Below, in pieces: positions 1-64,000 of a stretch of 64,000 nucleotides of DNA; the stretch's first letter is position 1, and each line of letters begins with the position of its first letter. The stretch is taken from contig NZ_CABFKH010000001.1 of NCBI RefSeq assembly GCF_901764975.1, forward strand, positions 124,001 to 188,000, in the 5' to 3' direction. The DNA is from Actinobacillus indolicus (lineage in GTDB: Bacteria > Pseudomonadota > Gammaproteobacteria > Enterobacterales > Pasteurellaceae). Made by a program: the position numbers and the translations under genes. The notes under the pieces are model-generated. The model had not been told where the DNA came from, did no database searches, and was given only the letters and a program-made list of their open reading frames with translations.

Positions 1-536
1 CCCGTTTCAGCTTCGATCCAATATTCTGCAGGTAAACGCCCTGAAGCTGGCAAGCCTAATGGCGTTGAAAAATAAAGAATTAAAATTAAGCCCCACCAGA
101 AGATCGGCATTGAATAGCCTGTTAAAGAGATCGACGAAATAGCGTGGGATAGCCACGACTCTTTCTTCACCGCAGCAATCACGCCAAATAAAATACCAGC
201 AATCAGCGACCATAACAGAGCAAAAAAGGCTAACTCTACGGTTGCAGGGAAAAGGGTGAAAAATTCTTTCAGTACAGGTTCGTTATTACGAAACGAATTA
301 CCTAAATCCCCCTGAAATACACCTTTGACATAATTAAAATATTGTTCGTATAAGGGAAGATCTAAGCCAAGCTGTGCCATCATCTGTGCGTGAACTTCGG
401 GGGTTAAACCACGTTCACCCATTCGGATCTCAATCGGATCGCCCGGGATTAAATGCACGAGAGCAAAGGTAATTAAGGTTATCGCAATAAAGGTTGGGAT
501 AACCATTAAAAGACGTTTAAGAATAAATTGAAACAT
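1..536 (-). CDS. dppB: Dipeptide ABC transporter permease DppB (partial, C-terminus beyond window)
   Basis: Inner-membrane permease of a DppABCDF/OppABCDF-type peptide importer. The reading frame opens at the ATG whose complement is at 534-536 and runs off the left edge, so only the N-terminal ~178 residues are present. The translation begins MFQFILKRLLMVIPTF, the usual first membrane helix of DppB/OppB, followed by the periplasmic segment with LIPGDPIEIRMGERGLTPE and further hydrophobic helices. It lies downstream of dppA on the same strand, separated by a hairpin at 561-603, as expected for an operon in which the binding protein is made in excess. DppB is preferred over OppB because dppA adjoins it and a separate opp operon is present at 13.1-18.7 kb. 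Substrate specificity is inferred from the neighbour. Confidence 0.88.
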   Translation of the reverse strand, partial: MFQFILKRLLMVIPTFIAITLITFALVHLIPGDPIEIRMGERGLTPEVHAQMMAQLGLDLPLYEQYFNYVKGVFQGDLGNSFRNNEPVLKEFFTLFPATVELAFFALLWSLIAGILFGVIAAVKKESWLSHAISSISLTGYSMPIFWWGLILILYFSTPLGLPASGRLPAEYWIEAET

Positions 537-560
537 TCAGTATTCTCTATTTTTAACTAC

Positions 561-603
561 AAGCGGTGAGATATTACAAATTTTTTGCAAAATCTCACCG
601 CTT
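561..603 (-). terminator. Inverted uptake-signal hairpin between dppA and dppB
   Basis: AAGCGGTGAGAT at 561-572 is perfectly complementary to ATCTCACCGCTT at 592-603. The left arm contains ACAAGCGGT (559-567). The hairpin sits after the dppA stop and before dppB, so it probably causes partial termination or protects the dppA mRNA 3' end. It is followed on the minus strand by only a short T stretch, so complete termination is not certain. Confidence 0.65.
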
Positions 604-634
604 TCAACATTGCCTAAATAGGCATTAGCTAGAA

Positions 635-2233
635 TTATTTCGCTAAATCTACACCATAGAAGTTATGTAATGAGAATGGGCTCACTTTATAACCGGTAAC
701 TTCTTTACGTACAGGGAAGTACGTTGTTGAATGTGCAATCGTTACCCATGGTGCTTGTTCTTTGAAAATCACTTGAGCTTGTTTATAAAGCTCTACACGT
801 TTTTCGTGATTAATTTCTTGAGCCGCTTGTGTTACGACATCATTAAACGGTTTGTGACAGAATTTCGCATAGTTAGAACCTTGCTCAACTGCTGCACAGC
901 TTAATAAGGTATTCAAGAAGTTATCAGGGTCACCATTATCACCATTCCAGCCCATCATACCTGTTTGGTGATCACCAGAACGCATACGTTTAAGGTATTC
1001 ACCCCACTCGTAGCTGACAATTTTGGCATTTACACCCACTTTTTTCCAGTCTTCTTGAATAAGTTCTGCCATACGACGAGCGTTCGGGTTATATGGACGA
1101 GAGACTGGCATTGCCCATAAGTCTGTTTCAAAACCTTGTTCAAATCCAGCTTCTTTTAATAATGCTTTTGCTTTTTCAGGATTATATTCATAATCTTGTA
1201 CGGCATCATTATAGCTCCACATTGTTGGTGGAATTGGGTTTTTCGCTTTTTGACCAGAACCTTGGTAAACCGCTTCTAAAATTGCATCTTTATTGATTGC
1301 ATAGCTTAGTGCTTGGCGAACTTTCACATTATCAAATGGCGCTTTTTGTGTATTGAAGTTTAAATAACCCACGTTTAAGCCTGGTTGGCTCATGAGTGTC
1401 ACGTTTGGATCATTTTTTAATTTTTCAATATCCGCTGGATTTGGATACGGCGCAGCATGGCATTCGCCTTTTTGCAGTTTCGCATAACGCACTGACGCAT
1501 CAGGCGTGATTGAGAAGACTAAACGATCAATTTTCGCTTTACCTTGCCAGTAGTTTTCAAACGCTTTATAACGTACTTGTGCATCTTTTTGGTAATCTAC
1601 AAATTGGAAAGGACCAGTTCCAACTGGGTTGTTATCCACTTTTTCTGGTGTTCCCGCTTTTAACATGTTATCAGCATATTCCGCAGATAAAATAGAAGCA
1701 AAGTCCATCGCTAAGTTAGCAAGGAATGGGGCATTTGGAACTTTTAAGCTAATTTTAACAGTGTAATCATCTACTTTTTCCACTTTATCGATAATATTTT
1801 GCATATCCATGCCGATAAAGTATTCGTAGTTACCGCCAGAAACTTTGTGATATGGGTGGTTAGGGTCTAATTGACGGTTAAATGAGAAAAGCACGTCATC
1901 CGCATTAAAATCACGACTTGGTTTGAAATCTTTTGTTTCATGGAATTTCACACCTTTACGGAGATGGAATGTGTAGGTTTTACCATCTTCAGATACATCC
2001 CATTTTTCTGCTAATGAAGGCACAACATTGGTTTCACCTGGCTGAAAATCGGTTAGACGGTTAAAGATAGCTTGCCCAGAGGCATCTAGCGTTGGACCAT
2101 CTGTACCAAATTGCGGATTAAAGAAAGAAGGCGATGCTTCCATACAATAGATAAATGTTTTTGTTGATGCCATTGCTGTGCTTGATGCAGCAACAGCTAA
2201 AGCCACTAAAGAAAGTTGTGCTAGTTTTTTCAT
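635..2233 (-). CDS. dppA: Periplasmic dipeptide-binding protein DppA
   Basis: Substrate-binding protein (SBP family 5) of the dipeptide ABC importer; some Pasteurellaceae homologues also bind heme. The 532 residues open with a Sec signal peptide (MKKLAQLSLVALAVAASSTAMA, cleavage near A22/S23). Family hallmarks include LAEKWDVSEDGKTYTFHLRK near residue 75, FSFNRQLDPNHP, the NPVGTGPF motif near residue 205 and WNGDNGDPDNFLNTLLSC near residue 430, which is characteristic of DppA rather than OppA. Length matches E. coli DppA (about 535). It is the first gene of a minus-strand unit with dppB downstream, and a sigma70-type promoter is visible at 2294-2321. The start is the only good ATG; GGAGTG precedes it. 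Confidence 0.93.
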   Translation of the reverse strand: MKKLAQLSLVALAVAASSTAMASTKTFIYCMEASPSFFNPQFGTDGPTLDASGQAIFNRLTDFQPGETNVVPSLAEKWDVSEDGKTYTFHLRKGVKFHETKDFKPSRDFNADDVLFSFNRQLDPNHPYHKVSGGNYEYFIGMDMQNIIDKVEKVDDYTVKISLKVPNAPFLANLAMDFASILSAEYADNMLKAGTPEKVDNNPVGTGPFQFVDYQKDAQVRYKAFENYWQGKAKIDRLVFSITPDASVRYAKLQKGECHAAPYPNPADIEKLKNDPNVTLMSQPGLNVGYLNFNTQKAPFDNVKVRQALSYAINKDAILEAVYQGSGQKAKNPIPPTMWSYNDAVQDYEYNPEKAKALLKEAGFEQGFETDLWAMPVSRPYNPNARRMAELIQEDWKKVGVNAKIVSYEWGEYLKRMRSGDHQTGMMGWNGDNGDPDNFLNTLLSCAAVEQGSNYAKFCHKPFNDVVTQAAQEINHEKRVELYKQAQVIFKEQAPWVTIAHSTTYFPVRKEVTGYKVSPFSLHNFYGVDLAK

Positions 2234-2293
2234 TATTTCACTCCAAAAGTATTTTTGTGCTAGTTGGGGCTAAACGACTGCCCAGCCATTCGA

Positions 2294-2321
2294 AATATAC
2301 AAGTTTTTTTATGAATCGCAA
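2294..2321 (-). promoter_or_regulatory. Candidate sigma70 promoter of dppA
   Basis: On the minus strand TTGCGA (complement of 2316-2321) is followed after 16 nt by TATATT (complement of 2294-2299), about 60 nt upstream of the dppA start codon. The spacing and hexamers are good, but no start-site data exist. Confidence 0.5.
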
Positions 2322-2401
2322 TACTTTTTTTTATGCAAGCGGTATCTTTTCACTATTTTTTTACAAAATTTTGACCACTTCACAGATTTTTAAAACAAAA
2401 A

Positions 2402-2427
2402 GACCGCTGAAATCTAAACAAGCGGTC
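2402..2427 (-). terminator. adk terminator built from an uptake-signal pair
   Basis: GACCGCT (2402-2408) pairs with AGCGGTC (2421-2427). Read on the minus strand the hairpin is followed by TTTTTGTTTT, a good rho-independent terminator about 25 nt after the adk stop. ACAAGCGGT is included in the right arm. Confidence 0.7.
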
Positions 2428-2450
2428 AGTTTTTGTTAATTTTTTGCAGA

Positions 2451-3128
<678 letters not shown>

Positions 3129-3253
3129 TTAGGCAGTTACCTTACCGATTACTGCCTAAAATTGCAAATTTTATTATGTAAATGACCGCTTGTTTGATAG
3201 AGAGTTTGATCTGGTTTGAAGATTCTAACCGCTATCGTATAGATTACAGGGAT

Positions 3254-4504
3254 TTAATGCCCACTCAACACCTTCGCAGGTTCTAATTTAGACGCTCTAA
3301 TCGCAGGATAAAGGCTGGCGATTAGGCTTAAAATCAGAGTAGCGAGAAGTACCCAAACAATGTCTAGCCAATGAATTTCACTCGGTAAAAAGTCAATAAA
3401 ATAGACCCCGTCTGAGAGTAATTTCATTCCGATTACACTTTCAAACCATTTAATAATCGCAGTTAAATTCATTGATACAACCACACCTAACACTACGCCG
3501 AATAACGCCCCTTTCATACCTGAAATCAAACCGTACCAAAGGAAAATATGTTGAATAAAGCGGTTGTTTGCCCCTAAGGTTCGCTGAATGGCAATATCGC
3601 CCTGTTTGTCTTTGACTGCCATGACTAAGGTGGAAATAATGTTAAAGCACGCCACGCCAATCACAAGCACCATCGCAATGTACATCACGGTGCGGATCAG
3701 TTGAATGTCGTTGTACATATAGCCAAATTTATCGATCCACGTTTGCATATATAGTTGCTGTGGATAATTCGCTAATTCAGGGAAGGTAATCTCTCTGACT
3801 TGAAACGGTTGTTTCACCGCTAATTCAATGCCTGTATATTGGCTTGGTTTCAATTCTAACAGCTCTTGGGCTTTCGCAATCGGAAGCAGTGCGTAACTGT
3901 GATCAAGCTGTCCATCTAAACGCAAAATGCCCGTCACCGTTAAGCTAAAACGCAAAGGTTGAGCCAATTTGCCGTCGTCGGTCGGTTGTGGCAATAACAG
4001 GGTGACTTCATCGCCGACATTAATATCCAAAGAACGAGCAATTCCAGCCCCTAAAATTAAACCGCCCTCTTGTTTGAACGCTTGCCATTGAGCTTGTGGA
4101 ATAAATTGAGTAAGCTGGCTCACTTGTTCTTGTTTAGTTGGATCGATCCCTCGAACCTGTGCAATTTTTAGCTGGCTACCATTTTCAATCAAGCCAGTAA
4201 AGCTGACAAACGGAGATAAAGCGGTCACATTGGGGTTATCTTTTACGATATGCACAAGGCGATCACCTTGTGCAATGGTCGCTGATTTACTTTCGTTATA
4301 CACCATAATTTCAGCGTGGGGAACAACGGAAAGCACCCGTTGATTTAGCTCTCGTTCAAAGCCGTTCATTGCACTTAAGCCGATAATCAGCACCGCAACG
4401 CCCAACGCAATGCCGACACTAGAAAAGAGCGAAATCAATGACACCAAGCGATTTTTCTGTTTGCCACGCTGATAACGCCAACTGATAAAAAATGGGGTAC
4501 TCAT
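3254..4504 (-). CDS. lolE: Lipoprotein-releasing ABC transporter membrane subunit LolE
   Basis: Inner-membrane subunit of the LolCDE complex that extracts outer-membrane lipoproteins and passes them to LolA. The 416 residues have one N-terminal membrane helix, a large periplasmic domain and three C-terminal helices (residues ~270-300, 325-350 and 375-400), the MacB/FtsX topology. The N-terminal segment GLSAMNGFERELNQR followed by VLSVVPHAEI matches LolE; LolC proteins have LSVMNGFERELQNN and MPQA at this point. It overlaps the lolD stop by one base (TAATG), so translation is coupled. A separate lolC is not in the window; H. influenzae likewise keeps lolC apart from lolDE. Confidence 0.9.
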   Translation of the reverse strand: MSTPFFISWRYQRGKQKNRLVSLISLFSSVGIALGVAVLIIGLSAMNGFERELNQRVLSVVPHAEIMVYNESKSATIAQGDRLVHIVKDNPNVTALSPFVSFTGLIENGSQLKIAQVRGIDPTKQEQVSQLTQFIPQAQWQAFKQEGGLILGAGIARSLDINVGDEVTLLLPQPTDDGKLAQPLRFSLTVTGILRLDGQLDHSYALLPIAKAQELLELKPSQYTGIELAVKQPFQVREITFPELANYPQQLYMQTWIDKFGYMYNDIQLIRTVMYIAMVLVIGVACFNIISTLVMAVKDKQGDIAIQRTLGANNRFIQHIFLWYGLISGMKGALFGVVLGVVVSMNLTAIIKWFESVIGMKLLSDGVYFIDFLPSEIHWLDIVWVLLATLILSLIASLYPAIRASKLEPAKVLSGH

Positions 4505-5190
4505 TAGTTACCCTCACGCAATACGCCGTCTTGCATAATTAAACGACGGTTCAGTTTGTGGGCTAAATTCAAGTCGTGGGTCACTAATAGGAAAGCGATC
4601 TGCTGTTCTTGATTTAAACGCTGAATGAGTTCAAAAATACTCTCGGTTGTTTTTTGGTCGAGATTACCCGTAGGTTCATCAGCAAGAACTAACGCAGGGT
4701 TATTCACCAACGCACGGGCAATCGCGACACGCTGGCGTTCACCGCCCGATAACGCTGAAGGTCGATGGGTAATTCGGTGAGCCAATCCGACCGCTTGTAG
4801 CATTTTTTCGGCACGATCTTTGGCTTCCGTTTTGTTTTGTTGTCCGATTAACATTGGCATCATCACATTTTCCAACGCAGAGAAATCTGCCATTAAGTGA
4901 TGAAACTGATAGACAAAGCCAAGATGTTGATTGCGTAATTTTGCAAGAGCATTGCTACTGAGCTTTTGCAACGATTGCCCTTTGATAAAGACCTCACCGT
5001 CACTCGGCTGATCTAAACCGCCAAGGGTATGTAACAAGGTACTTTTGCCTGAGCCAGAGCTACCAACAATCGCCACAAGTTCGCCTGCATTCATTGAAAA
5101 GGATATGTTTTTAAGCACCTGAGTAGCATTTTCGCCCTCTTGGTAAAATTTGCTGATATTTTCACAGCGAAGAAGTTCGTTTGAAGACAT
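4504..5190 (-). CDS. lolD: Lipoprotein-releasing ABC transporter ATPase LolD
   Basis: Cytosolic ATPase of LolCDE, powering lipoprotein release from the inner membrane. The 228 residues carry Walker [10 protein letters not shown] (near residue 42), the Q-loop, the signature [15 protein letters not shown] (near residue 147), Walker [13 protein letters not shown] (near residue 167) and the switch histidine in LLVTHD. This is the typical short MacB/LolD-type ATPase without a C-terminal extension. It is the first gene of the lolDE pair and is divergent from the AhpD-like gene, with about 125 nt between the two start codons. Confidence 0.95.
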
Positions 5191-5315
5191 TTTATTTTAC
5201 TTTTCAGAAAGAAATTATTGTGTTTCATCTTAAACAAAAAACGTGACAGACGCTACCTGAAAACAGTAAAATTGAACTCGCACTCTACTTCTATTAATAA
5301 TTGGAGAAAATTTTT

Positions 5316-5654
5316 ATGTCATTTCAAAATTGGACAGAGCATACCGCTCACGTAAAAAAATCATTCGGTGAATTAGGTAAGAAACACCCTAAAATGCTAC
5401 AAGCCTACATCAGTTTAGATCAAGCAGCGGCTGCCGAAGCCTTAGATGAGAAAACCCGTGAATTAATTGCGATTGCCGTTGCTATCACAACTCGCTGTGA
5501 AAGTTGTATCAGCGTTCACGCCGAAAAAGCAGCAAAAGCGGGTGCAACGGAAAGTGAAATTGCAGGGGCATTAGCTACAGCGATAGCCTTAAATGCAGGA
5601 GCAGCTTACACTTACGCATTAAGAGCCTTAGAAGCCGTTGAAGAACAAAAATAG
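5316..5654 (+). CDS. Carboxymuconolactone decarboxylase/AhpD-like protein
   Basis: Small all-helical protein of the CMD/AhpD-like superfamily, whose members are thiol-dependent peroxidase partners or decarboxylases. The start is taken as ATG 5316 because GGAG (5303-5306) lies 9 nt upstream; an in-frame TTG at 5301 has no ribosome site. The 112 residues include ELIAIAVAITTRCESCISVH, giving the redox motif C61-E-S-C64 plus H68, which is diagnostic of the AhpD-type active site. A gene for a periplasmic rhodanese follows after 9 nt, suggesting a two-gene sulfur or peroxide-handling unit. The exact substrate is unknown. Confidence 0.85.
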   Translation: MSFQNWTEHTAHVKKSFGELGKKHPKMLQAYISLDQAAAAEALDEKTRELIAIAVAITTRCESCISVHAEKAAKAGATESEIAGALATAIALNAGAAYTYALRALEAVEEQK

Positions 5655-5663
5655 GTTAGCCCA

Positions 5664-6023
5664 ATGAAAAAATTGACTTCCTTAGTCGCTACGGTAATCA
5701 GTTTAGCTGTGATTGAACCTAGCTTTGCCACTGAACTCCCAACTGTTCAGACACAAGGGCAAAAAGCTAAAGGGATCTGGATTGATGTTCGCAGTGCAGA
5801 AGAATATCAAGCGGGGCATTTAGAAGGGGCATTAAATGTGCCACATACGGATATTGCCACTCAGATTGCGAAAATCAGCCCAAATAAAGATGAGCCGATT
5901 AATGTATATTGCCGTTCAGGAAGACGCTCTGAATTAGCCCTAAATGAATTGAAAAAATTAGGTTATACCAACGTCACTAATCAGGGCGGTTATACCGAAT
6001 TATTGCAAAAAGGCTTTAAGTAA
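5664..6023 (+). CDS. Periplasmic rhodanese-domain protein (PspE-like)
   Basis: Predicted exported single-domain rhodanese (sulfurtransferase). The 119 residues start with a signal peptide (MKKLTSLVATVISLAVIEPS, cleavage near FA/TE), followed by the rhodanese fold: IDVRSAEEYQAGHLEGALNVP (CH2A motif region) and the active loop C83-R-S-G-R-R with the catalytic cysteine. The length and single domain resemble E. coli PspE and GlpE. It follows the AhpD-like gene by 9 nt and ends before a strong terminator (6051-6081). A role in periplasmic thiosulfate or persulfide transfer is inferred from the family. Confidence 0.85.
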   Translation: MKKLTSLVATVISLAVIEPSFATELPTVQTQGQKAKGIWIDVRSAEEYQAGHLEGALNVPHTDIATQIAKISPNKDEPINVYCRSGRRSELALNELKKLGYTNVTNQGGYTELLQKGFK

Positions 6024-6050
6024 GCGGTAGGATTTCATTCAATATTTACA

Positions 6051-6081
6051 AAAAGGCAATATTTCCAAAATATTGCCTTTT
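6051..6081 (+). terminator. Rho-independent terminator after the rhodanese gene
   Basis: Perfect 12-bp stem AAAAGGCAATAT (6051-6062) / ATATTGCCTTTT (6070-6081) with a 7-nt loop and T run; it separates the rhodanese unit from eno. Confidence 0.9.
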
Positions 6082-6128
6082 TCATCATTCACAAAATGCC
6101 TTGTTCGATCAAATATCCCATAAGTTTT

Positions 6129-6144
6129 TGTGAAGTACATCACT
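6129..6144 (+). promoter_or_regulatory. Candidate CRP-binding site upstream of eno
   Basis: TGTGA-AGTACA-TCACT matches the CRP consensus TGTGA-N6-TCACA at 9 of 10 positions, with T runs on both sides. It lies about 86 nt ahead of the eno start codon. A convincing -10 at the right distance was not found, so the regulatory role is tentative. Confidence 0.5.
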
Positions 6145-6217
6145 TTTTTACAAGACAAAACAGAAAAATCCCATTACTATATACACGTTTTTCAACATTA
6201 ACTATTAACTCTCATAG

Positions 6218-7540
<1,323 letters not shown>

Positions 7541-7562
7541 TTTGCGTTGATTTATTGAATAT

Positions 7563-7594
7563 AGCCACCTTGAGAAATTGAGGTGGCTTTTTTG
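7563..7594 (+). terminator. eno terminator
   Basis: AGCCACCT (7563-7570) pairs with AGGTGGCT (7581-7588), followed by TTTTTT; a rho-independent terminator about 25 nt after the eno stop. Confidence 0.9.
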
Positions 7595-7657
7595 TTAAAG
7601 CATTACTGCTACAAGCGGTAAGATTTTGATAAAAATTTGCAAAATAGGAAAAGAACA

Positions 7658-8071
7658 ATGCTCTATTCAGTCCTAAATGATCATATCACGCTCGGCACGC
7701 CCTATCGCAACGGCGCTCATTCCATTAAGCACGAACATTTAGTCGTTATGTTTGAAGATGATGGTGAAACAGGTTATTTCTACGCAATGGATTTACATCA
7801 AGAAGCTCAACCTGTAGTCGATAGTTTATTTGTCTATCGTGTCAGCGATGTAAAACCCGAAACCCTAAAAGAGCCACGCCGTTTTCAGATCTGCTGGTCA
7901 GAAGATGGCTACAAAGCATTTTTGCTGTTAAATGATTATCCACACGCCGTCTTTGATTTCCGTGAATTTGTTGGCTATAACCATACTAAATTCCCTGAAC
8001 CCGAGTTAGGCAGTATGTGGCGACACAAAGAAACGACGAAAGAGCTTGTAGAAGCTTGGTTAGTCAGTTAA
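7658..8071 (+). CDS. Conserved hypothetical protein (DUF2251-like)
   Basis: Function unknown. The 137-residue soluble protein has no signal peptide or membrane helix and is rich in aromatic and acidic residues (VMFEDDGETGYFYAMDL, FDFREFVGYNHTKFPEPELG). From memory it resembles a small Pasteurellaceae/enteric family found next to eno (DUF2251 type); this assignment is by pattern only. The start is ATG 7658, preceded by AGGAAAAG; an upstream in-frame TTG at 7637 has no ribosome site. The uptake-signal core ACAAGCGGT lies just upstream (7612-7620). Confidence 0.7.
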   Translation: MLYSVLNDHITLGTPYRNGAHSIKHEHLVVMFEDDGETGYFYAMDLHQEAQPVVDSLFVYRVSDVKPETLKEPRRFQICWSEDGYKAFLLLNDYPHAVFDFREFVGYNHTKFPEPELGSMWRHKETTKELVEAWLVS

Positions 8072-8357
8072 TTTGGTATAAATGATTGGAAAAATATAAC
8101 ATTGAGTCGTTATTATAAATTTCAATGCGTTAATATGATTTTCCCTTCTTCGCTTTGTCGTAGAAGGGATTATTGATCTTGCTAAATAAATGCGTAAACA
8201 ATTTCCCTAAAATTGCAATTTTTGCTTTCATTCCCCCCCCATTCACTATATCATTACAGGCTATTTCAAAGCGTATTTATTACGTCTTAGTCGTGCTGAA
8301 TTTTTAATCAGCTTTTTGCATTTTCTCAACAATGCCCTAGGGGGAAAACAAAAATCA
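8072..8357. other. Intergenic region upstream of potA
   Basis: 286 nt without a gene. It contains a hairpin CCCTTCT/AGAAGGG (8143-8149/8162-8168) with no T run on either strand, an uninterrupted run of eight C (8233-8240), and a candidate potA promoter around the C run. AGGGGG just before ATG 8358 is the potA ribosome site. Confidence 0.6.
8222..8252 (+). promoter_or_regulatory. Candidate potA promoter with a C8 homopolymer in its spacer
   Basis: TTGCTT (8222-8227) and TATATC (8247-8252) are separated by 19 nt that include eight consecutive C (8233-8240). The spacer is two longer than optimal, so loss of one or two C would improve it. Assignment is by eye only. Confidence 0.3.
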
Positions 8358-9473
8358 ATGGAAAAGTTAGAGCAACAAAAACCAATTATTGAGCTTCGTT
8401 CTATAACGAAACGTTATGGTGAGAAAACCATTATTGATGGTTTAGATCTGACAATTAATGATGGCGAGTTTTTAACTATTCTTGGTCCATCGGGTTGCGG
8501 TAAAACGACAGTATTACGTTTAATTGCCGGTTTTGAAGATTTAACAGACGGTTCAATTATTCTTGATGGACAAGATGTATCAAATATCGATGCAGAGCAA
8601 CGTCCAGTGAATACGGTTTTCCAAAGTTATGCACTTTTCCCTCATATGACTATTTTTGATAACGTAGCTTTCGGCTTACGTATGCAAAAAGTGCCAGAAG
8701 CGGAAATCAAACCTCGTGTCATGGAAGCGTTGCGTATGGTGCGTTTAGAAGAAATGGCACCACGTAAACCATCACAGCTTTCAGGTGGTCAGCAACAACG
8801 TATTGCGATTGCGCGTGCGGTGGTGAATCAACCGAAAGTATTGTTATTAGACGAATCACTTTCTGCGCTTGACTATAAATTACGTAAAGAGATGCAACAT
8901 GAATTAAAACAGTTGCAACGTCAGTTAGGTATTACCTTTATTTTCGTTACCCACGATCAAGAAGAAGCATTAACCATGTCAGATCGTATTATCGTCATGA
9001 ACAAAGGTAAGATCCAACAAGACGGTTCTCCACGTGAAATTTATGAAGAGCCAAGTAACTTATTCGTTGCTCGCTTTATCGGTGAGATTAACGTGTTTGA
9101 TGCAACGGTGATTGAGCGTGTAACTGAAAAAACAGTCAAAGCGAATGTAGAAGGTCGTATTTGCGAAATTTATACCGATTTACCGGTTCGTCCAAATCAA
9201 AAATTAAAAGTCTTACTTCGTCCTGAAGATATAGTGATCGAAGAGTTGGACGAAAATGAAAGTTCAAAAGCGGTCATTGGTCACATTAGTGATCGTACTT
9301 ATAAAGGGATGACACTTGAATCTAACGTGGTATTAGATCATAACCAAATGAAAGTGTTAGTCAGCGAATTCTTTAACGAAGATGATCCACACATGGATCA
9401 CTCTGTAGGGCAAAAAGTGGCATTAACATGGCACGAAGGCTGGGAGGTTGTACTCGACGATGAAGACTGCTAG
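8358..9473 (+). CDS. potA: Spermidine/putrescine ABC transporter ATPase PotA
   Basis: ATP-hydrolysing subunit of the polyamine importer PotABCD. The start is placed at ATG 8358, with AGGGGGAAA upstream; an in-frame TTG at 8316 would add 14 residues with no homology. The 371 residues carry Walker [11 protein letters not shown]-loop [11 protein letters not shown], signature [15 protein letters not shown], Walker [13 protein letters not shown] (Ser instead of the more common Pro after DE, as in PotA) and switch [11 protein letters not shown], then the C-terminal TOBE-type domain with LLRPEDI. It overlaps potB, and potC follows, forming an operon. The specificity is inferred from family and order. 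Confidence 0.94.
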
Positions 9474-10320
9474 TAATAAATTTCAAAACGTTACTGTAGC
9501 GGTTATCTTCGGTTGGTTAATTTTCTTTGTATTAATCCCGAACTTACTGGTGTTGTTTACCAGTTTTATGACCAAAGACAGTAGCAATCTGATTGAATTT
9601 ACATTCTCACTTGAAAGCTATGGACGTTTGATTGATCCACTTTACTCACAAGTGTTGTGGAACTCGCTCTATATGGCAGGGATTGCGACAATTATTTGTT
9701 TAATTGTGGGCTATCCGTTTGCTTTTATGATTGCGAAATTGCCAGCAAAATATCGTCCATTTTTACTCTTTTTGGTGGTATTACCTTTCTGGACAAACTC
9801 CCTTATTCGTATCTATGGAATGAAAATTTTCCTTGGTGTGAAAGGTATTTTGAATGAAACACTATTATCCTTAGGCATTATTAGCGAGCCAATTCGTATT
9901 TTGAATACAGAAATCGCAGTTATTATTGGCTTAGTGTACATTCTATTGCCATTTATGATTTTGCCACTCTATTCATCTATTGAAAAAATTGATGGACGTT
10001 TACTTGAAGCGGCAAAAGACTTAGGGGCAAATGCATTCCAGCGTTTTGTTAAAGTGATTATTCCACTTACTATGCCAGGTATCGTGGCTGGTTGTTTATT
10101 AGTATTACTTCCGGCAATGGGTATGTTCTATGTGGCAGACTTATTAGGCGGTGCGAAAGTATTACTTGTCGGTAACATTATTAAGAGTGAGTTCTTAGTC
10201 ACACGTAACTGGCCATTTGGCTCTGCAATCAGTATTGCATTAACTGTCTTAATGGCATTAATGATTTATGTGTACTACCGTGCAAATAAACTGATGAATA
10301 AGAAAATGGAGTTAGAATAA
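9460..10320 (+). CDS. potB: Spermidine/putrescine ABC transporter permease PotB
   Basis: Inner-membrane permease of the polyamine importer. The 286 residues start at ATG 9460, inside the last codons of potA (14-nt overlap), preceded by GGGAGG at 9442-9447; an in-frame TTG at 9448 is less likely. About six membrane helices are visible, and the EAA loop reads [28 protein letters not shown] near residue 190. The overlap with potA and the one-base TAATG overlap with potC indicate coupled translation. Confidence 0.92.
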
Positions 10321-11087
10321 TGAATCGCGTATTGAAAAGCTTTTTTATGTTTGTCGTGTACGCATTCTTGTACATTCCAATCATCATTTTAGTCATTAAC
10401 TCTTTCAATGCAGATCGCTATGGTTTGACATGGAAGGGCTTTAGCTGGAACTGGTATGAGCGTTTATTTAGCAATGATACGCTCATTCAAGCAGCAACGA
10501 ACTCAATTACCATTGCCTTTTTTGCGGCGACTTTTGCAACATTAATTGGGGCATTAACATCAATCGCCTTATATCGCTACCGTTTCCGTGGGAAACAATT
10601 CGTAGGCGGTATGTTGTTTGTAGTTATGATGTCACCTGATATTGTTATGGCAGTCTCTTTACTTGCCTTATTTATGTTAGTCGGTGTTGCATTAGGCTTC
10701 TGGTCATTGTTACTTGCTCATATTACGTTCTGCTTACCTTACGTTGTGGTCACAGTATCTTCACGTTTAAATGACTTTGACTCAAAAATGTTGGAAGCAG
10801 CGAAAGATTTAGGCGCAAGTGAATTTACCATTTTACGTAAAATTTTATTCCCACTTTTATTACCTGCAATTATTTCAGGTTGGTTATTAAGTTTTACAAT
10901 TTCACTTGACGACGTTGTGGTTTCTTCTTTCGTGACCAGTGCGAGTTACGAAGTTTTACCATTGAAAATCTTCTCCTTGGTAAAAACAGGGGTAACACCT
11001 GAGGTGAATGCACTAGCGACTATTATGATTATTTTCTCACTAGCATTGGTTGTGTTAAGCCAACTTGTGTTACGCAAAAAAGATTAA
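10320..11087 (+). CDS. potC: Spermidine/putrescine ABC transporter permease PotC
   Basis: Second permease of the polyamine importer, 255 residues with six predicted helices. The EAA motif [26 protein letters not shown] occurs near residue 160, followed by FTISLDDVVVSSFVTS, a PotC/YdcV-type signature. The ATG shares a base with the potB stop (TAATG). A hairpin terminator follows at 11107-11127. No potD binding-protein gene follows, unlike the potABCD order of H. influenzae; the binding protein must be encoded elsewhere. Confidence 0.92.
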   Translation: MNRVLKSFFMFVVYAFLYIPIIILVINSFNADRYGLTWKGFSWNWYERLFSNDTLIQAATNSITIAFFAATFATLIGALTSIALYRYRFRGKQFVGGMLFVVMMSPDIVMAVSLLALFMLVGVALGFWSLLLAHITFCLPYVVVTVSSRLNDFDSKMLEAAKDLGASEFTILRKILFPLLLPAIISGWLLSFTISLDDVVVSSFVTSASYEVLPLKIFSLVKTGVTPEVNALATIMIIFSLALVVLSQLVLRKKD

Positions 11088-11106
11088 CCTTTCTTTTTTC
11101 TTTACT

Positions 11107-11130
11107 AAGCGGGTGTGATGCCCGCTTTTA
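11107..11130 (+). terminator. potABC terminator
   Basis: AAGCGGG (11107-11113) / CCCGCTT (11121-11127) with a 7-nt loop followed by TTATTTT, 19 nt after the potC stop. Confidence 0.75.
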
Positions 11131-11223
11131 TTTTGCAAAAATTTATAGAATCTCACCGCTTGCTCTGTTATTTTATCCAGTTTTCCGCTATTCTAACGCC
11201 TTTATATCAGATGGATAAATACA

Positions 11224-11832
11224 ATGATTGGACGACTTCACGGCAAAATTCTCGAAAAATCACCGCCAGAAATGGTGCTAGATGTGCAAGGTGTTGGCTA
11301 TGAATTACTGTTACCTATGACAAGTTTTTATAGTCTGCCAGCAGTGAATGAAGAAGTAACTATTTTTACTCATTTAGTTGTGCGTGAAGATGCGCATTTA
11401 TTGTTTGGGTTTGCACAAAAACAAGATAGAACCTTATTCCGAGAGTTAATTAAGACGAATGGTGTCGGTCCAAAACTTGCCCTTGCTATTTTATCTGCAA
11501 TGTCTGTCTCCCAATTTGCTACGGCAGTAGAGCAAGAAGAGTTAGCTAAGCTCACAAAAATTCCGGGTATTGGGCGTAAGACGGCCGAACGTCTGTTGGT
11601 AGAACTTAAAGGCAAATTCAAAGGTATGGCTCAAAGTGACTTCTTTGAAGAACATACTACTACAAATCATGTTGTGGCACATGATAGTCAAGATCCAGCA
11701 GATGAAGCTCAAGATGCCTTAATTGCATTAGGTTATAAACCAGCTGATGCAGAGAAAATGATTAAGAAAGTGAATAAAGCGGGTATGACAAGCGAACAGC
11801 TTATCCGTGAAGCATTAAAAAATGCCTTATAG
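11224..11832 (+). CDS. ruvA: Holliday junction DNA helicase subunit RuvA
   Basis: RuvA tetramers bind Holliday junctions and load RuvB for branch migration during recombination repair. The 202 residues start [17 protein letters not shown], contain the two helix-hairpin-helix segments ([19 protein letters not shown] near 70 and [19 protein letters not shown] near 107), and end with the C-terminal domain III ([21 protein letters not shown]) that contacts RuvB. It is followed by ruvB after 21 nt. A GGATAAATACA leader precedes ATG 11224. Confidence 0.97.
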
Positions 11833-11853
11833 TGTAGAAATAGATAACGAATT

Positions 11854-12858
11854 ATGATTGAAGCAGACCGAATTATCAGTGCAACAGCAAAAAATGAAGA
11901 TGAAACGATTGATCGTGCAATTCGTCCAAAGATGCTTGCAGACTATGTGGGGCAGCCATCAGTGCGTGAACAGATGGAAATTTTCATTAAAGCCGCTAAG
12001 TTGCGTAACGATGCTTTAGATCATCTCCTGATTTTTGGCCCCCCTGGTTTAGGGAAAACCACCCTTGCGAATATTATCGCCAATGAAATGGGGGTCAATA
12101 TCCGTACTACATCTGGCCCTGTGCTTGAAAAAGCAGGGGATTTGGCGGCAATGCTAACCAATCTTGAACCCTATGATGTGCTGTTTATTGATGAAATTCA
12201 CCGTTTATCGCCAGCGATTGAAGAAGTGCTTTATCCTGCGATGGAAGATTATCAATTAGATATTATGATTGGTGAAGGGCCTGCAGCACGTTCAATTAAA
12301 CTCGATCTTCCCCCATTTACACTTGTAGGTGCGACAACGAGAGCAGGATCATTGACTTCTCCTTTGCGAGATCGCTTTGGGATCGTCCAACGTCTTGAAT
12401 TTTACTCTGTGGAAGATCTTACTTCTATTGTGAGCCGTAGTGCGAACTGCTTAAACTTAAATTTATCACCAGAAGGGGCATACGAAATTGCACGCCGTTC
12501 ACGTGGCACACCTCGTATCGCCAACCGTCTATTGCGTCGAGTGAGAGATTTTGCGGACGTACGAAACAATGGTGTCATTTCTTCTGATATTGCTAAGCAA
12601 GCCCTAACCATGTTAGATGTGGATTCCGAAGGCTTTGATTTTATGGATAGAAAACTGCTTTCTGCAGTGATTGAACGCTTTGACGGAGGCCCTGTTGGGC
12701 TAGATAATCTTGCCGCTGCCATTGGTGAAGAGAGAGATACTATCGAAGATGTGCTTGAGCCTTATCTCATTCAACAAGGTTTTTTACAGCGAACACCACG
12801 TGGGCGAATTGCTACATCACGGACCTATAGTCATTTTGGACTAAGTAAAATTGAGTAG
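11854..12858 (+). CDS. ruvB: Holliday junction branch-migration ATPase RuvB
   Basis: Hexameric AAA+ motor that drives branch migration together with RuvA. The 334 residues carry Walker [10 protein letters not shown] (62-70), Walker [11 protein letters not shown] (near 110), sensor [18 protein letters not shown] (near 157), the arginine-finger region and the C-terminal winged helix ending with [17 protein letters not shown]. The length matches the family. It is the second gene of ruvAB. Confidence 0.98.
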
Positions 12859-12878
12859 GTCGGGCATTTATGCCCGAC
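12859..12878. repeat. Short palindrome directly after ruvB
   Basis: GTCGGGCAT (12859-12867) TT ATGCCCGAC (12870-12878) is a perfect 9-bp stem starting one base after the ruvB stop. There is no T run, so it looks like a REP-type palindromic element or an mRNA 3'-end protector rather than a classic terminator. Confidence 0.6.
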
Positions 12879-12909
12879 GATATTCACATTCCCGCCAAGC
12901 TTACGTAAC

Positions 12910-12973
12910 AACAAGCGGTCTGATTTTAAGAAAATTTTGCAAAATTTCCCCATAATCAAACCGCTTGTTTTTT
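12910..12973 (+). terminator. ruvAB terminator from an inverted uptake-signal pair
   Basis: AACAAGCGGT (12910-12919) pairs with ACCGCTTGTT (12960-12969), followed by TTTT. The two arms are exact opposite-orientation uptake signals with their AT-rich tails lying between them. Confidence 0.7.
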
Positions 12974-13113
12974 ATTCAAAATCCTTTCTATTTCTTGAAG
13001 TAGTTCTCATATCTTAAAATTTTTATTGTAAAAGTCTTAACAAAAACTTTACAAAAGTATCTTTTTACGATACTAATTAGAGAATTCTCACAACATCATA
13101 TGGAGACATTTCT

Positions 13114-14751
13114 ATGCAAACAACTTTTACCCGTTCTTTATTGGCAAGTGCAGTTGCACTTGGTCTTTCTGTTTCTGCTTTTGCAGCAAAAGTGCCTGAA
13201 GGTACTGTGCTTGCAGATAAGCAAGAAGTGATTATTAACAACAGCTCAGAACCATCAAGTTTTGACCCGCATAAAACAGAAGGCGTGCCAGAAGCGCAGG
13301 TTTCATATCAATTATTAGAAGGTTTAGTGACTAAGGATTCAGCGGGTGAAGTGATTCCGGGTATGGCGGAAACATGGACAAACTCTGATGATTTCAAAAC
13401 ATGGACATTCAATTTACGTAAAGATGCAAAATGGTCTAACGGTGACCCTGTTACTGCACACGATTTTGAATTCTCTCTGAAACGTTTAGGCGATCCAAAA
13501 ACGGCTTCACCTTATGCAAGTTACCTAAACTATCTTCAAGTGGAAAACGCACAAGACATCATTGATGCGAAAAAAGCACCAAGCGAGTTAGGTGTTAAAG
13601 CTCTTGATGATTACACTTTAGAAATCAAATTAAGCAACCCAGTGCCTTATTTAGTTGGCATGATGACTCACCAAACCATGTTGCCAGTGCCAAAAGCGGT
13701 GGTTGAAAAATTAGGTGATGCGTGGGTGAAAAAAGAGAACTATGTAGGTAACGGTGCTTATAAACTCGCAGAACACGTAATCAACGAAAAAATCGTATTT
13801 GAACGTAACCCACTTTATTGGAACGATAAAGAAACTGTTATCAATAAAGCGACATTCTTAATGATTTCAAACTCAAGTACCGATGTACAACGTTATCGTG
13901 CGGGTGATTTACATATCACTAGCTACGCATTACCACCGGAGCAGTTCCCAACACTCAAAAAAGAAATCCCGAATGAAGTGTTTGTAACTCGTACACTTTC
14001 TACTTACTACTATGAGCCAAACAACGAAAAAGCACCATTTAACGATGTGCGTGTACGTAAGGCGTTGAACCTTGCTTTAGATCGTAATGTGATTACGGAT
14101 AAAGTATTAGGTCAAGGTCAAACCCCAACTTATGTGTTTACACCGCCGTACATTACAGAAGGTCACTTAATCCAACAACCTGAATATTCAAAACAGGATA
14201 TGGCATCTCGTAAAGCAGAAGCGGTTAAATTGTTAGAAGAAGCGGGCTTTAGTAAATCAAATCCACTTAAATTTACGTTGTTATATAACACCAACGAAAA
14301 CCACAAAAAAGTGGCGATTGCAGCACAATCTATCTTAAAACAAAACACAAACGGTATTGTCGATATCAAGCTTGAAAACCAAGAGTGGAAAACCTTCTTA
14401 GATACTCGCCGTAGTGGTAACTATGATGTAGCGCGTGCAGGTTGGGCAGCTGACTATAACCAAGCATCTACTTTCGGTAAATACTTCTTGTCTAACTCAA
14501 GTAACAATACTGCACGTTATAAGAGCGAAGCTTATGATGCAGAAATTAATGCAGCATACAAAGCGGGTAATGCAGAAGAACGTGCAGCAGCGTATGCAAA
14601 AGCAGAAGAGCAGTTAGCGAAAGATTATGCGATCATTCCTATCTATAACTATGTCAACCCACGTTTAGTCAAACCATTCGTGAAAGGTTATGAAGGTAAA
14701 GATCCACAAGATGATATCTTCTTAAGAAACTTATATATTATTAAACAATAA
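13114..14751 (+). CDS. oppA: Periplasmic oligopeptide-binding protein OppA
   Basis: Binding protein of the oligopeptide ABC importer. The 545 residues begin with a signal peptide (MQTTFTRSLLASAVALGLS, cleavage at AFA/AKVPEG). The family 5 features are NSSEPSSFDPHKTEGVPEAQV near residue 45, LVTKDSAGEVIPGMAETW near 70 and NLRKDAKWSNGDPVTAHDF. The YNTNENHKKVAIAAQSILKQ segment and the C-terminal AEEQLAKDYAIIPIYNY are typical of OppA. AGGAG-like GGAGA lies 8 nt before ATG 13114. It heads oppABCDF; an uptake-signal hairpin at 14760-14813 separates it from oppB. Confidence 0.95.
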   Translation: MQTTFTRSLLASAVALGLSVSAFAAKVPEGTVLADKQEVIINNSSEPSSFDPHKTEGVPEAQVSYQLLEGLVTKDSAGEVIPGMAETWTNSDDFKTWTFNLRKDAKWSNGDPVTAHDFEFSLKRLGDPKTASPYASYLNYLQVENAQDIIDAKKAPSELGVKALDDYTLEIKLSNPVPYLVGMMTHQTMLPVPKAVVEKLGDAWVKKENYVGNGAYKLAEHVINEKIVFERNPLYWNDKETVINKATFLMISNSSTDVQRYRAGDLHITSYALPPEQFPTLKKEIPNEVFVTRTLSTYYYEPNNEKAPFNDVRVRKALNLALDRNVITDKVLGQGQTPTYVFTPPYITEGHLIQQPEYSKQDMASRKAEAVKLLEEAGFSKSNPLKFTLLYNTNENHKKVAIAAQSILKQNTNGIVDIKLENQEWKTFLDTRRSGNYDVARAGWAADYNQASTFGKYFLSNSSNNTARYKSEAYDAEINAAYKAGNAEERAAAYAKAEEQLAKDYAIIPIYNYVNPRLVKPFVKGYEGKDPQDDIFLRNLYIIKQ

Positions 14752-14759
14752 TTTTTTGT

Positions 14760-14813
14760 AAGCGGTGCGATCTTCTTAAAAATTTGCAAATTTTTGGGGA
14801 GATCGCCCCGCTT
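14760..14813 (+). terminator. Attenuator-type hairpin between oppA and oppB
   Basis: AAGCGGTGCGATCT (14760-14773) pairs with AGATCGCCCCGCTT (14800-14813) with one mismatch, followed by GTTTTATTT. Both arms contain uptake-signal-like cores (the left is degenerate). It probably limits read-through from oppA into the permease genes. Confidence 0.65.
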
Positions 14814-14848
14814 GTTTTATTTATAAGTGTGGATTGGAGAATTTACCT

Positions 14849-15772
14849 ATGTTTAAGTTTATAGTTAAAAGGATTTTAGAAGCAATTCCGACGCTTTTTA
14901 TTTTAATTACATTTTCATTCTTCTTAATGCGTCTTGCGCCGGGTAGTCCATTTACCTCTGAGCGTGCTTATCCGCCTGAAGTGATGGCGAATATTGAAGC
15001 GAAATATCACTTAAATGAACCGTTATATAAACAGTATTTCATTTACTTGGAAAACCTATCTAAAGGGGATTTTGGGCCGTCTTTCAAATATAAAGATCAA
15101 ACAGTGAATGATTTGATTGCCTCTGCTTTCCCTGTATCCATTAAATTAGGGATTGTCGCCTTTATCTTTGCGGTCACATTGGGATTATTGGCAGGCACAG
15201 TCGCCGCCTTGAAGCAGAATAGCAGGTGGGACTATATTGTAATGTCCTTTGCTATGACGGGCGTTATTATGCCGAGCTTCGTCTTCGCACCGTTATTAGT
15301 GCTATTCTTTGCGATTTACCTCAAATGGCTGCCTGCGGGTGGCTGGAACGGCGGACAACTTTATTATATGGTCTTGCCGGTATTATCATTAACCATCGCT
15401 TATGTGGCAGGGATTGCACGTATTACCCGTGGTTCAATGATCGAAGTATTACACTCTAACTTTATTCGTACCGCAAAAGCGAAAGGATTACCTCTAAGCC
15501 GAATTATCTTTAAACACGCTTTACGCCCTGCGTTATTACCCGTTATCACCTATTTAGGCCCTGCATTTGTGGGAATTATTACGGGTTCAATGGTGATTGA
15601 AAGTGTTTTCGGTTTACCAGGTATCGGGCAACTTTTCGTAAACGGTGCGTTAAACCGTGATTACTCTTTAGTGTTAAGTTTAACGATTTTGGTTGGAACA
15701 TTAACCATCACATTCAATGCAATTGTGGATATTTTATACGCCGTAATTGATCCGAAAATTCGTTATTCATAA
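14849..15772 (+). CDS. oppB: Oligopeptide ABC transporter permease OppB
   Basis: Inner-membrane permease. The start is ATG 14849 with GGAGA (14836-14840) at good spacing; an in-frame TTG at 14834 overlaps the ribosome site itself. The 307 residues begin MFKFIVKRILEAIPTLFILI and include MRLAPGSPFTSERAYPPEV, six helices and the EAA loop IRTAKAKGLPLSRIIFKHALRPALLPV near residue 210, then SVFGLPGIGQLFV. oppC follows after 12 nt. Confidence 0.95.
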   Translation: MFKFIVKRILEAIPTLFILITFSFFLMRLAPGSPFTSERAYPPEVMANIEAKYHLNEPLYKQYFIYLENLSKGDFGPSFKYKDQTVNDLIASAFPVSIKLGIVAFIFAVTLGLLAGTVAALKQNSRWDYIVMSFAMTGVIMPSFVFAPLLVLFFAIYLKWLPAGGWNGGQLYYMVLPVLSLTIAYVAGIARITRGSMIEVLHSNFIRTAKAKGLPLSRIIFKHALRPALLPVITYLGPAFVGIITGSMVIESVFGLPGIGQLFVNGALNRDYSLVLSLTILVGTLTITFNAIVDILYAVIDPKIRYS

Positions 15773-15784
15773 GGAGTCAGTGAG

Positions 15785-16702
15785 ATGTTAAATAACAAAA
15801 AGAATCAAGAGCTTGCTGAAAAATTGGCGGAGCAAAATGCCGATCTGATTTTAGAAGGTCGTAGCCTTTGGCAAGATGCTCGTCGCCGTTTCTTCCGCAA
15901 TAAAGCGGCGGTTGCCAGTTTGATTATTTTATTCTTTGTGGTGCTGTTTATTACCTTTGCACCGATGCTCATGCCGTTTAGCTATGAAGATACCGACTGG
16001 AATATGATGAGTGCCGCACCAGATATGGAGTCAGGTCACTATTTCGGTACAGATGCCTCAGGGCGTGATTTGCTCGTGCGAATTGCGATGGGTGGACGTA
16101 TTTCTTTGATGGTCGGGATTGCAGGGGCATTAATTGCTGTTGTGATTGGGACGATTTACGGAGCGATTTCAGGCTATGTCGGCGGTAAAGTGGATATGAT
16201 CATGATGCGTTTATTGGAAATCTTAGGCTCATTCCCATTTATGTTCTTCGTGATTTTATTGGTGACATTCTTCGGTCAAAACATTCTTTTGATTTTCGTG
16301 GCAATCGGGATGATTGCATGGTTAAGCCTTGCTCGTATTGTGCGTGGACAAACCCTCAGCTTGAAAAACAAAGAGTTTATTGAAGCGGCGATTGTCTGCG
16401 GTGTGCCGAAACGCCAAATCATCTGGAAACATATTATCCCGAACGTATTAGGTATCGTGGTGGTTTATGCTTCGTTAGAAGTGCCTTCTCTTATCTTATT
16501 TGAATCTTTCTTAAGTTTCTTAGGCTTAGGCACACAAGAGCCGATGAGTAGCTGGGGTGCATTATTAAGCGATGGTGCAGCCCAAATGGAAACATCGCCG
16601 TGGTTATTGGCATTTCCAGCCTTTTTCCTCTGCTTAACGTTGTTCTGTTTTAACTTTATTGGCGATGGTTTACGTGATGCCCTCGATCCAAAAGATAGAT
16701 AG
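15785..16702 (+). CDS. oppC: Oligopeptide ABC transporter permease OppC
   Basis: Second permease of the Opp importer, 305 residues. The cytosolic N-terminus (residues 1-40, with SLWQDARRRFFRNKAAVASL) is characteristic of OppC, followed by six helices, the HYFGTDASGRDLLVRI segment and the EAA loop FIEAAIVCGVPKRQIIWKHIIPNV near 200. AAGGAG lies 8 nt before the ATG. oppD follows after 8 nt. Confidence 0.95.
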   Translation: MLNNKKNQELAEKLAEQNADLILEGRSLWQDARRRFFRNKAAVASLIILFFVVLFITFAPMLMPFSYEDTDWNMMSAAPDMESGHYFGTDASGRDLLVRIAMGGRISLMVGIAGALIAVVIGTIYGAISGYVGGKVDMIMMRLLEILGSFPFMFFVILLVTFFGQNILLIFVAIGMIAWLSLARIVRGQTLSLKNKEFIEAAIVCGVPKRQIIWKHIIPNVLGIVVVYASLEVPSLILFESFLSFLGLGTQEPMSSWGALLSDGAAQMETSPWLLAFPAFFLCLTLFCFNFIGDGLRDALDPKDR

Positions 16703-16710
16703 GAGATCTC

Positions 16711-17694
16711 ATGTCAGCGATACACAATTTACTTTTAGACGTGCAAGATCTGCGTGTCAATTTTAAAACACCCGATGGTATGGTAACCGCCGTAAACGAT
16801 CTTAACTTTACCCTTGATGCAGGGGAAACATTGGGGATCGTAGGGGAGTCAGGTTCAGGTAAATCTCAAACTGCCTTTGCGTTAATGGGGTTATTGGCGG
16901 CAAACGGGATTGTGTCAGGTTCGGCAAAATTTCGTGGTAAAGAGCTAGTCAATTTACCCACGGCGGAATTAAATAAAATCCGTGCGAATGAAATTGCAAT
17001 GATTTTCCAAGACCCGATGACCTCGTTAAATCCGTATATGAAAGTCGGTGAGCAGTTAATGGAAGTGTTAATGCTACACAAAGGCTTAGGCAAAGAAGCA
17101 GCATTCAATGAATCGGTCAAAATGTTAGATGCGGTAAAAATGCCTGAAGCCAAAAAACGTATGGGTATGTACCCTCATGAATTTTCAGGCGGTATGCGCC
17201 AGCGTGTAATGATTGCCATGGCATTGCTGTGTCGCCCGAAATTATTGATTGCCGATGAGCCGACAACTGCATTAGACGTGACAGTTCAAGCACAAATCAT
17301 GACCTTATTGAATGAACTCAAACGAGAATTCAATACCGCTATTATTATGATTACCCATGATTTAGGGGTAGTGGCAGGAATCTGCGATAAAGTGTTAGTC
17401 ATGTACGCAGGCAGAACGATGGAATACGGCACGGCGGATCAAATTTTCTATCACCCGACCCACCCTTATTCGATTGGTTTAATGGATGCGATTCCACGTT
17501 TAGACGGACAAGCGGAAACCTTAGTCACCATTCCAGGTAATCCGCCGAATTTATTACAATTACCAAAAGGTTGTCCGTTCTCGCCACGTTGTAAACATTT
17601 TAGCTCTCAATGTTTGGTTGCCCCGCAACTCGAGCGTTTAGATGACGGTCGTTTACGTAACTGTTGGATTCCAGTGGAGAAGTTTGCCCTATGA
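16711..17694 (+). CDS. oppD: Oligopeptide ABC transporter ATPase OppD
   Basis: ATPase subunit, 327 residues. Walker [12 protein letters not shown] (near residue 46), Q-loop [12 protein letters not shown], signature [20 protein letters not shown], Walker [15 protein letters not shown] and switch [13 protein letters not shown] are present. The C-terminal oligopeptide-transporter extension includes a cysteine set ([15 protein letters not shown]) likely to hold an iron-sulfur or metal site, as in Dpp/Opp ATPases. The stop overlaps the oppF ATG (ATGA). Confidence 0.95.
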
Positions 17695-18686
17695 GCCAAA
17701 ATATGACAGAGAAAAAATTGATTCTTGAAGTCACAAACTTGGATGTGAACTTCAAAATTAAAGATAAAAAAGCCCTCTTTTTTGCCAAACCGCAAACGCT
17801 CAAAGCGGTCAATAACGTATCGTTTAAATTATACGAAGGTGAAACCTTAGGTGTGGTTGGAGAATCTGGTTGTGGTAAATCAACCTTAGCCCGAGCTATT
17901 ATCGGCTTGGTTCAATCATCAGCAGGGAATATCGTTTGGTTAGGTAAAGATTTGAGTCATCAATCAAAAGCAGAATGGAAGAATACCCGAAAAGATATTC
18001 AGATGATTTTCCAAGATCCACTGGCTTCACTCAACCCTCGTATGAATATCGGCGAAATTATCGCAGAGCCGTTGAAAATTTACCAACCACAATTAAGCGA
18101 TGCGGAAGTGAAAGAACGTGTGCAAGCGATGATGATGAAAGTGGGATTATTACCAAACTTAATCAACCGCTATCCCCACGAGTTTTCAGGCGGACAATGT
18201 CAACGTATCGGAATTGCTCGAGCGCTGATTATTGAACCGAAAATGATTATTTGTGATGAACCTGTTTCAGCGCTCGATGTATCGATTCAAGCTCAAGTAG
18301 TGAACTTATTGAAATCGTTACAAAAAGAGATGGGCTTATCGCTGATTTTCATTGCCCACGATTTAGCAGTGGTAAAACATATTTCCGATCGTGTGTTGGT
18401 GATGTACTTGGGTAATGCGGTGGAGCTAGGTACGGATGATGAAGTGTATAACCACACTAAACATCCTTATACCAAAGCATTAATGTCTGCGGTGCCGATT
18501 CCTGATCCAAAATTGGAACGTAATAAAGAAATTCAATTATTGGAAGGAGATTTACCATCGCCAATTAACCCTCCGTCAGGCTGTGTGTTTAGAACACGCT
18601 GTCCGCTTGCCGATGAAAATTGTGCGAAGGAAAAGCCTGTGCTGAAAGGCAACGACAGCCATTTTGTTGCTTGCTTTAAAGCTTAG
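17691..18686 (+). CDS. oppF: Oligopeptide ABC transporter ATPase OppF
   Basis: Second ATPase of the importer. The start is taken at ATG 17691, overlapping the oppD stop (ATGA) and preceded by GTGGAGA; a longer in-frame frame from 17664 adds residues without homology. The 331 residues show Walker A GESGCGKST, FQDPLASLNPRMNI, signature FSGGQCQRIGIARALIIEPK, Walker B MIICDEPVSALDVS and the C-terminal GCVFRTRCPLADENC cysteine motif. It is the last gene of oppABCDF, and a palindromic repeat follows. Confidence 0.95.
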   Translation: MSQNMTEKKLILEVTNLDVNFKIKDKKALFFAKPQTLKAVNNVSFKLYEGETLGVVGESGCGKSTLARAIIGLVQSSAGNIVWLGKDLSHQSKAEWKNTRKDIQMIFQDPLASLNPRMNIGEIIAEPLKIYQPQLSDAEVKERVQAMMMKVGLLPNLINRYPHEFSGGQCQRIGIARALIIEPKMIICDEPVSALDVSIQAQVVNLLKSLQKEMGLSLIFIAHDLAVVKHISDRVLVMYLGNAVELGTDDEVYNHTKHPYTKALMSAVPIPDPKLERNKEIQLLEGDLPSPINPPSGCVFRTRCPLADENCAKEKPVLKGNDSHFVACFKA

Positions 18687-18698
18687 TATTTTTCTCCG

Positions 18699-18861
18699 AA
18701 AGCCCTCTCTCTGCTCAAAATAGCCTTCGCTATTTTGAGCTGTCTCTCTCCCGCAAGCGGGAGAGAGTGATGTATCGCAAGATGTTGAATTATCGTTCCC
18801 CTCTCCCGTTTACGGGAGAGGGTGGAGTAAATTCGCAGAATTTGCGGAGGGAGAGGGCTTT
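18699..18861. repeat. Dispersed palindromic repeat element downstream of oppF
   Basis: A compact cluster of nested hairpins bounded by near-complementary ends: AAAGCCCTCTCT (18699-18710) and GGGAGAGGGCTTT (ending 18861). Inside are GCTCAAAATAG/CTATTTTGAGC (18713-18723/18730-18740), CTCTCTCCCGC/GCGGGAGAGAG (18744-18754/18757-18767), CCCTCTCCCGT/ACGGGAGAGGG (18799-18809/18812-18822) and AAATTC/GAATTT near 18829-18843. The GC-rich CTCTCCC motif is repeated in both orientations. It looks like a REP/MITE-type mosaic; the 60-residue reading frame across it is not a gene. No second copy is in the window. Confidence 0.75.
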
Positions 18862-18906
18862 GCAAGATATTCGAGAGAACCGACCGCTTGTTTAGCTTAA
18901 AGATAG

Positions 18907-20274
18907 TTATTCAATCAATCCTTTCTTCAATCTCTCAAAATAACTTCTCGTTTCTTCAATTACCACGTGACGTAATGCCACTAATGCAACTAAGTTCGGG
19001 AATGCCATTAATCCATTCACAATATCCGCAATCGTCCAAATAGTGCTTAATTTAATAAATGGTGCGACGGCAATTAATGCAATAAAAGCAAGGCGGTAAA
19101 ATTTGATCCACTTCGTTCTACCACCAGTTAAATAGACAAAGCAACGTTCACCGTAATAACACCACCCTAAAATAGTTGTAAATGCGAAGAAGACGAGGCT
19201 AACTGTCACAACTAATGCACCAATAGAACTATTTAATCCTTCTGAAAAGGCTAAATTGGTTAATTTAGCGCCTTCTGTTGAACCACTCCAAACGCCAGTT
19301 AATACAATGACTAAACCTGTCATCGTACAGACAATGATGGTATCGAGAAATGTTCCTGTCATAGAGATTAACCCTTGACGTACAGGTTCTTTGGTATGAG
19401 CCGCAGCCGCTGCAATAGGCGCAGATCCTAAACCTGATTCATTCGAGAAAATACCTCGGGCCACACCCGCTTGGATGGCTTGCATTACAGTAAAGCCAAA
19501 AATACCCCCAAGTGCAGCTTGCGGATTAAAGGCTGCATGAATAATCAATCCAATCGTTTCAGGAATTCTGTCGGCGTGAGTAATCAAGATAAAAAGAGAG
19601 GCTACCACATAGCTTATCGCCATAAATGGTACGATCACCATCGAAATTTTAGAAATACGTTTTACGCCACCCAGTGTAATTGCAGCTACGGTTAAGGTTA
19701 AAATAACCGCAGTAATGTTGATTGGTAGGCTAAAGGTATCTTCTAATGCGGTTGTGATACCGTTAATTTGCGGGAATGTCCCGATACCAAATAGGGCGAC
19801 CATCACGCCAAATATAGCAAATAATTTCGCGAGCCATTTCCATTTTTGACCCATACCTAATTCAATGTAATACATTGGGCCACCAGCAATAAAGCCGTCT
19901 TTATCTTTGGTGCGGAATTTTAGAGCAAGTAAACATTCGGCATATTTGGTAGCCATGCCAAAAAGAGCGATGATCCACATCCAAAAGACTGCACCAGGGC
20001 CACCTGCTTGAATTGCGGTCGCGACACCGACAATATTTCCCGTACCAATAGTGGCAGCGAGTGCAGTGGAAAGCGCACCAAAGGCGGAAATATCACCGGA
20101 TTGGTTATCGCCTTTTTCTCGTTTAAACATGTAAGAAAAAGCACGTGGTAAGCTGAAAAATTGGATAAGTTTTAATTTTAAGGTGAAGTAAATGCCTACA
20201 CCTGAAATTAAAATGAGGAGGGGAGGTCCCCAAACGATACTGTTGATATTATTTAGAATGGTGTCGATTGACAT
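18907..20274 (-). CDS. Sodium:alanine/glycine symporter (AGCS family)
   Basis: Inner-membrane Na+-coupled amino-acid symporter. The start is the ATG complementary to 20272-20274 (MSIDTILNNINSIVWG) with GAGGAA upstream; the frame extends 23 further codons but these lie in the leader. The 455 residues have about ten helices and the AGCS signatures GTGNIVGVATAIQAGGPGA near residue 85, GGPMYYIELGMG near 140 and GVARGIFSNESGLGSAPIA near 270, with GERCFVYLTGG near the end. A tandem glycine riboswitch (20380-20580) lies in its leader, so glycine is a likely substrate or signal; alanine is the other family substrate. Confidence 0.93.
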   Translation of the reverse strand: MSIDTILNNINSIVWGPPLLILISGVGIYFTLKLKLIQFFSLPRAFSYMFKREKGDNQSGDISAFGALSTALAATIGTGNIVGVATAIQAGGPGAVFWMWIIALFGMATKYAECLLALKFRTKDKDGFIAGGPMYYIELGMGQKWKWLAKLFAIFGVMVALFGIGTFPQINGITTALEDTFSLPINITAVILTLTVAAITLGGVKRISKISMVIVPFMAISYVVASLFILITHADRIPETIGLIIHAAFNPQAALGGIFGFTVMQAIQAGVARGIFSNESGLGSAPIAAAAAHTKEPVRQGLISMTGTFLDTIIVCTMTGLVIVLTGVWSGSTEGAKLTNLAFSEGLNSSIGALVVTVSLVFFAFTTILGWCYYGERCFVYLTGGRTKWIKFYRLAFIALIAVAPFIKLSTIWTIADIVNGLMAFPNLVALVALRHVVIEETRSYFERLKKGLIE

Positions 20275-20323
20275 AATTGATTCCTCGTAAAAACTACTTA
20301 CAAGGAAAGAAAAGTGACAAAGA

Positions 20324-20368
20324 CAAGCGGTCAGATTTTGCAAAAAATTTGCAAAATGTCACCGCTTG
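20324..20368 (-). terminator. Candidate riboswitch expression platform: uptake-signal hairpin
   Basis: CAAGCGGT (20324-20331) and ACCGCTTG (20361-20368) pair, with an inner stem ATTTTGCAAA/TTTGCAAAAT (20335-20344/20348-20357). In the minus-strand mRNA this hairpin lies about 15 nt after the second glycine aptamer and 50 nt before the start codon. The following bases (TGTCTTTGTC) are only moderately U-rich. AGAAAAGT just after the aptamer could alternatively pair with ACTTTTCT beyond the hairpin. Its switching role is inferred. Confidence 0.5.
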
Positions 20369-20379
20369 AGTGATTCTAC

Positions 20380-20580
20380 TTTTCTCCCCTGTCCTTTTGC
20401 CTGAGCGTTTCACATGACTTACTGTATATCGTTATGTCGTTGCTTGCGCCTTCGGCGTCCATTTTCTGCTTCTGCAGAGTGGATCTCTCCAAGGGTTCGT
20501 CCAATAGCTGTCCTCGCTGTCGCACCTGAAAGATTTTACCTCGTCGGTGTAGGGTTGATTCCCTACTCTCCAGCTATCTT
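20380..20580 (-). ncRNA. Tandem glycine riboswitch (gcvT-type) in the symporter leader
   Basis: Read on the minus strand, aptamer I starts with GATAGCTGGAGAGTAGGGAA (P1 partner CAGCTATT near 20502-20509) and contains CACCGACGAGGTAAAATC, CAGGTGCGAC and GCGAGGACAG. Aptamer II follows after a short linker with TTGGAGAGATCCACTCTGC, GCCGAAGGCGCAAGC and the highly conserved CGCTCAGGCAAAAGGACAGG ending near 20384. These are the consensus elements of the glycine riboswitch, in its usual two-aptamer form. A promoter (20617-20644) lies directly upstream, and the symporter start codon is at 20274. Confidence 0.93.
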
Positions 20581-20616
20581 CATCCGAACTGTCTTCTTCA
20601 TATAAGAAGGGCGCAA

Positions 20617-20644
20617 ATTCTAGCAATTTTTATTTATCAGTCAA
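20617..20644 (-). promoter_or_regulatory. Promoter of the glycine riboswitch/symporter transcript
   Basis: On the minus strand TTGACT (complement of 20639-20644), 16-nt spacer, TAGAAT (complement of 20617-20622). The expected start near 20610 leaves about 30 nt before aptamer I. Confidence 0.65.
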
Positions 20645-20741
20645 TGGGGAATTTACGGAAAAATCGCTGTAATCTTTTGGCAGATGAGGCAAATAGTGGT
20701 AGGATAAGCACTATTTTCATGGCTGATAAAAAGTATAATAA

Positions 20742-21671
20742 ATGAAAGAGATTCTACGTATTGCCACTCGCCAAAGCCCTTTAGCATTATGGCAGGCGAA
20801 TTTCGTTAAAAGCGCATTGGAACAGCGTTTCCCTCAATTATCTGTCGAATTAGTCACGATGGTGACAAAAGGCGATATCATTTTAGACACTCCGCTTGCA
20901 AAAATCGGGGGGAAAGGTCTATTTGTCAAAGAACTAGAATTAGCGTTATTAGAACATCGAGCAGATATCGCAGTACATTCGATGAAAGATGTGCCGATGG
21001 AATTTCCTGAAGGGTTAGGCCTTGCGGTTATTTGTGAGCGAGAAGATCCTCGTGATGCGTTTGTTTCGAATAAATACAATTCCCTTGCTGATTTACCAAA
21101 AGGCGCAGTGGTTGGTACTTCAAGTTTACGTCGTCAATGTCAACTGATTGCTAAATATCCTCATTTACAAGTTAAGTCATTGCGTGGCAATGTGGGAACA
21201 CGTTTGAGAAAGCTTGATAATGGAGAGTATGATGCCATTATTCTTGCGTCTGCAGGCTTGATTCGTTTAGGTTTAGCTGAACGTATTCGTGATTTTATTT
21301 CAGTAGAAGATTCATTACCTGCGTGTGGACAAGGTGCTGTGGGCATTGAGAGCCGTTTAAATGATGAGCGCGTGTTAGGCTATCTTGCAGAATTAAACCA
21401 CCAACCGACCGCTTGTTGTGTACAAGCAGAGCGTGCGATGAATACGCGTTTACAAGGTGGTTGCCAAGTGCCTATTGGCGGTTATGCAACTTTGCATGGC
21501 GATGAGATTTCATTAAATGCTTTGGTAGGAGCATTAGATGGTTCAAGTATTGTTAGAGCATCTGCCAAAGGTCATGTAAAAAATGCTGAGAAACTAGGCG
21601 TTGAAGTGGCGGAAATGTTGCTGGCAAAAGGCGCTGACGAAATTCTAAAAGCGGTTTACCAAAGCGAATAA
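20742..21671 (+). CDS. hemC: Hydroxymethylbilane synthase (porphobilinogen deaminase)
   Basis: Condenses four porphobilinogen molecules into hydroxymethylbilane in heme biosynthesis. The 309 residues show [14 protein letters not shown] at the N-terminus, the [24 protein letters not shown] loop, VHSMKDVP with the catalytic Asp, [22 protein letters not shown] and the cofactor-attachment loop [11 protein letters not shown] with C241. It is the first gene of hemCDXY; hemD starts one base after the stop. Confidence 0.98.
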
Positions 21672-21672
21672 G

Positions 21673-22419
21673 ATGAATGTTTTAGTGACACGCCCAGATC
21701 AACGGGGGCAACAGCTCGTTGAGTTATTAGCGGAAAAGCAGATTTTTGCCTTACATCAGCCAATTTTTTCAGTAGCAACAGGGAGGGATTTACCTCAATT
21801 ACCCTCTGCGATTGCTCGATTAAATCGCGATGATTATGTTTTTGCAGTATCTAAAAATGCGGTGGATTTTGCTAAAGAAACATTAAGAGAAACGGGGTTT
21901 CATTGGCGAAGTGATTTACATTATTTTGCGGTAGGACAAGGAACTGCACAATATTTTTGTGCTCAGATAGAGCAAAAGGTCATTTATCCGATAGAATCAG
22001 AGAATAGCGAAGGCTTGCTTGAGTTGCCTCAAATGCAAGATTTAAGCAATAAAAATGTATTAATTTTACGTGCAGATTCGGGGAGAGAGTTATTCCCAGA
22101 ACAAGCACAATTAAGAGGCGCTCAGGTTCACATTTTAGAATGTTATCAGAGAATTATTGCTTCTGGTTTGCCAGAACAAATTAGCTTGGCAAAACGCATC
22201 GGCATTGATGTGATTGTGATTACAAGTGGTGAAATCCTGCTTACGCTTTTTGAGCAGACAGCAGAAAGTGAGAGAGATTGGTTATTTGAATGTCGGTTGG
22301 TGGTTGTTGGGCAACGTATTGCTAAATTAGCGATTAAATTAGGCTGGAAGCCAGAAAACATTCAAATTTCAGAGAAAGCAGATAATCAAAGTTTATTGAA
22401 GTTGTTAATCAATCATTGA
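21673..22419 (+). CDS. hemD: Uroporphyrinogen-III synthase
   Basis: Cyclises hydroxymethylbilane with ring-D inversion to uroporphyrinogen III. The 248-residue protein has low sequence conservation typical of HemD, but MNVLVTRPDQRGQQLVELL, FAVSKNAVDFA (SxNAV motif), FAVGQGTAQYF, NVLILRADSGRELFPEQ and VIVITSGEILLTLFEQ fit the two-domain family. It starts one base after hemC and is followed by hemX after 28 nt. Confidence 0.94.
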   Translation: MNVLVTRPDQRGQQLVELLAEKQIFALHQPIFSVATGRDLPQLPSAIARLNRDDYVFAVSKNAVDFAKETLRETGFHWRSDLHYFAVGQGTAQYFCAQIEQKVIYPIESENSEGLLELPQMQDLSNKNVLILRADSGRELFPEQAQLRGAQVHILECYQRIIASGLPEQISLAKRIGIDVIVITSGEILLTLFEQTAESERDWLFECRLVVVGQRIAKLAIKLGWKPENIQISEKADNQSLLKLLINH

Positions 22420-22447
22420 ATTTAACTTAACAAAACAGGTGGGATCT

Positions 22448-23836
22448 ATGTCAAAACAGACCAAAAAACAACATGCGAATGACACTGTTGTCGAGAATAC
22501 AGCAGAAACTGTGGAATCCGCTGTAAATAGTGAAGTCGAACAAGCGGAGAGTTCTTCTCAACATTTTACAAAAGAGGTTGAGATAGAAAAATCTGAAAGC
22601 AGAGTAGAGAGTGAGCCCGTGGAAAAAGAAGTCAAAGTGGTCGAAAAAACAAAATCAGGTGGTACTGCACTTGCATTACTTGCGTTATTAGTCGCATTAG
22701 GTATTGGTGCTACAGGGCATTTTCTAACGAATAATAAATTTGCTGAGGTGGAGTCTCAGATCCAAACATTATCACAAAAAGCAACAACTGCTCAGAGTGC
22801 TACGGTTGAGATTCCAAATTTTGAACAAGAGAAAGCACAGATTGCGGAGTTAGTGAGTAACTACCAAAAATCATTATCGAAAGTAGAACAATTAGAGCGT
22901 GAGCAGGCTGTTTATACGCAACAAATTAATGCGTTGAAAGAGCAAATTCAAAAATTAGGTGCGGGTCCAAAAACAGATCAAACCGTTTGGTTATTATCTG
23001 ATGCCGATTTCCTACTCAATAACGCACTACGTAAAGTTGTATTAGATAATGATATTGATACAGCACGTAGCTTATTGATTGAAGCAGATAATGTACTGAG
23101 TCAAGTTTCAGACACAAGAGTCCTTGCGGTTCGCGACGCGATTAAGAACGATCTAAACCAATTAGCGAGTGTGAATAAAGTTGACCAAAATAATTTGATG
23201 CAACGTTTAGCACAACTTGCAAATTCTGTCGATGATATGCCACTTTTAGCGCCTGAAGATGAAGAAGCCACGACAAATAGTGGGGAAGTGAGTGATTCAA
23301 TCAACGACTGGCAAAAAAATATCGAGAAAAGTGCAGATTCATTCTTAAATCACTTTATTCGTATTAGTGACAAAGGGGCTGTCAGTGAGAAAGCCTTTAT
23401 TGCACCAAACCAAGAGATTTACTTACGTGAAAATATCCGTTTACGCTTACAGATTGCGATTTTGACCATTACACGTCAGCAAAATGAGCTATATAAACAA
23501 TCGCTTGAAGCAGTAAGTACGTGGGTAAGAAGCTACTTTGATGTACAAAATGATCAAGTAAAAGCATTTTTAAATGAAGTAGATGATCTCATTGAACAAT
23601 CTATTTATATTGATGCACCAAGCCGTTTACAAAGCTTAGGGTTATTAGATCAATTATTAAATAAAGCACCACAGCCGATTGGTAAGATTCAATTAGAAGC
23701 AGATAAATCATTGGAGCAATTGAGTGTGAAACCTTCAGAAGTTCCAGTTGCACAACCAGCTCAAACACCAGCAGAACAGCCTGTACAAGAAGCTCCTGCA
23801 ACTGCTGAACCAAAACCTGCAACTGAACAACAATAA
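22448..23836 (+). CDS. hemX: HemX-like membrane protein (putative uroporphyrinogen-III C-methyltransferase annotation)
   Basis: Membrane-anchored protein of the proteobacterial HemX family; the function is not settled, and the methyltransferase label used for E. coli HemX has no catalytic motif behind it here. ATG 22448 has AGGTGGGA upstream; a GTG three codons earlier is possible. The 462 residues comprise an acidic, Glu/Val-rich cytosolic head (1-70), one membrane helix (GTALALLALLVALGIGATGHF, ~75-95), a coiled coil (~100-175), a helical domain with WLLSDADFLLNNALRK, and a Pro/Ala/Gln-rich low-complexity tail (~430-462). It lies between hemD and hemY. Confidence 0.88.
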   Translation: MSKQTKKQHANDTVVENTAETVESAVNSEVEQAESSSQHFTKEVEIEKSESRVESEPVEKEVKVVEKTKSGGTALALLALLVALGIGATGHFLTNNKFAEVESQIQTLSQKATTAQSATVEIPNFEQEKAQIAELVSNYQKSLSKVEQLEREQAVYTQQINALKEQIQKLGAGPKTDQTVWLLSDADFLLNNALRKVVLDNDIDTARSLLIEADNVLSQVSDTRVLAVRDAIKNDLNQLASVNKVDQNNLMQRLAQLANSVDDMPLLAPEDEEATTNSGEVSDSINDWQKNIEKSADSFLNHFIRISDKGAVSEKAFIAPNQEIYLRENIRLRLQIAILTITRQQNELYKQSLEAVSTWVRSYFDVQNDQVKAFLNEVDDLIEQSIYIDAPSRLQSLGLLDQLLNKAPQPIGKIQLEADKSLEQLSVKPSEVPVAQPAQTPAEQPVQEAPATAEPKPATEQQ

Positions 23837-23847
23837 GGAGATAGATT

Positions 23848-25098
23848 ATGTTTCGAGTTCTCTTTTTAATGATACTGGTTCTCGCAGGATTGGTATTAGC
23901 GCCTTATATTTCAGGGCATCAAGGCTATGTGCGTATTGAAACTGCAGGCAAAGTGATTGAAATGAGCCTAGTGATGTTGGTAATTTTCTTTGCGGTTGCT
24001 ATGGCAGTAGTTTACAGTTTAGAGTGGATTTTCCGTCGTTTCTTTGGCTTAAGCCGTGGAGCATATCAATGGTTTGGTGCACGTAAACGCAAAAAAGCAC
24101 AGCAACAGACTCTCGAAGGCTTAATGAAAATGACCGAAGGGGATTATTCTAAGGCTGAGAAATTGATTGCGAAAAACGCAAAACATTCTGATGAGCCAGT
24201 ATTAAACTTCATTAAAGCCGCAGAAGCTGCACAGCAACGTGGTGATGAATTAAGTGCGAATAAGCATTTAATTGAAGCAGCTAAAATCGCAGGTCCAAAT
24301 AGCATTGCAGTAGAATTAGCACGTACACGTATTCTATTACAACAAGGTAAATTGCCAGCTGCGCGTAGTGCTGTAGATAGCTTACTAGTTCTTGCGCCGA
24401 ATAATACAGAAGCATTGCGTTTAGCGATTGAAATCTATCGTAAATCAAAAGCTTATAATGCTTTAGATGATGTTTTAGAACAAATTGGTCAACGTAGTTT
24501 CCTTACAGTCGCCGAGTATGAGGCTTTAGAGCGTGAAGTCGATGATGGTTTACTTGATGAAATCATGAATGAAGAAGGTCAAGAAGGCTTGCTCAAATGG
24601 TGGGATAATCAACCAAGTCGCCGTCGTCGTTCTGTCTATGTCCGTGTTGGTTTAATTAAGCGTTTAATTGATACAGATGATCATACATCAGCAGAAGAAC
24701 TTGCTCTTGAAACTGTGAAGAAATTCCAAGATGAACAGTTGGATCTCTTATACCCTCAATTAACTCGTTTACAAGTTGATGAAGAAAGTAAACTCTTAAA
24801 ACTCTTGAAAAAACGTAGCGAAAAAGCACGTGAAAGCTATCAAGATGATTATGCAAGAGTACTTGGCTACATTTACGCACGTGAAGGTCGCTTTAGTTTA
24901 GCTAAGCCATACTTTGTTCAGTTATTAGATCACAAAGAGTGTGTGAATAAAGATCGCATTATGGCGCTTTATGTGGCAGAGCAGGATAATGATCTTGAAT
25001 TAGTTGATCGTTTAAAAGCAGAAAATCTCAAAGAGGTAGATGTGAAGCCTGTAGAGCCTATTTTGGCACTTCCTGAAACAATTGAGAGTGATAAATAG
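23848..25098 (+). CDS. hemY: HemY, TPR-containing inner-membrane protein
   Basis: Proteobacterial HemY (unrelated to the Bacillus protoporphyrinogen oxidase of the same name); role in late heme synthesis or in coordinating heme enzymes. The 416 residues have two N-terminal membrane helices (MFRVLFLMILVLAGLVLAP and MSLVMLVIFFAVAMAVVY), the HemY_N motif RRFFGLSRGAYQWFGARKRKKA, then helical TPR-like repeats (GDYSKAEKLIAKNAKHS, LLQQGKLPAARSAVDSLLVL, YAREGRFSLAKPYFVQLL). A strong terminator follows 4 nt after the stop. Confidence 0.93.
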   Translation: MFRVLFLMILVLAGLVLAPYISGHQGYVRIETAGKVIEMSLVMLVIFFAVAMAVVYSLEWIFRRFFGLSRGAYQWFGARKRKKAQQQTLEGLMKMTEGDYSKAEKLIAKNAKHSDEPVLNFIKAAEAAQQRGDELSANKHLIEAAKIAGPNSIAVELARTRILLQQGKLPAARSAVDSLLVLAPNNTEALRLAIEIYRKSKAYNALDDVLEQIGQRSFLTVAEYEALEREVDDGLLDEIMNEEGQEGLLKWWDNQPSRRRRSVYVRVGLIKRLIDTDDHTSAEELALETVKKFQDEQLDLLYPQLTRLQVDEESKLLKLLKKRSEKARESYQDDYARVLGYIYAREGRFSLAKPYFVQLLDHKECVNKDRIMALYVAEQDNDLELVDRLKAENLKEVDVKPVEPILALPETIESDK

Positions 25099-25102
25099 CA
25101 AT

Positions 25103-25132
25103 AAAAAATCCTACTGAAAAGTAGGATTTTTT
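25103..25132 (+). terminator. hemCDXY terminator
   Basis: AAAAAATCCTAC (25103-25114) / GTAGGATTTTTT (25121-25132) with loop TGAAAA; a strong rho-independent structure with A and T flanks, so it may also act on the opposite strand. Confidence 0.9.
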
Positions 25133-25171
25133 GTTTGTGGAAAGAAGCAGATTCATGCTTCTATCTATCAA

Positions 25172-25384
25172 TTATTCCTTATTTTTCAAAATGGCATAAA
25201 GTTCATCTTTAATATGAAGTTTTTCTTTTTTGAGGATTTCTACTTCCGTGTGGGTGGCCAATTCAATATTGGCTTCCATATTTTTAATGCGTTGGTCTAA
25301 TTCATTGTGTTTGTCAAAAAGGCGGGCGAAGTGAGCATCTTCAGTTTTGAGTTTTGTAATTAACTCTCGGTATTCTGGAAACAT
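25172..25384 (-). CDS. ydcH: YdcH-family small protein (DUF465)
   Basis: 70-residue soluble helical protein of unknown function. MFPEYRELITKLK at the start, FARLFDKHNELDQRI in the middle and EILKKEKLHIKDELYAIL near the end align with the YdcH/DUF465 family by memory. The pattern of hydrophobic residues suggests a helical hairpin or coiled coil. ATAGGAG lies 7 nt before the ATG. It is monocistronic, convergent with hemY, and divergent from the chalcone-isomerase-like gene. Confidence 0.88.
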   Translation of the reverse strand: MFPEYRELITKLKTEDAHFARLFDKHNELDQRIKNMEANIELATHTEVEILKKEKLHIKDELYAILKNKE

Positions 25385-25461
25385 AATTGACTCCTATGTT
25401 GTGAATAATTGGACTAATAGTATCACCTTTCATTTTTTGCGTATGGATAAAATCTTTAAAA

Positions 25462-25477
25462 TTTGAAGTGGATCACA
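25462..25477. promoter_or_regulatory. CRP-like site between ydcH and the secreted chalcone-isomerase-like gene
   Basis: TTTGA-AGTGGA-TCACA matches 9 of 10 core positions of TGTGA-N6-TCACA and is flanked by A and T runs. It could serve either divergent gene: a TATAAT at 25523-25528 would place it about 65 nt upstream of a plus-strand start. Confidence 0.4.
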
Positions 25478-25561
25478 AAATTTTCATTGAAAATCCCTAT
25501 GCTAAATCGCTTCATTTAACGGTATAATGTGCCTATTACTTTACTCTTGAAAACATTTAAT

Positions 25562-26338
25562 ATGCGTCGTTTTATTTTTCTTTCTCTGTTTTCTTCTTTA
25601 TTTATTAGCTCAGTTCAAGCGAATTGGCAAAAAATTAATGATGTAGATTATGTGTGGGGCCCCTTCAAAATCTATAATATCTCACTATTTTCTGAAACGG
25701 GGAGCTATGTTGAGAATACACGCCCGTTAATGTTGACCTTAAAATATGCCAAACCTGTTGATGGGCGTGATTTTGCTATTTCTCTTGCACGATCTTGGTC
25801 AAATTTAGGGATTACATTAAAAGATCAGGATGATGTTGTCGATCGTTTACGTAAGATCTTACCTAATATCAAAACCGATGACGTGCTTAGTTATATTGCG
25901 TTGGAAGATAAGGGTTATTTTGTGCTGAATGATATGGTTATTCCTGAAGAATTTAACCGAGAATTTAATGATGCGGTTGTTGCTGTTTGGTTAGACCCAA
26001 GAGTGGAAATTGGGCGTAAATTAATTGAGAAGAAAGAGCAGCAATATACAGCGAATACTCCTCATGTGTTAAGTAGTCAAGAAGTTGCGACAAACCCAAC
26101 ATTAGAGAATGCACCTCCAAAACAAGGTGGAGATGAAGTTACTGTGGCAGTAGATGTGACAAATGGAACAGAAGATCAAAATAAAGTTGCTGAGGCAGAA
26201 AAAGCATCTACTAAAGATGAGCCAAAAGAAGAGAAAAATAAAACGCCTTCTGTTTTAGAAGAGCGTCAAGATGATTCAGAAATTGAGATTATTCCAGCAT
26301 CAGATCCTATTCCAGAAAGTGAGCAACCTAAAATCTAG
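25562..26338 (+). CDS. Exported chalcone-isomerase-like domain protein with acidic tail
   Basis: 258 residues from ATG 25562; the frame could be extended to 25529, but the signal peptide (MRRFIFLSLFSSLFISSVQA) begins here. The mature part shows the pattern of bacterial chalcone-isomerase-like proteins: VWGPFKIYNISLFSETG, LMLTLKYAKPVDGRDFAISL, and a C-terminal EEFNREFNDAVVAVWLDPRVEIGRKLI. After residue ~170 it continues into a low-complexity segment rich in Glu, Lys, Asp and Pro that is not part of the domain. The biochemical role of this family in bacteria is unknown. It is a single gene, convergent with the LysE-type gene. Confidence 0.75.
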   Translation: MRRFIFLSLFSSLFISSVQANWQKINDVDYVWGPFKIYNISLFSETGSYVENTRPLMLTLKYAKPVDGRDFAISLARSWSNLGITLKDQDDVVDRLRKILPNIKTDDVLSYIALEDKGYFVLNDMVIPEEFNREFNDAVVAVWLDPRVEIGRKLIEKKEQQYTANTPHVLSSQEVATNPTLENAPPKQGGDEVTVAVDVTNGTEDQNKVAEAEKASTKDEPKEEKNKTPSVLEERQDDSEIEIIPASDPIPESEQPKI

Positions 26339-26364
26339 GTTGCTCATGACTTTATTTAGGGATT

Positions 26365-26985
26365 TTAGATAAGAGCTAAAATCCCTTCGTATATCAGACT
26401 CCCTCCAAATAAGATAAATACTGCACCAGCAAAATTATCTAAATAGCGGTTATATTTTGCATAAAAATGGCGGATATTCGAGCGAGAAAAGAGTAATGCG
26501 ACTAGCCAGAAATAGATTATTGCACTTCCTACCAAAATCGCTAGTACTGAGAATAAATCTGATAATTCAGAGAGATTAGCCACATAGCCAGCGAGTACAC
26601 TACTGAAAAACACCACAATTTTAGGGTTAGAGAGGTTAATCATTAACCCCTTTAAAATTTCTTTAAAAGCTGAAGTAGCTTGTGAAGTAGGTTTTGTAGA
26701 TCCAATTTCCGCATTTTTCGTGATTTGCACCATTTGAATGCCGCTATAAGCAAGATAGCTTCCGCCACAAATCATCAGCACAAATTGAAATGAAGGGAAA
26801 TGTTTATTGAGAAATGCCAAGCCAAACAAAGTGAGCAATGCCCAAAATGCAACACCGATAGAGATACCGATAGCACCTAAAATCGCATTTCGGCGAGTAT
26901 CTGCCATTGCTTTACGGCTGACATAGAAAAAATCAGGGCCTGGGCTAATTAAGCCTAGTAATTGTACGAAAAAAATTGTCCACAT
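26365..26985 (-). CDS. LysE/RhtB-family amino-acid exporter
   Basis: Inner-membrane efflux protein, 206 residues with about six helices. The N-terminal LLGLISPGPDFFYVSRKAM is the family signature (GPDF), followed by GAIGISIGVAFWALLTLFGLAF and LKGLMINLSNPKIVVFFSSVL near residue 115, typical of threonine/homoserine-lactone exporters. It is the last gene of nusB-thiL-pgpA-lysE (gap of 7 nt to pgpA). The substrate is not predictable. Confidence 0.88.
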   Translation of the reverse strand: MWTIFFVQLLGLISPGPDFFYVSRKAMADTRRNAILGAIGISIGVAFWALLTLFGLAFLNKHFPSFQFVLMICGGSYLAYSGIQMVQITKNAEIGSTKPTSQATSAFKEILKGLMINLSNPKIVVFFSSVLAGYVANLSELSDLFSVLAILVGSAIIYFWLVALLFSRSNIRHFYAKYNRYLDNFAGAVFILFGGSLIYEGILALI

Positions 26986-26992
26986 TTTAAAT

Positions 26993-27457
26993 TCACCAAG
27001 AGATCAAATAGAGAGCAATAATCGAATAGAGGGCCGCTAAAATATCATCAAACATAATGCCTAATCCGCCTTGCAGATGTTCATCAAAATAGCGGATAGG
27101 GTAGGGTTTGAGAATATCAAACAAGCGGAAAGTGACAAAGGTCAGCAAATAATAGAGCCAGTTGTGTTCAGGCAGAAAACAGAAGATTACAAAGACTGCA
27201 ACAATTTCATCCCAGACTATCCGCCCATCATCGTGTACGCCAAGATCGTGACTGGTTTTGTCACAGATATAGCACCCAGCAACAAAAGCGAGCAAGCTCA
27301 GAAATACAAAAAAGAGCGTACTTTCTGTGATATGCCACAACAAGATCGCCACCCCTAAACCAGCCAAAGTTCCCCAAGTGCCAGGGGCAGGTTTGATTAG
27401 CCCTGAACCAAAGCCGAATGCGAGAAAATGAATAGGATTTTTTAAATTTATCTTCAT
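26993..27457 (-). CDS. pgpA: Phosphatidylglycerophosphatase A
   Basis: Inner-membrane phosphatase that dephosphorylates phosphatidylglycerol phosphate in phospholipid synthesis. The 154 residues show FGFGSGLIKPAPGTWGTLAG near residue 15, DLGVHDDGRIVWDEIVAVF with conserved acidic residues near 75, and FRLFDILKPYPIRYFDEHLQGGLGIMFDDILAAL near 110, the PgpA signature. It follows thiL with 2 nt between them, the usual thiL-pgpA pairing. Confidence 0.96.
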   Translation of the reverse strand: MKINLKNPIHFLAFGFGSGLIKPAPGTWGTLAGLGVAILLWHITESTLFFVFLSLLAFVAGCYICDKTSHDLGVHDDGRIVWDEIVAVFVIFCFLPEHNWLYYLLTFVTFRLFDILKPYPIRYFDEHLQGGLGIMFDDILAALYSIIALYLISW

Positions 27458-27459
27458 TG

Positions 27460-28428
27460 TTAATTAAAATGATCAAAGCCAACTTGATTAGGCTGTGGAT
27501 AAACAGTGCCGTGTTTTAGTAAGGTTAAATGACCGCTTGTTTCGGTGATTTTACCGATGCAATGGCAAGAAATGCCTAAATCTGCAACGGCTTGTTCCAT
27601 TGCAGAACGATTTTTTTCCGATACGGTAAAGCAGAGTTCGTAATCTTCCCCACCAGTTAAAGCAAATTGTTCTGCCTGCTCTTGTGAATAAGTTTGTAAC
27701 AGTGGTGCTGAAAGCGGTAACTTATCTACATTAATTTCCGCTCCGCAACTACTTCGTTCTAAAATATGCCCTAAATCTGCTAACAATCCATCGGAAATAT
27801 CAATCGCACATTGTGAGTAGTTGAGCAGACATTGTCCTAATGTCACTCTAGGTGTTGGGCGTAAATGGCGTTGGATTAAGTCGTGTTGAGCGTCGGTCAA
27901 TGTAGCTGGCGGATTGAGCAACAGAGCTAACCCTGCCGAGCTATCGCCTAAATGCCCTGAAACATAGATAAGATCACCCATCTGTGCTTTATGGCGGAAT
28001 AACCCTTTGCCTTTAGGCAGAAAGCCTTGTGCGGTCAAGGTTATCGCCAAGTGACCTTTGGTGGTATCACCGCCGATTAAAGCGGTTTGATGATCGGCTA
28101 AAATAGCAAAAAGCGATTGGCTAAAGCTATTAAGCCATTGATGATCAACGTCGGATAAGGTTAATGCCAAGGAAACCCAAGCGGGTTTTGCCCCCATTGC
28201 GGCGAGATCGCTCAGATTAACCGCAACAGATTTATAAGCTAAATCAGCAGGGGAAATCGTAGGAAGAAAATGCGTACCAAGCACTAAGGTGTCCGTGGTA
28301 ATGGCGAGCTGATGATCCGTTGGAACGGCGGTCACCGCACAATCATCGCCCACGGAAAGTAAAATATCCTGGCGATCTAACCGCTTGTCACGGCTAAAAT
28401 AGTGCTTTATCAAATCAAACTCGCCCAT
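27460..28428 (-). CDS. thiL: Thiamine-monophosphate kinase
   Basis: Phosphorylates thiamine monophosphate to thiamine diphosphate using ATP. The 322 residues include MGEFDLIKHYFSR, SVGDDCAV with the metal-binding Asp pair, ITTDTLVLGTHF, SDLAAMGAKPAWVSLALTL, IGGDTTKG and CAIDISDGLLADLGHILERS, all hallmarks of the PurM-like ThiL fold. It lies 8 nt from nusB and 2 nt from pgpA. An internal uptake signal (GACCGCTTGTTT near 27531) changes no conserved residue. Confidence 0.97.
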   Translation of the reverse strand: MGEFDLIKHYFSRDKRLDRQDILLSVGDDCAVTAVPTDHQLAITTDTLVLGTHFLPTISPADLAYKSVAVNLSDLAAMGAKPAWVSLALTLSDVDHQWLNSFSQSLFAILADHQTALIGGDTTKGHLAITLTAQGFLPKGKGLFRHKAQMGDLIYVSGHLGDSSAGLALLLNPPATLTDAQHDLIQRHLRPTPRVTLGQCLLNYSQCAIDISDGLLADLGHILERSSCGAEINVDKLPLSAPLLQTYSQEQAEQFALTGGEDYELCFTVSEKNRSAMEQAVADLGISCHCIGKITETSGHLTLLKHGTVYPQPNQVGFDHFN

Positions 28429-28436
28429 TGCAATCC

Positions 28437-28850
28437 TTATTTGCGGTTTAACGCAGGGGCTAATTTATCTAATACGCCATTAACATATTTGTGGCTATCG
28501 TCAGAGCCGAATACTTTTGCCACTTCAATCGCTTCATTAATTGCCACTTTGTAAGGCACATCTAATTCAAATTTTAGTTCATAACCAGCTAAACGTAAGA
28601 TAGTACGTTCAATCGGATCTAATTCATTATCTGCACGATCTAAATATGGGCGAAGAATATCATCAATAACATCTACATTTTCTACTGTACCACGTAACAA
28701 TTTACGGAAATAAGGCATATCTACGCCTTGCATATCTTGATCGGTCACAAAGGCTAATTCAACTTGTTCAATACTATTTTGCGAAATGTACCAAGAATAA
28801 AGTGCTTGCACCGCACATTCTCTCGCACGACGACGGGGAGAAACTTTCAT
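28437..28850 (-). CDS. nusB: Transcription antitermination factor NusB
   Basis: RNA-binding protein acting with NusE in rRNA antitermination. The 137 residues show [20 protein letters not shown] at the N-terminus, [38 protein letters not shown] and [32 protein letters not shown], covering the whole family profile. It is the first gene of nusB-thiL-pgpA-lysE. Confidence 0.97.
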
Positions 28851-28929
28851 AAAACCTCAATTTATCGAAATGAAAATAGTCGGCAATTCTAACACATTGT
28901 AGCCTTTTCCCGCAAAATAAATGCTTAAG

Positions 28930-30222
28930 TTATTTCTGCTTCTCCGCTCCTATTTTTTCAGATTTTACAATATAAGGCGTAACAAAAATCACTAATTCTC
29001 GTTTAGAGATTTTATCTTGGCTTTGACTAAATAAGGTTTTAATCACAGGGATACTGCCTAAAATAGGCACTTTATCTTCGCCTTTGGAAATTAAGTGTTG
29101 AAAAATACCGCCTAATACAATGGTTTCACCGTGTTTAGCTAGGACTTGCGTATTAATTTCCTGTTTATCAATCGTCACCATCGTATTATTCATTTGGTTA
29201 TTGGGGGAATTTTGGCTGATAGCGAGATCTAACAAAATTTGATTTTGTTTAGAGATATGTGGCGTGACTTCTAGCCCCAGAACTGCTTCACGAAATTCAA
29301 TGTCTGTCATTTCTTCTTTCTTACTATATACGGCATAAGGAATCTCTGTACCTTGTTTGATACTTGCTGGCTTTTTGTCCGTAGTTAGTAAACGTGGACT
29401 CGCAATAATTTCAATACTATTTTCACGTTCCAATGCGGTGAGTTCTAAATCAAGTACACGGCTATTGATTGATGCAATTTGTAAGGCAATCGAAGCAGAC
29501 GGTGTTACGGGAAAATTGACGTTTAAGTTATTGGTGGTTAATCCATTTCCTTCTAAATTCCCTGCAAATTTATAGTGATTTTCGTTAGGGGAAAATAAGC
29601 CCCAACGCACGCCAAGTTGTTGTAAATGTTCACTGCTGATGGTGACAATTCGGGCTTCAATCGCGATTTGTTCTGTTGGTTTATCTAGCTTCTGAATCAG
29701 TTGAGTAAAATTTTTAACGGAAGCCGCACTATCCTTGACGATAATGCTATTGCTACGATCATCAAAGTGAATATAGCCATTTTCAGAGAGTAAATTTCCC
29801 TGTCCTTTGGTTAAAGATTCTATTACTTCTGATGCTTTAGAATAATGTAATTTGATCGTTTTCGTAATTAATTTAGGTGGTTTTGGTATAGACGGAGCTG
29901 ATTCCATAATTGGCTTTGTTAAATTAGCGATATTTTTATTTTCTTCTTCTTTTTTATGGCTAAGGTAATAAATATTATTTTCCTTTTTTAAATGAAGTTG
30001 GTGTGTTTTAACTAAACTATTTAAGATTTCATCAAAGTGGCTTTTTTCTACCCTGAAGTTTTTAGTGTCTTTAATCTCATCTGAAATCGTAATGTTTTTT
30101 CCTGTTTCTTCAGCTAAATAGCCAATAATCTCTGCCGTTGGGGCGTTTTTTATAGAAAGTGAAATTTGTTGGTTTGCTAATACAGGAAAAGTAGCAAAAA
30201 ATAGCAGGAATAAATAACGCAT
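28930..30222 (-). CDS. comE: Competence secretin ComE (PilQ/HofQ-like)
   Basis: Outer-membrane secretin through which the uptake pilus passes and DNA enters. The 430 residues start with a signal peptide (MRYLFLLFFATFPVLA), then a secretin N-terminal domain (SIKNAPTAEIIGYLAEETGKN), an N1-type domain and the secretin core from ~residue 240 with SIEIIASPRLLTTDKKPASI, LEVTPHISKQNQILLDL and the closing VPILGSIPVIKTLFSQSQD followed by RELVIFVTPYIV. It is the last gene of comABCDE and lies 9 nt after comD. In H. influenzae a comF gene usually follows; here nusB follows instead. Confidence 0.94.
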   Translation of the reverse strand: MRYLFLLFFATFPVLANQQISLSIKNAPTAEIIGYLAEETGKNITISDEIKDTKNFRVEKSHFDEILNSLVKTHQLHLKKENNIYYLSHKKEEENKNIANLTKPIMESAPSIPKPPKLITKTIKLHYSKASEVIESLTKGQGNLLSENGYIHFDDRSNSIIVKDSAASVKNFTQLIQKLDKPTEQIAIEARIVTISSEHLQQLGVRWGLFSPNENHYKFAGNLEGNGLTTNNLNVNFPVTPSASIALQIASINSRVLDLELTALERENSIEIIASPRLLTTDKKPASIKQGTEIPYAVYSKKEEMTDIEFREAVLGLEVTPHISKQNQILLDLAISQNSPNNQMNNTMVTIDKQEINTQVLAKHGETIVLGGIFQHLISKGEDKVPILGSIPVIKTLFSQSQDKISKRELVIFVTPYIVKSEKIGAEKQK

Positions 30223-30231
30223 AAGATACTC

Positions 30232-30618
30232 CTAAAATTTTAAAGTAAATAATTTCGGGGATTGACAATTTTCTGTTTTTTGCCAATGAATATAACGAAC
30301 CGATTTAAAATCAATCTCTTTAATTTGAATAAAGGAATGGCTTAAATAGTCGTCAGGATATAAATCTATAAGCTGTTTTTTATCATCTAAAAAAATCGCT
30401 CGAATTTTATCGTCAATCTGAATGATACCGATGAGCTGTAATTTATCAAAATCCGTAGTGAGATTAATTTCATTTACCTTATCTATTGGCGAACAAGCGG
30501 TGACTTCCTCTTGATTTTTTGCAGTTTGTGGTTGATCTTGAGAGTCTTCCTTAGGATAAAAAGGATCTGCCATAGTGACAGCACTTAGAAAGATAAAATA
30601 GAAAAAGCATAATCGCAT
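30232..30618 (-). CDS. comD: Competence protein ComD (PilP/HofP-like)
   Basis: 128-residue protein with a signal peptide (MRLCFFYFIFLSAVTMA). The mature part contains KLQLIGIIQIDDKIRAIFLDD, a PilP-like small beta-domain that links the inner-membrane ComBC complex with the secretin. Assignment rests on position (fourth gene of comABCDE) and the PilP-like pattern; sequence conservation is low. Its start shares one base with the comC stop. An uptake signal lies inside it near 30490. Confidence 0.85.
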   Translation of the reverse strand: MRLCFFYFIFLSAVTMADPFYPKEDSQDQPQTAKNQEEVTACSPIDKVNEINLTTDFDKLQLIGIIQIDDKIRAIFLDDKKQLIDLYPDDYLSHSFIQIKEIDFKSVRYIHWQKTENCQSPKLFTLKF

Positions 30619-31148
30619 TAGGGCTCTCCTGTGTCAGCTTGAAAAAGTAAAGTGGCATTGAGTTGAATATGTTTCTGTTTTGTTTTTTTAGTTAAATGGA
30701 TTTCCTGAAATTTAACCGTGGTTAATTGATTAAGATCAGCAATCACATTAAGTACCTTTTGCGTAGATTGGCTAATGAATAAATAGATTTTTCTTTCTTC
30801 CATATTCCATTGAATACTGTCAATTTCTACGCTGTTTTTATCCAAGATTTGTTGAATTTGTTGATTTATTTTGGTTAATGATTCACTTTTATCTTGAGTA
30901 GGTTGATAACGTTGTTGTAATAATTTTAATTGTTGCTGTTTATGTTCGTTAATCTGTTTAAATTCAGTGAGCTGTTTTTGTTGTTGATCTATTTGCTGAT
31001 TAAGATAAAGATAATTCCCTATTGGAAATGCCATAATTAATAAAAATATTCCCGATAGAATAAATCCTTTATTTTGGTTTAAATAATATAAGCCAAGATA
31101 TAATGGATGTTGTGGCATTAAATAATACTTGGATAAGGACAATTTCAT
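30618..31148 (-). CDS. comC: Competence protein ComC (PilO/HofO-like)
   Basis: 176-residue bitopic inner-membrane protein: short cytosolic N-terminus, one helix (GFILSGIFLLIMAFPIGNYLY, residues ~28-48), then a Gln-rich coiled coil (~50-110) and a small C-terminal domain. This is the PilO/HofO architecture of the type IV pilus alignment complex. It overlaps comB by four bases and comD by one base. Confidence 0.86.
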   Translation of the reverse strand: MKLSLSKYYLMPQHPLYLGLYYLNQNKGFILSGIFLLIMAFPIGNYLYLNQQIDQQQKQLTEFKQINEHKQQQLKLLQQRYQPTQDKSESLTKINQQIQQILDKNSVEIDSIQWNMEERKIYLFISQSTQKVLNVIADLNQLTTVKFQEIHLTKKTKQKHIQLNATLLFQADTGEP

Positions 31149-31666
31149 TCTTTTTCCTTTAAATCAATATGTAGGCTAAATTCAATCTCGCTTTTTTCAC
31201 GCGTTTCAAATTGTTCTATTTGATAAAGATAATTCATTGTCTTTAATTGCTGTTCAATCTGGCTAAATTGAGTTGGGCTAGACACTTTGCCTTTGAGTTT
31301 AAAGATGGTATTTTCTGCTTGGTATAGTTGAGCTATCTCAATAATCCCTGATAATTGAATGCCTAACAGATAATTCAAAAATGCGGTAATCTGTCTGTTT
31401 TCTAGGCTTTGTGTGCTTTTATTTTGTGATTGCAAAGTCAGTTGTTCAATCTGCTGGGTTAATGCGGTTTGTTGCTCTTGGCTTTGTTGTCGCTGTTGAG
31501 CCAAAGTGTGAAATTGATGTTGTTGCTGTTGATTTTGCCAATGGATAAGCAACGCCAGTAGTGTGCTGATCACAAGACAAGCGGTGAGATAACTGAGGTT
31601 TTTTACAGATTGTGTCAGCCATTGCTGATGGCGATAGCCGTTTAGATTGATGCCTTGCCATTCCAT
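31145..31666 (-). CDS. comB: Competence protein ComB (PilN/HofN-like)
   Basis: 173 residues starting MEWQGINLNGYRHQQW, the PilN-type N-terminus that contacts the actin-like PilM homologue (INLN motif), then one membrane helix (LTACLVISTLLALLIHW), a Gln-rich coiled coil and a C-terminal ferredoxin-like region. The start lies inside comA (25-nt overlap), so the two are translationally linked. An uptake signal is present near 31571. Confidence 0.88.
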   Translation of the reverse strand: MEWQGINLNGYRHQQWLTQSVKNLSYLTACLVISTLLALLIHWQNQQQQHQFHTLAQQRQQSQEQQTALTQQIEQLTLQSQNKSTQSLENRQITAFLNYLLGIQLSGIIEIAQLYQAENTIFKLKGKVSSPTQFSQIEQQLKTMNYLYQIEQFETREKSEIEFSLHIDLKEKE

Positions 31667-32319
31667 AGACTTGCTCCTAATGCAATGAGATAAGGATAAA
31701 AATGGGGGATATCGTTCGTTTGGGAAAGCGTTTCCACATCGAATATAGGTTTGTCTGTTAGATTCTGTTTTTCAATAGTAAGTTGTTGATCTTTATACTG
31801 AATAAATTTGTCTTGAAATTGGTAACAGTATTTTTCGGTATCTTCCTGAGTAATTTCACTTAAATAGACTATCGCTCTTAAAAGGCAATGTAGCTCGCAA
31901 TCTAAAACAGCTTTGCCTTCCCACATTTCATTTTTTCTTAGTGCATATAGTTTCATTTGATAGAGTTTATTGCTATCTAATGGGGTCACTTGGTAATCAA
32001 AGGTTATTTCTGATAGGTCTAACGGTAGTGATTGCTTTAAAATCTGTATCGCTTGTTGCTCTATTCTTAATGATGAATCTAAGTTAGGTAATATGAGTGT
32101 TTTTCGCCAGATATGTGAATAAGAAACGGCTTGAATAATCTGATAGCTAAAGGGAAATTGTTGTAGGAAACTATCCGCTTCTACTTTGCTTGAAAAGTAA
32201 AAGGTGTGAGGTTGTTCTTGTTCAAAATAGACGATACAAGCGGTATTTTCTTGCCAGAAAAAGCCAACTTGAATCGGTTTGAGTTGAGGTGTTGTACGAA
32301 ATTTAAAGAATTTACTCAT
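31642..32319 (-). CDS. comA: Competence protein ComA (PilM/HofM-like)
   Basis: 225-residue cytosolic protein, first gene of the comABCDE DNA-uptake operon. It is a divergent member of the PilM/HofM actin-like family: the N-terminus FKFRTTPQLKPIQVGFFWQE and QAIQILKQSLPLDLSEITFDY fit, while nucleotide-binding motifs are weak, as in other Pasteurellaceae ComA. The identity rests mainly on position next to comB and divergent from the PBP1A gene, as in H. influenzae. A candidate CRP-S site lies about 160 nt upstream (32473-32488). Confidence 0.88.
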   Translation of the reverse strand: MSKFFKFRTTPQLKPIQVGFFWQENTACIVYFEQEQPHTFYFSSKVEADSFLQQFPFSYQIIQAVSYSHIWRKTLILPNLDSSLRIEQQAIQILKQSLPLDLSEITFDYQVTPLDSNKLYQMKLYALRKNEMWEGKAVLDCELHCLLRAIVYLSEITQEDTEKYCYQFQDKFIQYKDQQLTIEKQNLTDKPIFDVETLSQTNDIPHFYPYLIALGASLWNGKASI

Positions 32320-32439
32320 ATTTCCTTTGAATAAAAAATAGATTCTGATGTCAATTAAAACTATAATTGGCCGTTTTTATTCTGCTTATGTTCTTAAACA
32401 GAGTATTATTTTTTCGGATTTAGGTTATCTTGACCTAGA

Positions 32440-32445
32440 ATTATC
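32440..32445 (-). promoter_or_regulatory. Candidate -10 of the comA promoter
   Basis: GATAAT on the minus strand (complement of 32440-32445) lies about 38 nt downstream of the centre of the candidate CRP-S site; the -35 position (32463-32468, TCTCTT) is poor, as expected for an activator-dependent promoter. A leader of about 115 nt to comA would result. Confidence 0.35.
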
Positions 32446-32472
32446 CTTTCGTCATTTAGCAAAAGAGAATTT

Positions 32473-32488
32473 TTCGATGAAGATCGTA
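32473..32488 (-). promoter_or_regulatory. Candidate CRP-S (Sxy-dependent) site for comA, overlapping the mrcA start codon
   Basis: TTCGA-TGAAGA-TCGTA matches 8 of 10 core positions of the competence-type CRP site TGCGA-N6-TCGCA, and it is flanked by T runs on the left and A runs on the right, as such sites usually are. It spans the ATG (32477) of the PBP1A gene, so part of the match may be coding chance. Confidence 0.45.
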
Positions 32489-35086
32489 AAAATCATATTT
32501 AGTGCTTTACTTACACTAATAATTGTGGGTCTAGTTGCTGCTGGGTTTCTTTATGTTCATTTAAAAGAAGATTTGCCTGATGTAGCAAGCCTAAAAACCG
32601 TTGAACTTCAACAACCTATGCAGATTTTTACCGCAGACGGTAAGCTCATTGGGGAAGTGGGGGAACAACGCCGTATTCCTGTGAAACTTGCTGATATTCC
32701 GCAAACCTTAATTGATGCGATTATTGCGACAGAAGATACCCGTTTTTATGAACATAAGGGGATCGATCCTAAAGGCATTATGCGTGCTGTTTGGCGTTCA
32801 AGCCAAGGGGATACGCAAGGGGCGAGTACTATTACGCAACAATTAGCCCGAAACTTCTTTTTATCACCTGAACGTAAAATGGAACGTAAGCTAAAAGAAG
32901 TGATTTTGGCATTAGAAATTGAAGAAAATCTCTCGAAAAATGAAATTTTGGAGTTATATCTCAATAAAATTTATTTGGGGTATCGCTCTTATGGCGTTGC
33001 TGCCGCAGCTAAAACCTATTTTGGTAAAAAATTAGATGAGTTGACGTTATCTGAAATTGCAATTATTGCTGGATTGCCTAAAGCTCCTTCAACCATGAAC
33101 CCGCTTTTTTCCGTTAAACGTGCAGAAAATCGACGTAATGTTGTGCTTGGACGTATGCTAGAAGTCGGCAAAATTACGAAAGAGCAGTATGAGCAAGCTA
33201 AAGCTGAGACGATAAAAGCAAAATATTATGGTTCATCTTTGGAGTTTAAAGCGGACTACGTCACAGAGATGATCCGTCAGGAAATGGTAAAACGCTATGG
33301 CGAGGAAGTCGCTTATACAAAAGGGTTCCAAGTGTATGCCACAGTATTGTCTGCAGATCAAAAAGAAGCTCAAGATGCATTGCGTAATAACTTAATTGAT
33401 TATGATCGTCGTCATGGATGGCGAGGTGCAGAAAAGTTATGGAATCCAAAAGATTCAGCGTGGGATGAAGAAAAGATCGTTGATCATTTGAGTAAATTAC
33501 CAAATTCAGAGCCTTTTATTGGTGCTGTCGTATTAGCCATTTCAAAAGATAAAGCGAATATCATGCTACCAACAGGAGATCGTGCAGAAATTAAAATGTC
33601 TAGTATGCGTTGGGCAAGAAAATTTATTAATGATTCTGCCCAAGGTAAAGCTCCAACACAGGTAAAAGATGTGGTGAATGTTGGTGAACAAATTTGGGTT
33701 CGTCAAAATAGTAAAGGTGAGTGGGAGTTAGGGCAGATTCCTGATGTTAACTCTGCCTTGGTCTCTTTAAATAGTGACAATGGTGCGATTGAAGCTATTG
33801 TTGGCGGTTTTAGTTTTGAACAAAGTCGTTTTAATCGTGCAACACAATCTATGGTTCAGGTTGGATCATCGATTAAACCTTTTATTTATGCAGCCGCATT
33901 AAATAAAGGCTTGAGTCTGTCAACCACTTTAAGTGATACACCAATTACCATTACTAAACGTGGACAAAAACCGTGGACTCCTAAAAACTCACCGAATGTT
34001 TATGAAGGTTCACTGCGTTTACGTGTAGGTTTAGGTAAATCAAAAAATGTGATGATGGTTCGTGCGGTTCAAATGGCTGGCGTTGACTATGTTGCAGATT
34101 ACTTACAACGTTTTGGTTTTAACAGAGAACAATATCAAGCAACAGAAGCATTAGCTTTAGGTGCTGCATCATTTACACCGCTAGAGATGGCAAGAGCTTA
34201 TGCTGTATTTGATAATGGCGGTTATTTAATTGAGCCTTATATTATTGATCGTATTTTAGATAGTTCTGGTAATGAGTTATTTAAAGCGAATCCTGCAATA
34301 GCATGTTTAACTTGTGATGATAAGCCAGTCATTTATCCTGAGCCTGAGTATTTTGATTTTGTAAAAATTGAAGAGAAGAAACAGTCTTCTGAAGAAGTTG
34401 TTGTTGAGTCTCCAAAGGATGATGATAATGATGCGATTCCAGAGTTAGATATTAGTCCAACGGCGAAGCAAGATGCACCAAGTTTAATGGCAAATGCTGC
34501 TGCAACAAGCCAAGAAATTCGTTATGCACCAAGAGTTGTTAGCGGTGAAATTGCCTTTTTAATGCGTAGTGCTTTAAAGACAGCAATTACAGGGGAACCA
34601 GGTCAAAGTTGGAAAGGGACGAGCTGGCGTGTGGCTAATGAAATTAAGCGTAAGGATATTGGTGGTAAAACTGGGACAACCAATAATGCAAAAGTGACAT
34701 GGTATGCTGGCTTTGGGGCGAATTTAGTGACTGCAGTCTATGTTGGTTTTGATGATAATAAGCGAGAATTAGGCCGTGGTGAAGCCGGAGCGCAAACGGC
34801 ATTACCTGCTTGGATTAAATATATGAAGGTCGCATTAGCTGACAAAGAAGAGCGTGTTGAAGTATTACCGGCAAATATCATTGAAGTTAAAATCGATCCA
34901 ACAAGTGGTTTTTTAGGCAATGGATTAACCGAATTCTTCATTAAAGGTACCGAGCCAACAAAACGCTATATTGTCGAAAAAGCGATTCAAGCGCCTGGTC
35001 AACCTAAGAAGCATGAAGCACTAGAACAGCGTTTAGGTTTACCTCCTCCAGGTGTTTTACAGCACCAAGGAAAAGAATTATTCTAA
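32477..35086 (+). CDS. mrcA: Penicillin-binding protein 1A (bifunctional transglycosylase/transpeptidase)
   Basis: Class A PBP (also called ponA) that polymerises and cross-links peptidoglycan. The start is set at ATG 32477 (MKIVKIIFSALLTLIIVGLV, the membrane anchor); the open frame extends to 32348, but those 43 residues are not part of known PBP1A and cover the com promoter region. The 869 residues include the glycosyltransferase motif ATEDTRFYEHKGID (E87), GASTITQQLARN, the transpeptidase SSIK (S464), SKN and KTGTTNNAK, and an OB-like insert between them. The divergent comA and downstream aroKB match the H. influenzae order. Confidence 0.95.
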   Translation: MKIVKIIFSALLTLIIVGLVAAGFLYVHLKEDLPDVASLKTVELQQPMQIFTADGKLIGEVGEQRRIPVKLADIPQTLIDAIIATEDTRFYEHKGIDPKGIMRAVWRSSQGDTQGASTITQQLARNFFLSPERKMERKLKEVILALEIEENLSKNEILELYLNKIYLGYRSYGVAAAAKTYFGKKLDELTLSEIAIIAGLPKAPSTMNPLFSVKRAENRRNVVLGRMLEVGKITKEQYEQAKAETIKAKYYGSSLEFKADYVTEMIRQEMVKRYGEEVAYTKGFQVYATVLSADQKEAQDALRNNLIDYDRRHGWRGAEKLWNPKDSAWDEEKIVDHLSKLPNSEPFIGAVVLAISKDKANIMLPTGDRAEIKMSSMRWARKFINDSAQGKAPTQVKDVVNVGEQIWVRQNSKGEWELGQIPDVNSALVSLNSDNGAIEAIVGGFSFEQSRFNRATQSMVQVGSSIKPFIYAAALNKGLSLSTTLSDTPITITKRGQKPWTPKNSPNVYEGSLRLRVGLGKSKNVMMVRAVQMAGVDYVADYLQRFGFNREQYQATEALALGAASFTPLEMARAYAVFDNGGYLIEPYIIDRILDSSGNELFKANPAIACLTCDDKPVIYPEPEYFDFVKIEEKKQSSEEVVVESPKDDDNDAIPELDISPTAKQDAPSLMANAAATSQEIRYAPRVVSGEIAFLMRSALKTAITGEPGQSWKGTSWRVANEIKRKDIGGKTGTTNNAKVTWYAGFGANLVTAVYVGFDDNKRELGRGEAGAQTALPAWIKYMKVALADKEERVEVLPANIIEVKIDPTSGFLGNGLTEFFIKGTEPTKRYIVEKAIQAPGQPKKHEALEQRLGLPPPGVLQHQGKELF

Positions 35087-35229
35087 AATGTGATAATTCT
35101 CTTTGTTTAGGTTGAAAAGTAGGGCGATTTATTGAGATAATATCGCCCATCTTTATTTTTGGGCGATTTGTGGAAAATTCAGTAAATAAGTGTTTTAATT
35201 TTAATCACTTTTGTAAAATTCAACATAAA

Positions 35230-35265
35230 ACAGACCGCTTGTATTACACAAGCGGTCTGTTTTTT
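35230..35265 (+). terminator. Perfect inverted uptake-signal terminator after mrcA
   Basis: ACAGACCGCTTGT (35230-35242) and ACAAGCGGTCTGT (35248-35260) form a perfect 13-bp stem with a 5-nt loop and TTTTT after it. Both arms are full uptake signals; a good rho-independent terminator. Confidence 0.9.
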
Positions 35266-35313
35266 CAAATAATCACAAATCAATAATTTTAATTTTTATT
35301 CTTTAGAAAAATA

Positions 35314-35835
35314 ATGGCAGAAAAACGTAATATTTTCTTAATTGGTCCTATGGGTGCTGGTAAAAGTACTATTGGGCGTCAATTAGCACAAATGCTAAAT
35401 ATGGATTTTTTAGATTCAGATGCTGTAATTGAAGAGCGTGCAGGCGCTGATATTGATTGGATTTTTGATATTGAAGGGGAAGCTGGATTTCGTAAACGTG
35501 AAGAGCGTGTACTAAATGAGTTAACTCAATCGCATGGTTTGGTACTTTCAACAGGCGGTGGCTCTGTTCTTTCAAAAGAAAACCGTAATGTGTTATCTGC
35601 ACGAGGTATTGTTGTATATCTTGAAACTACCGTAGATAAACAGTTTGAGCGTACACAACGTGATAAAAAACGTCCGTTATTACAAACGGAAGATCCTTAT
35701 CAAACTTTGCAAGAGTTAGCAAAAATTCGTAATCCGCTTTACGAAGAAATTGCGGATATTGTTTTGCAAACTGATGAGCAAAGTGCAAAAGTAGTTGCAA
35801 CGCAAATCATTGAAATGATTGATAATTTACAGTAA
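35314..35835 (+). CDS. aroK: Shikimate kinase
   Basis: Phosphorylates shikimate at the 3-position with ATP in the aromatic pathway. The 173 residues show Walker [12 protein letters not shown] (11-21), the substrate loop [46 protein letters not shown] and the LID region [11 protein letters not shown]. This is the AroK rather than AroL type by the [12 protein letters not shown] segment. aroB follows after 14 nt. Confidence 0.97.
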
Positions 35836-35849
35836 TTAAGGAAGCCAAT

Positions 35850-36938
35850 ATGTTGCAAGTCAATGTGGAGTTAAAAGAGCGTCGTTATCCTATTTCGATA
35901 GGTGCAGGATTATTAGCAGATCCAGAGAGTTACCACCCATTAAAGTCAGGGGATAAGGTGATGATCGTTTCTAATCCAACGGTTGCTTCCCATTATCTTG
36001 CAACGGTAGAACAAACGCTAAGTACTATTGGCTGTAAAGTCGATTCGGTTTTGATTCCCGATGGTGAGCAATATAAAAACCTCGACTCACTAAATCTTAT
36101 TTTTACCGCATTACTGGAAAAAAATCATAATCGTGATTCGGTGTTAATTGCGTTAGGTGGTGGTGTTATTGGTGATGTGGCAGGCTATGCCGCTGCGTCT
36201 TATCAACGTGGCATCCGTTTTATTCAAATTCCTACCACCTTATTAGCACAAGTGGACTCTTCCGTTGGGGGAAAAACGGCAGTAAACCACCCACTTGGTA
36301 AGAACATGATTGGGGCATTTTATCAGCCGATTTCGGTTATTGTTGATACCAATACCTTAAAAACCTTACCCAAACGTGAAGTGAGTGCAGGCTTAGCGGA
36401 AGTAATCAAATATGGTGCGATTTTTGATATTCAATTTTTTGAATGGCTTGAACTGCATATTGATGATCTCGTTTCCCTTGAACAGTCTGCGTTAGAGTAT
36501 TGTATTCAACGTTGTTGCCAACTAAAAGCCGATGTAGTGGCTCGTGATGAAACAGAAAAAGGCGACCGTGCTTTGTTAAATTTAGGTCACACTTTTGGAC
36601 ACGCTATTGAAGCACATCTGGGCTATGGTAACTGGTTACACGGGGAAGCGGTTGCTGTTGGTATGCTTGAAGCTGCAGCCTTATCACATATTCTAGGCGA
36701 TCTCACGGAACAAGATGTGGCTCGTTTAGAAAAATTGATTGCTCGTGCAACGTTGCCAACGATTTCGCCAGATGGTATGCAACCTGAAGAATATTTGCCT
36801 TATATGTGGCGAGATAAGAAAGTATTAAGCGGTCAGTTACGCTTGATTTTATTAAAATCACTTGGTAAGGCTTATGTTACTGCTCAAGCGACAGAAAACC
36901 AAGTTTTAGATGCCATTCGTCGATTTACTCAATTCTAA
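35850..36938 (+). CDS. aroB: 3-dehydroquinate synthase
   Basis: NAD- and metal-dependent conversion of DAHP to 3-dehydroquinate, second step of the shikimate pathway. The 362 residues show the NAD-binding [74 protein letters not shown] and [10 protein letters not shown] (metal ligands Glu and His). It is in the operon aroK-aroB-dam, with dam starting 9 nt after the stop. Confidence 0.98.
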
Positions 36939-36947
36939 ACCTCAATA

Positions 36948-37766
36948 ATGAAACAGCGAGCCTTTTTAAAATGGGCAGGTGGAAAATATCGCCTGACCGA
37001 TGAAATTAATCGGCATTTGCCAAAAAAGGCTTGTCTTGTAGAGCCTTTTGTTGGTGCAGGCTCGGTGTTTCTTAATTCCAATTTTGAGCGTTATATTCTT
37101 GCGGATATTAATCCTGATCTGATTAATTTATTTAATGTAATTAAATTAGATGTGGAGGAGTATATTCGAGAAGCAAAAACGCTTTTTAACGATCCCCAAG
37201 CTAATAGTGCAATATTTTATTATGAGCGGCGTGCAGAATTTAATCTTTCTCAAGATGTATTTCGTCGTTCTGTTTTATTTCTCTATTTAAATCGTTTTGG
37301 TTTCAATGGATTATGTCGTTATAACCAGAAACATGAATATAATGTGCCTTTTGGCGATTATAAAACACACTATTTCCCAGAAAAGGAGCTACGTTCTTTT
37401 GCAGAGAAGGCACAAAAAGCAACTTTTATCTGTGAGGATTTTCATCAAGTATTTCAATATTTGTTAGAGAATCCCGGTGATTATGTGGTCTATTGTGATC
37501 CACCTTATGCTCCTCTGAATCAAGAAACCAATTTTACCCATTATGCGGGTGGTGGTTTTTCTCTTGAGCAACAAATTGCTTTAGCAGAAAGAGCAAAACA
37601 AGCTCAGCAAGCAAAAATCCCTGTATTAATTTCAAATCACGACACCGAATTTACTCGGCAAATCTATCGTGGAGCGAAAATCAAGAAACTGAAAGTGCAG
37701 CGTCATATTGGTCAATCCAGTGATTCGCGAATTAAAGTAGACGAACTTTTCGCTCTGTTCTCTTAA
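36948..37766 (+). CDS. dam: DNA adenine methyltransferase Dam
   Basis: Methylates adenine N6 in GATC, guiding mismatch repair and replication control. The 272 residues show FLKWAGGKYRL (SAM-binding, residues 6-16), VEPFVGAGSVFLN, FGFNGLCRYN and the catalytic DPPY (184-187) in VVYCDPPYAPL. The length and order match Dam of enterics and H. influenzae. The aroK-aroB-dam arrangement is a conserved gammaproteobacterial block. Confidence 0.97.
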   Translation: MKQRAFLKWAGGKYRLTDEINRHLPKKACLVEPFVGAGSVFLNSNFERYILADINPDLINLFNVIKLDVEEYIREAKTLFNDPQANSAIFYYERRAEFNLSQDVFRRSVLFLYLNRFGFNGLCRYNQKHEYNVPFGDYKTHYFPEKELRSFAEKAQKATFICEDFHQVFQYLLENPGDYVVYCDPPYAPLNQETNFTHYAGGGFSLEQQIALAERAKQAQQAKIPVLISNHDTEFTRQIYRGAKIKKLKVQRHIGQSSDSRIKVDELFALFS

Positions 37767-37793
37767 CTTCCTTTTGTTTGTTGTAGGAATAAT

Positions 37794-39152
37794 ATGAATA
37801 CAAACTCCCAAGAACGCCAATCTTGGTCAAATAGATTGGCATATATTATGACCGTTGCGGGTGCGACCGTTGGTTTTGGTGCAACGTGGCGTTTCCCTTA
37901 TTTAGTTGGCGAAAATGGTGGTGGAGCTTATGTAGCCCTATTTTGTATCGCAATGATTGTTATCGGTATCCCGATGATCTTAGTCGAAAATGTGATTGGG
38001 CGTCGTATGAGAGTTAATACGATAGATGCTTTTTCAGGTAAAGCGAATGGAAAAGCTATTCATCCCGCATGGAAACTCCTAGGTTATATGGGATTACTCG
38101 GCTCTTTTGGCATTTTAGCTTACTATATGGTACTTGGTGGTTGGGTATTAAATTATATTGGAAGCCTTATTACGGGTAGTTTAGACCTCTCGTCGCCTAT
38201 TACCGTAGAGAATGCTTCAACCTTTTTTAAAGAGAGTATTTTTAATAGCCCTATCACAATTTTGATCTACACAGGTTTATTTGTTTTAGTAAACTACTTT
38301 ATTTTAGTAAAAGGTATTGTTGATGGTATTGAGCGTTCAGTGAAATACTTAATGCCACTATTGTTTGTTTTTCTCATTATTATGGTGATTCGCAATGTGA
38401 CTTTACCAGGGGCATTAGAGGGCATTAAATTTTACTTAATGCCTGATTTTTCAAAGATTACTCCTCAATTATTTGTGTTTGTATTGGGGCAAGTATTTTT
38501 TGCATTAAGTTTAGGATTCGGTGTCTTAATCACCCTTTCTAGCTATTTGGATAAAAAAGAAAATCTGGTAAGAACAGCAACGATTACAGGGGTATTAAAT
38601 ACTGTGATTGCAGTCATGGCTGGATTTATGATCTTCCCATCTCTCTTTAGTTTTGGCATTGCCCCAAATTCAGGTCCTACACTTGTTTTCCAAAGCTTAC
38701 CTATTGTATTTTCTAATATGTGGGGAGGAACGCTGTTCGCTATTATCTTCTTTGGTTTGCTTGTAGTGGCAGCACTTACAACATCTTTAACTATTTATGA
38801 AGTTATCATTACGTCTTTGCAAGAAAAAACAAAAATGAGCCGAAAAATGGCAATATTTTTCACCCTGACGTTTATTTTTGTTCTAGGTAATATCCCTTCT
38901 GTTTTAGGCGATAGTGTTTGGAAAGATGTGACCATTATGGGAAAAAGCATTTTTGATGCTTTTGATTATATTAGTGGAAATATCTTGTTTGTGCTGACTG
39001 CTTTGGGTAGTGCAATTTTTGTCGGATTTGTCTTAAAAGATGAAGCAAAAGAAGAACTTAGAGCTAGTAAAACGTTTACCAATATTTGGTTTAACTATGT
39101 GCGTTTTGTTATTCCTATTATTATATTAGTCATTTTCTTTAAATCTCTATGA
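37794..39152 (+). CDS. Neurotransmitter:sodium symporter family (NSS/SNF) transporter
   Basis: Inner-membrane Na+-coupled amino-acid transporter of the LeuT fold, 452 residues and about eleven helices. Signatures are the helix-1 motif YIMTVAGATVGFGATWRFPYLVGENGGGAY (sodium and substrate site), IPMILVENVIGRR in helix 2, and FFALSLGFGVLITLSSYL in helix 6. The helix-1 GATWRFP replaces the more common GNIWRFP/GNVWRFP. The substrate is unknown. A terminator follows at 39163-39187. It is 27 nt after dam and may share its transcript. Confidence 0.9.
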   Translation: MNTNSQERQSWSNRLAYIMTVAGATVGFGATWRFPYLVGENGGGAYVALFCIAMIVIGIPMILVENVIGRRMRVNTIDAFSGKANGKAIHPAWKLLGYMGLLGSFGILAYYMVLGGWVLNYIGSLITGSLDLSSPITVENASTFFKESIFNSPITILIYTGLFVLVNYFILVKGIVDGIERSVKYLMPLLFVFLIIMVIRNVTLPGALEGIKFYLMPDFSKITPQLFVFVLGQVFFALSLGFGVLITLSSYLDKKENLVRTATITGVLNTVIAVMAGFMIFPSLFSFGIAPNSGPTLVFQSLPIVFSNMWGGTLFAIIFFGLLVVAALTTSLTIYEVIITSLQEKTKMSRKMAIFFTLTFIFVLGNIPSVLGDSVWKDVTIMGKSIFDAFDYISGNILFVLTALGSAIFVGFVLKDEAKEELRASKTFTNIWFNYVRFVIPIIILVIFFKSL

Positions 39153-39162
39153 GAGATAAAAT

Positions 39163-39187
39163 AAGGGGAAGCTGTTCTCTTCCCCTT
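39163..39187 (+). terminator. Terminator after the NSS transporter gene
   Basis: AAGGGGAAG (39163-39171) / CTTCCCCTT (39179-39187), 7-nt loop, then TGTTATT; a probable rho-independent terminator. Confidence 0.75.
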
Positions 39188-39192
39188 TGTTA

Positions 39193-39648
39193 TTAGTTTG
39201 TTTTATCTTGGTTGACTGTTTCTAGTTGATCGTTTCTTTTCCATTCTAGAGTAGCAAATAGTCCAAGCGAATTATCGATTAATCTTACATATTCTAATTG
39301 AGCTTCCCAAATAGATAACTTATCGATTAGTTCGTGTGAATATTCCTTTTTATATAGTGTTTTTGCTATTTCAGCCTCTTCTCCTTGGAGGAGTTTCACT
39401 TTACCTGTAAATTGAATACCTTGTAATGACGGATGAAAGCGAGTCGGAGTGAATATAGTTCCTGCAACATTTGGGTTTTCTTTCATGATTTTGCTGTGAT
39501 GAGTTTGTTCTCCTGTTACATAGATAAGACGGCGATTTTCTTCATCAAAGACATAATAGAAGGCGTTTGCCCAAGGTTGGTTGTTTTGAGTACAGCATAA
39601 TGTACAGAGATATTTTTTTTGAATAAAGGAGAAAATTCGTTTTTGCAT
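39193..39648 (-). CDS. Pyridoxamine-phosphate-oxidase-fold (split-barrel flavin-binding) protein, YhbP-like
   Basis: Probable FMN- or heme-binding split-barrel protein of unknown substrate. The start is set at the ATG complementary to 39646-39648 (MQKRIFSFIQKKY), preceded by AGG at about 9 nt; an upstream frame to 39714 adds hydrophobic residues lacking homology. The 151 residues show TLCCTQNNQPWANAFYYVFDEENRRLIYVTG near residue 15 and VAGTIFTPTRFHPSLQGIQFTGKV near 65, the PNPOx-like pattern of the YhbP/UPF0306 type. It is a single gene, convergent with the NSS transporter. Confidence 0.78.
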   Translation of the reverse strand: MQKRIFSFIQKKYLCTLCCTQNNQPWANAFYYVFDEENRRLIYVTGEQTHHSKIMKENPNVAGTIFTPTRFHPSLQGIQFTGKVKLLQGEEAEIAKTLYKKEYSHELIDKLSIWEAQLEYVRLIDNSLGLFATLEWKRNDQLETVNQDKTN

Positions 39649-39941
39649 ATAAAATACCTGCATGCAATATATTAATTTTAGTAAGGTTTGACTTACGTCA
39701 TAGAAAATATACAACTAAATGGATTACAAAACAATCATTAATTTACATTGAGTTGGGTTGTAAGGTAAATGTAAATATTGAGAGCTTGATGTTTAAAAAG
39801 TTTACTTTAAATACTGTGAAATGGCATTTTAGTAAAAGATAAATTGAGGGGGGATAATATTTAATAAGGGAAGATAATCATGTAGAAGCTATCCTCCCCT
39901 GATAATGTGAGACAGATGAAAGTCTGGCATCCTCATGATTT
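39649..39941. other. Intergenic region between metR and the flavin-fold gene
   Basis: 293 nt without a gene. It holds a 9-bp perfect inverted repeat ATTTACATT (39741-39749) / AATGTAAAT (39768-39776), a possible regulator site for the downstream flavin-fold gene, and a GC-rich imperfect hairpin AGGGGGGATA (39847-39856) / TATCCTCCCCT (39890-39900) that could terminate metR transcription on the minus strand. Confidence 0.5.
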
Positions 39942-40871
39942 TTAAGATTCTAGCACTAACAAGTCAGGCAGAGTCGCAAAGCTTTCTGATTTAACTGTAT
40001 TATGGAAATCATCAATATAGGCACAATTTGAATCGGTTTCACGGATAGCACCATATAACTTGCTATATAATCCCTTTTCTGTAATTTTTCTTGCGACAAC
40101 ATATCCTCGCTCTAAATAAGGTTTTACTGCCCAGTAAGGCAATGCTGCAACACCTCGTTTACTTGCTACTAGCTGAATAATCGCAATCGTCAACTCACTT
40201 GTTCGACGAGCAGGGTTTATTCCAGCAGGGAAAAGGACCTTACGCAGTAAATCTAACATATCATCAGGCACGGGATAATGAATGAGTGTTTCATCGCGAA
40301 AATCTTCGGCATCCCATATTTCCTTTTGTGCTAAATGGTGATCTTTGGAGCAGATTGCCACCATTTCATAAGAGAAGAGCGGTTTATAGGAGATCCCCAC
40401 ATTCTCTTCCATTTCCGAAACAACAGCCCAGTCTGCTCGGTGTGTTAATAGTAGCCCCACCGTATCCGTATGGAAGCCAGAGACAATATCTAATTCAACT
40501 AAAGCCCAGCTTTTACGGAAAGCATCCATTGCAGGCATCAACCAATCAAAACAAGTATGGCATTCAACCGCAATTTTTAATTCCCCAACTTCGCCTTGCT
40601 TAATACGAGCGAGATCAAGCTCAGCTTCCATGACTTTTGGCAGAATATCATAGGCTAATTGAACTAAACGCTCTCCTGCAACGGTGAAATGAATCGGCTG
40701 AGTTTTACGTTCAAATAACGTGAGTCCATATTGATCTTCAAGTAGTTTAATTTGGTGAGACAAGGCGGATTGCGTTAAATGTACACGTTTTGCAGCCAAA
40801 GAAACGCTACCACTTTCTTTTAAGGCTTGTAATGTTTTTAAGTGACGGAGTTCAAGAAATATTGGCTTCAT
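39942..40871 (-). CDS. metR: LysR-family regulator MetR
   Basis: Homocysteine-responsive activator of methionine genes. The 309 residues start with the LysR helix-turn-helix (LRHLKTLQALKESGSVSLAAKRVHLTQSALSHQI). They then follow MetR closely: LFERKTQPIHFT, LKIAVECHTCFDWLMPAMDAF (MetR ECHSC motif), HYPVPDDMLDLLRKVLFPAGINP and IIQLVASKRGVAALPYWAV. It is divergent from the ZnuD-like receptor gene with 275 nt between them; no clear MetR box (TGAA-N5-TTCA) was found there. Confidence 0.92.
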   Translation of the reverse strand: MKPIFLELRHLKTLQALKESGSVSLAAKRVHLTQSALSHQIKLLEDQYGLTLFERKTQPIHFTVAGERLVQLAYDILPKVMEAELDLARIKQGEVGELKIAVECHTCFDWLMPAMDAFRKSWALVELDIVSGFHTDTVGLLLTHRADWAVVSEMEENVGISYKPLFSYEMVAICSKDHHLAQKEIWDAEDFRDETLIHYPVPDDMLDLLRKVLFPAGINPARRTSELTIAIIQLVASKRGVAALPYWAVKPYLERGYVVARKITEKGLYSKLYGAIRETDSNCAYIDDFHNTVKSESFATLPDLLVLES

Positions 40872-41146
40872 TATTGAAATGACTCATCTAAATAAGGTTA
40901 AGTATGAAAGAGAATAACATTAATTAGCGAAGAAAAGAACTCTACAAGCAGGTAGATTTCACAGTATTTTTGCAAAAAAGTGAGATGAACTTACCGCTTG
41001 TAAGTCTTTTTTATGAACTAAAATTAGTGTAACTGTATTAAAGGATATAAACCCATAAAAAAATTAAAGTTTTTAATTTGATTTCATTCTCTCTTTTATT
41101 TATTATTCCATAAAAAAAATATGGTTAATTTATCTAAGGAGACAAA
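40872..41146. other. Divergent promoter region between metR and the TonB receptor
   Basis: 275 nt, very AT-rich. It contains a complete uptake signal ACCGCTTGT (40994-41002) facing a degenerate partner ACAAGC-A-GGT (40945-40954), a decayed inverted pair. No confident promoter, MetR box or Zur box was recognised. A TAAGGAG ribosome site precedes ATG 41147. Confidence 0.5.
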
Positions 41147-43624
41147 ATGAAAAAAAATGCGATAACGCTTTCCATGATTTCTCTTTTTTCTGTATGTGTA
41201 TATGCAGAAGAAGTGGCAGAACTTGAGGAAATTCAAGTCGAAGCCAAAATGGCGGAGAGTAACTTACTAGGAGATCGCTCTAATGTCAGTGATCAGCTAA
41301 TTGATGGAAATGTGTTCAAACAAAAATCAACAACCCTAGGAGATGCTTTATCCAGTGAGCTGGGTATTCACTCTAATCAATATGGTGGTGGCGCTTCAGC
41401 CCCGATTATTCGTGGGCAAGAGGGCAAACGTATCAAAATATTACAAAATAATAGCGATGTAGTGGATATGTCCACCATGTCGCCGGATCATGCCGTCACC
41501 GTGGACGCAACCCTATCTAAGCAAGTTGAGATCGTCAGAGGGCCTTCTACTTTGCTATACAGTTCAGGCAATGCCGCTGGGGTAATCAATGTCGTTGATA
41601 ATAAAATTCCGAATTTCATGCCACAAAACGGGCTTAAAGGCGAAGCTAGTTTCCGTTTTAATACCAATAACAATGAAAAATTGACCACTGCAGGTATTAC
41701 CTTTGCGATTCACCCGAGTATTGCCGTTCATCTGGAGGGCTTATCCAAGCAGGCTGGTAACTACAAAACGCCACATTATCGTTATGGCACCTATGCAGAT
41801 AAAAAAGCCTTTAATCGTAGAGAGATGAGCTATCAAAATCTCTCGTATGTCCCTGAAAGTTGGGCGAAATCACAAGTCGGCACGGCGGGTATCTCTTGGA
41901 TTTATGAAAAAGGTTATCTAGGGCTTGCCTATACCGAACGCCAAGATAAGTATGGATTACCCGCTCATAATCATATTTATGAAGGTTGCGCAGTACGTAT
42001 TATTGATGAGAGTGTTAAACAGCAATACCCCTATTTATTCCCTTACCCTGAACTTGCAGATGATCAACATCTCTTTTGGGCCAACCCAGGCGTAAATATG
42101 GCGGATTGTCATGCCCATGGTTTGTCAGCTACGCCTTATGTTGATTTGAAAAGTCAGCGTTACGATTTTAGAGGTGAGATTATCGAACCCTTTAAGTATG
42201 TGGATAAATTGAGATTTAATGCAAGCCGTGTGAATTATCAACATGGCGAAATTGAAGGGGAAAGAACGGCGAATCTCTTTAAAAATAAAGGACTTACCAC
42301 TCGCCTTGAATTTGTACACAGCCCAATCGGGAATTTAACGGGGATATGGGGAATTCAATACCTCGAACAAAAAAATAGTGCATTATCACCAGAAGACTCT
42401 GCAACACATAAGCATAAACATCGTGGCGTACAGCAGTTATTGAACAATAACAAAATGCAGAACTGGAGTTTATTCGGTTTAGAAAGTTATCAATGGAATG
42501 ATATTACCTTTGAGGTTTCTAGCCGTTTAGAAAAACAAAAAGTCACCAAAGATTACGATCATGAAAAAGTACGCAATGAGTTTCTATCTCTTGGATATAT
42601 TGATAGTAAAAGACCAGAGACCGCTCATGCCATGGATAATTACTATACGTTAACTCAAGCACATAAAGAAACGGCTCGATCTTTTGCGTTAGGTGTGCAT
42701 TGGGCATTTAAAGAAAATCATAAGCTCTCTCTGACCGCTTCGCACCAAGAAAGACTTCCTAACGCGCAGGAACTATATGCACACGGAATGCATTTGGCAA
42801 CAAACTCATTTGAAATGGGCAACAAAGGGCTAAGCAAAGAAAAATCTAATAATCTTGATTTAGGGCTAAGTTATGAGGGCGATAAATTTAGCTATTATTT
42901 GAGTGGATTCTTATACAACTTTGACAACTACACCTATCTCTATACGCTCAACTCTGGGAGAGGTCCTGCTTCTATGAAGCAAGATAGCGATTTACGCATT
43001 AATCGCTATATGCAAGCCCCTGCACGTTTCTATGGCGTAGAAGTTAATTTGGGCTATCAAGTTACACCAAAACATCATATCAGCCTATTCGGTGATTATG
43101 TGAAAGGTTACTTAAAAGCCCACGATATTCGCACTAGCGATAAAGTAAGTTATGTGGATAACCCAGAGTTTGCCAAAGCAGTCGAAAAACTAATGCAGGA
43201 AAACCCGAAAATGAAAGCATGGCGAGCAGCTTCTAAAGTCAGAAATGAAATGGGAATTGAGCGCCAAATTCGTGTACAAGAGCCAGTGTATGAAGAGCAA
43301 CCGAAAATGTACACCCCACGTCTTCCTCCAATTCGGGTCGGGGCTCGCATTAAAAGTGATTTTACTGAAAATCTCAAAGGTGAATTAGAGTATTATCGTG
43401 TCTTTACGCAACATCGCATTTCAAAATTTGAGAATGTCACTCAAGGGCATAATATGCTGAATCTTGGGCTCACTTATCAGAACAAATTAGCAAAAGGCGA
43501 GTACGAACTCTTCCTCAAAGCGAATAACTTACTGAATGAAGAAGTGTATGCTCATGAAACCTTCTTACCTTATATTCCACAAATGGGACGAAATGTAAGT
43601 TTAGGTGTTAACTACAAGTTCTAA
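41147..43624 (+). CDS. znuD: TonB-dependent outer-membrane receptor, ZnuD-like (probable zinc uptake)
   Basis: 825-residue TonB-dependent receptor with signal peptide (MKKNAITLSMISLFSVCVYA), a TonB box-like ELEEIQVEAK, the plug (SELGIHSNQYGGGASAPIIRG, VEIVRGPSTLLYSSGNAAGV) and a beta-barrel ending in aromatic YKF. ZnuD resemblance comes from the plug sequence and the histidine/cysteine-rich extracellular loops: HNHIYEGC (residues ~275), DCHAHG (~322) and THKHKHRG (~420), which fit zinc capture. It could alternatively take another metal or chelate. It is monocistronic, ended by an uptake-signal terminator. Confidence 0.8.
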   Translation: MKKNAITLSMISLFSVCVYAEEVAELEEIQVEAKMAESNLLGDRSNVSDQLIDGNVFKQKSTTLGDALSSELGIHSNQYGGGASAPIIRGQEGKRIKILQNNSDVVDMSTMSPDHAVTVDATLSKQVEIVRGPSTLLYSSGNAAGVINVVDNKIPNFMPQNGLKGEASFRFNTNNNEKLTTAGITFAIHPSIAVHLEGLSKQAGNYKTPHYRYGTYADKKAFNRREMSYQNLSYVPESWAKSQVGTAGISWIYEKGYLGLAYTERQDKYGLPAHNHIYEGCAVRIIDESVKQQYPYLFPYPELADDQHLFWANPGVNMADCHAHGLSATPYVDLKSQRYDFRGEIIEPFKYVDKLRFNASRVNYQHGEIEGERTANLFKNKGLTTRLEFVHSPIGNLTGIWGIQYLEQKNSALSPEDSATHKHKHRGVQQLLNNNKMQNWSLFGLESYQWNDITFEVSSRLEKQKVTKDYDHEKVRNEFLSLGYIDSKRPETAHAMDNYYTLTQAHKETARSFALGVHWAFKENHKLSLTASHQERLPNAQELYAHGMHLATNSFEMGNKGLSKEKSNNLDLGLSYEGDKFSYYLSGFLYNFDNYTYLYTLNSGRGPASMKQDSDLRINRYMQAPARFYGVEVNLGYQVTPKHHISLFGDYVKGYLKAHDIRTSDKVSYVDNPEFAKAVEKLMQENPKMKAWRAASKVRNEMGIERQIRVQEPVYEEQPKMYTPRLPPIRVGARIKSDFTENLKGELEYYRVFTQHRISKFENVTQGHNMLNLGLTYQNKLAKGEYELFLKANNLLNEEVYAHETFLPYIPQMGRNVSLGVNYKF

Positions 43625-43639
43625 ACGGATTTGGATGTA

Positions 43640-43698
43640 AACAAGCGGTAAGATTTGAGATTTTTTTGCAAAAAATTGAACGAATCTTACCGCTTGTT
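43640..43698. terminator. Bidirectional inverted uptake-signal terminator
   Basis: ACAAGCGGTAAGATT (43641-43655) pairs with AATCTTACCGCTTGT (43683-43697); it lies between the convergent TonB receptor and metallophosphoesterase genes, so it can serve both. Confidence 0.75.
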
Positions 43699-43714
43699 AT
43701 ATGAGGTATTGTAT

Positions 43715-44800
43715 CTATTTTCCTCTCACTTCAATAATCATCACTTCCGACTGTGAACCTAAACGCATCGGTATCCCCCAAAATCCGTATCCAGAAGTGA
43801 CAAAAAAATGTCCATTGCCGATTTTTTCATAACCGTGTGCAAGTCGGTAAATAAAGTGAGTAATGATATTCGCTGGGAAAATTTGTCCATTATGGGTATG
43901 TCCCGACACTTGAATATCAATAGGCAGTTGAGAATGTTGCTCAATTTGTGTTGGGCGGTGATCCATTAGGAAAACAGGTAAATTTGTATCCACCTGAGCC
44001 AATAACTCTGCTGTTTCAGGGCGATTTTTCACTAATTCATCATTACGACCAATAATAGTAAATTTTTCGTCTAAAGTGACCGCTTGATCCCATAGCACCG
44101 TAATACCTGCTTTAGTGATTTCTTGATAGATTTCAGCTTCAGCCCCAAAAAGATCGTGGTTTCCCATGGTAGCATACACGCCTAGTGGAGCCTTTAATTT
44201 TTCAAGGCTTGGTTGCATATTTTCAGCTAGATAGGCTTCAACATCATCGTCCATAATATCACCTGGAAGTAAAATTAAATCCACTTGTTCTTGGTCAAAG
44301 ATAGTTGCTAACTTATCTAACTGTTTACCCCCGAAAAATTTCCCTAAGTGGAAATCGCTTGCGACACCAATTTTGAGTGGCTGTATGGGCTTATCTAAGG
44401 TGACTTGATAGTGAACCACTTTGGGTGAATAGGCATTGTAAATGGTCAGTCCAATTAACCCTAATAAAACAGATAAATAGCTTATTTTAAGCCAGCGATT
44501 AAGGTTATTTGGCGAGAATATCTGTTTGCCGACAGTATAAATTCCCCAAAAACAGAAGCTGATAAAAAAGATAAATAGAAGTAATGTGAGTATTAAAGCA
44601 ATTAAGCGGAAATTTGGCAAAATGCGTGTAACGTGCAATATCATCAATAGATTTGCTGCGATATAGACAGAAAATGTGATGATCTTGCGACTTTTATTTG
44701 ATAAATCGCATAGCCAAGTTACTGTTTTAGAAAAACTAAAGAGCAGAAATTGCAGGGCGATAACTGAAACGGCGGTGATAATGTAATAGCGATATTCCAT
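43715..44800 (-). CDS. Membrane-anchored metallophosphoesterase (YaeI/YkuE-like)
   Basis: 361 residues from the ATG complementary to 44798-44800 (MEYRYYIITAV). Four hydrophobic helices occupy residues ~1-140, followed by a calcineurin-type phosphoesterase domain facing, by analogy, the periplasm. All metal-binding motifs are present: ASDFHLG, LPGDIMDDD, TMGNHDLFG, VFLMDHRP and VSGHTHNGQIFP. YaeI/YkuE-type relatives are phosphodiesterases or lipid-related phosphatases; the substrate here is unknown. It lies downstream of katA on the same strand, but the katA terminator separates them. Confidence 0.85.
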   Translation of the reverse strand: MEYRYYIITAVSVIALQFLLFSFSKTVTWLCDLSNKSRKIITFSVYIAANLLMILHVTRILPNFRLIALILTLLLFIFFISFCFWGIYTVGKQIFSPNNLNRWLKISYLSVLLGLIGLTIYNAYSPKVVHYQVTLDKPIQPLKIGVASDFHLGKFFGGKQLDKLATIFDQEQVDLILLPGDIMDDDVEAYLAENMQPSLEKLKAPLGVYATMGNHDLFGAEAEIYQEITKAGITVLWDQAVTLDEKFTIIGRNDELVKNRPETAELLAQVDTNLPVFLMDHRPTQIEQHSQLPIDIQVSGHTHNGQIFPANIITHFIYRLAHGYEKIGNGHFFVTSGYGFWGIPMRLGSQSEVMIIEVRGK

Positions 44801-44821
44801 ATTTATTCTTTCCAAGAAAAA

Positions 44822-44846
44822 AAGCCCAACCAAAACGGTTGGGCTT
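44822..44846 (-). terminator. katA terminator
   Basis: AAGCCCAACC (44822-44831) / GGTTGGGCTT (44837-44846); on the minus strand the stem is followed by TTTTTTTC. A strong rho-independent terminator about 50 nt after the katA stop. Confidence 0.9.
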
Positions 44847-44894
44847 AAAGTATAGCAAATACAAGTGTAAGGAGAAAATAAGTCTTTAATTAGC

Positions 44895-46343
44895 TTATTT
44901 TGCTAATTTTTGACGAATCGCATTTGCTAATTCTGAGCTAACTTTTTCAAAGTGAGCCATTTGTCTTTCTACGATTTCAGGAACCGTAACACCTGATAAA
45001 CCTGCTGCAAAGTTACCTGCTAAGCGATCTTTTTCTTCCGCTGTAAACAAGTTATAAAGTGCTGCTGGCTGTGAGTAGTAATCTTCATCGTACTCACGGA
45101 AGTTAAAGTGTGCTGCTTCACGCTCAATTTGTAATGGTAATTGATCGTGGGTTGGCACATAAGTGTCAAAACGGTTCGGCGCGTAGTTAGGGTGGTTTCC
45201 ACCGTTTGCATCAATACGCATTGCACCATCACGGTGAGTCGTGTGGTATGGGCATTTTGGTGCATTTACAGGGATTTGGTGGTGGTTTACACCTAAACGG
45301 TAACGCTGTGCATCTTGGTAAGAGAACAGACGACCTTGTAACATACGGTCTGGCGAGAAGCCGATTCCCGGAACGATGTTAGATGGTGCAAATGCTGCCT
45401 GTTCTACTTCTGAGAAGTAGTTTTGTGGATTGCGATTTAACTCTAATACACCCACTTCGATTACAGGATAATCTGCGTGTGGCCATACTTTAGTTAAGTC
45501 AAAGGCATAGTTATGTTTGTGAGCATCTGCTTCTGGCATAATTTGCACTTGAACAGTCCAACGTGGAAATTCACCACGCTCAATCGCTTCATATAAATCT
45601 TGTTGGCTAGATTCACGATTTTCGCCCACAACTTTAGCCGCTTCTTCGTTAGTGAAGAATTTGTGACCTTGTTGTGTTTTGAAGTGGAATTTCACCCAAA
45701 AACGCTCGTTGTTTGCGTTTACAAAGCTATAAGTGTGGCTACCGTAACCGTTCATATGACGTAAAGTCGCAGGAATACCACGATCTGAGAATAATGTCAT
45801 AATTTGGTGCATTGACTCAGGGTGACGTGACCAGAAATCCCACGCTGCATTTGCATCACGCAAGTTAGTTTGTGGATTACGTTTTTGTGTATGGATAAAA
45901 TCTGGGAATTTTAATGGATCACGGATAAAGAATACTGGAGTATTGTTACCCACTAAGTCCCAGTTACCTTGTTCGGTATAGAATTTTAATGAGAAACCAC
46001 GCACATCACGCTCTGCATCGGCAGCCCCACGCTCGCCAGCAACAGTTGAGAAACGTAATAATACTTCAGTTTGTGCACCTGGTTTAAATACCGCTGCTTT
46101 AGTATATTTAGTAATATCTGCAGTGACAGTGAATGTACCGTAAGCAGCTGAACCTTTAGCATGAACCACACGCTCAGGAATACGCTCACGAGCAAAGTGA
46201 GCTAATTTCTCTTGGAACCATACATCTTGCAAAAGAAGTGGACCACGAGGACCAGCAGACATTGTGTTGTCATTATCAACAACTGGCGCGCCTGCTGCTG
46301 TTGTTAAGGTTTTTGAACCATGATCAAATGGACATTTAGACAT
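44895..46343 (-). CDS. katA: Heme catalase
   Basis: Dismutates hydrogen peroxide. The 482-residue monofunctional catalase is of the small-subunit type (the H. influenzae homologue is HktE). It shows [15 protein letters not shown] with catalytic H61, [41 protein letters not shown] with the distal Asn, and the proximal heme-tyrosine region [14 protein letters not shown] near residue 340. No signal peptide, so cytosolic. An OxyR-like box (46409-46445) lies 66-102 nt upstream of the start. Confidence 0.97.
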
Positions 46344-46408
46344 AGTGAATTTCCTTCAAAAATAATTAATAGGAGTTATTTGCCAGTCAATTATCTAGGA
46401 TAGGCGAA

Positions 46409-46445
46409 AGAGTGTAAAACTATTGAATTAATAATAAAAAACTAT
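46409..46445 (-). promoter_or_regulatory. OxyR-like box upstream of katA
   Basis: CTAT at 46420-46423 and CTAT at 46442-46445 are exactly 22 nt apart, with ATAA (near ATAG) at 46431-46434 midway and AGAG at 46409. This follows the OxyR pattern ATAG-N7-CTAT-N7-ATAG-N7-CTAT with two of four tetrads perfect and one with a single mismatch. The flanks are very AT-rich. Confidence 0.45.
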
Positions 46446-46492
46446 TGTTTTGTTTTAATCAATAGTTTTTATAGTGTTTGGTGTGTTTAAAA

Positions 46493-46508
46493 TGTGATCT
46501 ATTTAACG
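46493..46508 (+). promoter_or_regulatory. Candidate CRP site for the glycan operon
   Basis: TGTGA-TCTATT-TAACG has a perfect left half and 3 of 5 matches in the right half. Its centre is about 60 nt upstream of the start expected from the -10 at 46548-46553, a class I position. Confidence 0.35.
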
Positions 46509-46525
46509 AATTTGTAACAATGTCA

Positions 46526-46553
46526 TTGAAGTGTAAATTTAGGTCAGTATAAT
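46526..46553 (+). promoter_or_regulatory. Promoter of the glycan-utilisation operon
   Basis: TTGAAG (46526-46531), 16-nt spacer, TATAAT (46548-46553). The predicted transcript has a leader of about 170 nt before ATG 46730. Confidence 0.6.
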
Positions 46554-46729
46554 CCTCCCAAAATGGATTTTCACCAACTCTACTTTATAGGTGGTAGTCA
46601 ATTTCAAGTTGTTTCGAAAGTAGTATTTTAAGTAAGAGTTTAGTAAGGAATACTCCGTTAGCTAATCTAACGAATACCGGTGATCAAGAAGATCATGTTT
46701 TGTCGTTAATTCAAGTCTAAGGTGTAAAT

Positions 46730-47989
46730 ATGAAAAAGTCTCTTCTAAGTATTGCGTTATCAACCCTTCTTTTAGCAACCTCTTCCCAAGTTCTTGCCAA
46801 CAGTAAAATTGTTTTTTCTCATTATCTTTCTAAAGATTATGTGAACACCATGATTGAAGGATTTAAAAAAGATAATCCAGATATTGAGGTCGTGGCAATG
46901 AGCTGTGGATTCCGTGATTGTCATGACAAATTAACCACGGCATTAGCTGTTGGTGAAGGTGCTCCTGATGTGGTGACTATCAGTACGATTAAACTGGGTA
47001 CTTTCGTTGACTCTGGTGGTTTGGTGAATCTAACCGATGCCCCTTATTCTATGGATAAAACCGGCTGGCAGTTTGATGCATCTATGTTGACTTTATCACA
47101 AAACGATAAAGGACAACTTTTTGGTGTGCCATTTGATACAGGCCCGGTTGTGATGGTATATCGTAAAGATTTGCTTGATTCTACTGGCATGACTATTGAA
47201 GAAGCAACAAAAGATTGGGCATCTTTCGTGACCTTCGCTGAAAAATTAAAAGAAAAATCGGGGGCTTTTGTACTTCCTGCTGCAACGAGTTTAATTAACC
47301 CTCTTGTGATGGGAACTAACAATGCGCCGGGTCAGCCTGTATATCTTAAAGATGGTAAACCGAACCTCAATTCGAAAGAAATTAAATTCTTAGTGAATTT
47401 AGTCAAAGAGCTTTATGACAAACAACTTGTTGCAGCTTTAGATGGTTCATCAAACGATCAAAAATTCATTAAGCTTTATCGTGAAGGTAAGCTCTTCTCT
47501 GACATTGACGGCCCATGGATCGAAGGACGTGTTGTTCAAGAATATGATCCTGATGGAGCGAAAAAAGGCTTGTGGCGTGTTGCAGGTATTCCGAATAATA
47601 CCAATGTCAATGCGGGTGGAACGGTGTTTGCGATTCCAACACAAAGCAAACATAAAGATGCTTCTTGGAAATTTATCCAACATTTAATGAAAAATGAAAG
47701 TGTGTTAGATATTGCCAAAATTGCGGGTACCTTGCCAGCAAGAACAGAAATCTACAGTGATCCTTTCTTTGACCAACCAAGTGACACTTTTGGTGGTCAA
47801 CATTCCATGAAGTTATATACTGAAATTGTTAAACAAAATAAACCTTATTTATCTTCGCCAATAGATAATATTGCGAATGAAATCTTAAATAGCTCTATTA
47901 AGAAAATTCTGGCTGAAAAAGCAGATATTGATAAAACATTAGATGAAGCCAATACGTTATTACAACGTAGAATGCGTTCATTGAAGTAG
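46730..47989 (+). CDS. Substrate-binding protein of a sugar-type (CUT1) ABC importer
   Basis: Periplasmic binding protein (SBP family 1), 419 residues. The signal peptide MKKSLLSIALSTLLLATSSQ is cut near VLA/NSK. The mature protein follows the MalE/UgpB pattern: TMIEGFKKDNPDIEVVAM, GEGAPDVVTISTIKLGTFVDSGGLVNLTD, GVPFDTGPVVMVYRKDLLD, FSDIDGPWIEGRVVQ and NVNAGGTVFAIPTQSKHKDASWKFIQHLM. C59 and C64 (MSCGFRDCHD) are close enough for a disulfide, an unusual feature. It heads a seven-gene operon and is separated from the permeases by a strong hairpin (47996-48032). The ligand is inferred from the enzymes downstream to be a glycopeptide or glyco-asparagine. Confidence 0.88.
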   Translation: MKKSLLSIALSTLLLATSSQVLANSKIVFSHYLSKDYVNTMIEGFKKDNPDIEVVAMSCGFRDCHDKLTTALAVGEGAPDVVTISTIKLGTFVDSGGLVNLTDAPYSMDKTGWQFDASMLTLSQNDKGQLFGVPFDTGPVVMVYRKDLLDSTGMTIEEATKDWASFVTFAEKLKEKSGAFVLPAATSLINPLVMGTNNAPGQPVYLKDGKPNLNSKEIKFLVNLVKELYDKQLVAALDGSSNDQKFIKLYREGKLFSDIDGPWIEGRVVQEYDPDGAKKGLWRVAGIPNNTNVNAGGTVFAIPTQSKHKDASWKFIQHLMKNESVLDIAKIAGTLPARTEIYSDPFFDQPSDTFGGQHSMKLYTEIVKQNKPYLSSPIDNIANEILNSSIKKILAEKADIDKTLDEANTLLQRRMRSLK

Positions 47990-47995
47990 TTAATA

Positions 47996-48032
47996 AAAAC
48001 ATCCAACCTTAATTATTAAGGTTGGATGTTTT
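47996..48032 (+). terminator. Attenuator hairpin between the binding protein and permease genes
   Basis: Perfect 17-bp stem AAAACATCCAACCTTAA (47996-48012) / TTAAGGTTGGATGTTTT (48016-48032), loop TTA, followed immediately by the permease ribosome site AAGGAG. It likely gives partial termination, so that more binding protein is made than permease. Confidence 0.85.
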
Positions 48033-48047
48033 GTTAAGGAGCTAAAG

Positions 48048-48974
48048 ATGAAATATTTAAAAGGAATATTACACGATCATCGTGTCGCTTATATTTTGTT
48101 ACTTCCCTTTATTATTCTTTATTTAACGTTTAGTGTTTTTCCTATCTTTTTTTCTGGGTTTCTCTCGTTTTATGCTTGGAATCCAGTTAAAGGCTTATCT
48201 TCAATGGAGTTTGTTGGGTGGGAAAATTACTATTATGCGTTAACAGATGATGTATTTTGGTTATCTTTATGGAACACCATTAAAATTTCTTTTATTTCAG
48301 GTGTTTCTCAACATGTATTAGCCATTTCGCTAGCCTATATTTTGTTACATATTATTACACGTGGTGCGGAATTTTTTAAAGCAGCGATTTTCTTACCTTA
48401 TATCACATCGAGTGTTGCTGTCAGTTTAGTTGTTTTTAATATCTTTGCTCCGTCTGGTATTGTTAATGAAGCATTACGCAGCATTGCAGATACTTTACGA
48501 CTTGAAATGTTATTACCCATTGATTTTTTTGATGTGGAATGGATTCGTTTAACCATAGCGAATCAAGTTACATGGAAATATACCGGTATCAATACCGTTA
48601 TTTATATGACAGGTATTGCTTCTGTCTCTAAAGAATTATATGAAGCTATTGATATTGATGGGGCAAATAAGTGGCAGAAATTCCGTTATATTACTTTACC
48701 GCTTCTTGTTCCTTATATTTTCTTTGCAACTTTAATGACGATTATCGGCAATATGCAAATGTTTGAAGAGCCGATGATGTTAACTAAAGGTGTCGGTGGT
48801 GTTTCAAATTCAGGGATGACGGTTTCACTCTACCTATACAAAATGGGATGGGATTGGAATGATATGGGAACAGCCTCGGCAATTGCTTGGGTATTATTCC
48901 TCATTACCTCGATTTTTAGTGCAATATTCTTCTTACTATTTGGTAAGCGTGGTATTAAAAAAGGAGGTGAATAA
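48048..48974 (+). CDS. Sugar-type ABC transporter permease (MalF/UgpA-like)
   Basis: 308-residue inner-membrane permease with six predicted helices. The EAA loop is at residues ~195-225: SKELYEAIDIDGANKWQKFR followed by YITLPLLVP. N-terminal VAYILLLPFIILYLTFSVFP is typical of MalF/UgpA-type subunits. The second permease starts on the last base of its stop codon (TAATG), so translation is coupled. It forms the channel for the ligand delivered by the upstream binding protein. Confidence 0.9.
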   Translation: MKYLKGILHDHRVAYILLLPFIILYLTFSVFPIFFSGFLSFYAWNPVKGLSSMEFVGWENYYYALTDDVFWLSLWNTIKISFISGVSQHVLAISLAYILLHIITRGAEFFKAAIFLPYITSSVAVSLVVFNIFAPSGIVNEALRSIADTLRLEMLLPIDFFDVEWIRLTIANQVTWKYTGINTVIYMTGIASVSKELYEAIDIDGANKWQKFRYITLPLLVPYIFFATLMTIIGNMQMFEEPMMLTKGVGGVSNSGMTVSLYLYKMGWDWNDMGTASAIAWVLFLITSIFSAIFFLLFGKRGIKKGGE

Positions 48975-49813
48975 TGTATATTGGAAAAAATAAAGTCAGA
49001 TTCGATATTGCTAAATTTATTATTTATATTTTTGTTTCTATTTTAGCGTTTATCTCAATCTTTCCGTTCTTTTGGTCAGCATTATTATCAACCCAAGATA
49101 CAGCTTCTATTATGGGAATGTCTTTAAGTTTTGGTGATCAATTTTTCCAAAATTATCAGGACTTAGCAAAAGATATTCCGTTTAATAAAGCTATGGTAAA
49201 TACGTTTATTATTACTGTGCTTTCAACGCTGAATTCGGTCGCTGTTTCTGCAGCTGCGGGTTATGCTTTTGCTATTTATAATTTTAAAGGTAAAAATCTG
49301 ATTTTTACCACACTTCTTCTCACCATGATGGTGCCATCTGTCGTGAATTTAGTGCCTTACTTTCTTATTATTAAACAACTTTCCTTAATTAATACGCTGA
49401 CTGCAATTTGGTTACCAGCTGGAGTCAATATTTTTGGGGTCTTTTTAATACGGCAATATGTAGCATCGTCAATTCCGAGAGAAATTTTTGATAGTGCGAG
49501 AGTGGACGGATTAAATGAACTTCAAATCTTCTTCCGTATAGGTTTACCAATGATGCGTTCTTGCTTATTGACCGTGGCTATTATGGTGATAGTGGCATCT
49601 TGGAATAACTTCATGCTCCCACTCATTGCATTACAAACACCAGATACACAAATTTTGACGTTGGTATTACGTTCATTGAATGGGGCAACAGCAACACCTT
49701 GGAATTTAGTTATGACGGGGAGTTTCTTGGCGATGTTGCCACTACTGATTATCTTCATTTTCTTCTCTAAGAAAATGATGGAAAGTTTAACAGAGGGTGC
49801 AGTAAAAGGTTAA
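48974..49813 (+). CDS. Sugar-type ABC transporter permease (MalG/UgpE-like)
   Basis: 279-residue permease, six helices. The EAA loop reads SSIPREIFDSARVDGLNELQ followed by IFFRIGLPMM near residue 170; the SILAFISIFPFFWSALLST start and the PLIIF-type C-terminus with FFSKKMMESLTEGAVKG match MalG/UgpE subunits (TxGAVKG end). It overlaps the previous gene by one base. The aminopeptidase gene follows after 11 nt, an unusual interruption of an ABC gene set. Confidence 0.9.
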   Translation: MYIGKNKVRFDIAKFIIYIFVSILAFISIFPFFWSALLSTQDTASIMGMSLSFGDQFFQNYQDLAKDIPFNKAMVNTFIITVLSTLNSVAVSAAAGYAFAIYNFKGKNLIFTTLLLTMMVPSVVNLVPYFLIIKQLSLINTLTAIWLPAGVNIFGVFLIRQYVASSIPREIFDSARVDGLNELQIFFRIGLPMMRSCLLTVAIMVIVASWNNFMLPLIALQTPDTQILTLVLRSLNGATATPWNLVMTGSFLAMLPLLIIFIFFSKKMMESLTEGAVKG

Positions 49814-49824
49814 AGGGGTAAAAA

Positions 49825-51189
49825 ATGAATACGTTTACATTTAAATTTCCACATAATGCTAAAAAAGCAAGAGTCATTTATCTTTCTTTGGGTAATGACA
49901 ATAAACTTTCTTTTAAATTAGAGAGTGAAAACTATGATGCAGAATGTTACAAGCGGTCATTTTCTATCGAAAATTTGCAAGATATTGGATATTTAGTTGC
50001 GAAACAATTTAGTCAAGCCAAGGCTATTACATTTGAGATAGAAAGTAGTGTTATTCAACAATTTGGTATAGAAACATTAATTCAATGGTTAGGCTTTGGG
50101 CTTTATCTCTCTGCCTATCAATATCGCCATAAAACCGAAGCTGTGCTTGATGTTCAAACACCTGAAATTCAACTAGACACAGAAGATCACGTACTGTTAG
50201 AAACATTCCACATTAGCCAAATTCTTGCCAAAGCACAGCTTATTTCTAGAGAGTTGATGAATCTACCAAGTAACGTGCTATATCCAGAATCCTTTGTCGA
50301 AGCCGTTAAACAATTAAATATTCCTCATATCGAATTGGGTGTGTTAGATGAAACCGAGTTAGAAGCAGAGAAATTTGGCGGTTTACTCTGTATCTCTCAA
50401 GGTTCTGCAAGGGAAGCTAGACTGTTAACCTTAAAATATCAAGTGCCAAATGCAACGAAAAGCATTGCATTGGTAGGCAAAGGAGTCACTTTTGATACAG
50501 GCGGAATTAGTATTAAAGCAGCTCGCTTAATGAGTACAATGAAATTTGATATGGGCGGTGCAGCAGCCGTTGTTGGCGCAATCTATGCCATTTCACAGCT
50601 TCAATTGCCTATCAATGTGATCGGCTTGTGCGGATTAGTCGAAAATATGCCTTCTGGTAATGCGATTAAACCAGGTGATGTTGTGATGATGCGCTCTCAA
50701 ACCAGTGTAGAAATTATTTCAACAGATGCAGAAGGCAGAATGGTATTGGCAGATGTATTAGATTATGCCCAAGAAAAATATCAACCTGATTATCTGATTG
50801 ATATTGCAACACTTACCGGTGGAGCAGGAGTTGCATTAGGCAAAGGCTATGCTGCACTAATGGGAAATGATGCAGAGTTTATCAAACAGATTCAAATAGC
50901 TGGCGAGTATTGTGCAGAAAGAGTCTGGCATATGCCAACAGGAGATTGGTTTGATACTCCTCTTGAATGTGCTTATGCGGATTTACGTCACGGCAGTGAA
51001 GATCCTCACGGAAGCCCTTGTGTTGCTGCAACTTTCCTACAACACTTCGTTAAAGATGGACAACCTTGGGCGCATTTAGATATTGCTGCCATGTCCCGTG
51101 ATTTAGCGCATCGGAAAATCTATGGCGAAACCGCTTCTGGTTTTGGAGCTTTATTATTGACCCATCTTTGTCAAAATTTAAGTCGCTAA
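49825..51189 (+). CDS. M17-family (leucyl) aminopeptidase inside the glycan ABC operon
   Basis: Two-metal aminopeptidase that removes N-terminal residues from peptides; 454 residues, no signal peptide, so cytosolic. All catalytic residues of PepA can be aligned: LVGKGVTFDTGGISIK (K219, D224), MKFDMGGAAAVVGA (D242) and IISTDAEGRMVLADVLDY (D301, E303, R305). RELMNLPSNVLYPESF near residue 142 is the inter-domain family motif. The N-terminal domain is divergent from housekeeping PepA. Position between permease and ATPase genes suggests it trims imported glycopeptides. An uptake signal lies near 49950. Confidence 0.92.
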   Translation: MNTFTFKFPHNAKKARVIYLSLGNDNKLSFKLESENYDAECYKRSFSIENLQDIGYLVAKQFSQAKAITFEIESSVIQQFGIETLIQWLGFGLYLSAYQYRHKTEAVLDVQTPEIQLDTEDHVLLETFHISQILAKAQLISRELMNLPSNVLYPESFVEAVKQLNIPHIELGVLDETELEAEKFGGLLCISQGSAREARLLTLKYQVPNATKSIALVGKGVTFDTGGISIKAARLMSTMKFDMGGAAAVVGAIYAISQLQLPINVIGLCGLVENMPSGNAIKPGDVVMMRSQTSVEIISTDAEGRMVLADVLDYAQEKYQPDYLIDIATLTGGAGVALGKGYAALMGNDAEFIKQIQIAGEYCAERVWHMPTGDWFDTPLECAYADLRHGSEDPHGSPCVAATFLQHFVKDGQPWAHLDIAAMSRDLAHRKIYGETASGFGALLLTHLCQNLSR

Positions 51190-51199
51190 GGAGAGAAAA

Positions 51200-52285
51200 A
51201 TGGCTTATGTTCATCTAAAAGAGTTAGCCAAAGTCTATAAAAATGGCTTTAATGCCATTAAAAGTGCATCTTTAGAAATTGAAAAAGGTGAGTTTGTCAT
51301 TTTGCTTGGGCCGTCTGGTTGTGGCAAATCGACATTACTTCGTATGATTGCTGGGCTTGAAAGCATTAGTAGCGGAGAGTTGATTATTGATGGGAAAGTG
51401 GTTAATCACGAATTACCTAAAGATCGTGATATCGCAATGGTTTTCCAAAGCTATGCGCTTTATCCTCATATGACTGTTTATGAAAATATGGCATTGGCAT
51501 TAAAAATACGAAAAGTTGATAAAAATGAAATCGATTCATTAATTCGAAATATTGCCGAAATGCTCAATCTCACGCCATTTTTAAACTCGAAACCAGGACA
51601 ACTCTCAGGCGGGCAACGACAACGTGTGGCATTAGGACGAGCGATTGTAAGACGGCCAAAAGTGTTTCTTTTTGATGAACCTCTTTCAAATTTAGATGCA
51701 AAACTGAGAAGTAAAATGCGTAAAGAGATTTGCGCATTACATCAAGAGATTAATGCGACCATCATCTATGTCACACACGATCAAGTTGAGGCGATGACAA
51801 TGGGGGATAAAGTTGTCGTATTAGATCAAGGGGTTATTCAACAAATTGGCTCACCTAAAACGCTTTATGAACACCCTACTAATAAGTTTGTCGCAGGATT
51901 TATTGGTTCACCAATGATTAATTTCATTGATGTTGATGTGAGTATGCAAGGGGAACAACTTATTCTGTCTGCCGATAGTAGTTACAAACAAACACTTTCG
52001 CTTTCCGCATTTCCACAACTGGCTTCTTACCATGGTAAAAAAGTATGCTTAGGAATTCGCCCAGAAGATTTACTTTTATCTGATACCCAAGATGAAGGAT
52101 TTATCGGCGAGTTTGATTATAGCGAATACCTTGGATCAGAATCGAATTTCTCAATGACCTTAAAAAATGGTGAAAGCGTCATGTTTAGGACACCAAGTAG
52201 TCAAACGATCAGTAAACAGAGTCGTTTAGTCCCCAATATTGAGCGTCTTCATTTCTTTGATATTGATACACAGCAACGGATTTAG
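51200..52285 (+). CDS. Sugar-type ABC transporter ATPase (UgpC/MsmK-like)
   Basis: 361-residue ATPase energising the importer. Walker A GPSGCGKST (37-45), Q-loop FQSYALYPHMTVYENM, signature LSGGQRQRVALGRAIVRRPK (near 136), Walker B VFLFDEPLSNLDAKLR and switch VTHDQVEAMTMGDKVVV are intact. The C-terminal MalK/UgpC-type regulatory domain (residues ~235-361) includes KFVAGFIGSPMINFIDVDV and LGIRPEDLLLSD. It follows the aminopeptidase gene by 10 nt and precedes the glycosylasparaginase gene by 9 nt. Confidence 0.93.
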   Translation: MAYVHLKELAKVYKNGFNAIKSASLEIEKGEFVILLGPSGCGKSTLLRMIAGLESISSGELIIDGKVVNHELPKDRDIAMVFQSYALYPHMTVYENMALALKIRKVDKNEIDSLIRNIAEMLNLTPFLNSKPGQLSGGQRQRVALGRAIVRRPKVFLFDEPLSNLDAKLRSKMRKEICALHQEINATIIYVTHDQVEAMTMGDKVVVLDQGVIQQIGSPKTLYEHPTNKFVAGFIGSPMINFIDVDVSMQGEQLILSADSSYKQTLSLSAFPQLASYHGKKVCLGIRPEDLLLSDTQDEGFIGEFDYSEYLGSESNFSMTLKNGESVMFRTPSSQTISKQSRLVPNIERLHFFDIDTQQRI

Positions 52286-52294
52286 GAGAGTGAG

Positions 52295-53218
52295 ATGATT
52301 TTGATTGCAAACTCGGAAGCCTATCCAGGCTTCGCTGAAACGGTAGCACGATTAAAACAGAAACAAGAAGGATTAAGAGCCATGATAGAGGGGATTAAAT
52401 TGGTTGAATTAGATCCCCGTGTAAGAACAGTAGGCCGTGGTGGTTGGCCGAATGTGCTTGGTGATGTGGAGCTAGATGCTTCTGTGATGGATGGTGATAA
52501 TTTAAGAACAGGGGCAGTCGGTGCTTTACAAGGTTTTTTGCACCCTGTCGAAGTCGCCTATCGTGTGATGACGGATTTAAACCACGAAATTTTAGTAGGT
52601 GAAGGCGCAGCTCGATTTGCCAAAGAAATTGGCGCTTTAGAAGGTGAAAATCTCATTGAAAATTCGAAAGAGGTGTGGTGGAAAAAATTAGAAGAATCCA
52701 TGACTGAGTCTGAAAAACAAGCCTTTCCCAATATTCCTTTAGCCAAACTTTCTAATAATGCGACAGATCCTGAAAGAGTTAGAGATACGACCGTTTTTTT
52801 ATGTCGTGATGCGAATCAAAAATTAAGCGTTGCAACTTCTACATCTGGTTGGGCGTGGAAATATCCAGGAAGACTAGGCGACAGCCCAATAGTTGGTGCA
52901 GGTTTATATGCCGATAGCCGTTATGGTGCTTGTGCTTGCACCCATACGGGAGAGATGTCTATCCGTTGTTCGACAGCACATTCGGTAGTGTTCTATATGA
53001 AGATGGGAATGACTTTAGAACAAGCGGTTTATGAAGCAATAAAAGATCTCCAATATTTAAAAGATGGCTATACAGAAGGAGTGACCATTCACGCTATTGA
53101 TAAAAATGATCAACATAAAGTCGTCAGTTTAAATTGCCCAGGTCCAATTACCTATTGGTTTTGGCAAGACGGAATGGATGAGCCTGAAGAGCGAGAGGCA
53201 GAAATCATCACCACTTAA
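52295..53218 (+). CDS. N4-(beta-N-acetylglucosaminyl)-L-asparaginase (glycosylasparaginase, Ntn hydrolase)
   Basis: Predicted to hydrolyse the GlcNAc-Asn bond left from N-linked glycoproteins. The 307 residues follow the aspartylglucosaminidase line rather than plain isoaspartyl peptidase: LDPRVRTVGRGGWPNVLGDVELDA near residue 39, nucleophile T165 in RVRDTTV, TSTSGWAWKYPGRLGDSPIVGAGLYAD (R193, D196) and CTHTGEMSIR (in place of the human TGNGDILMR). As an Ntn hydrolase it should self-cleave before T165. The residue ahead of the Asp-Thr pair is Arg where relatives have His. No signal peptide, so cytosolic, which matches the importer. An uptake signal lies near 53021. Confidence 0.88.
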   Translation: MILIANSEAYPGFAETVARLKQKQEGLRAMIEGIKLVELDPRVRTVGRGGWPNVLGDVELDASVMDGDNLRTGAVGALQGFLHPVEVAYRVMTDLNHEILVGEGAARFAKEIGALEGENLIENSKEVWWKKLEESMTESEKQAFPNIPLAKLSNNATDPERVRDTTVFLCRDANQKLSVATSTSGWAWKYPGRLGDSPIVGAGLYADSRYGACACTHTGEMSIRCSTAHSVVFYMKMGMTLEQAVYEAIKDLQYLKDGYTEGVTIHAIDKNDQHKVVSLNCPGPITYWFWQDGMDEPEEREAEIITT

Positions 53219-53239
53219 ATTTGCAAAAAATTCACGAAA

Positions 53240-53257
53240 AAGGACCGCTTGCTTATG
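53240..53257 (+). promoter_or_regulatory. Ribosome site of the glycoside hydrolase with an uptake signal in its spacer
   Basis: AAGGA (53240-53244) is followed by ACCGCTTGC and then ATG at 53255. The core ACCGCTTG lies exactly between the Shine-Dalgarno sequence and the start codon, giving an ~11-nt spacing. Confidence 0.55.
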
Positions 53258-55255
53258 TCATTCGCACCAAGACAAATTCACCTTGATTTCCATACTAGCG
53301 CATTAATACCTGATATGGCGAACCATTTTGATGCTGAAAAATTTATTGAAACACTCAAAACCGCTAAGGTAACTTCTATTACCTGCTTTGCAAGATGCCA
53401 CCATGGAATGCTCTATTACCCCTCTAAAGTTCACTCAGCGGCAATTCATCCTCATTTACAACGAGATCTTTTGGGCGAACAGCTAGCAATTTGTAAAGCA
53501 AATGGCGTGAAAGCTCCCGTATATATGCCGATTCAATGGGATCAATTTGTTTCAGAAAATTATCCTGAATGGTGTATGCGAACAAAAGAGGGAAAAGATA
53601 TTGTTGCCTCTTGGTCAAAAGCAGGCTATTTTGAAGATGGATTCTACACTTTCCTTTGCGTGAATTCTGCCTATCGCCAATATGTATTTGATGAAGTGGA
53701 TGAGCTACAACGCCTTTACGATATAGATGGTTTTTTCTTTGATATTGTTTATCCAAGAGCCTGCTATTGCGTTAACTGCTTGAAGAAGATGCAACAAAAT
53801 CAAGTTGATATTTATGACGAAAAAGCAGTGCTGGCATTTTCAGTCAAAACTTTAGCAGAATTCAAAAATGAATTAAGTCAACGAGTTTGGAAAAATAAAC
53901 CGAATGCGACGGTGTATTACAATACATCGCATATTCACCCGGGGTATCGTCATTTTCTCGATGCAATTTCTCACGTAGAAGTCGAATCTTTACCTTCTGG
54001 TGGATGGGGATATGATCATTTTCCGGTTGTAGGACGTTATGCGAGAACACTTGGCAAGCCTGTAATGGGTATGACTGGAAAATTTCATACCTATTGGGGC
54101 GATTTTCATTCCCTGAAAAACCAAGAAGCCTTAGAGTATGAATGCTTTTTAACAAATGCAATGGGGGCTTATGTTTCTGTTGGCGATCAAATGCATCCGG
54201 ATGGACGGCTTTCTCCAGCAGGCTATCAACTTATTGAACGTGTTTTTTCACAGCTTCAAGCCGTAGAAGAATTTAGCCATAATGTGACCGCTGTGACAGA
54301 AATAGCAGTACTTAATCCTGAAGAGAATAAACAAGATGCTGATCTGAATCTGGGTAATGCACTAATTGGTGCAACACGTTTACTGCAAGAATGTGCTTTC
54401 CAATTTGACATTATTGATAGTTATAGTGATTTTACAGCGTATAAGCTATTAATTTTGGTCGATAGTTATCGTTTATCTGAAAAGGTTATCGAAAAATTAA
54501 ATCAATATATGCAACAAGGCGGAAAACTGTTAGCGACAGGTAAATCGCCATTTAATACGGATTTAACTGAAAATCTGCTTGCTGATTTTCCTGTTGTTCC
54601 ACAGGGTAAAGTACCGTTTAGCCCTGATTATTTACGGATTAACGATAGTTACAATATTGATTTACCTAAAGAAGAACTTGTGATGTATCAAGGGGGCGTT
54701 CAAACGGAAGCAACAATGAACTCCGTAGTACTTGCCCATACGGTTAAACCTTATTTTAATCGTCAAGGGCGAGAGTTCTGCTCTCATCAACATACACCCT
54801 CAAGCCATCAAGTCTCTCATCCAGCATTAGTGAGTAGCTCGAATGTGACTTACTTCGCTAATCCTGTTTTTAGTATTTATGCACAAAAAGCGCCTAGATG
54901 GGTAAGGACATTAGTGGAAGAACGGTGTTTGGCTTTATTGAATGGCAGTAAATTGATTACTCATAATGGTCCACGCTCATTGATTGCTTTGTTAAATCAT
55001 CAAGCGGATAGAAAACGTTATATTTTACATTTACTTCATTATGTTCCTGAAAATAAATGCAAAGATCTATTGATTGTGGACAGTAAATTACCGCTATATC
55101 ACATTCAGTTTTCAATCAAACTGCCGAACATTAGAAAGGTATGTCCAATCAAACAAGAAAGCCACCTTACTCAACTGCAATTAGCACAAGATAGGCTTTC
55201 CTTTGAATTAGATAAATTAGAAGGCTATCAATTGATTTGTTTGGAATATGATTAA
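53255..55255 (+). CDS. GHL6/GH151-like glycoside hydrolase (possible alpha-L-fucosidase)
   Basis: 666-residue cytosolic protein from ATG 53255. The TIM-barrel part (~1-370) shows the GHL6 pattern: QIHLDFHTSALIPDM, FARCHHGMLYYPSK, GVKAPVYMPIQWD, GFFFDIVYPRACYC (candidate nucleophile D163) with a CYCVNC cysteine set, ESLPSGGWGYDHFPVVGRYA, MGMTGKFHTYWGDFHSLK and VSVGDQMHPDGRL. A Rossmann-like beta-galactosidase-trimerisation domain follows (~385-500: ILVDSYRLSEKVIEKL, GGKLLATG), then a beta-rich C-terminus. Characterised GH151 relatives release alpha-L-fucose; this and a beta-galactosidase role are the main options. It is the last gene of the operon. Confidence 0.78.
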   Translation: MSFAPRQIHLDFHTSALIPDMANHFDAEKFIETLKTAKVTSITCFARCHHGMLYYPSKVHSAAIHPHLQRDLLGEQLAICKANGVKAPVYMPIQWDQFVSENYPEWCMRTKEGKDIVASWSKAGYFEDGFYTFLCVNSAYRQYVFDEVDELQRLYDIDGFFFDIVYPRACYCVNCLKKMQQNQVDIYDEKAVLAFSVKTLAEFKNELSQRVWKNKPNATVYYNTSHIHPGYRHFLDAISHVEVESLPSGGWGYDHFPVVGRYARTLGKPVMGMTGKFHTYWGDFHSLKNQEALEYECFLTNAMGAYVSVGDQMHPDGRLSPAGYQLIERVFSQLQAVEEFSHNVTAVTEIAVLNPEENKQDADLNLGNALIGATRLLQECAFQFDIIDSYSDFTAYKLLILVDSYRLSEKVIEKLNQYMQQGGKLLATGKSPFNTDLTENLLADFPVVPQGKVPFSPDYLRINDSYNIDLPKEELVMYQGGVQTEATMNSVVLAHTVKPYFNRQGREFCSHQHTPSSHQVSHPALVSSSNVTYFANPVFSIYAQKAPRWVRTLVEERCLALLNGSKLITHNGPRSLIALLNHQADRKRYILHLLHYVPENKCKDLLIVDSKLPLYHIQFSIKLPNIRKVCPIKQESHLTQLQLAQDRLSFELDKLEGYQLICLEYD

Positions 55256-55257
55256 CC

Positions 55258-55986
55258 TTAATTCGCAATATTCATAAGGATATTGCGAATTTTTTCGCTG
55301 TCTGCAATATCTAATAAGTCGTCTTGTGATGCACTTCCCATTTTGGCTGTGCTAGCTAAGTGCATTTCGCTTTTGCGTTGCCCTTTGGCTGAAAAATGAA
55401 TTTCAGGCACTTGGGTTTGTTCAATGATTTGTTTAACATTATCTGCATTGACCCCACAGCCAGCCATTACTTGAATACGCCCATTCGCTTGTTTGACTAA
55501 CTGCTGAATAACAGGAATGCCATCAAAAGCAGTTGCAGCCTGTCCTGATGTCAAAATACGGTGGCAACCAAAGTCGATAAGTTGTTCAAGGGAAACAAAG
55601 GGATCTTTACAGAGATCAAAGGCTCTGTGAAAAGTGATCTCCATACCTTGTGAGGCCTTAACTAATAGTTCTGTCGTCGCTAAATCAATCTCGCCATTTG
55701 CAGATAATGCTCCAAATACGACCGCTTGTATGCCAAGCTGTTTGGCAGTTGCAATATCGTTGAGCATTATCTGAATTTCATCTTCGCTATACAGAAAATC
55801 ACCCGCACGTGGGCGGATCATCAACGCTAGGGGAATAGTCGAAATGTGTTGAGACTGCTGAATAAAGCCTAGATTCGGTGTTAAACCGCCAACCGCAAGG
55901 GCAGAACATAACTCAATACGGTCAATCGGAAATTGATTTGCGGTTATAACCGATTCTAGATTATCGACACAGATCTCAACTTTCAT
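55258..55986 (-). CDS. cutC: CutC family protein
   Basis: TIM-barrel protein annotated as a copper homeostasis factor; its true activity is uncertain. The 242 residues show MKVEICVDNLESVITANQ, RIELCSALAVGGLTPNLGFI, MIRPRAGDFLYSEDEI, VFGALSANGEID, ITFHRAFDLCKDPFVSLEQLI, RILTSGQAATA and VMAGCGVNADNV, all typical of CutC. Here it is at the end of galTKM-cutC (4 nt after galM) and convergent with the hydrolase gene, two bases between the stops. Its 3' end carries the opposing operon's terminator. Confidence 0.94.
   Translation of the reverse strand: MKVEICVDNLESVITANQFPIDRIELCSALAVGGLTPNLGFIQQSQHISTIPLALMIRPRAGDFLYSEDEIQIMLNDIATAKQLGIQAVVFGALSANGEIDLATTELLVKASQGMEITFHRAFDLCKDPFVSLEQLIDFGCHRILTSGQAATAFDGIPVIQQLVKQANGRIQVMAGCGVNADNVKQIIEQTQVPEIHFSAKGQRKSEMHLASTAKMGSASQDDLLDIADSEKIRNILMNIAN
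55261..55295 (+). terminator. Operon terminator located inside the cutC coding sequence
   Basis: ATTCGCAATAT (55261-55271) and ATATTGCGAAT (55280-55290) form a perfect 11-bp stem with an 8-nt loop, followed by TTTTT. It acts on the plus strand, 6 nt after the hydrolase stop, but its DNA encodes the last residues of CutC (RNILMNIAN) on the minus strand. On the minus strand no T run follows. Confidence 0.85.
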
Positions 55987-55990
55987 TTAT

Positions 55991-56980
55991 TTATTCCTCC
56001 ACGATAAAGCGATAATGAATGTGATGTTGATAAGGCTCGTTTGCTTTGCTGATTCCGCCATAGTGCCACCATTCAGGGTGGTTTGGGGTGTCAGGGAAAA
56101 ACTCAGGTTCTAAGGCAACCCCTGCATAATCGGGATAGCTTCCGCCCGTCAAATTAGGCTGTCCGTCCAGCCAGTTCCCTGTATAAACTTGCAATGCTGG
56201 TTTGGTGGTGCGAAGTTCAAGACGAAGATTCTCATAAGTTAAAACGGCATCAGCTTGACAAGCGGTCAAATCTTGGCAATGTTTTGCAAGTAAAAAGGCG
56301 TGGTCGTAACCTTTGACTGCTTGTTGAACGGTATCGGCCAGTAAATCTTGTCCTATCATTTTTGCTGTGCGGAAATCAAAACTTGTTCCTTCAACGGCTT
56401 TTAATGGAGCGTTCGGAATGCCGTTAGCACCGACAGGCAGGTATTTCTCAGCATTGAGTTGTAGGCTATGTTGATGAATGGTCGGTTCATTAGAAAGATT
56501 GAAATAGGCGTGGTTGGTAAAGCAGAGCGGTGTATCTTGAGAACTTACTGCATTAAATTCAATCTCAAGTTGATTGCCATTCAAGCGATAAACGACAGTC
56601 GCAGTCACTTCACCGCCAAAGCCTTCTTCACCATTTGCAAAAATTTTATGAAAAGTGACCGCTTGTTCATCTGCCGATTGCACCTGCCACACACATTTAT
56701 CTGCCCCGATTTCCCCACCGTGCAAATTATTTTCCCCGTTATTTTTTGCCAAGGTGAACCTTTGCCCGTTAAGCTCAAAGGTGCCATTTGCAATTCGGTT
56801 GGCATAACGCCCTACCGTTGCACCGAAATAGGCTGATTGCTCTTGCCAACGCTCAGGTGTGGTGGTTACTAATACTTCTCGTTGTTCATTTGGCAATTTA
56901 ACTACGCAAGAAAGCCAAGATGCACCAAAGTCAGATAGGGTGATTTTAAGATGATCGTTTTCAAGGGTATAAATTTTCAT
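55991..56980 (-). CDS. galM: Aldose 1-epimerase (galactose mutarotase)
   Basis: Interconverts alpha- and beta-galactose/glucose before GalK. The start is the ATG complementary to 56978-56980 (MKIYTLENDHLKITL), with GAGAG upstream; the frame extends four codons further. The 329 residues show GRYANRIANGTFELNGQ, NNGENNLHGGEIGADK (H-G-G), CFTNHAYFNLS (catalytic His), GYDHAFLL and a C-terminal VALEPEFFPDTPNHPEW with the catalytic Glu. It follows galK by 23 nt. Two uptake signals lie inside it (near 56258 and 56660). Confidence 0.96.
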   Translation of the reverse strand: MKIYTLENDHLKITLSDFGASWLSCVVKLPNEQREVLVTTTPERWQEQSAYFGATVGRYANRIANGTFELNGQRFTLAKNNGENNLHGGEIGADKCVWQVQSADEQAVTFHKIFANGEEGFGGEVTATVVYRLNGNQLEIEFNAVSSQDTPLCFTNHAYFNLSNEPTIHQHSLQLNAEKYLPVGANGIPNAPLKAVEGTSFDFRTAKMIGQDLLADTVQQAVKGYDHAFLLAKHCQDLTACQADAVLTYENLRLELRTTKPALQVYTGNWLDGQPNLTGGSYPDYAGVALEPEFFPDTPNHPEWWHYGGISKANEPYQHHIHYRFIVEE

Positions 56981-57003
56981 ATTTACTCTCACTGATTTAT
57001 TGA

Positions 57004-58158
57004 TTAAACCACTCTCACCCCATTACTTGCTGTACAAACATAGAAGGTTTCTTGAATGCCAGTTTGTTTTTGGTAGTTTTCTGCGATGAGTTTACGCAAC
57101 GCTTCCACTTTTTCATTTGGAACTAAGCAGACAATACAACCGCCGAAGCCACCGCCTGTCATTCTTGCACCGCCATTTTTGCCAATAGCGACTTGAGCTA
57201 ATTCAACTAAATAGTCAATTTCTGGGATAGTGATTTCAAAATCATCACGCATTGAGTCGTGGGATTCGCCCATTAATACGCCTAATTTTTGCATATCGTT
57301 GGCTTTCAAGGCTTCAACCGCTTCTAGTACACGATGATTTTCGCTGATAACGTGTTTTGCACGTTTGTAAGCTAATTCATTAAGCTGTTGTAACTCTGCC
57401 GCTCGCTCAATAAATTGTTCAGGGCTAACATCTCTCAATGCTTTAACGCCAAAGAATTGTGCCGCAAATTCACACTCTTGACGGCGACTGTTATATTCCC
57501 CAGTCACTAAATCGTGTTTGACGTTAGAGTTAATGATCGCAATGGAATAACCTTGCGGCACAGGGGTTGGGCTAATTTCTAAGCTACGACAATCGATCAT
57601 CACAAGGTGATCTTTTTGTCCTAATGCCGAAGTGAGCTGATCCATATTGCCACAATTTGCACCGACAAATTTATTCTCAGCACGTTGTCCGATTAAGGCG
57701 ATCTCCGCTAGACTAATCGGTAAATTACCTAACACTTGGCAGGTTTTACCGATAGAAATTTCAAGGGCAGCAGACGAGCTTAATCCTGACGACATCGGTA
57801 CATCACTAGTCATTGTAATATCCGCCCCTTGAATAAATTCAGGACAACGTTCTTGAATATATTTCACCACGCCACGCACATAGTTTTTCCATTTATCTTC
57901 GCTTTGTGGAATTTCTTTTTTAATATCAAAGGCATCAGTTTCATTAATATCAATCGCATAGACACGCCAAATGGAATCGTCACGTTTCGCAAAACTCACA
58001 GACATACCGTAGTTGATCGCACAAGGCATCACAAAGCCATCGTTATAATCGGTATGTTCGCCGATAATATTTACACGACCTGGAGCAAAGACGGTTTGCT
58101 GTGACGCATAACCAAAATGTTGTTCAAATTGAGTTTGAGAGAGTTGGATCGGGGTCAT
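57004..58158 (-). CDS. galK: Galactokinase
   Basis: Phosphorylates alpha-D-galactose to galactose-1-phosphate with ATP, first committed step of the Leloir pathway. The 384 residues show the galactokinase signature [20 protein letters not shown] (near 26), the ATP loop [12 protein letters not shown] (near 121), [20 protein letters not shown] and [17 protein letters not shown] near the C-terminus. It lies between galT and galM, 60 nt after galT with a palindrome in the gap. Confidence 0.98.
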
Positions 58159-58188
58159 TGTTATCTTCCTTTGTTATTTTTTTATGTA

Positions 58189-58212
58189 GGGGCGAACCGA
58201 TGTGTTCGCCCC
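58189..58212. repeat. Palindromic element between galT and galK
   Basis: GGGGCGAAC (58189-58197) and GTTCGCCCC (58204-58212) form a 9-bp GC-rich stem with a 6-nt loop. In the gal mRNA no U run follows, so it looks like a REP-type palindrome that may stabilise the upstream message. Confidence 0.6.
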
Positions 58213-58218
58213 ATTCAT

Positions 58219-59271
58219 TTATCTTTGTTTATAATGAACATCTTCACTCACCGCTCTTAATTTTTCAGCGGCTTGCTCTGGGGTTAAATCCCGTTGGGCT
58301 TCGGCTAACATTTCATAGCCGACCATAAATTTTCGTACCGTTGCAGAGCGAAGTAGTGGCGGATAGAAATAGGCGTGCAGTTGCCAATGTTCAATATTTT
58401 GCCCATCTTTAAAGAACGGAGCAAAATGCCAGCCCATTGAATAAGGGAAAGCACATTCAAACAGATTATCATAACGGCAGGTCAGCTTTTTAATCGCTAA
58501 AGCTAAATCGTCTTTTTCCGCTTCGCTCAATTCACTCATTCGTTTGATATGGCGTTTCGGCATCAAAATGGTTTCATAAGGCCACGCCGCCCAATATGGC
58601 ACAACTGCAAGCCAATGTTCTGTTTCTGTCACGGTGCGTGTGCCATCTTTTAGCTCTGCTTGAGCATAATCGACCAATAAATTTGAGCCGTATTGTTCAT
58701 AGTAACAACGCAAATTTTTATCTTTTGTTGCAATTTCATTCGGTAAAAACGAGTTCGCCCAAATTTGCCCGTGTGGGTGTGGTTGTGAACAACCCATCAT
58801 CGCCCCTTTATTTTCAAAGGCTTGAACCCACAGATAATCTTTGCCTAGCTCTTCTAATTGAGCATTCCAAGTATCGACCACACCACGAATTTTTTCCACA
58901 GGCAATTCAGGGAGTGTTTTACTGTGATCAGGCGAAAAGCAAATCACCCTAGCCAAACCACGAACCCCTTGAATTTTAAACAACGGATTGTCAGAGGGCG
59001 GAGCATCAGGTGTATCTTGCATCAAAGCAGCAAAATCGTTGGCAAACACATAAGTGCCTTGATAATCAGGGTTTACGTCGCCTGAAACACGGGTGTTCGT
59101 TGGACAGAGAAAGCACTTTTCATCATAACTTGGTAACTGTTCAACGGACGCTTTATCCACTTGACCACTCCACGGACGTTTCGCTCTATGTGGAGAAACT
59201 AAAATCCACTCATCTTTTAAGGGGTTATAACGGCGGTGAGGGTGATCATCTAACTCAAATTTTTGGCTCAT
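58219..59271 (-). CDS. galT: Galactose-1-phosphate uridylyltransferase
   Basis: Exchanges UMP between UDP-glucose and galactose-1-phosphate. The 350 residues show [23 protein letters not shown], zinc ligands C53 and C56 (KCFLCPTN), [20 protein letters not shown] with the catalytic His of HPH, and [29 protein letters not shown]. It is the first gene of galTKM-cutC. galE is not in the window. A CRP site (59335-59350) and a TATACT -10 (59307-59312) lie upstream at class II spacing. Confidence 0.98.
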
Positions 59272-59306
59272 TTGGAGTGTCCTTTCAAAAAATTAAAATT
59301 AAATGG

Positions 59307-59350
59307 AGTATAAGCGAAAATCCTAAAAAGAGTATGTGAAGTAGATCACA
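59307..59350 (-). promoter_or_regulatory. CRP-dependent promoter of galTKM
   Basis: TGTGA-AGTAGA-TCACA (59335-59350) is a perfect CRP core. On the minus strand TATACT (complement of 59307-59312) gives an expected start near 59300, placing the CRP centre at about -42, the classic class II position. No separate -35 is obvious. Confidence 0.75.
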
Positions 59351-59369
59351 AAATGAGAAGGGTAAAACG

Positions 59370-59415
59370 ACAAGCGGTGAGATTTACCTATTTTTTTGCA
59401 AATCTCACCGCTTGT
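59370..59415 (-). terminator. alr terminator, inverted uptake-signal pair
   Basis: ACAAGCGGTGAGATTT (59370-59385) and AAATCTCACCGCTTGT (59400-59415) are perfect complements over 16 bp. On the minus strand it follows the alr stop by 5 nt and ends with only a short T content, so efficiency is uncertain. Confidence 0.7.
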
Positions 59416-59420
59416 AAGTC

Positions 59421-60545
59421 TTAATCTTTGTATTCAATGATAACCCTTGGGGTTAATTTGGTTATCAGCTCATAATTGATAACGCCAATGGCTTCGGCGA
59501 CTTCTTCAATTAACAATCTTTCTCCCCAAAGTTCTACTTCATCGCCAACTTTGTCTTGGCTATCTACACCGAGATCAACGGTCATCATATCCATTGAAAC
59601 ACGTCCAACAATCGGCACTTTTCTGCCATTAATAAACACAGGTGTGCCTTCAGGGGCATTGCGTGGATAGCCATCGCCATAGCCAATCGCAACTACGCCA
59701 ATTTTAGTATCTTTCGGGCTGACCCAAGCTCCGCCATAGCCAACAGGCTCATTAGCTTTATGGGTTCTGACAGCAATTAATGAAGATGAGAGGGTCATCA
59801 CAGGTTTAAAACCTAAGTCGGTAATTGGCTGAGCGTGTGGCGAAATACCGTGCATAATAATCCCTGGACGAACCCAATCATAATGGGCTTCTTTCCAATA
59901 CAAAATACCGCTTGATGCAGAAATACTACGTTCCACATCATAATCTCGGCTCACCGCTTCAAAGGTAGCGATTTGTTTTTCCGTGTAGCCACAGTCTGGT
60001 TCGTCTGCTCGACTAAAATGGCTGACGAAATTGATATTTTCGACTAAAGGACACTGTTTTAAACGTTGATAAAATTCAGGAACTTGTTCTGGATGAACGC
60101 CCAAACGGTGCATTCCCGTATCAATTTTCAGCCAAACGGTAATCGGGAAATAGATTTTTGTTTTTCGTTTCCAAAAGCCTTTCTCTTTTTCGGCTTGCCA
60201 TTCTTGAGAGGCTTTCTCAAGCAGTTCTAATTGTTCAACACAATGGATAACGGTATCAAAACGGCGAGAGAGTGTTTTAAGCAACTCTTCACGATCAAAA
60301 AAACCTTCAAGCAACAAAATTTTGCCCGCATAGCCACTTTCTTGAATGGTTAGGGCTTCTTTGATCCGTGCAACACCAAAGGCTTCCACTTGATCTTCGA
60401 GATTTTTAATCACTGGGCGAATACCTTGTCCGTAAGCATTAGCTTTGACGACAGCACAAATTTTACTGTTCGGGGCAAGGGATTTTATTAAGCGCATATT
60501 GTGACGTAATGCACTACCATTGATCGTTGCTGTTGCGGGTTTCAT
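59421..60545 (-). CDS. alr: Alanine racemase
   Basis: PLP-dependent production of D-alanine for peptidoglycan. The start is the ATG complementary to 60543-60545 (MKPATATINGSALRHN) with AAGGATGG upstream; the open frame reaches 60569 without homology. The 374 residues show the PLP lysine K34 in CAVVKANAYGQG, WLKIDTGMHRLGV, the NFVSHFSRADEP segment, VRPGIIMHGISP and the C-terminal GYGDGYPRNAPEGTPVFINGRKVPIVGRVSMDMMTVDL. Confidence 0.96.
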   Translation of the reverse strand: MKPATATINGSALRHNMRLIKSLAPNSKICAVVKANAYGQGIRPVIKNLEDQVEAFGVARIKEALTIQESGYAGKILLLEGFFDREELLKTLSRRFDTVIHCVEQLELLEKASQEWQAEKEKGFWKRKTKIYFPITVWLKIDTGMHRLGVHPEQVPEFYQRLKQCPLVENINFVSHFSRADEPDCGYTEKQIATFEAVSRDYDVERSISASSGILYWKEAHYDWVRPGIIMHGISPHAQPITDLGFKPVMTLSSSLIAVRTHKANEPVGYGGAWVSPKDTKIGVVAIGYGDGYPRNAPEGTPVFINGRKVPIVGRVSMDMMTVDLGVDSQDKVGDEVELWGERLLIEEVAEAIGVINYELITKLTPRVIIEYKD

Positions 60546-60667
60546 GTGAGTTCCATCCTTAATTATCATGAGTCAAATTATACGCCTAAATTTGTAAAAA
60601 TCCTTATAAATTAGGGTGAAAATGGTTACTATATCGTCATCATTCATTCTAGTTTAAGGAGATGACT

Positions 60668-61579
60668 ATGTTTGATTTTGCGATTGTACCGATTGTATTT
60701 GTAGTTTTGGTTGTATTTATTTTGTTATCTACTGTTAAGACTGTGCCACAAGGGTTTCATTGGACGATAGAACGCTTTGGGCGTTATACCAAAACCTTAA
60801 CGCCAGGGTTAAATATCGTCGTGCCGTTTATTGACCGTGTTGGACGTAAAATCAATATGATGGAACAAGTCTTGGATATTCCATCACAAGAAGTGATTTC
60901 TAAGGACAATGCCAGTGTAGCAATTGATGCTGTATGCTTTGTACAAGTCATTGATGCACGTCGAGCAGCTTATGAAGTAAATCATTTAGAACAGGCGATT
61001 GTGAATTTAACCATGACCAATATGCGTACGGTTTTAGGTTCAATGGATTTAGATGATATGCTTTCACAGCGAGATCTGATTAATGGCAGATTATTGGCGA
61101 TTGTGGATGAAGCGACAAATATTTGGGGAGTAAAAGTTACCCGTATTGAAATTCGAGATGTTCGCCCCCCAAAAGAGCTTGTGGAAGCAATGAATGCTCA
61201 GATGAAAGCAGAACGTAATAAACGTGCGGATATTTTGGAAGCGGAAGGGATTCGTCAGGCAGAGATTTTGCGTGCTGAAGGGGAAAAACAGGCTCGTATT
61301 CTAAAAGCAGAAGGGGAGCGACAAGAAGCCTTTTTACAAGCGGAAGCCCGTGAACGTGCCGCAGAAGCCGAAGCGAAAGCCACTCAAATGGTGTCTGAAG
61401 CGATAGCCAGTGGCGATACCAAAGCGATTAATTACTTTATTGCACAAAAATATACGGAAGCGATTAAAGAGATCGGCTCTGCAGACAACAGTAAAGTGGT
61501 GCTGATGCCGTTAGAAGCTGGGAATTTAATTGGCTCTGTGGCGGGCATTGCGGAATTACTTAAGGGCGATAAGAAATAG
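60668..61579 (+). CDS. qmcA: SPFH/Band-7 membrane protein (QmcA-like)
   Basis: Membrane-anchored SPFH-domain protein of the QmcA/YbbK type, thought to organise membrane microdomains or proteolysis. The start is ATG 60668, six bases after AAGGAG; an ATG at 60662 abuts the ribosome site. The 303 residues begin with one helix ([18 protein letters not shown]), then the Band-7 domain ([55 protein letters not shown]) and an Ala/Glu-rich coiled coil (~175-250). The NfeD partner follows after 9 nt, the usual pairing. Confidence 0.92.
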
Positions 61580-61588
61580 GGGGAAGTG

Positions 61589-62029
61589 ATGGAGTGGCTT
61601 TCAGGTTGGACTGCGTGGCTGATTTTCGGTTTTATATTGCTGATTTTAGAAACGGTTATCGCAGGAATTTTTATTATGTGGTGGGGCTTTGCGGCATTGA
61701 TTGTCGCACTCATGGTCGCATTATTTCCTGATGTTGCGTTTGGCTGGCAAGCCACTACTTTTGCAGTATTAGCCCTACTGTTTAGCGTAGCATGGTGGAA
61801 ATATCAACATAGTAAAGACAAGCAAGAAGATCAGAATGTAGATCTGAACGCTCGAGACCATGCGATGATCGGCTCTCAAGGTGTGATCGTCGAAATCCTT
61901 GAAAATGGTATCGCACGTGGCAAATTTGGCGATACCACTTGGCGAGTAGTTGGAGCAGAATTGAACCTAGGCGATACTGTGACTGTGGTTAAAGTGGATG
62001 GTATTACTTTATTTGTGGTGAAGAAATAG
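61589..62029 (+). CDS. NfeD-family membrane protein (YbbK/NfeD1b-like)
   Basis: Short NfeD protein lacking the protease domain, 146 residues. Hydrophobic helices lie at residues ~10-30 (WLIFGFILLILETVIAGIFI), ~32-50 and ~55-75, followed by a C-terminal OB-fold (IGSQGVIVEILENGIARGKFGDTTWRV, LGDTVTVVKVDGITLFV). It is paired with the SPFH gene upstream, forming a stomatin/NfeD complex by analogy. ATG 61589 is chosen with GGGGGAA upstream; a GTG at 61586 is possible. Confidence 0.88.
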   Translation: MEWLSGWTAWLIFGFILLILETVIAGIFIMWWGFAALIVALMVALFPDVAFGWQATTFAVLALLFSVAWWKYQHSKDKQEDQNVDLNARDHAMIGSQGVIVEILENGIARGKFGDTTWRVVGAELNLGDTVTVVKVDGITLFVVKK

Positions 62030-62065
62030 TCTTTTAACTACGCTTTGTGTTAATTATCTATGTAA

Positions 62066-62114
62066 ACAAGCGGTGACTTTTCTGCAACATTTTGCAAAAG
62101 TGACTGCTTTTATT
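62066..62114 (+). terminator. Decayed uptake-signal pair after the NfeD gene
   Basis: ACAAGCGGTGACTTTT (62066-62081) faces AAAAGTGACTGCTTTT (62096-62111), which is the expected complement with a few changes (ACTGCT for ACCGCT). The hairpin is therefore weakened. TATTTTT follows. Confidence 0.5.
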
Positions 62115-62129
62115 TTTCTAGTTTTTGGT

Positions 62130-62148
62130 TATAATAACTTTGTTATTA
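62130..62148 (+). promoter_or_regulatory. Promoter/operator of the toxin-antitoxin module
   Basis: TATAAT (62130-62135) overlaps a perfect inverted repeat TAATAAC-TTT-GTTATTA (62132-62148), 21 nt before the antitoxin start. The position suggests autorepression by the AbrB-type antitoxin. Confidence 0.5.
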
Positions 62149-62169
62149 CATTTTGTGAAGGGTAAAACA

Positions 62170-62412
62170 ATGAATGTAGCATTAAGAAAAGTTGGTAATT
62201 CCCAAGCGGTGATTATTCCGAAAACGATTTTATTACAACTAGGTTTAAGTGAGAGCTTAGATATGGAAGTGGTAAACGATAAAATTATTTTAAGCAAACC
62301 TAAAGCTGTGAGAGAAGGGTGGGCTATGGCAGCACAAGAAATAGCATTAGCTGAAGACGATAAGGTATTGCTTGATGTTTTTGCTGAAAATGAGGATGAA
62401 TGGGTATGGTAA
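62170..62412 (+). CDS. AbrB/MazE-family antitoxin
   Basis: 80-residue antitoxin; the start is ATG 62170 with AAGGG upstream rather than the open-frame start at 62125. The N-terminal SpoVT/AbrB swapped-hairpin DNA-binding domain reads NVALRKVGNSQAVIIPKTIL and SLDMEVVNDKIILSK; the C-terminal ~30 residues are acidic (AEDDKVLLDVFAENEDEW), as needed to block the toxin. It overlaps the toxin gene by a few bases, the usual order antitoxin then toxin. Confidence 0.9.
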   Translation: MNVALRKVGNSQAVIIPKTILLQLGLSESLDMEVVNDKIILSKPKAVREGWAMAAQEIALAEDDKVLLDVFAENEDEWVW

Positions 62413-62723
62413 GAGGTGAAATTTATTTAGTGAATCTCGACCCAACAATAGGGAGTGAAATTCAAAAAACACGTCCTTGTGTAATTGTTTCGCCACCCGA
62501 AATTCACAATCATTTACGAACAGCTTTAATTGCCCCAATGACTACGGGCTCTCGTCCCGCACCTTTTCGTATTCCTGTTGAATTTCAAGGCAAGCAAGGG
62601 CTGATTTTACCTGAGCAAATTAGGGTGATTGACAAGGCTCGCTTAGCCAAAAGCCTTGGTCACTTAGAAGAAAAAACATTACAACAGTTGCTAATAGTGC
62701 TACAAGATATGTTTACAGAGTAG
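62406..62723 (+). CDS. MazF/PemK-family mRNA endoribonuclease toxin
   Basis: 105-residue toxin of the MazF/PemK/CcdB fold that cleaves mRNA. The motifs are VRGEIYLVNLDPTIGSEIQK, TRPCVIVSP (conserved Arg), ALIAPMTTGSRPAPFRIPV and GLILPEQIRVIDKARLAKSLG. ATG 62406 is chosen because GAGG (62392-62395) lies 10 nt upstream; ATG 62400, two codons earlier, is the alternative. It overlaps the antitoxin by 7 nt. It is convergent with priA, 31 nt apart. Confidence 0.9.
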   Translation: MVRGEIYLVNLDPTIGSEIQKTRPCVIVSPPEIHNHLRTALIAPMTTGSRPAPFRIPVEFQGKQGLILPEQIRVIDKARLAKSLGHLEEKTLQQLLIVLQDMFTE

Positions 62724-62754
62724 GGGAACTGACAAGAACTTGCTTTTTAAGCGA

Positions 62755-64000
<1,246 letters not shown>

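Follow-up and report, generated by a model that had tools for sequence, protein, structure and literature searches.

Can a sequence that serves DNA uptake also become part of a riboswitch and, if so, is it the part that switches? The question is raised by a leader that separates agcS (minus strand) from the divergent hemC (plus strand) in Actinobacillus indolicus, within the 64,000-nucleotide stretch of DNA that was analysed here (the window). A preliminary description had placed both aptamers of a tandem glycine riboswitch in this leader, with a good promoter just upstream, and had taken an inverted pair of uptake signals (USSs) after the second aptamer for the hairpin that may do the switching. 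The features on which this starting point rests are:

18907..20274, minus strand: agcS, AGCS family amino acid carrier protein, with its ATG at 20274 (TIGR00835, 527 bits)
from 20742, plus strand: hemC, divergent from agcS
20617..20644, minus strand: promoter-like TTGACT-16-TAGAAT (consensus scan, 10/12, with TG before the second hexamer)
about 20504..20577, minus strand: glycine aptamer I, with P1 AUAGCU/AGCUAU and a GGAGAG core (motifs read directly)
20379..20502, minus strand: glycine aptamer II, RF00504 (63.3 bits against a gathering score of 32)
20490..20495, minus strand: 5′ strand of the aptamer II P1 helix (P1-II), CCCUUG
20386..20391, minus strand: 3′ strand of P1-II, CAGGGG, the strand that changes partners

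The TIGR00835 match confirms that the leader belongs to an AGCS symporter gene on the minus strand, and the encoded protein is 95% identical to the AgcS of a Glaesserella australis record. Just upstream of the aptamers, the promoter-like site at 20644-20617 was also recovered by a consensus scan; the region has three such sites, where shuffles lead one to expect 1.1. Two overlapping genes at 16711-18686, read from their ORF translations as ATPases of oligopeptide/dipeptide-type ABC transporters, face agcS head-on.

Of the two aptamers, both of which had been called clear, the second is so by its RF00504 score, which is the only match to this family in the source genome. Aptamer I is present by its motifs, but it has no RF00504 match in the window even at E ≤ 1. 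Glycine binding and control of the gene by the leader are putative functions. A search of 140 Pasteurellaceae genomes for RF00504 gave matches in 132, and in all 132 the next gene matches AgcS. Two RF00504 matches were counted from the match table in 64 of the 132 riboswitch-positive relatives, the GGAGAG of aptamer I is exact in 113/132 leaders, and its core motifs were seen by eye in the printed rows of 40 genera. The P1-II pairing CCCUUG/CAGGGG occurs in every one of the 132 leaders, with only the preceding base differing in one of them (AACCCTTG in 131, ACCCCTTG in the remaining one). In A. pleuropneumoniae, a glycine riboswitch from Rfam is listed among small RNAs found by RNA-seq, and the available portion of the text of that paper gives no mechanism for it (PMC4809551).

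Between aptamer II and the start codon, the following elements were found:

20378..20385, minus strand: AGAAAAGU, the linker strand at the foot of the USS stem (predicted folds; covariation of a 13-bp helix)
20324..20368, minus strand: inverted Apl-type USS pair, an apical hairpin predicted to be constitutive
20308..20315, minus strand: ACUUUUCU, partner of the linker strand (predicted folds)
20297..20307, minus strand: UUCCUUGUAAG, anti-Shine-Dalgarno arm (predicted folds)
20281..20291, minus strand: UUUACGAGGAA, Shine-Dalgarno arm, with GAGGAA at 20286-20281

The upper hairpin is, as had been described, an inverted uptake-signal pair. It has the form CAAGCGGT...ACCGCTTG (20368-20324), which occurs 41 times in the genome, this pair included, while the same pattern read backwards does not occur there at all. 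The 9-mer USS is matched exactly by the 3′ arm and at 8/9 positions by the 5′ arm, TCAAGCGGT. That the signals are of the Apl type is clear from the genome, which has 795 ACAAGCGGT cores and 40 copies of the reversed pattern; within the window there are 29 exact copies of ACAAGCGGT, where 0.30 would be expected, and no Hin-type cores. The Apl-type USS promotes DNA uptake in A. pleuropneumoniae, according to a passage of PMC1626085. The spacing of the leader pair and its TTTGCAAA-like flanks are those of most of the 40 other pairs in the genome. Fifteen of the 41 pairs, including that of the leader, were compared for context and tails: a crude ORF rule puts five of them within ORFs, and the tails of the fifteen have 1-7 T of 8 over both strands, a range in which the leader pair is not set apart. 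Other close, opposed USS 9-mers in the window lie at 12911-12968, 43641-43697, 59370-59415 and 35234-35256, three in +- order and one in -+ order.

USS type was assigned per genus from core counts, giving 17 Apl, 19 Hin and 4 of neither type among the 40 riboswitch genera; the Apl-assigned genera g20 and g23 have low USS counts. The eight genomes without an RF00504 match belong to genera g11, g12 and g40 (G035-G039 and G132-G134), and Hin-USS counts are highest in g11 and g40.

A GC-rich stem made of two USSs in this position could itself be the switch, acting as a transcription terminator (attenuator) under aptamer control. USS pairs are common in predicted Pasteurellaceae terminators, according to a passage of PMC1852404 that cites Kroll 1992 and Smith 1995, and the leader hairpin has the same +- pair as these terminator-type hairpins. 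Five of the eight bases of its tail, TCTTTGTC, are T, and the tails of its relatives average 3.88 T against 3.03 from leader composition. These values fall short of the U-tract that directly follows the stem of an intrinsic terminator, however, and only one of the 33 Apl leaders with a CCGCTT arm has at least six T in the next eight bases. Furthermore, the leader pair is absent from the terminator-like sites of a crude scan (loops of 3-8), its stem is paired in both predicted states of the leader, and an Apl core follows the aptamer in 0/83 Hin-type and 0/7 USS-poor leaders. Unlike the terminator-type pairs, it stands in a 5′ leader between divergent genes without a conserved U-tract, and since hemC is divergent there is no upstream gene on the agcS strand that needs termination. 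The T content of the tails and the terminator scan thus speak against this reading, which we regard as improbable.

The USS pair had also been described as the sole hairpin in the stretch from aptamer II to the start codon, which does not hold, as a second hairpin, UUCCUUGUAAG-UAGUU-UUUACGAGGAA, is predicted at 20307-20281 on the minus strand and contains the GAGGAA. The stretch that holds both (20392-20255) folds at -48.9 kcal/mol, with a z score of -7.7. In the predicted folds, AGAAAAGU/ACUUUUCU surrounds the USS hairpin and the two can form at once, so that the USS pair forms the top of the linker-strand stem within the expression platform. An alternative to the USS hairpin had been proposed in the pairing of AGAAAAGT with ACTTTTCT; this had to be abandoned, because the two strands flank the hairpin, are nested with it and extend its base.

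The competition that does appear in the predicted folds involves the second hairpin. The UCCUUG of UUCCUUGUAAG resembles the 5′ strand of P1-II, CCCUUG, and is predicted to be able to invade P1. The GGGG of P1-II would accordingly have two alternative partners, CCCUUG or UUUCCUUG, which would otherwise cover the Shine-Dalgarno sequence. In the resulting switch helix, the 3′ strand of P1-II and the linker, AGGGGAGAAAAGU, are predicted to pair with ACUUUUCUUUCCUU, the end of which is the Shine-Dalgarno-masking arm. The growing transcript was analysed by equilibrium folding at successive RNA lengths. At length 293, GGGG is on the P1 5′ strand at 0.86; at lengths 299-317 this falls to 0.00 and GGGG is on the invading strand at 0.99-1.00; at full length it is back on P1 at 0.68, and the GAGGAA, which has by then emerged, is masked at 0.77. 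Over these lengths P1 and the masking hairpin form and open in step. Equilibrium energies without ligand already favour the masked state (0.77), which weighs against a ligand-controlled switch. The 5′ arm of the USS hairpin has a pairing value of 1.00 at length 293 and at all greater lengths.

Most of the 40 genera retain both the switch helix and the hairpin that masks the Shine-Dalgarno sequence. The Shine-Dalgarno sequence reads CGAGGA in 123/132 leaders, and TCCTTG is found near the start in 106/132 (CCTTG only in six, neither in 20). Covariation of the switch helix was assessed in 39 of the 40 genera, with one leader (L045) left out for its length: 81.4% of 506 cells are paired against 76.0% in shuffles, and two-sided changes are seen in 32 cells where shuffles give 18.1. 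The pairs with such changes number 4, no more than in shuffles (4.4). The helix strands also fit their own partners better than those of other genera, with a duplex energy of -16.19, as low as none of 2,000 permutations, against a cross-genus value of -13.98 (sd 0.36). As the same permutation test is weak within clades (94/2000 for Apl, 147/2000 for Hin), much of this signal is the split between the clades.

For the Shine-Dalgarno hairpin, 88.2% of 399 cells in 40 genera are paired against 86.2% in shuffles, and six cells changed on both sides against 0.6, these changes falling in just two pairs, a number that 46 of 500 shuffles reach. Its outermost pair fails in 21/40 leaders and its innermost in 11/40, and slid versions of the hairpin attain covariation scores of up to 0.117 against 0.095. 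Its arms form a duplex of -11.80 with their own partner against -11.02 across genera (0/2000 permutations as low), with the own duplex better than the row median in only 10/40 genera and the arm nearly invariant in the Apl clade (1674/2000 in the permutation test). Forcing P1 lowers the accessibility of the Shine-Dalgarno sequence in 120 of 121 distinct leaders (means of 0.142 against 0.242), and the drop exceeds 0.05 in 80 of them. Leaders with a shuffled middle also drop in 187/240 cases, by 0.083 against 0.126 in the real leaders (39 of 40 genera), and the test is therefore weakly specific for real leaders.

The computed pairing, conservation and covariation all give a Shine-Dalgarno sequence that is masked by a strand competing for P1, as in a translational OFF switch; the direction of the glycine response and translation as the controlled step are what we infer from here. 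In such a switch, bound glycine would hold P1-II (CCCUUG/CAGGGG) in place, leaving UUUCCUUGUAAG free to pair with UUUACGAGGAA and mask the agcS Shine-Dalgarno sequence. Without glycine, UUUCCUUGUAAG, which has a UCCUUG like the P1 5′ strand, would invade P1 via GGGG, the Shine-Dalgarno sequence would open and the importer would be made. The AGAAAAGU/ACUUUUCU stem, with the USS pair on top, would be formed in both states and keep the invading strand beside P1.

This direction agrees with what has been reported for glycine switches of symporter genes. OFF glycine switches control sodium-alanine symporters and have a more variable aptamer I, according to a passage of PMC13104608, an OFF class that fits agcS and its weak aptamer I; OFF variants are also stated, in a part of PMC9495176, to prevent translation. 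The opposite response, in which glycine frees the Shine-Dalgarno sequence, has a precedent in the ON switches before glycine-cleavage genes (also in PMC13104608), but the same source assigns symporter leaders to the OFF class, and P1 and the masking hairpin move together in folding, so we consider an ON switch very improbable. In our judgement, the leader is likely to be a tandem glycine riboswitch that turns translation off, in which the USS-topped stem remains constant in both states. The evidence points to the exchange of strands between P1 and the anti-Shine-Dalgarno arm, and not to the USS hairpin, as the real switch.

What, then, is the USS pair doing in this leader? The filling of the apical position follows lineage. 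At least one exact Apl core follows the aptamer in 39/42 Apl-type leaders (15/17 genera), with both arms exact in 15/42, and at the Apl loci core density is 9.91 per kb in the leader tail against 0.60 per kb elsewhere. All 42 Apl leaders contain GGGGAGAAAAG, which is found in 0/90 others, and CTTTTCTTT(A)CC downstream, which was counted in Apl leaders only. Hin cores follow the aptamer in 10/83 Hin-type leaders (g18 and g13). As the genomes are related, the Apl and Hin counts are statistically dependent, and the simplest reading would be a single ancestral gain of USSs in the Apl clade followed by decay of either arm. The comparison with leaders of Hin-type species that had been suggested earlier favours a structural filling, with Apl cores lacking and the switch parts mostly kept; most USS-free leaders retain the Shine-Dalgarno hairpin and the switch helix, and many leaders outside the Apl group have unrelated hairpins at the USS position. 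A wider set added 27 new loci, two of them Pasteurellaceae and 25 in other families of the order; of these 25, 11 gave no motif with the pattern used and 14 were readable by eye; the latter have a similar layout without USSs (for example, GAGGAGUGGAAAG ... CUUUC-ACUCUUCUCCUUAA ... UUAAGGGGAA), less clearly in L160 and L172.

The stability of the apical hairpin was compared with shuffles in 111 of 115 distinct leaders, after four Hin-type leaders without a usable insert were dropped. Apl leaders have a mean z of -3.71 (34/41 at p ≤ 0.05) and Hin leaders one of -1.90 (31/63 at p ≤ 0.05, 63 of 67 being examined), while 4/7 USS-poor leaders are at p ≤ 0.05. The apical loop is permissive, though most leaders have a hairpin there.

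In a permissive untranslated loop, uptake bias could by itself have accumulated USSs, and the pair would then be a passive passenger, which is compatible with the switch model. The loop also hosts other hairpins, extra hairpins and, in one agcS leader (L045, genome G115), a 165-nt repeat with inverted ends that lies between the strands of the switch helix, which is still able to form; that genome has six further near-full copies, seven with that of the leader. A leader of putative [Haemophilus] ducreyi (L030) has no exact USS core, and its switch helix remains and is longer. This species has inactivating mutations in three competence genes, according to a passage of PMC1626085. Moreover, the exactness of the two arms is not positively linked, both being exact in 15/42 leaders against 17.1 expected. 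Against a mere passenger, apical hairpins stabler than shuffles are common (z below -1 in 40/41 Apl, 39/63 Hin and 6/7 other leaders), and in two Actinobacillus leaders (L024 and L026, g2) the drifted arm still pairs through G-U. We give the passenger reading slightly less than an even chance.

In the Haemophilus leaders L011-L020 (g18), a Hin-type USS occupies the same leader position, as ACCGCACTT in 9/10 leaders, and opposite it lies AAGTGTGG, a degenerate arm in which pairing persists through G-U. It is conceivable, if rather doubtful, that USSs were recruited separately in both dialects as a scaffold hairpin of the switching arm that speeds or steadies strand invasion, with one sequence kept for both DNA uptake and RNA control. 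The function of the stem and the reason for the retention of its USSs are what we infer here. Of the earlier proposal that an uptake motif had been co-opted into riboswitch control, the part that stands is architectural: the pair sits atop the platform stem and its core is present in 39/42 Apl leaders, so that the uptake motif is built into the riboswitch. The part that does not stand is the USS hairpin as the switch of the expression platform, as it is paired in both predicted states and has no conserved U-tract. The pair is a clade-wide structural filling, apparently a scaffold and not a switch.

Translational glycine OFF switches are a known kind. The agcS leader shares aptamer II, the tandem order, the kind of gene, a weak aptamer I and a predicted translational platform with OFF tandem glycine riboswitches (RF00504) before sodium-alanine symporters; it differs from them in that its switching stem carries an inverted USS pair and in that its glycine response is predicted. 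The variant here would thus be a lineage-specific inverted USS pair that stands as a constitutive hairpin in the switching arm. Translational riboswitches with an anti-RBS strand, such as E. coli btuB as outlined in a section of PMC13104608, likewise mask the Shine-Dalgarno sequence in response to a ligand; unlike there, the masking strand of the agcS leader resembles a P1 strand of aptamer II. Among open-licence papers, none was found that joins a riboswitch or expression platform with a DNA uptake sequence, and the platform may be described elsewhere. PMC7237195 was set aside as such a precedent, since, among the places listed for it, the uptake sequence is mentioned solely in a note on a primer and in the title of a cited work.

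For the Pasteurellaceae, these leaders would offer a natural series for asking whether uptake signals gain RNA functions, in which one conserved switch carries a varying apical hairpin, with USSs in one clade, the USS of the other dialect in certain species and hairpins of unrelated sequence in the remainder. They may also serve as a compact system for studying how P1 strands exchange, with a Shine-Dalgarno-masking arm that resembles a strand of the aptamer.
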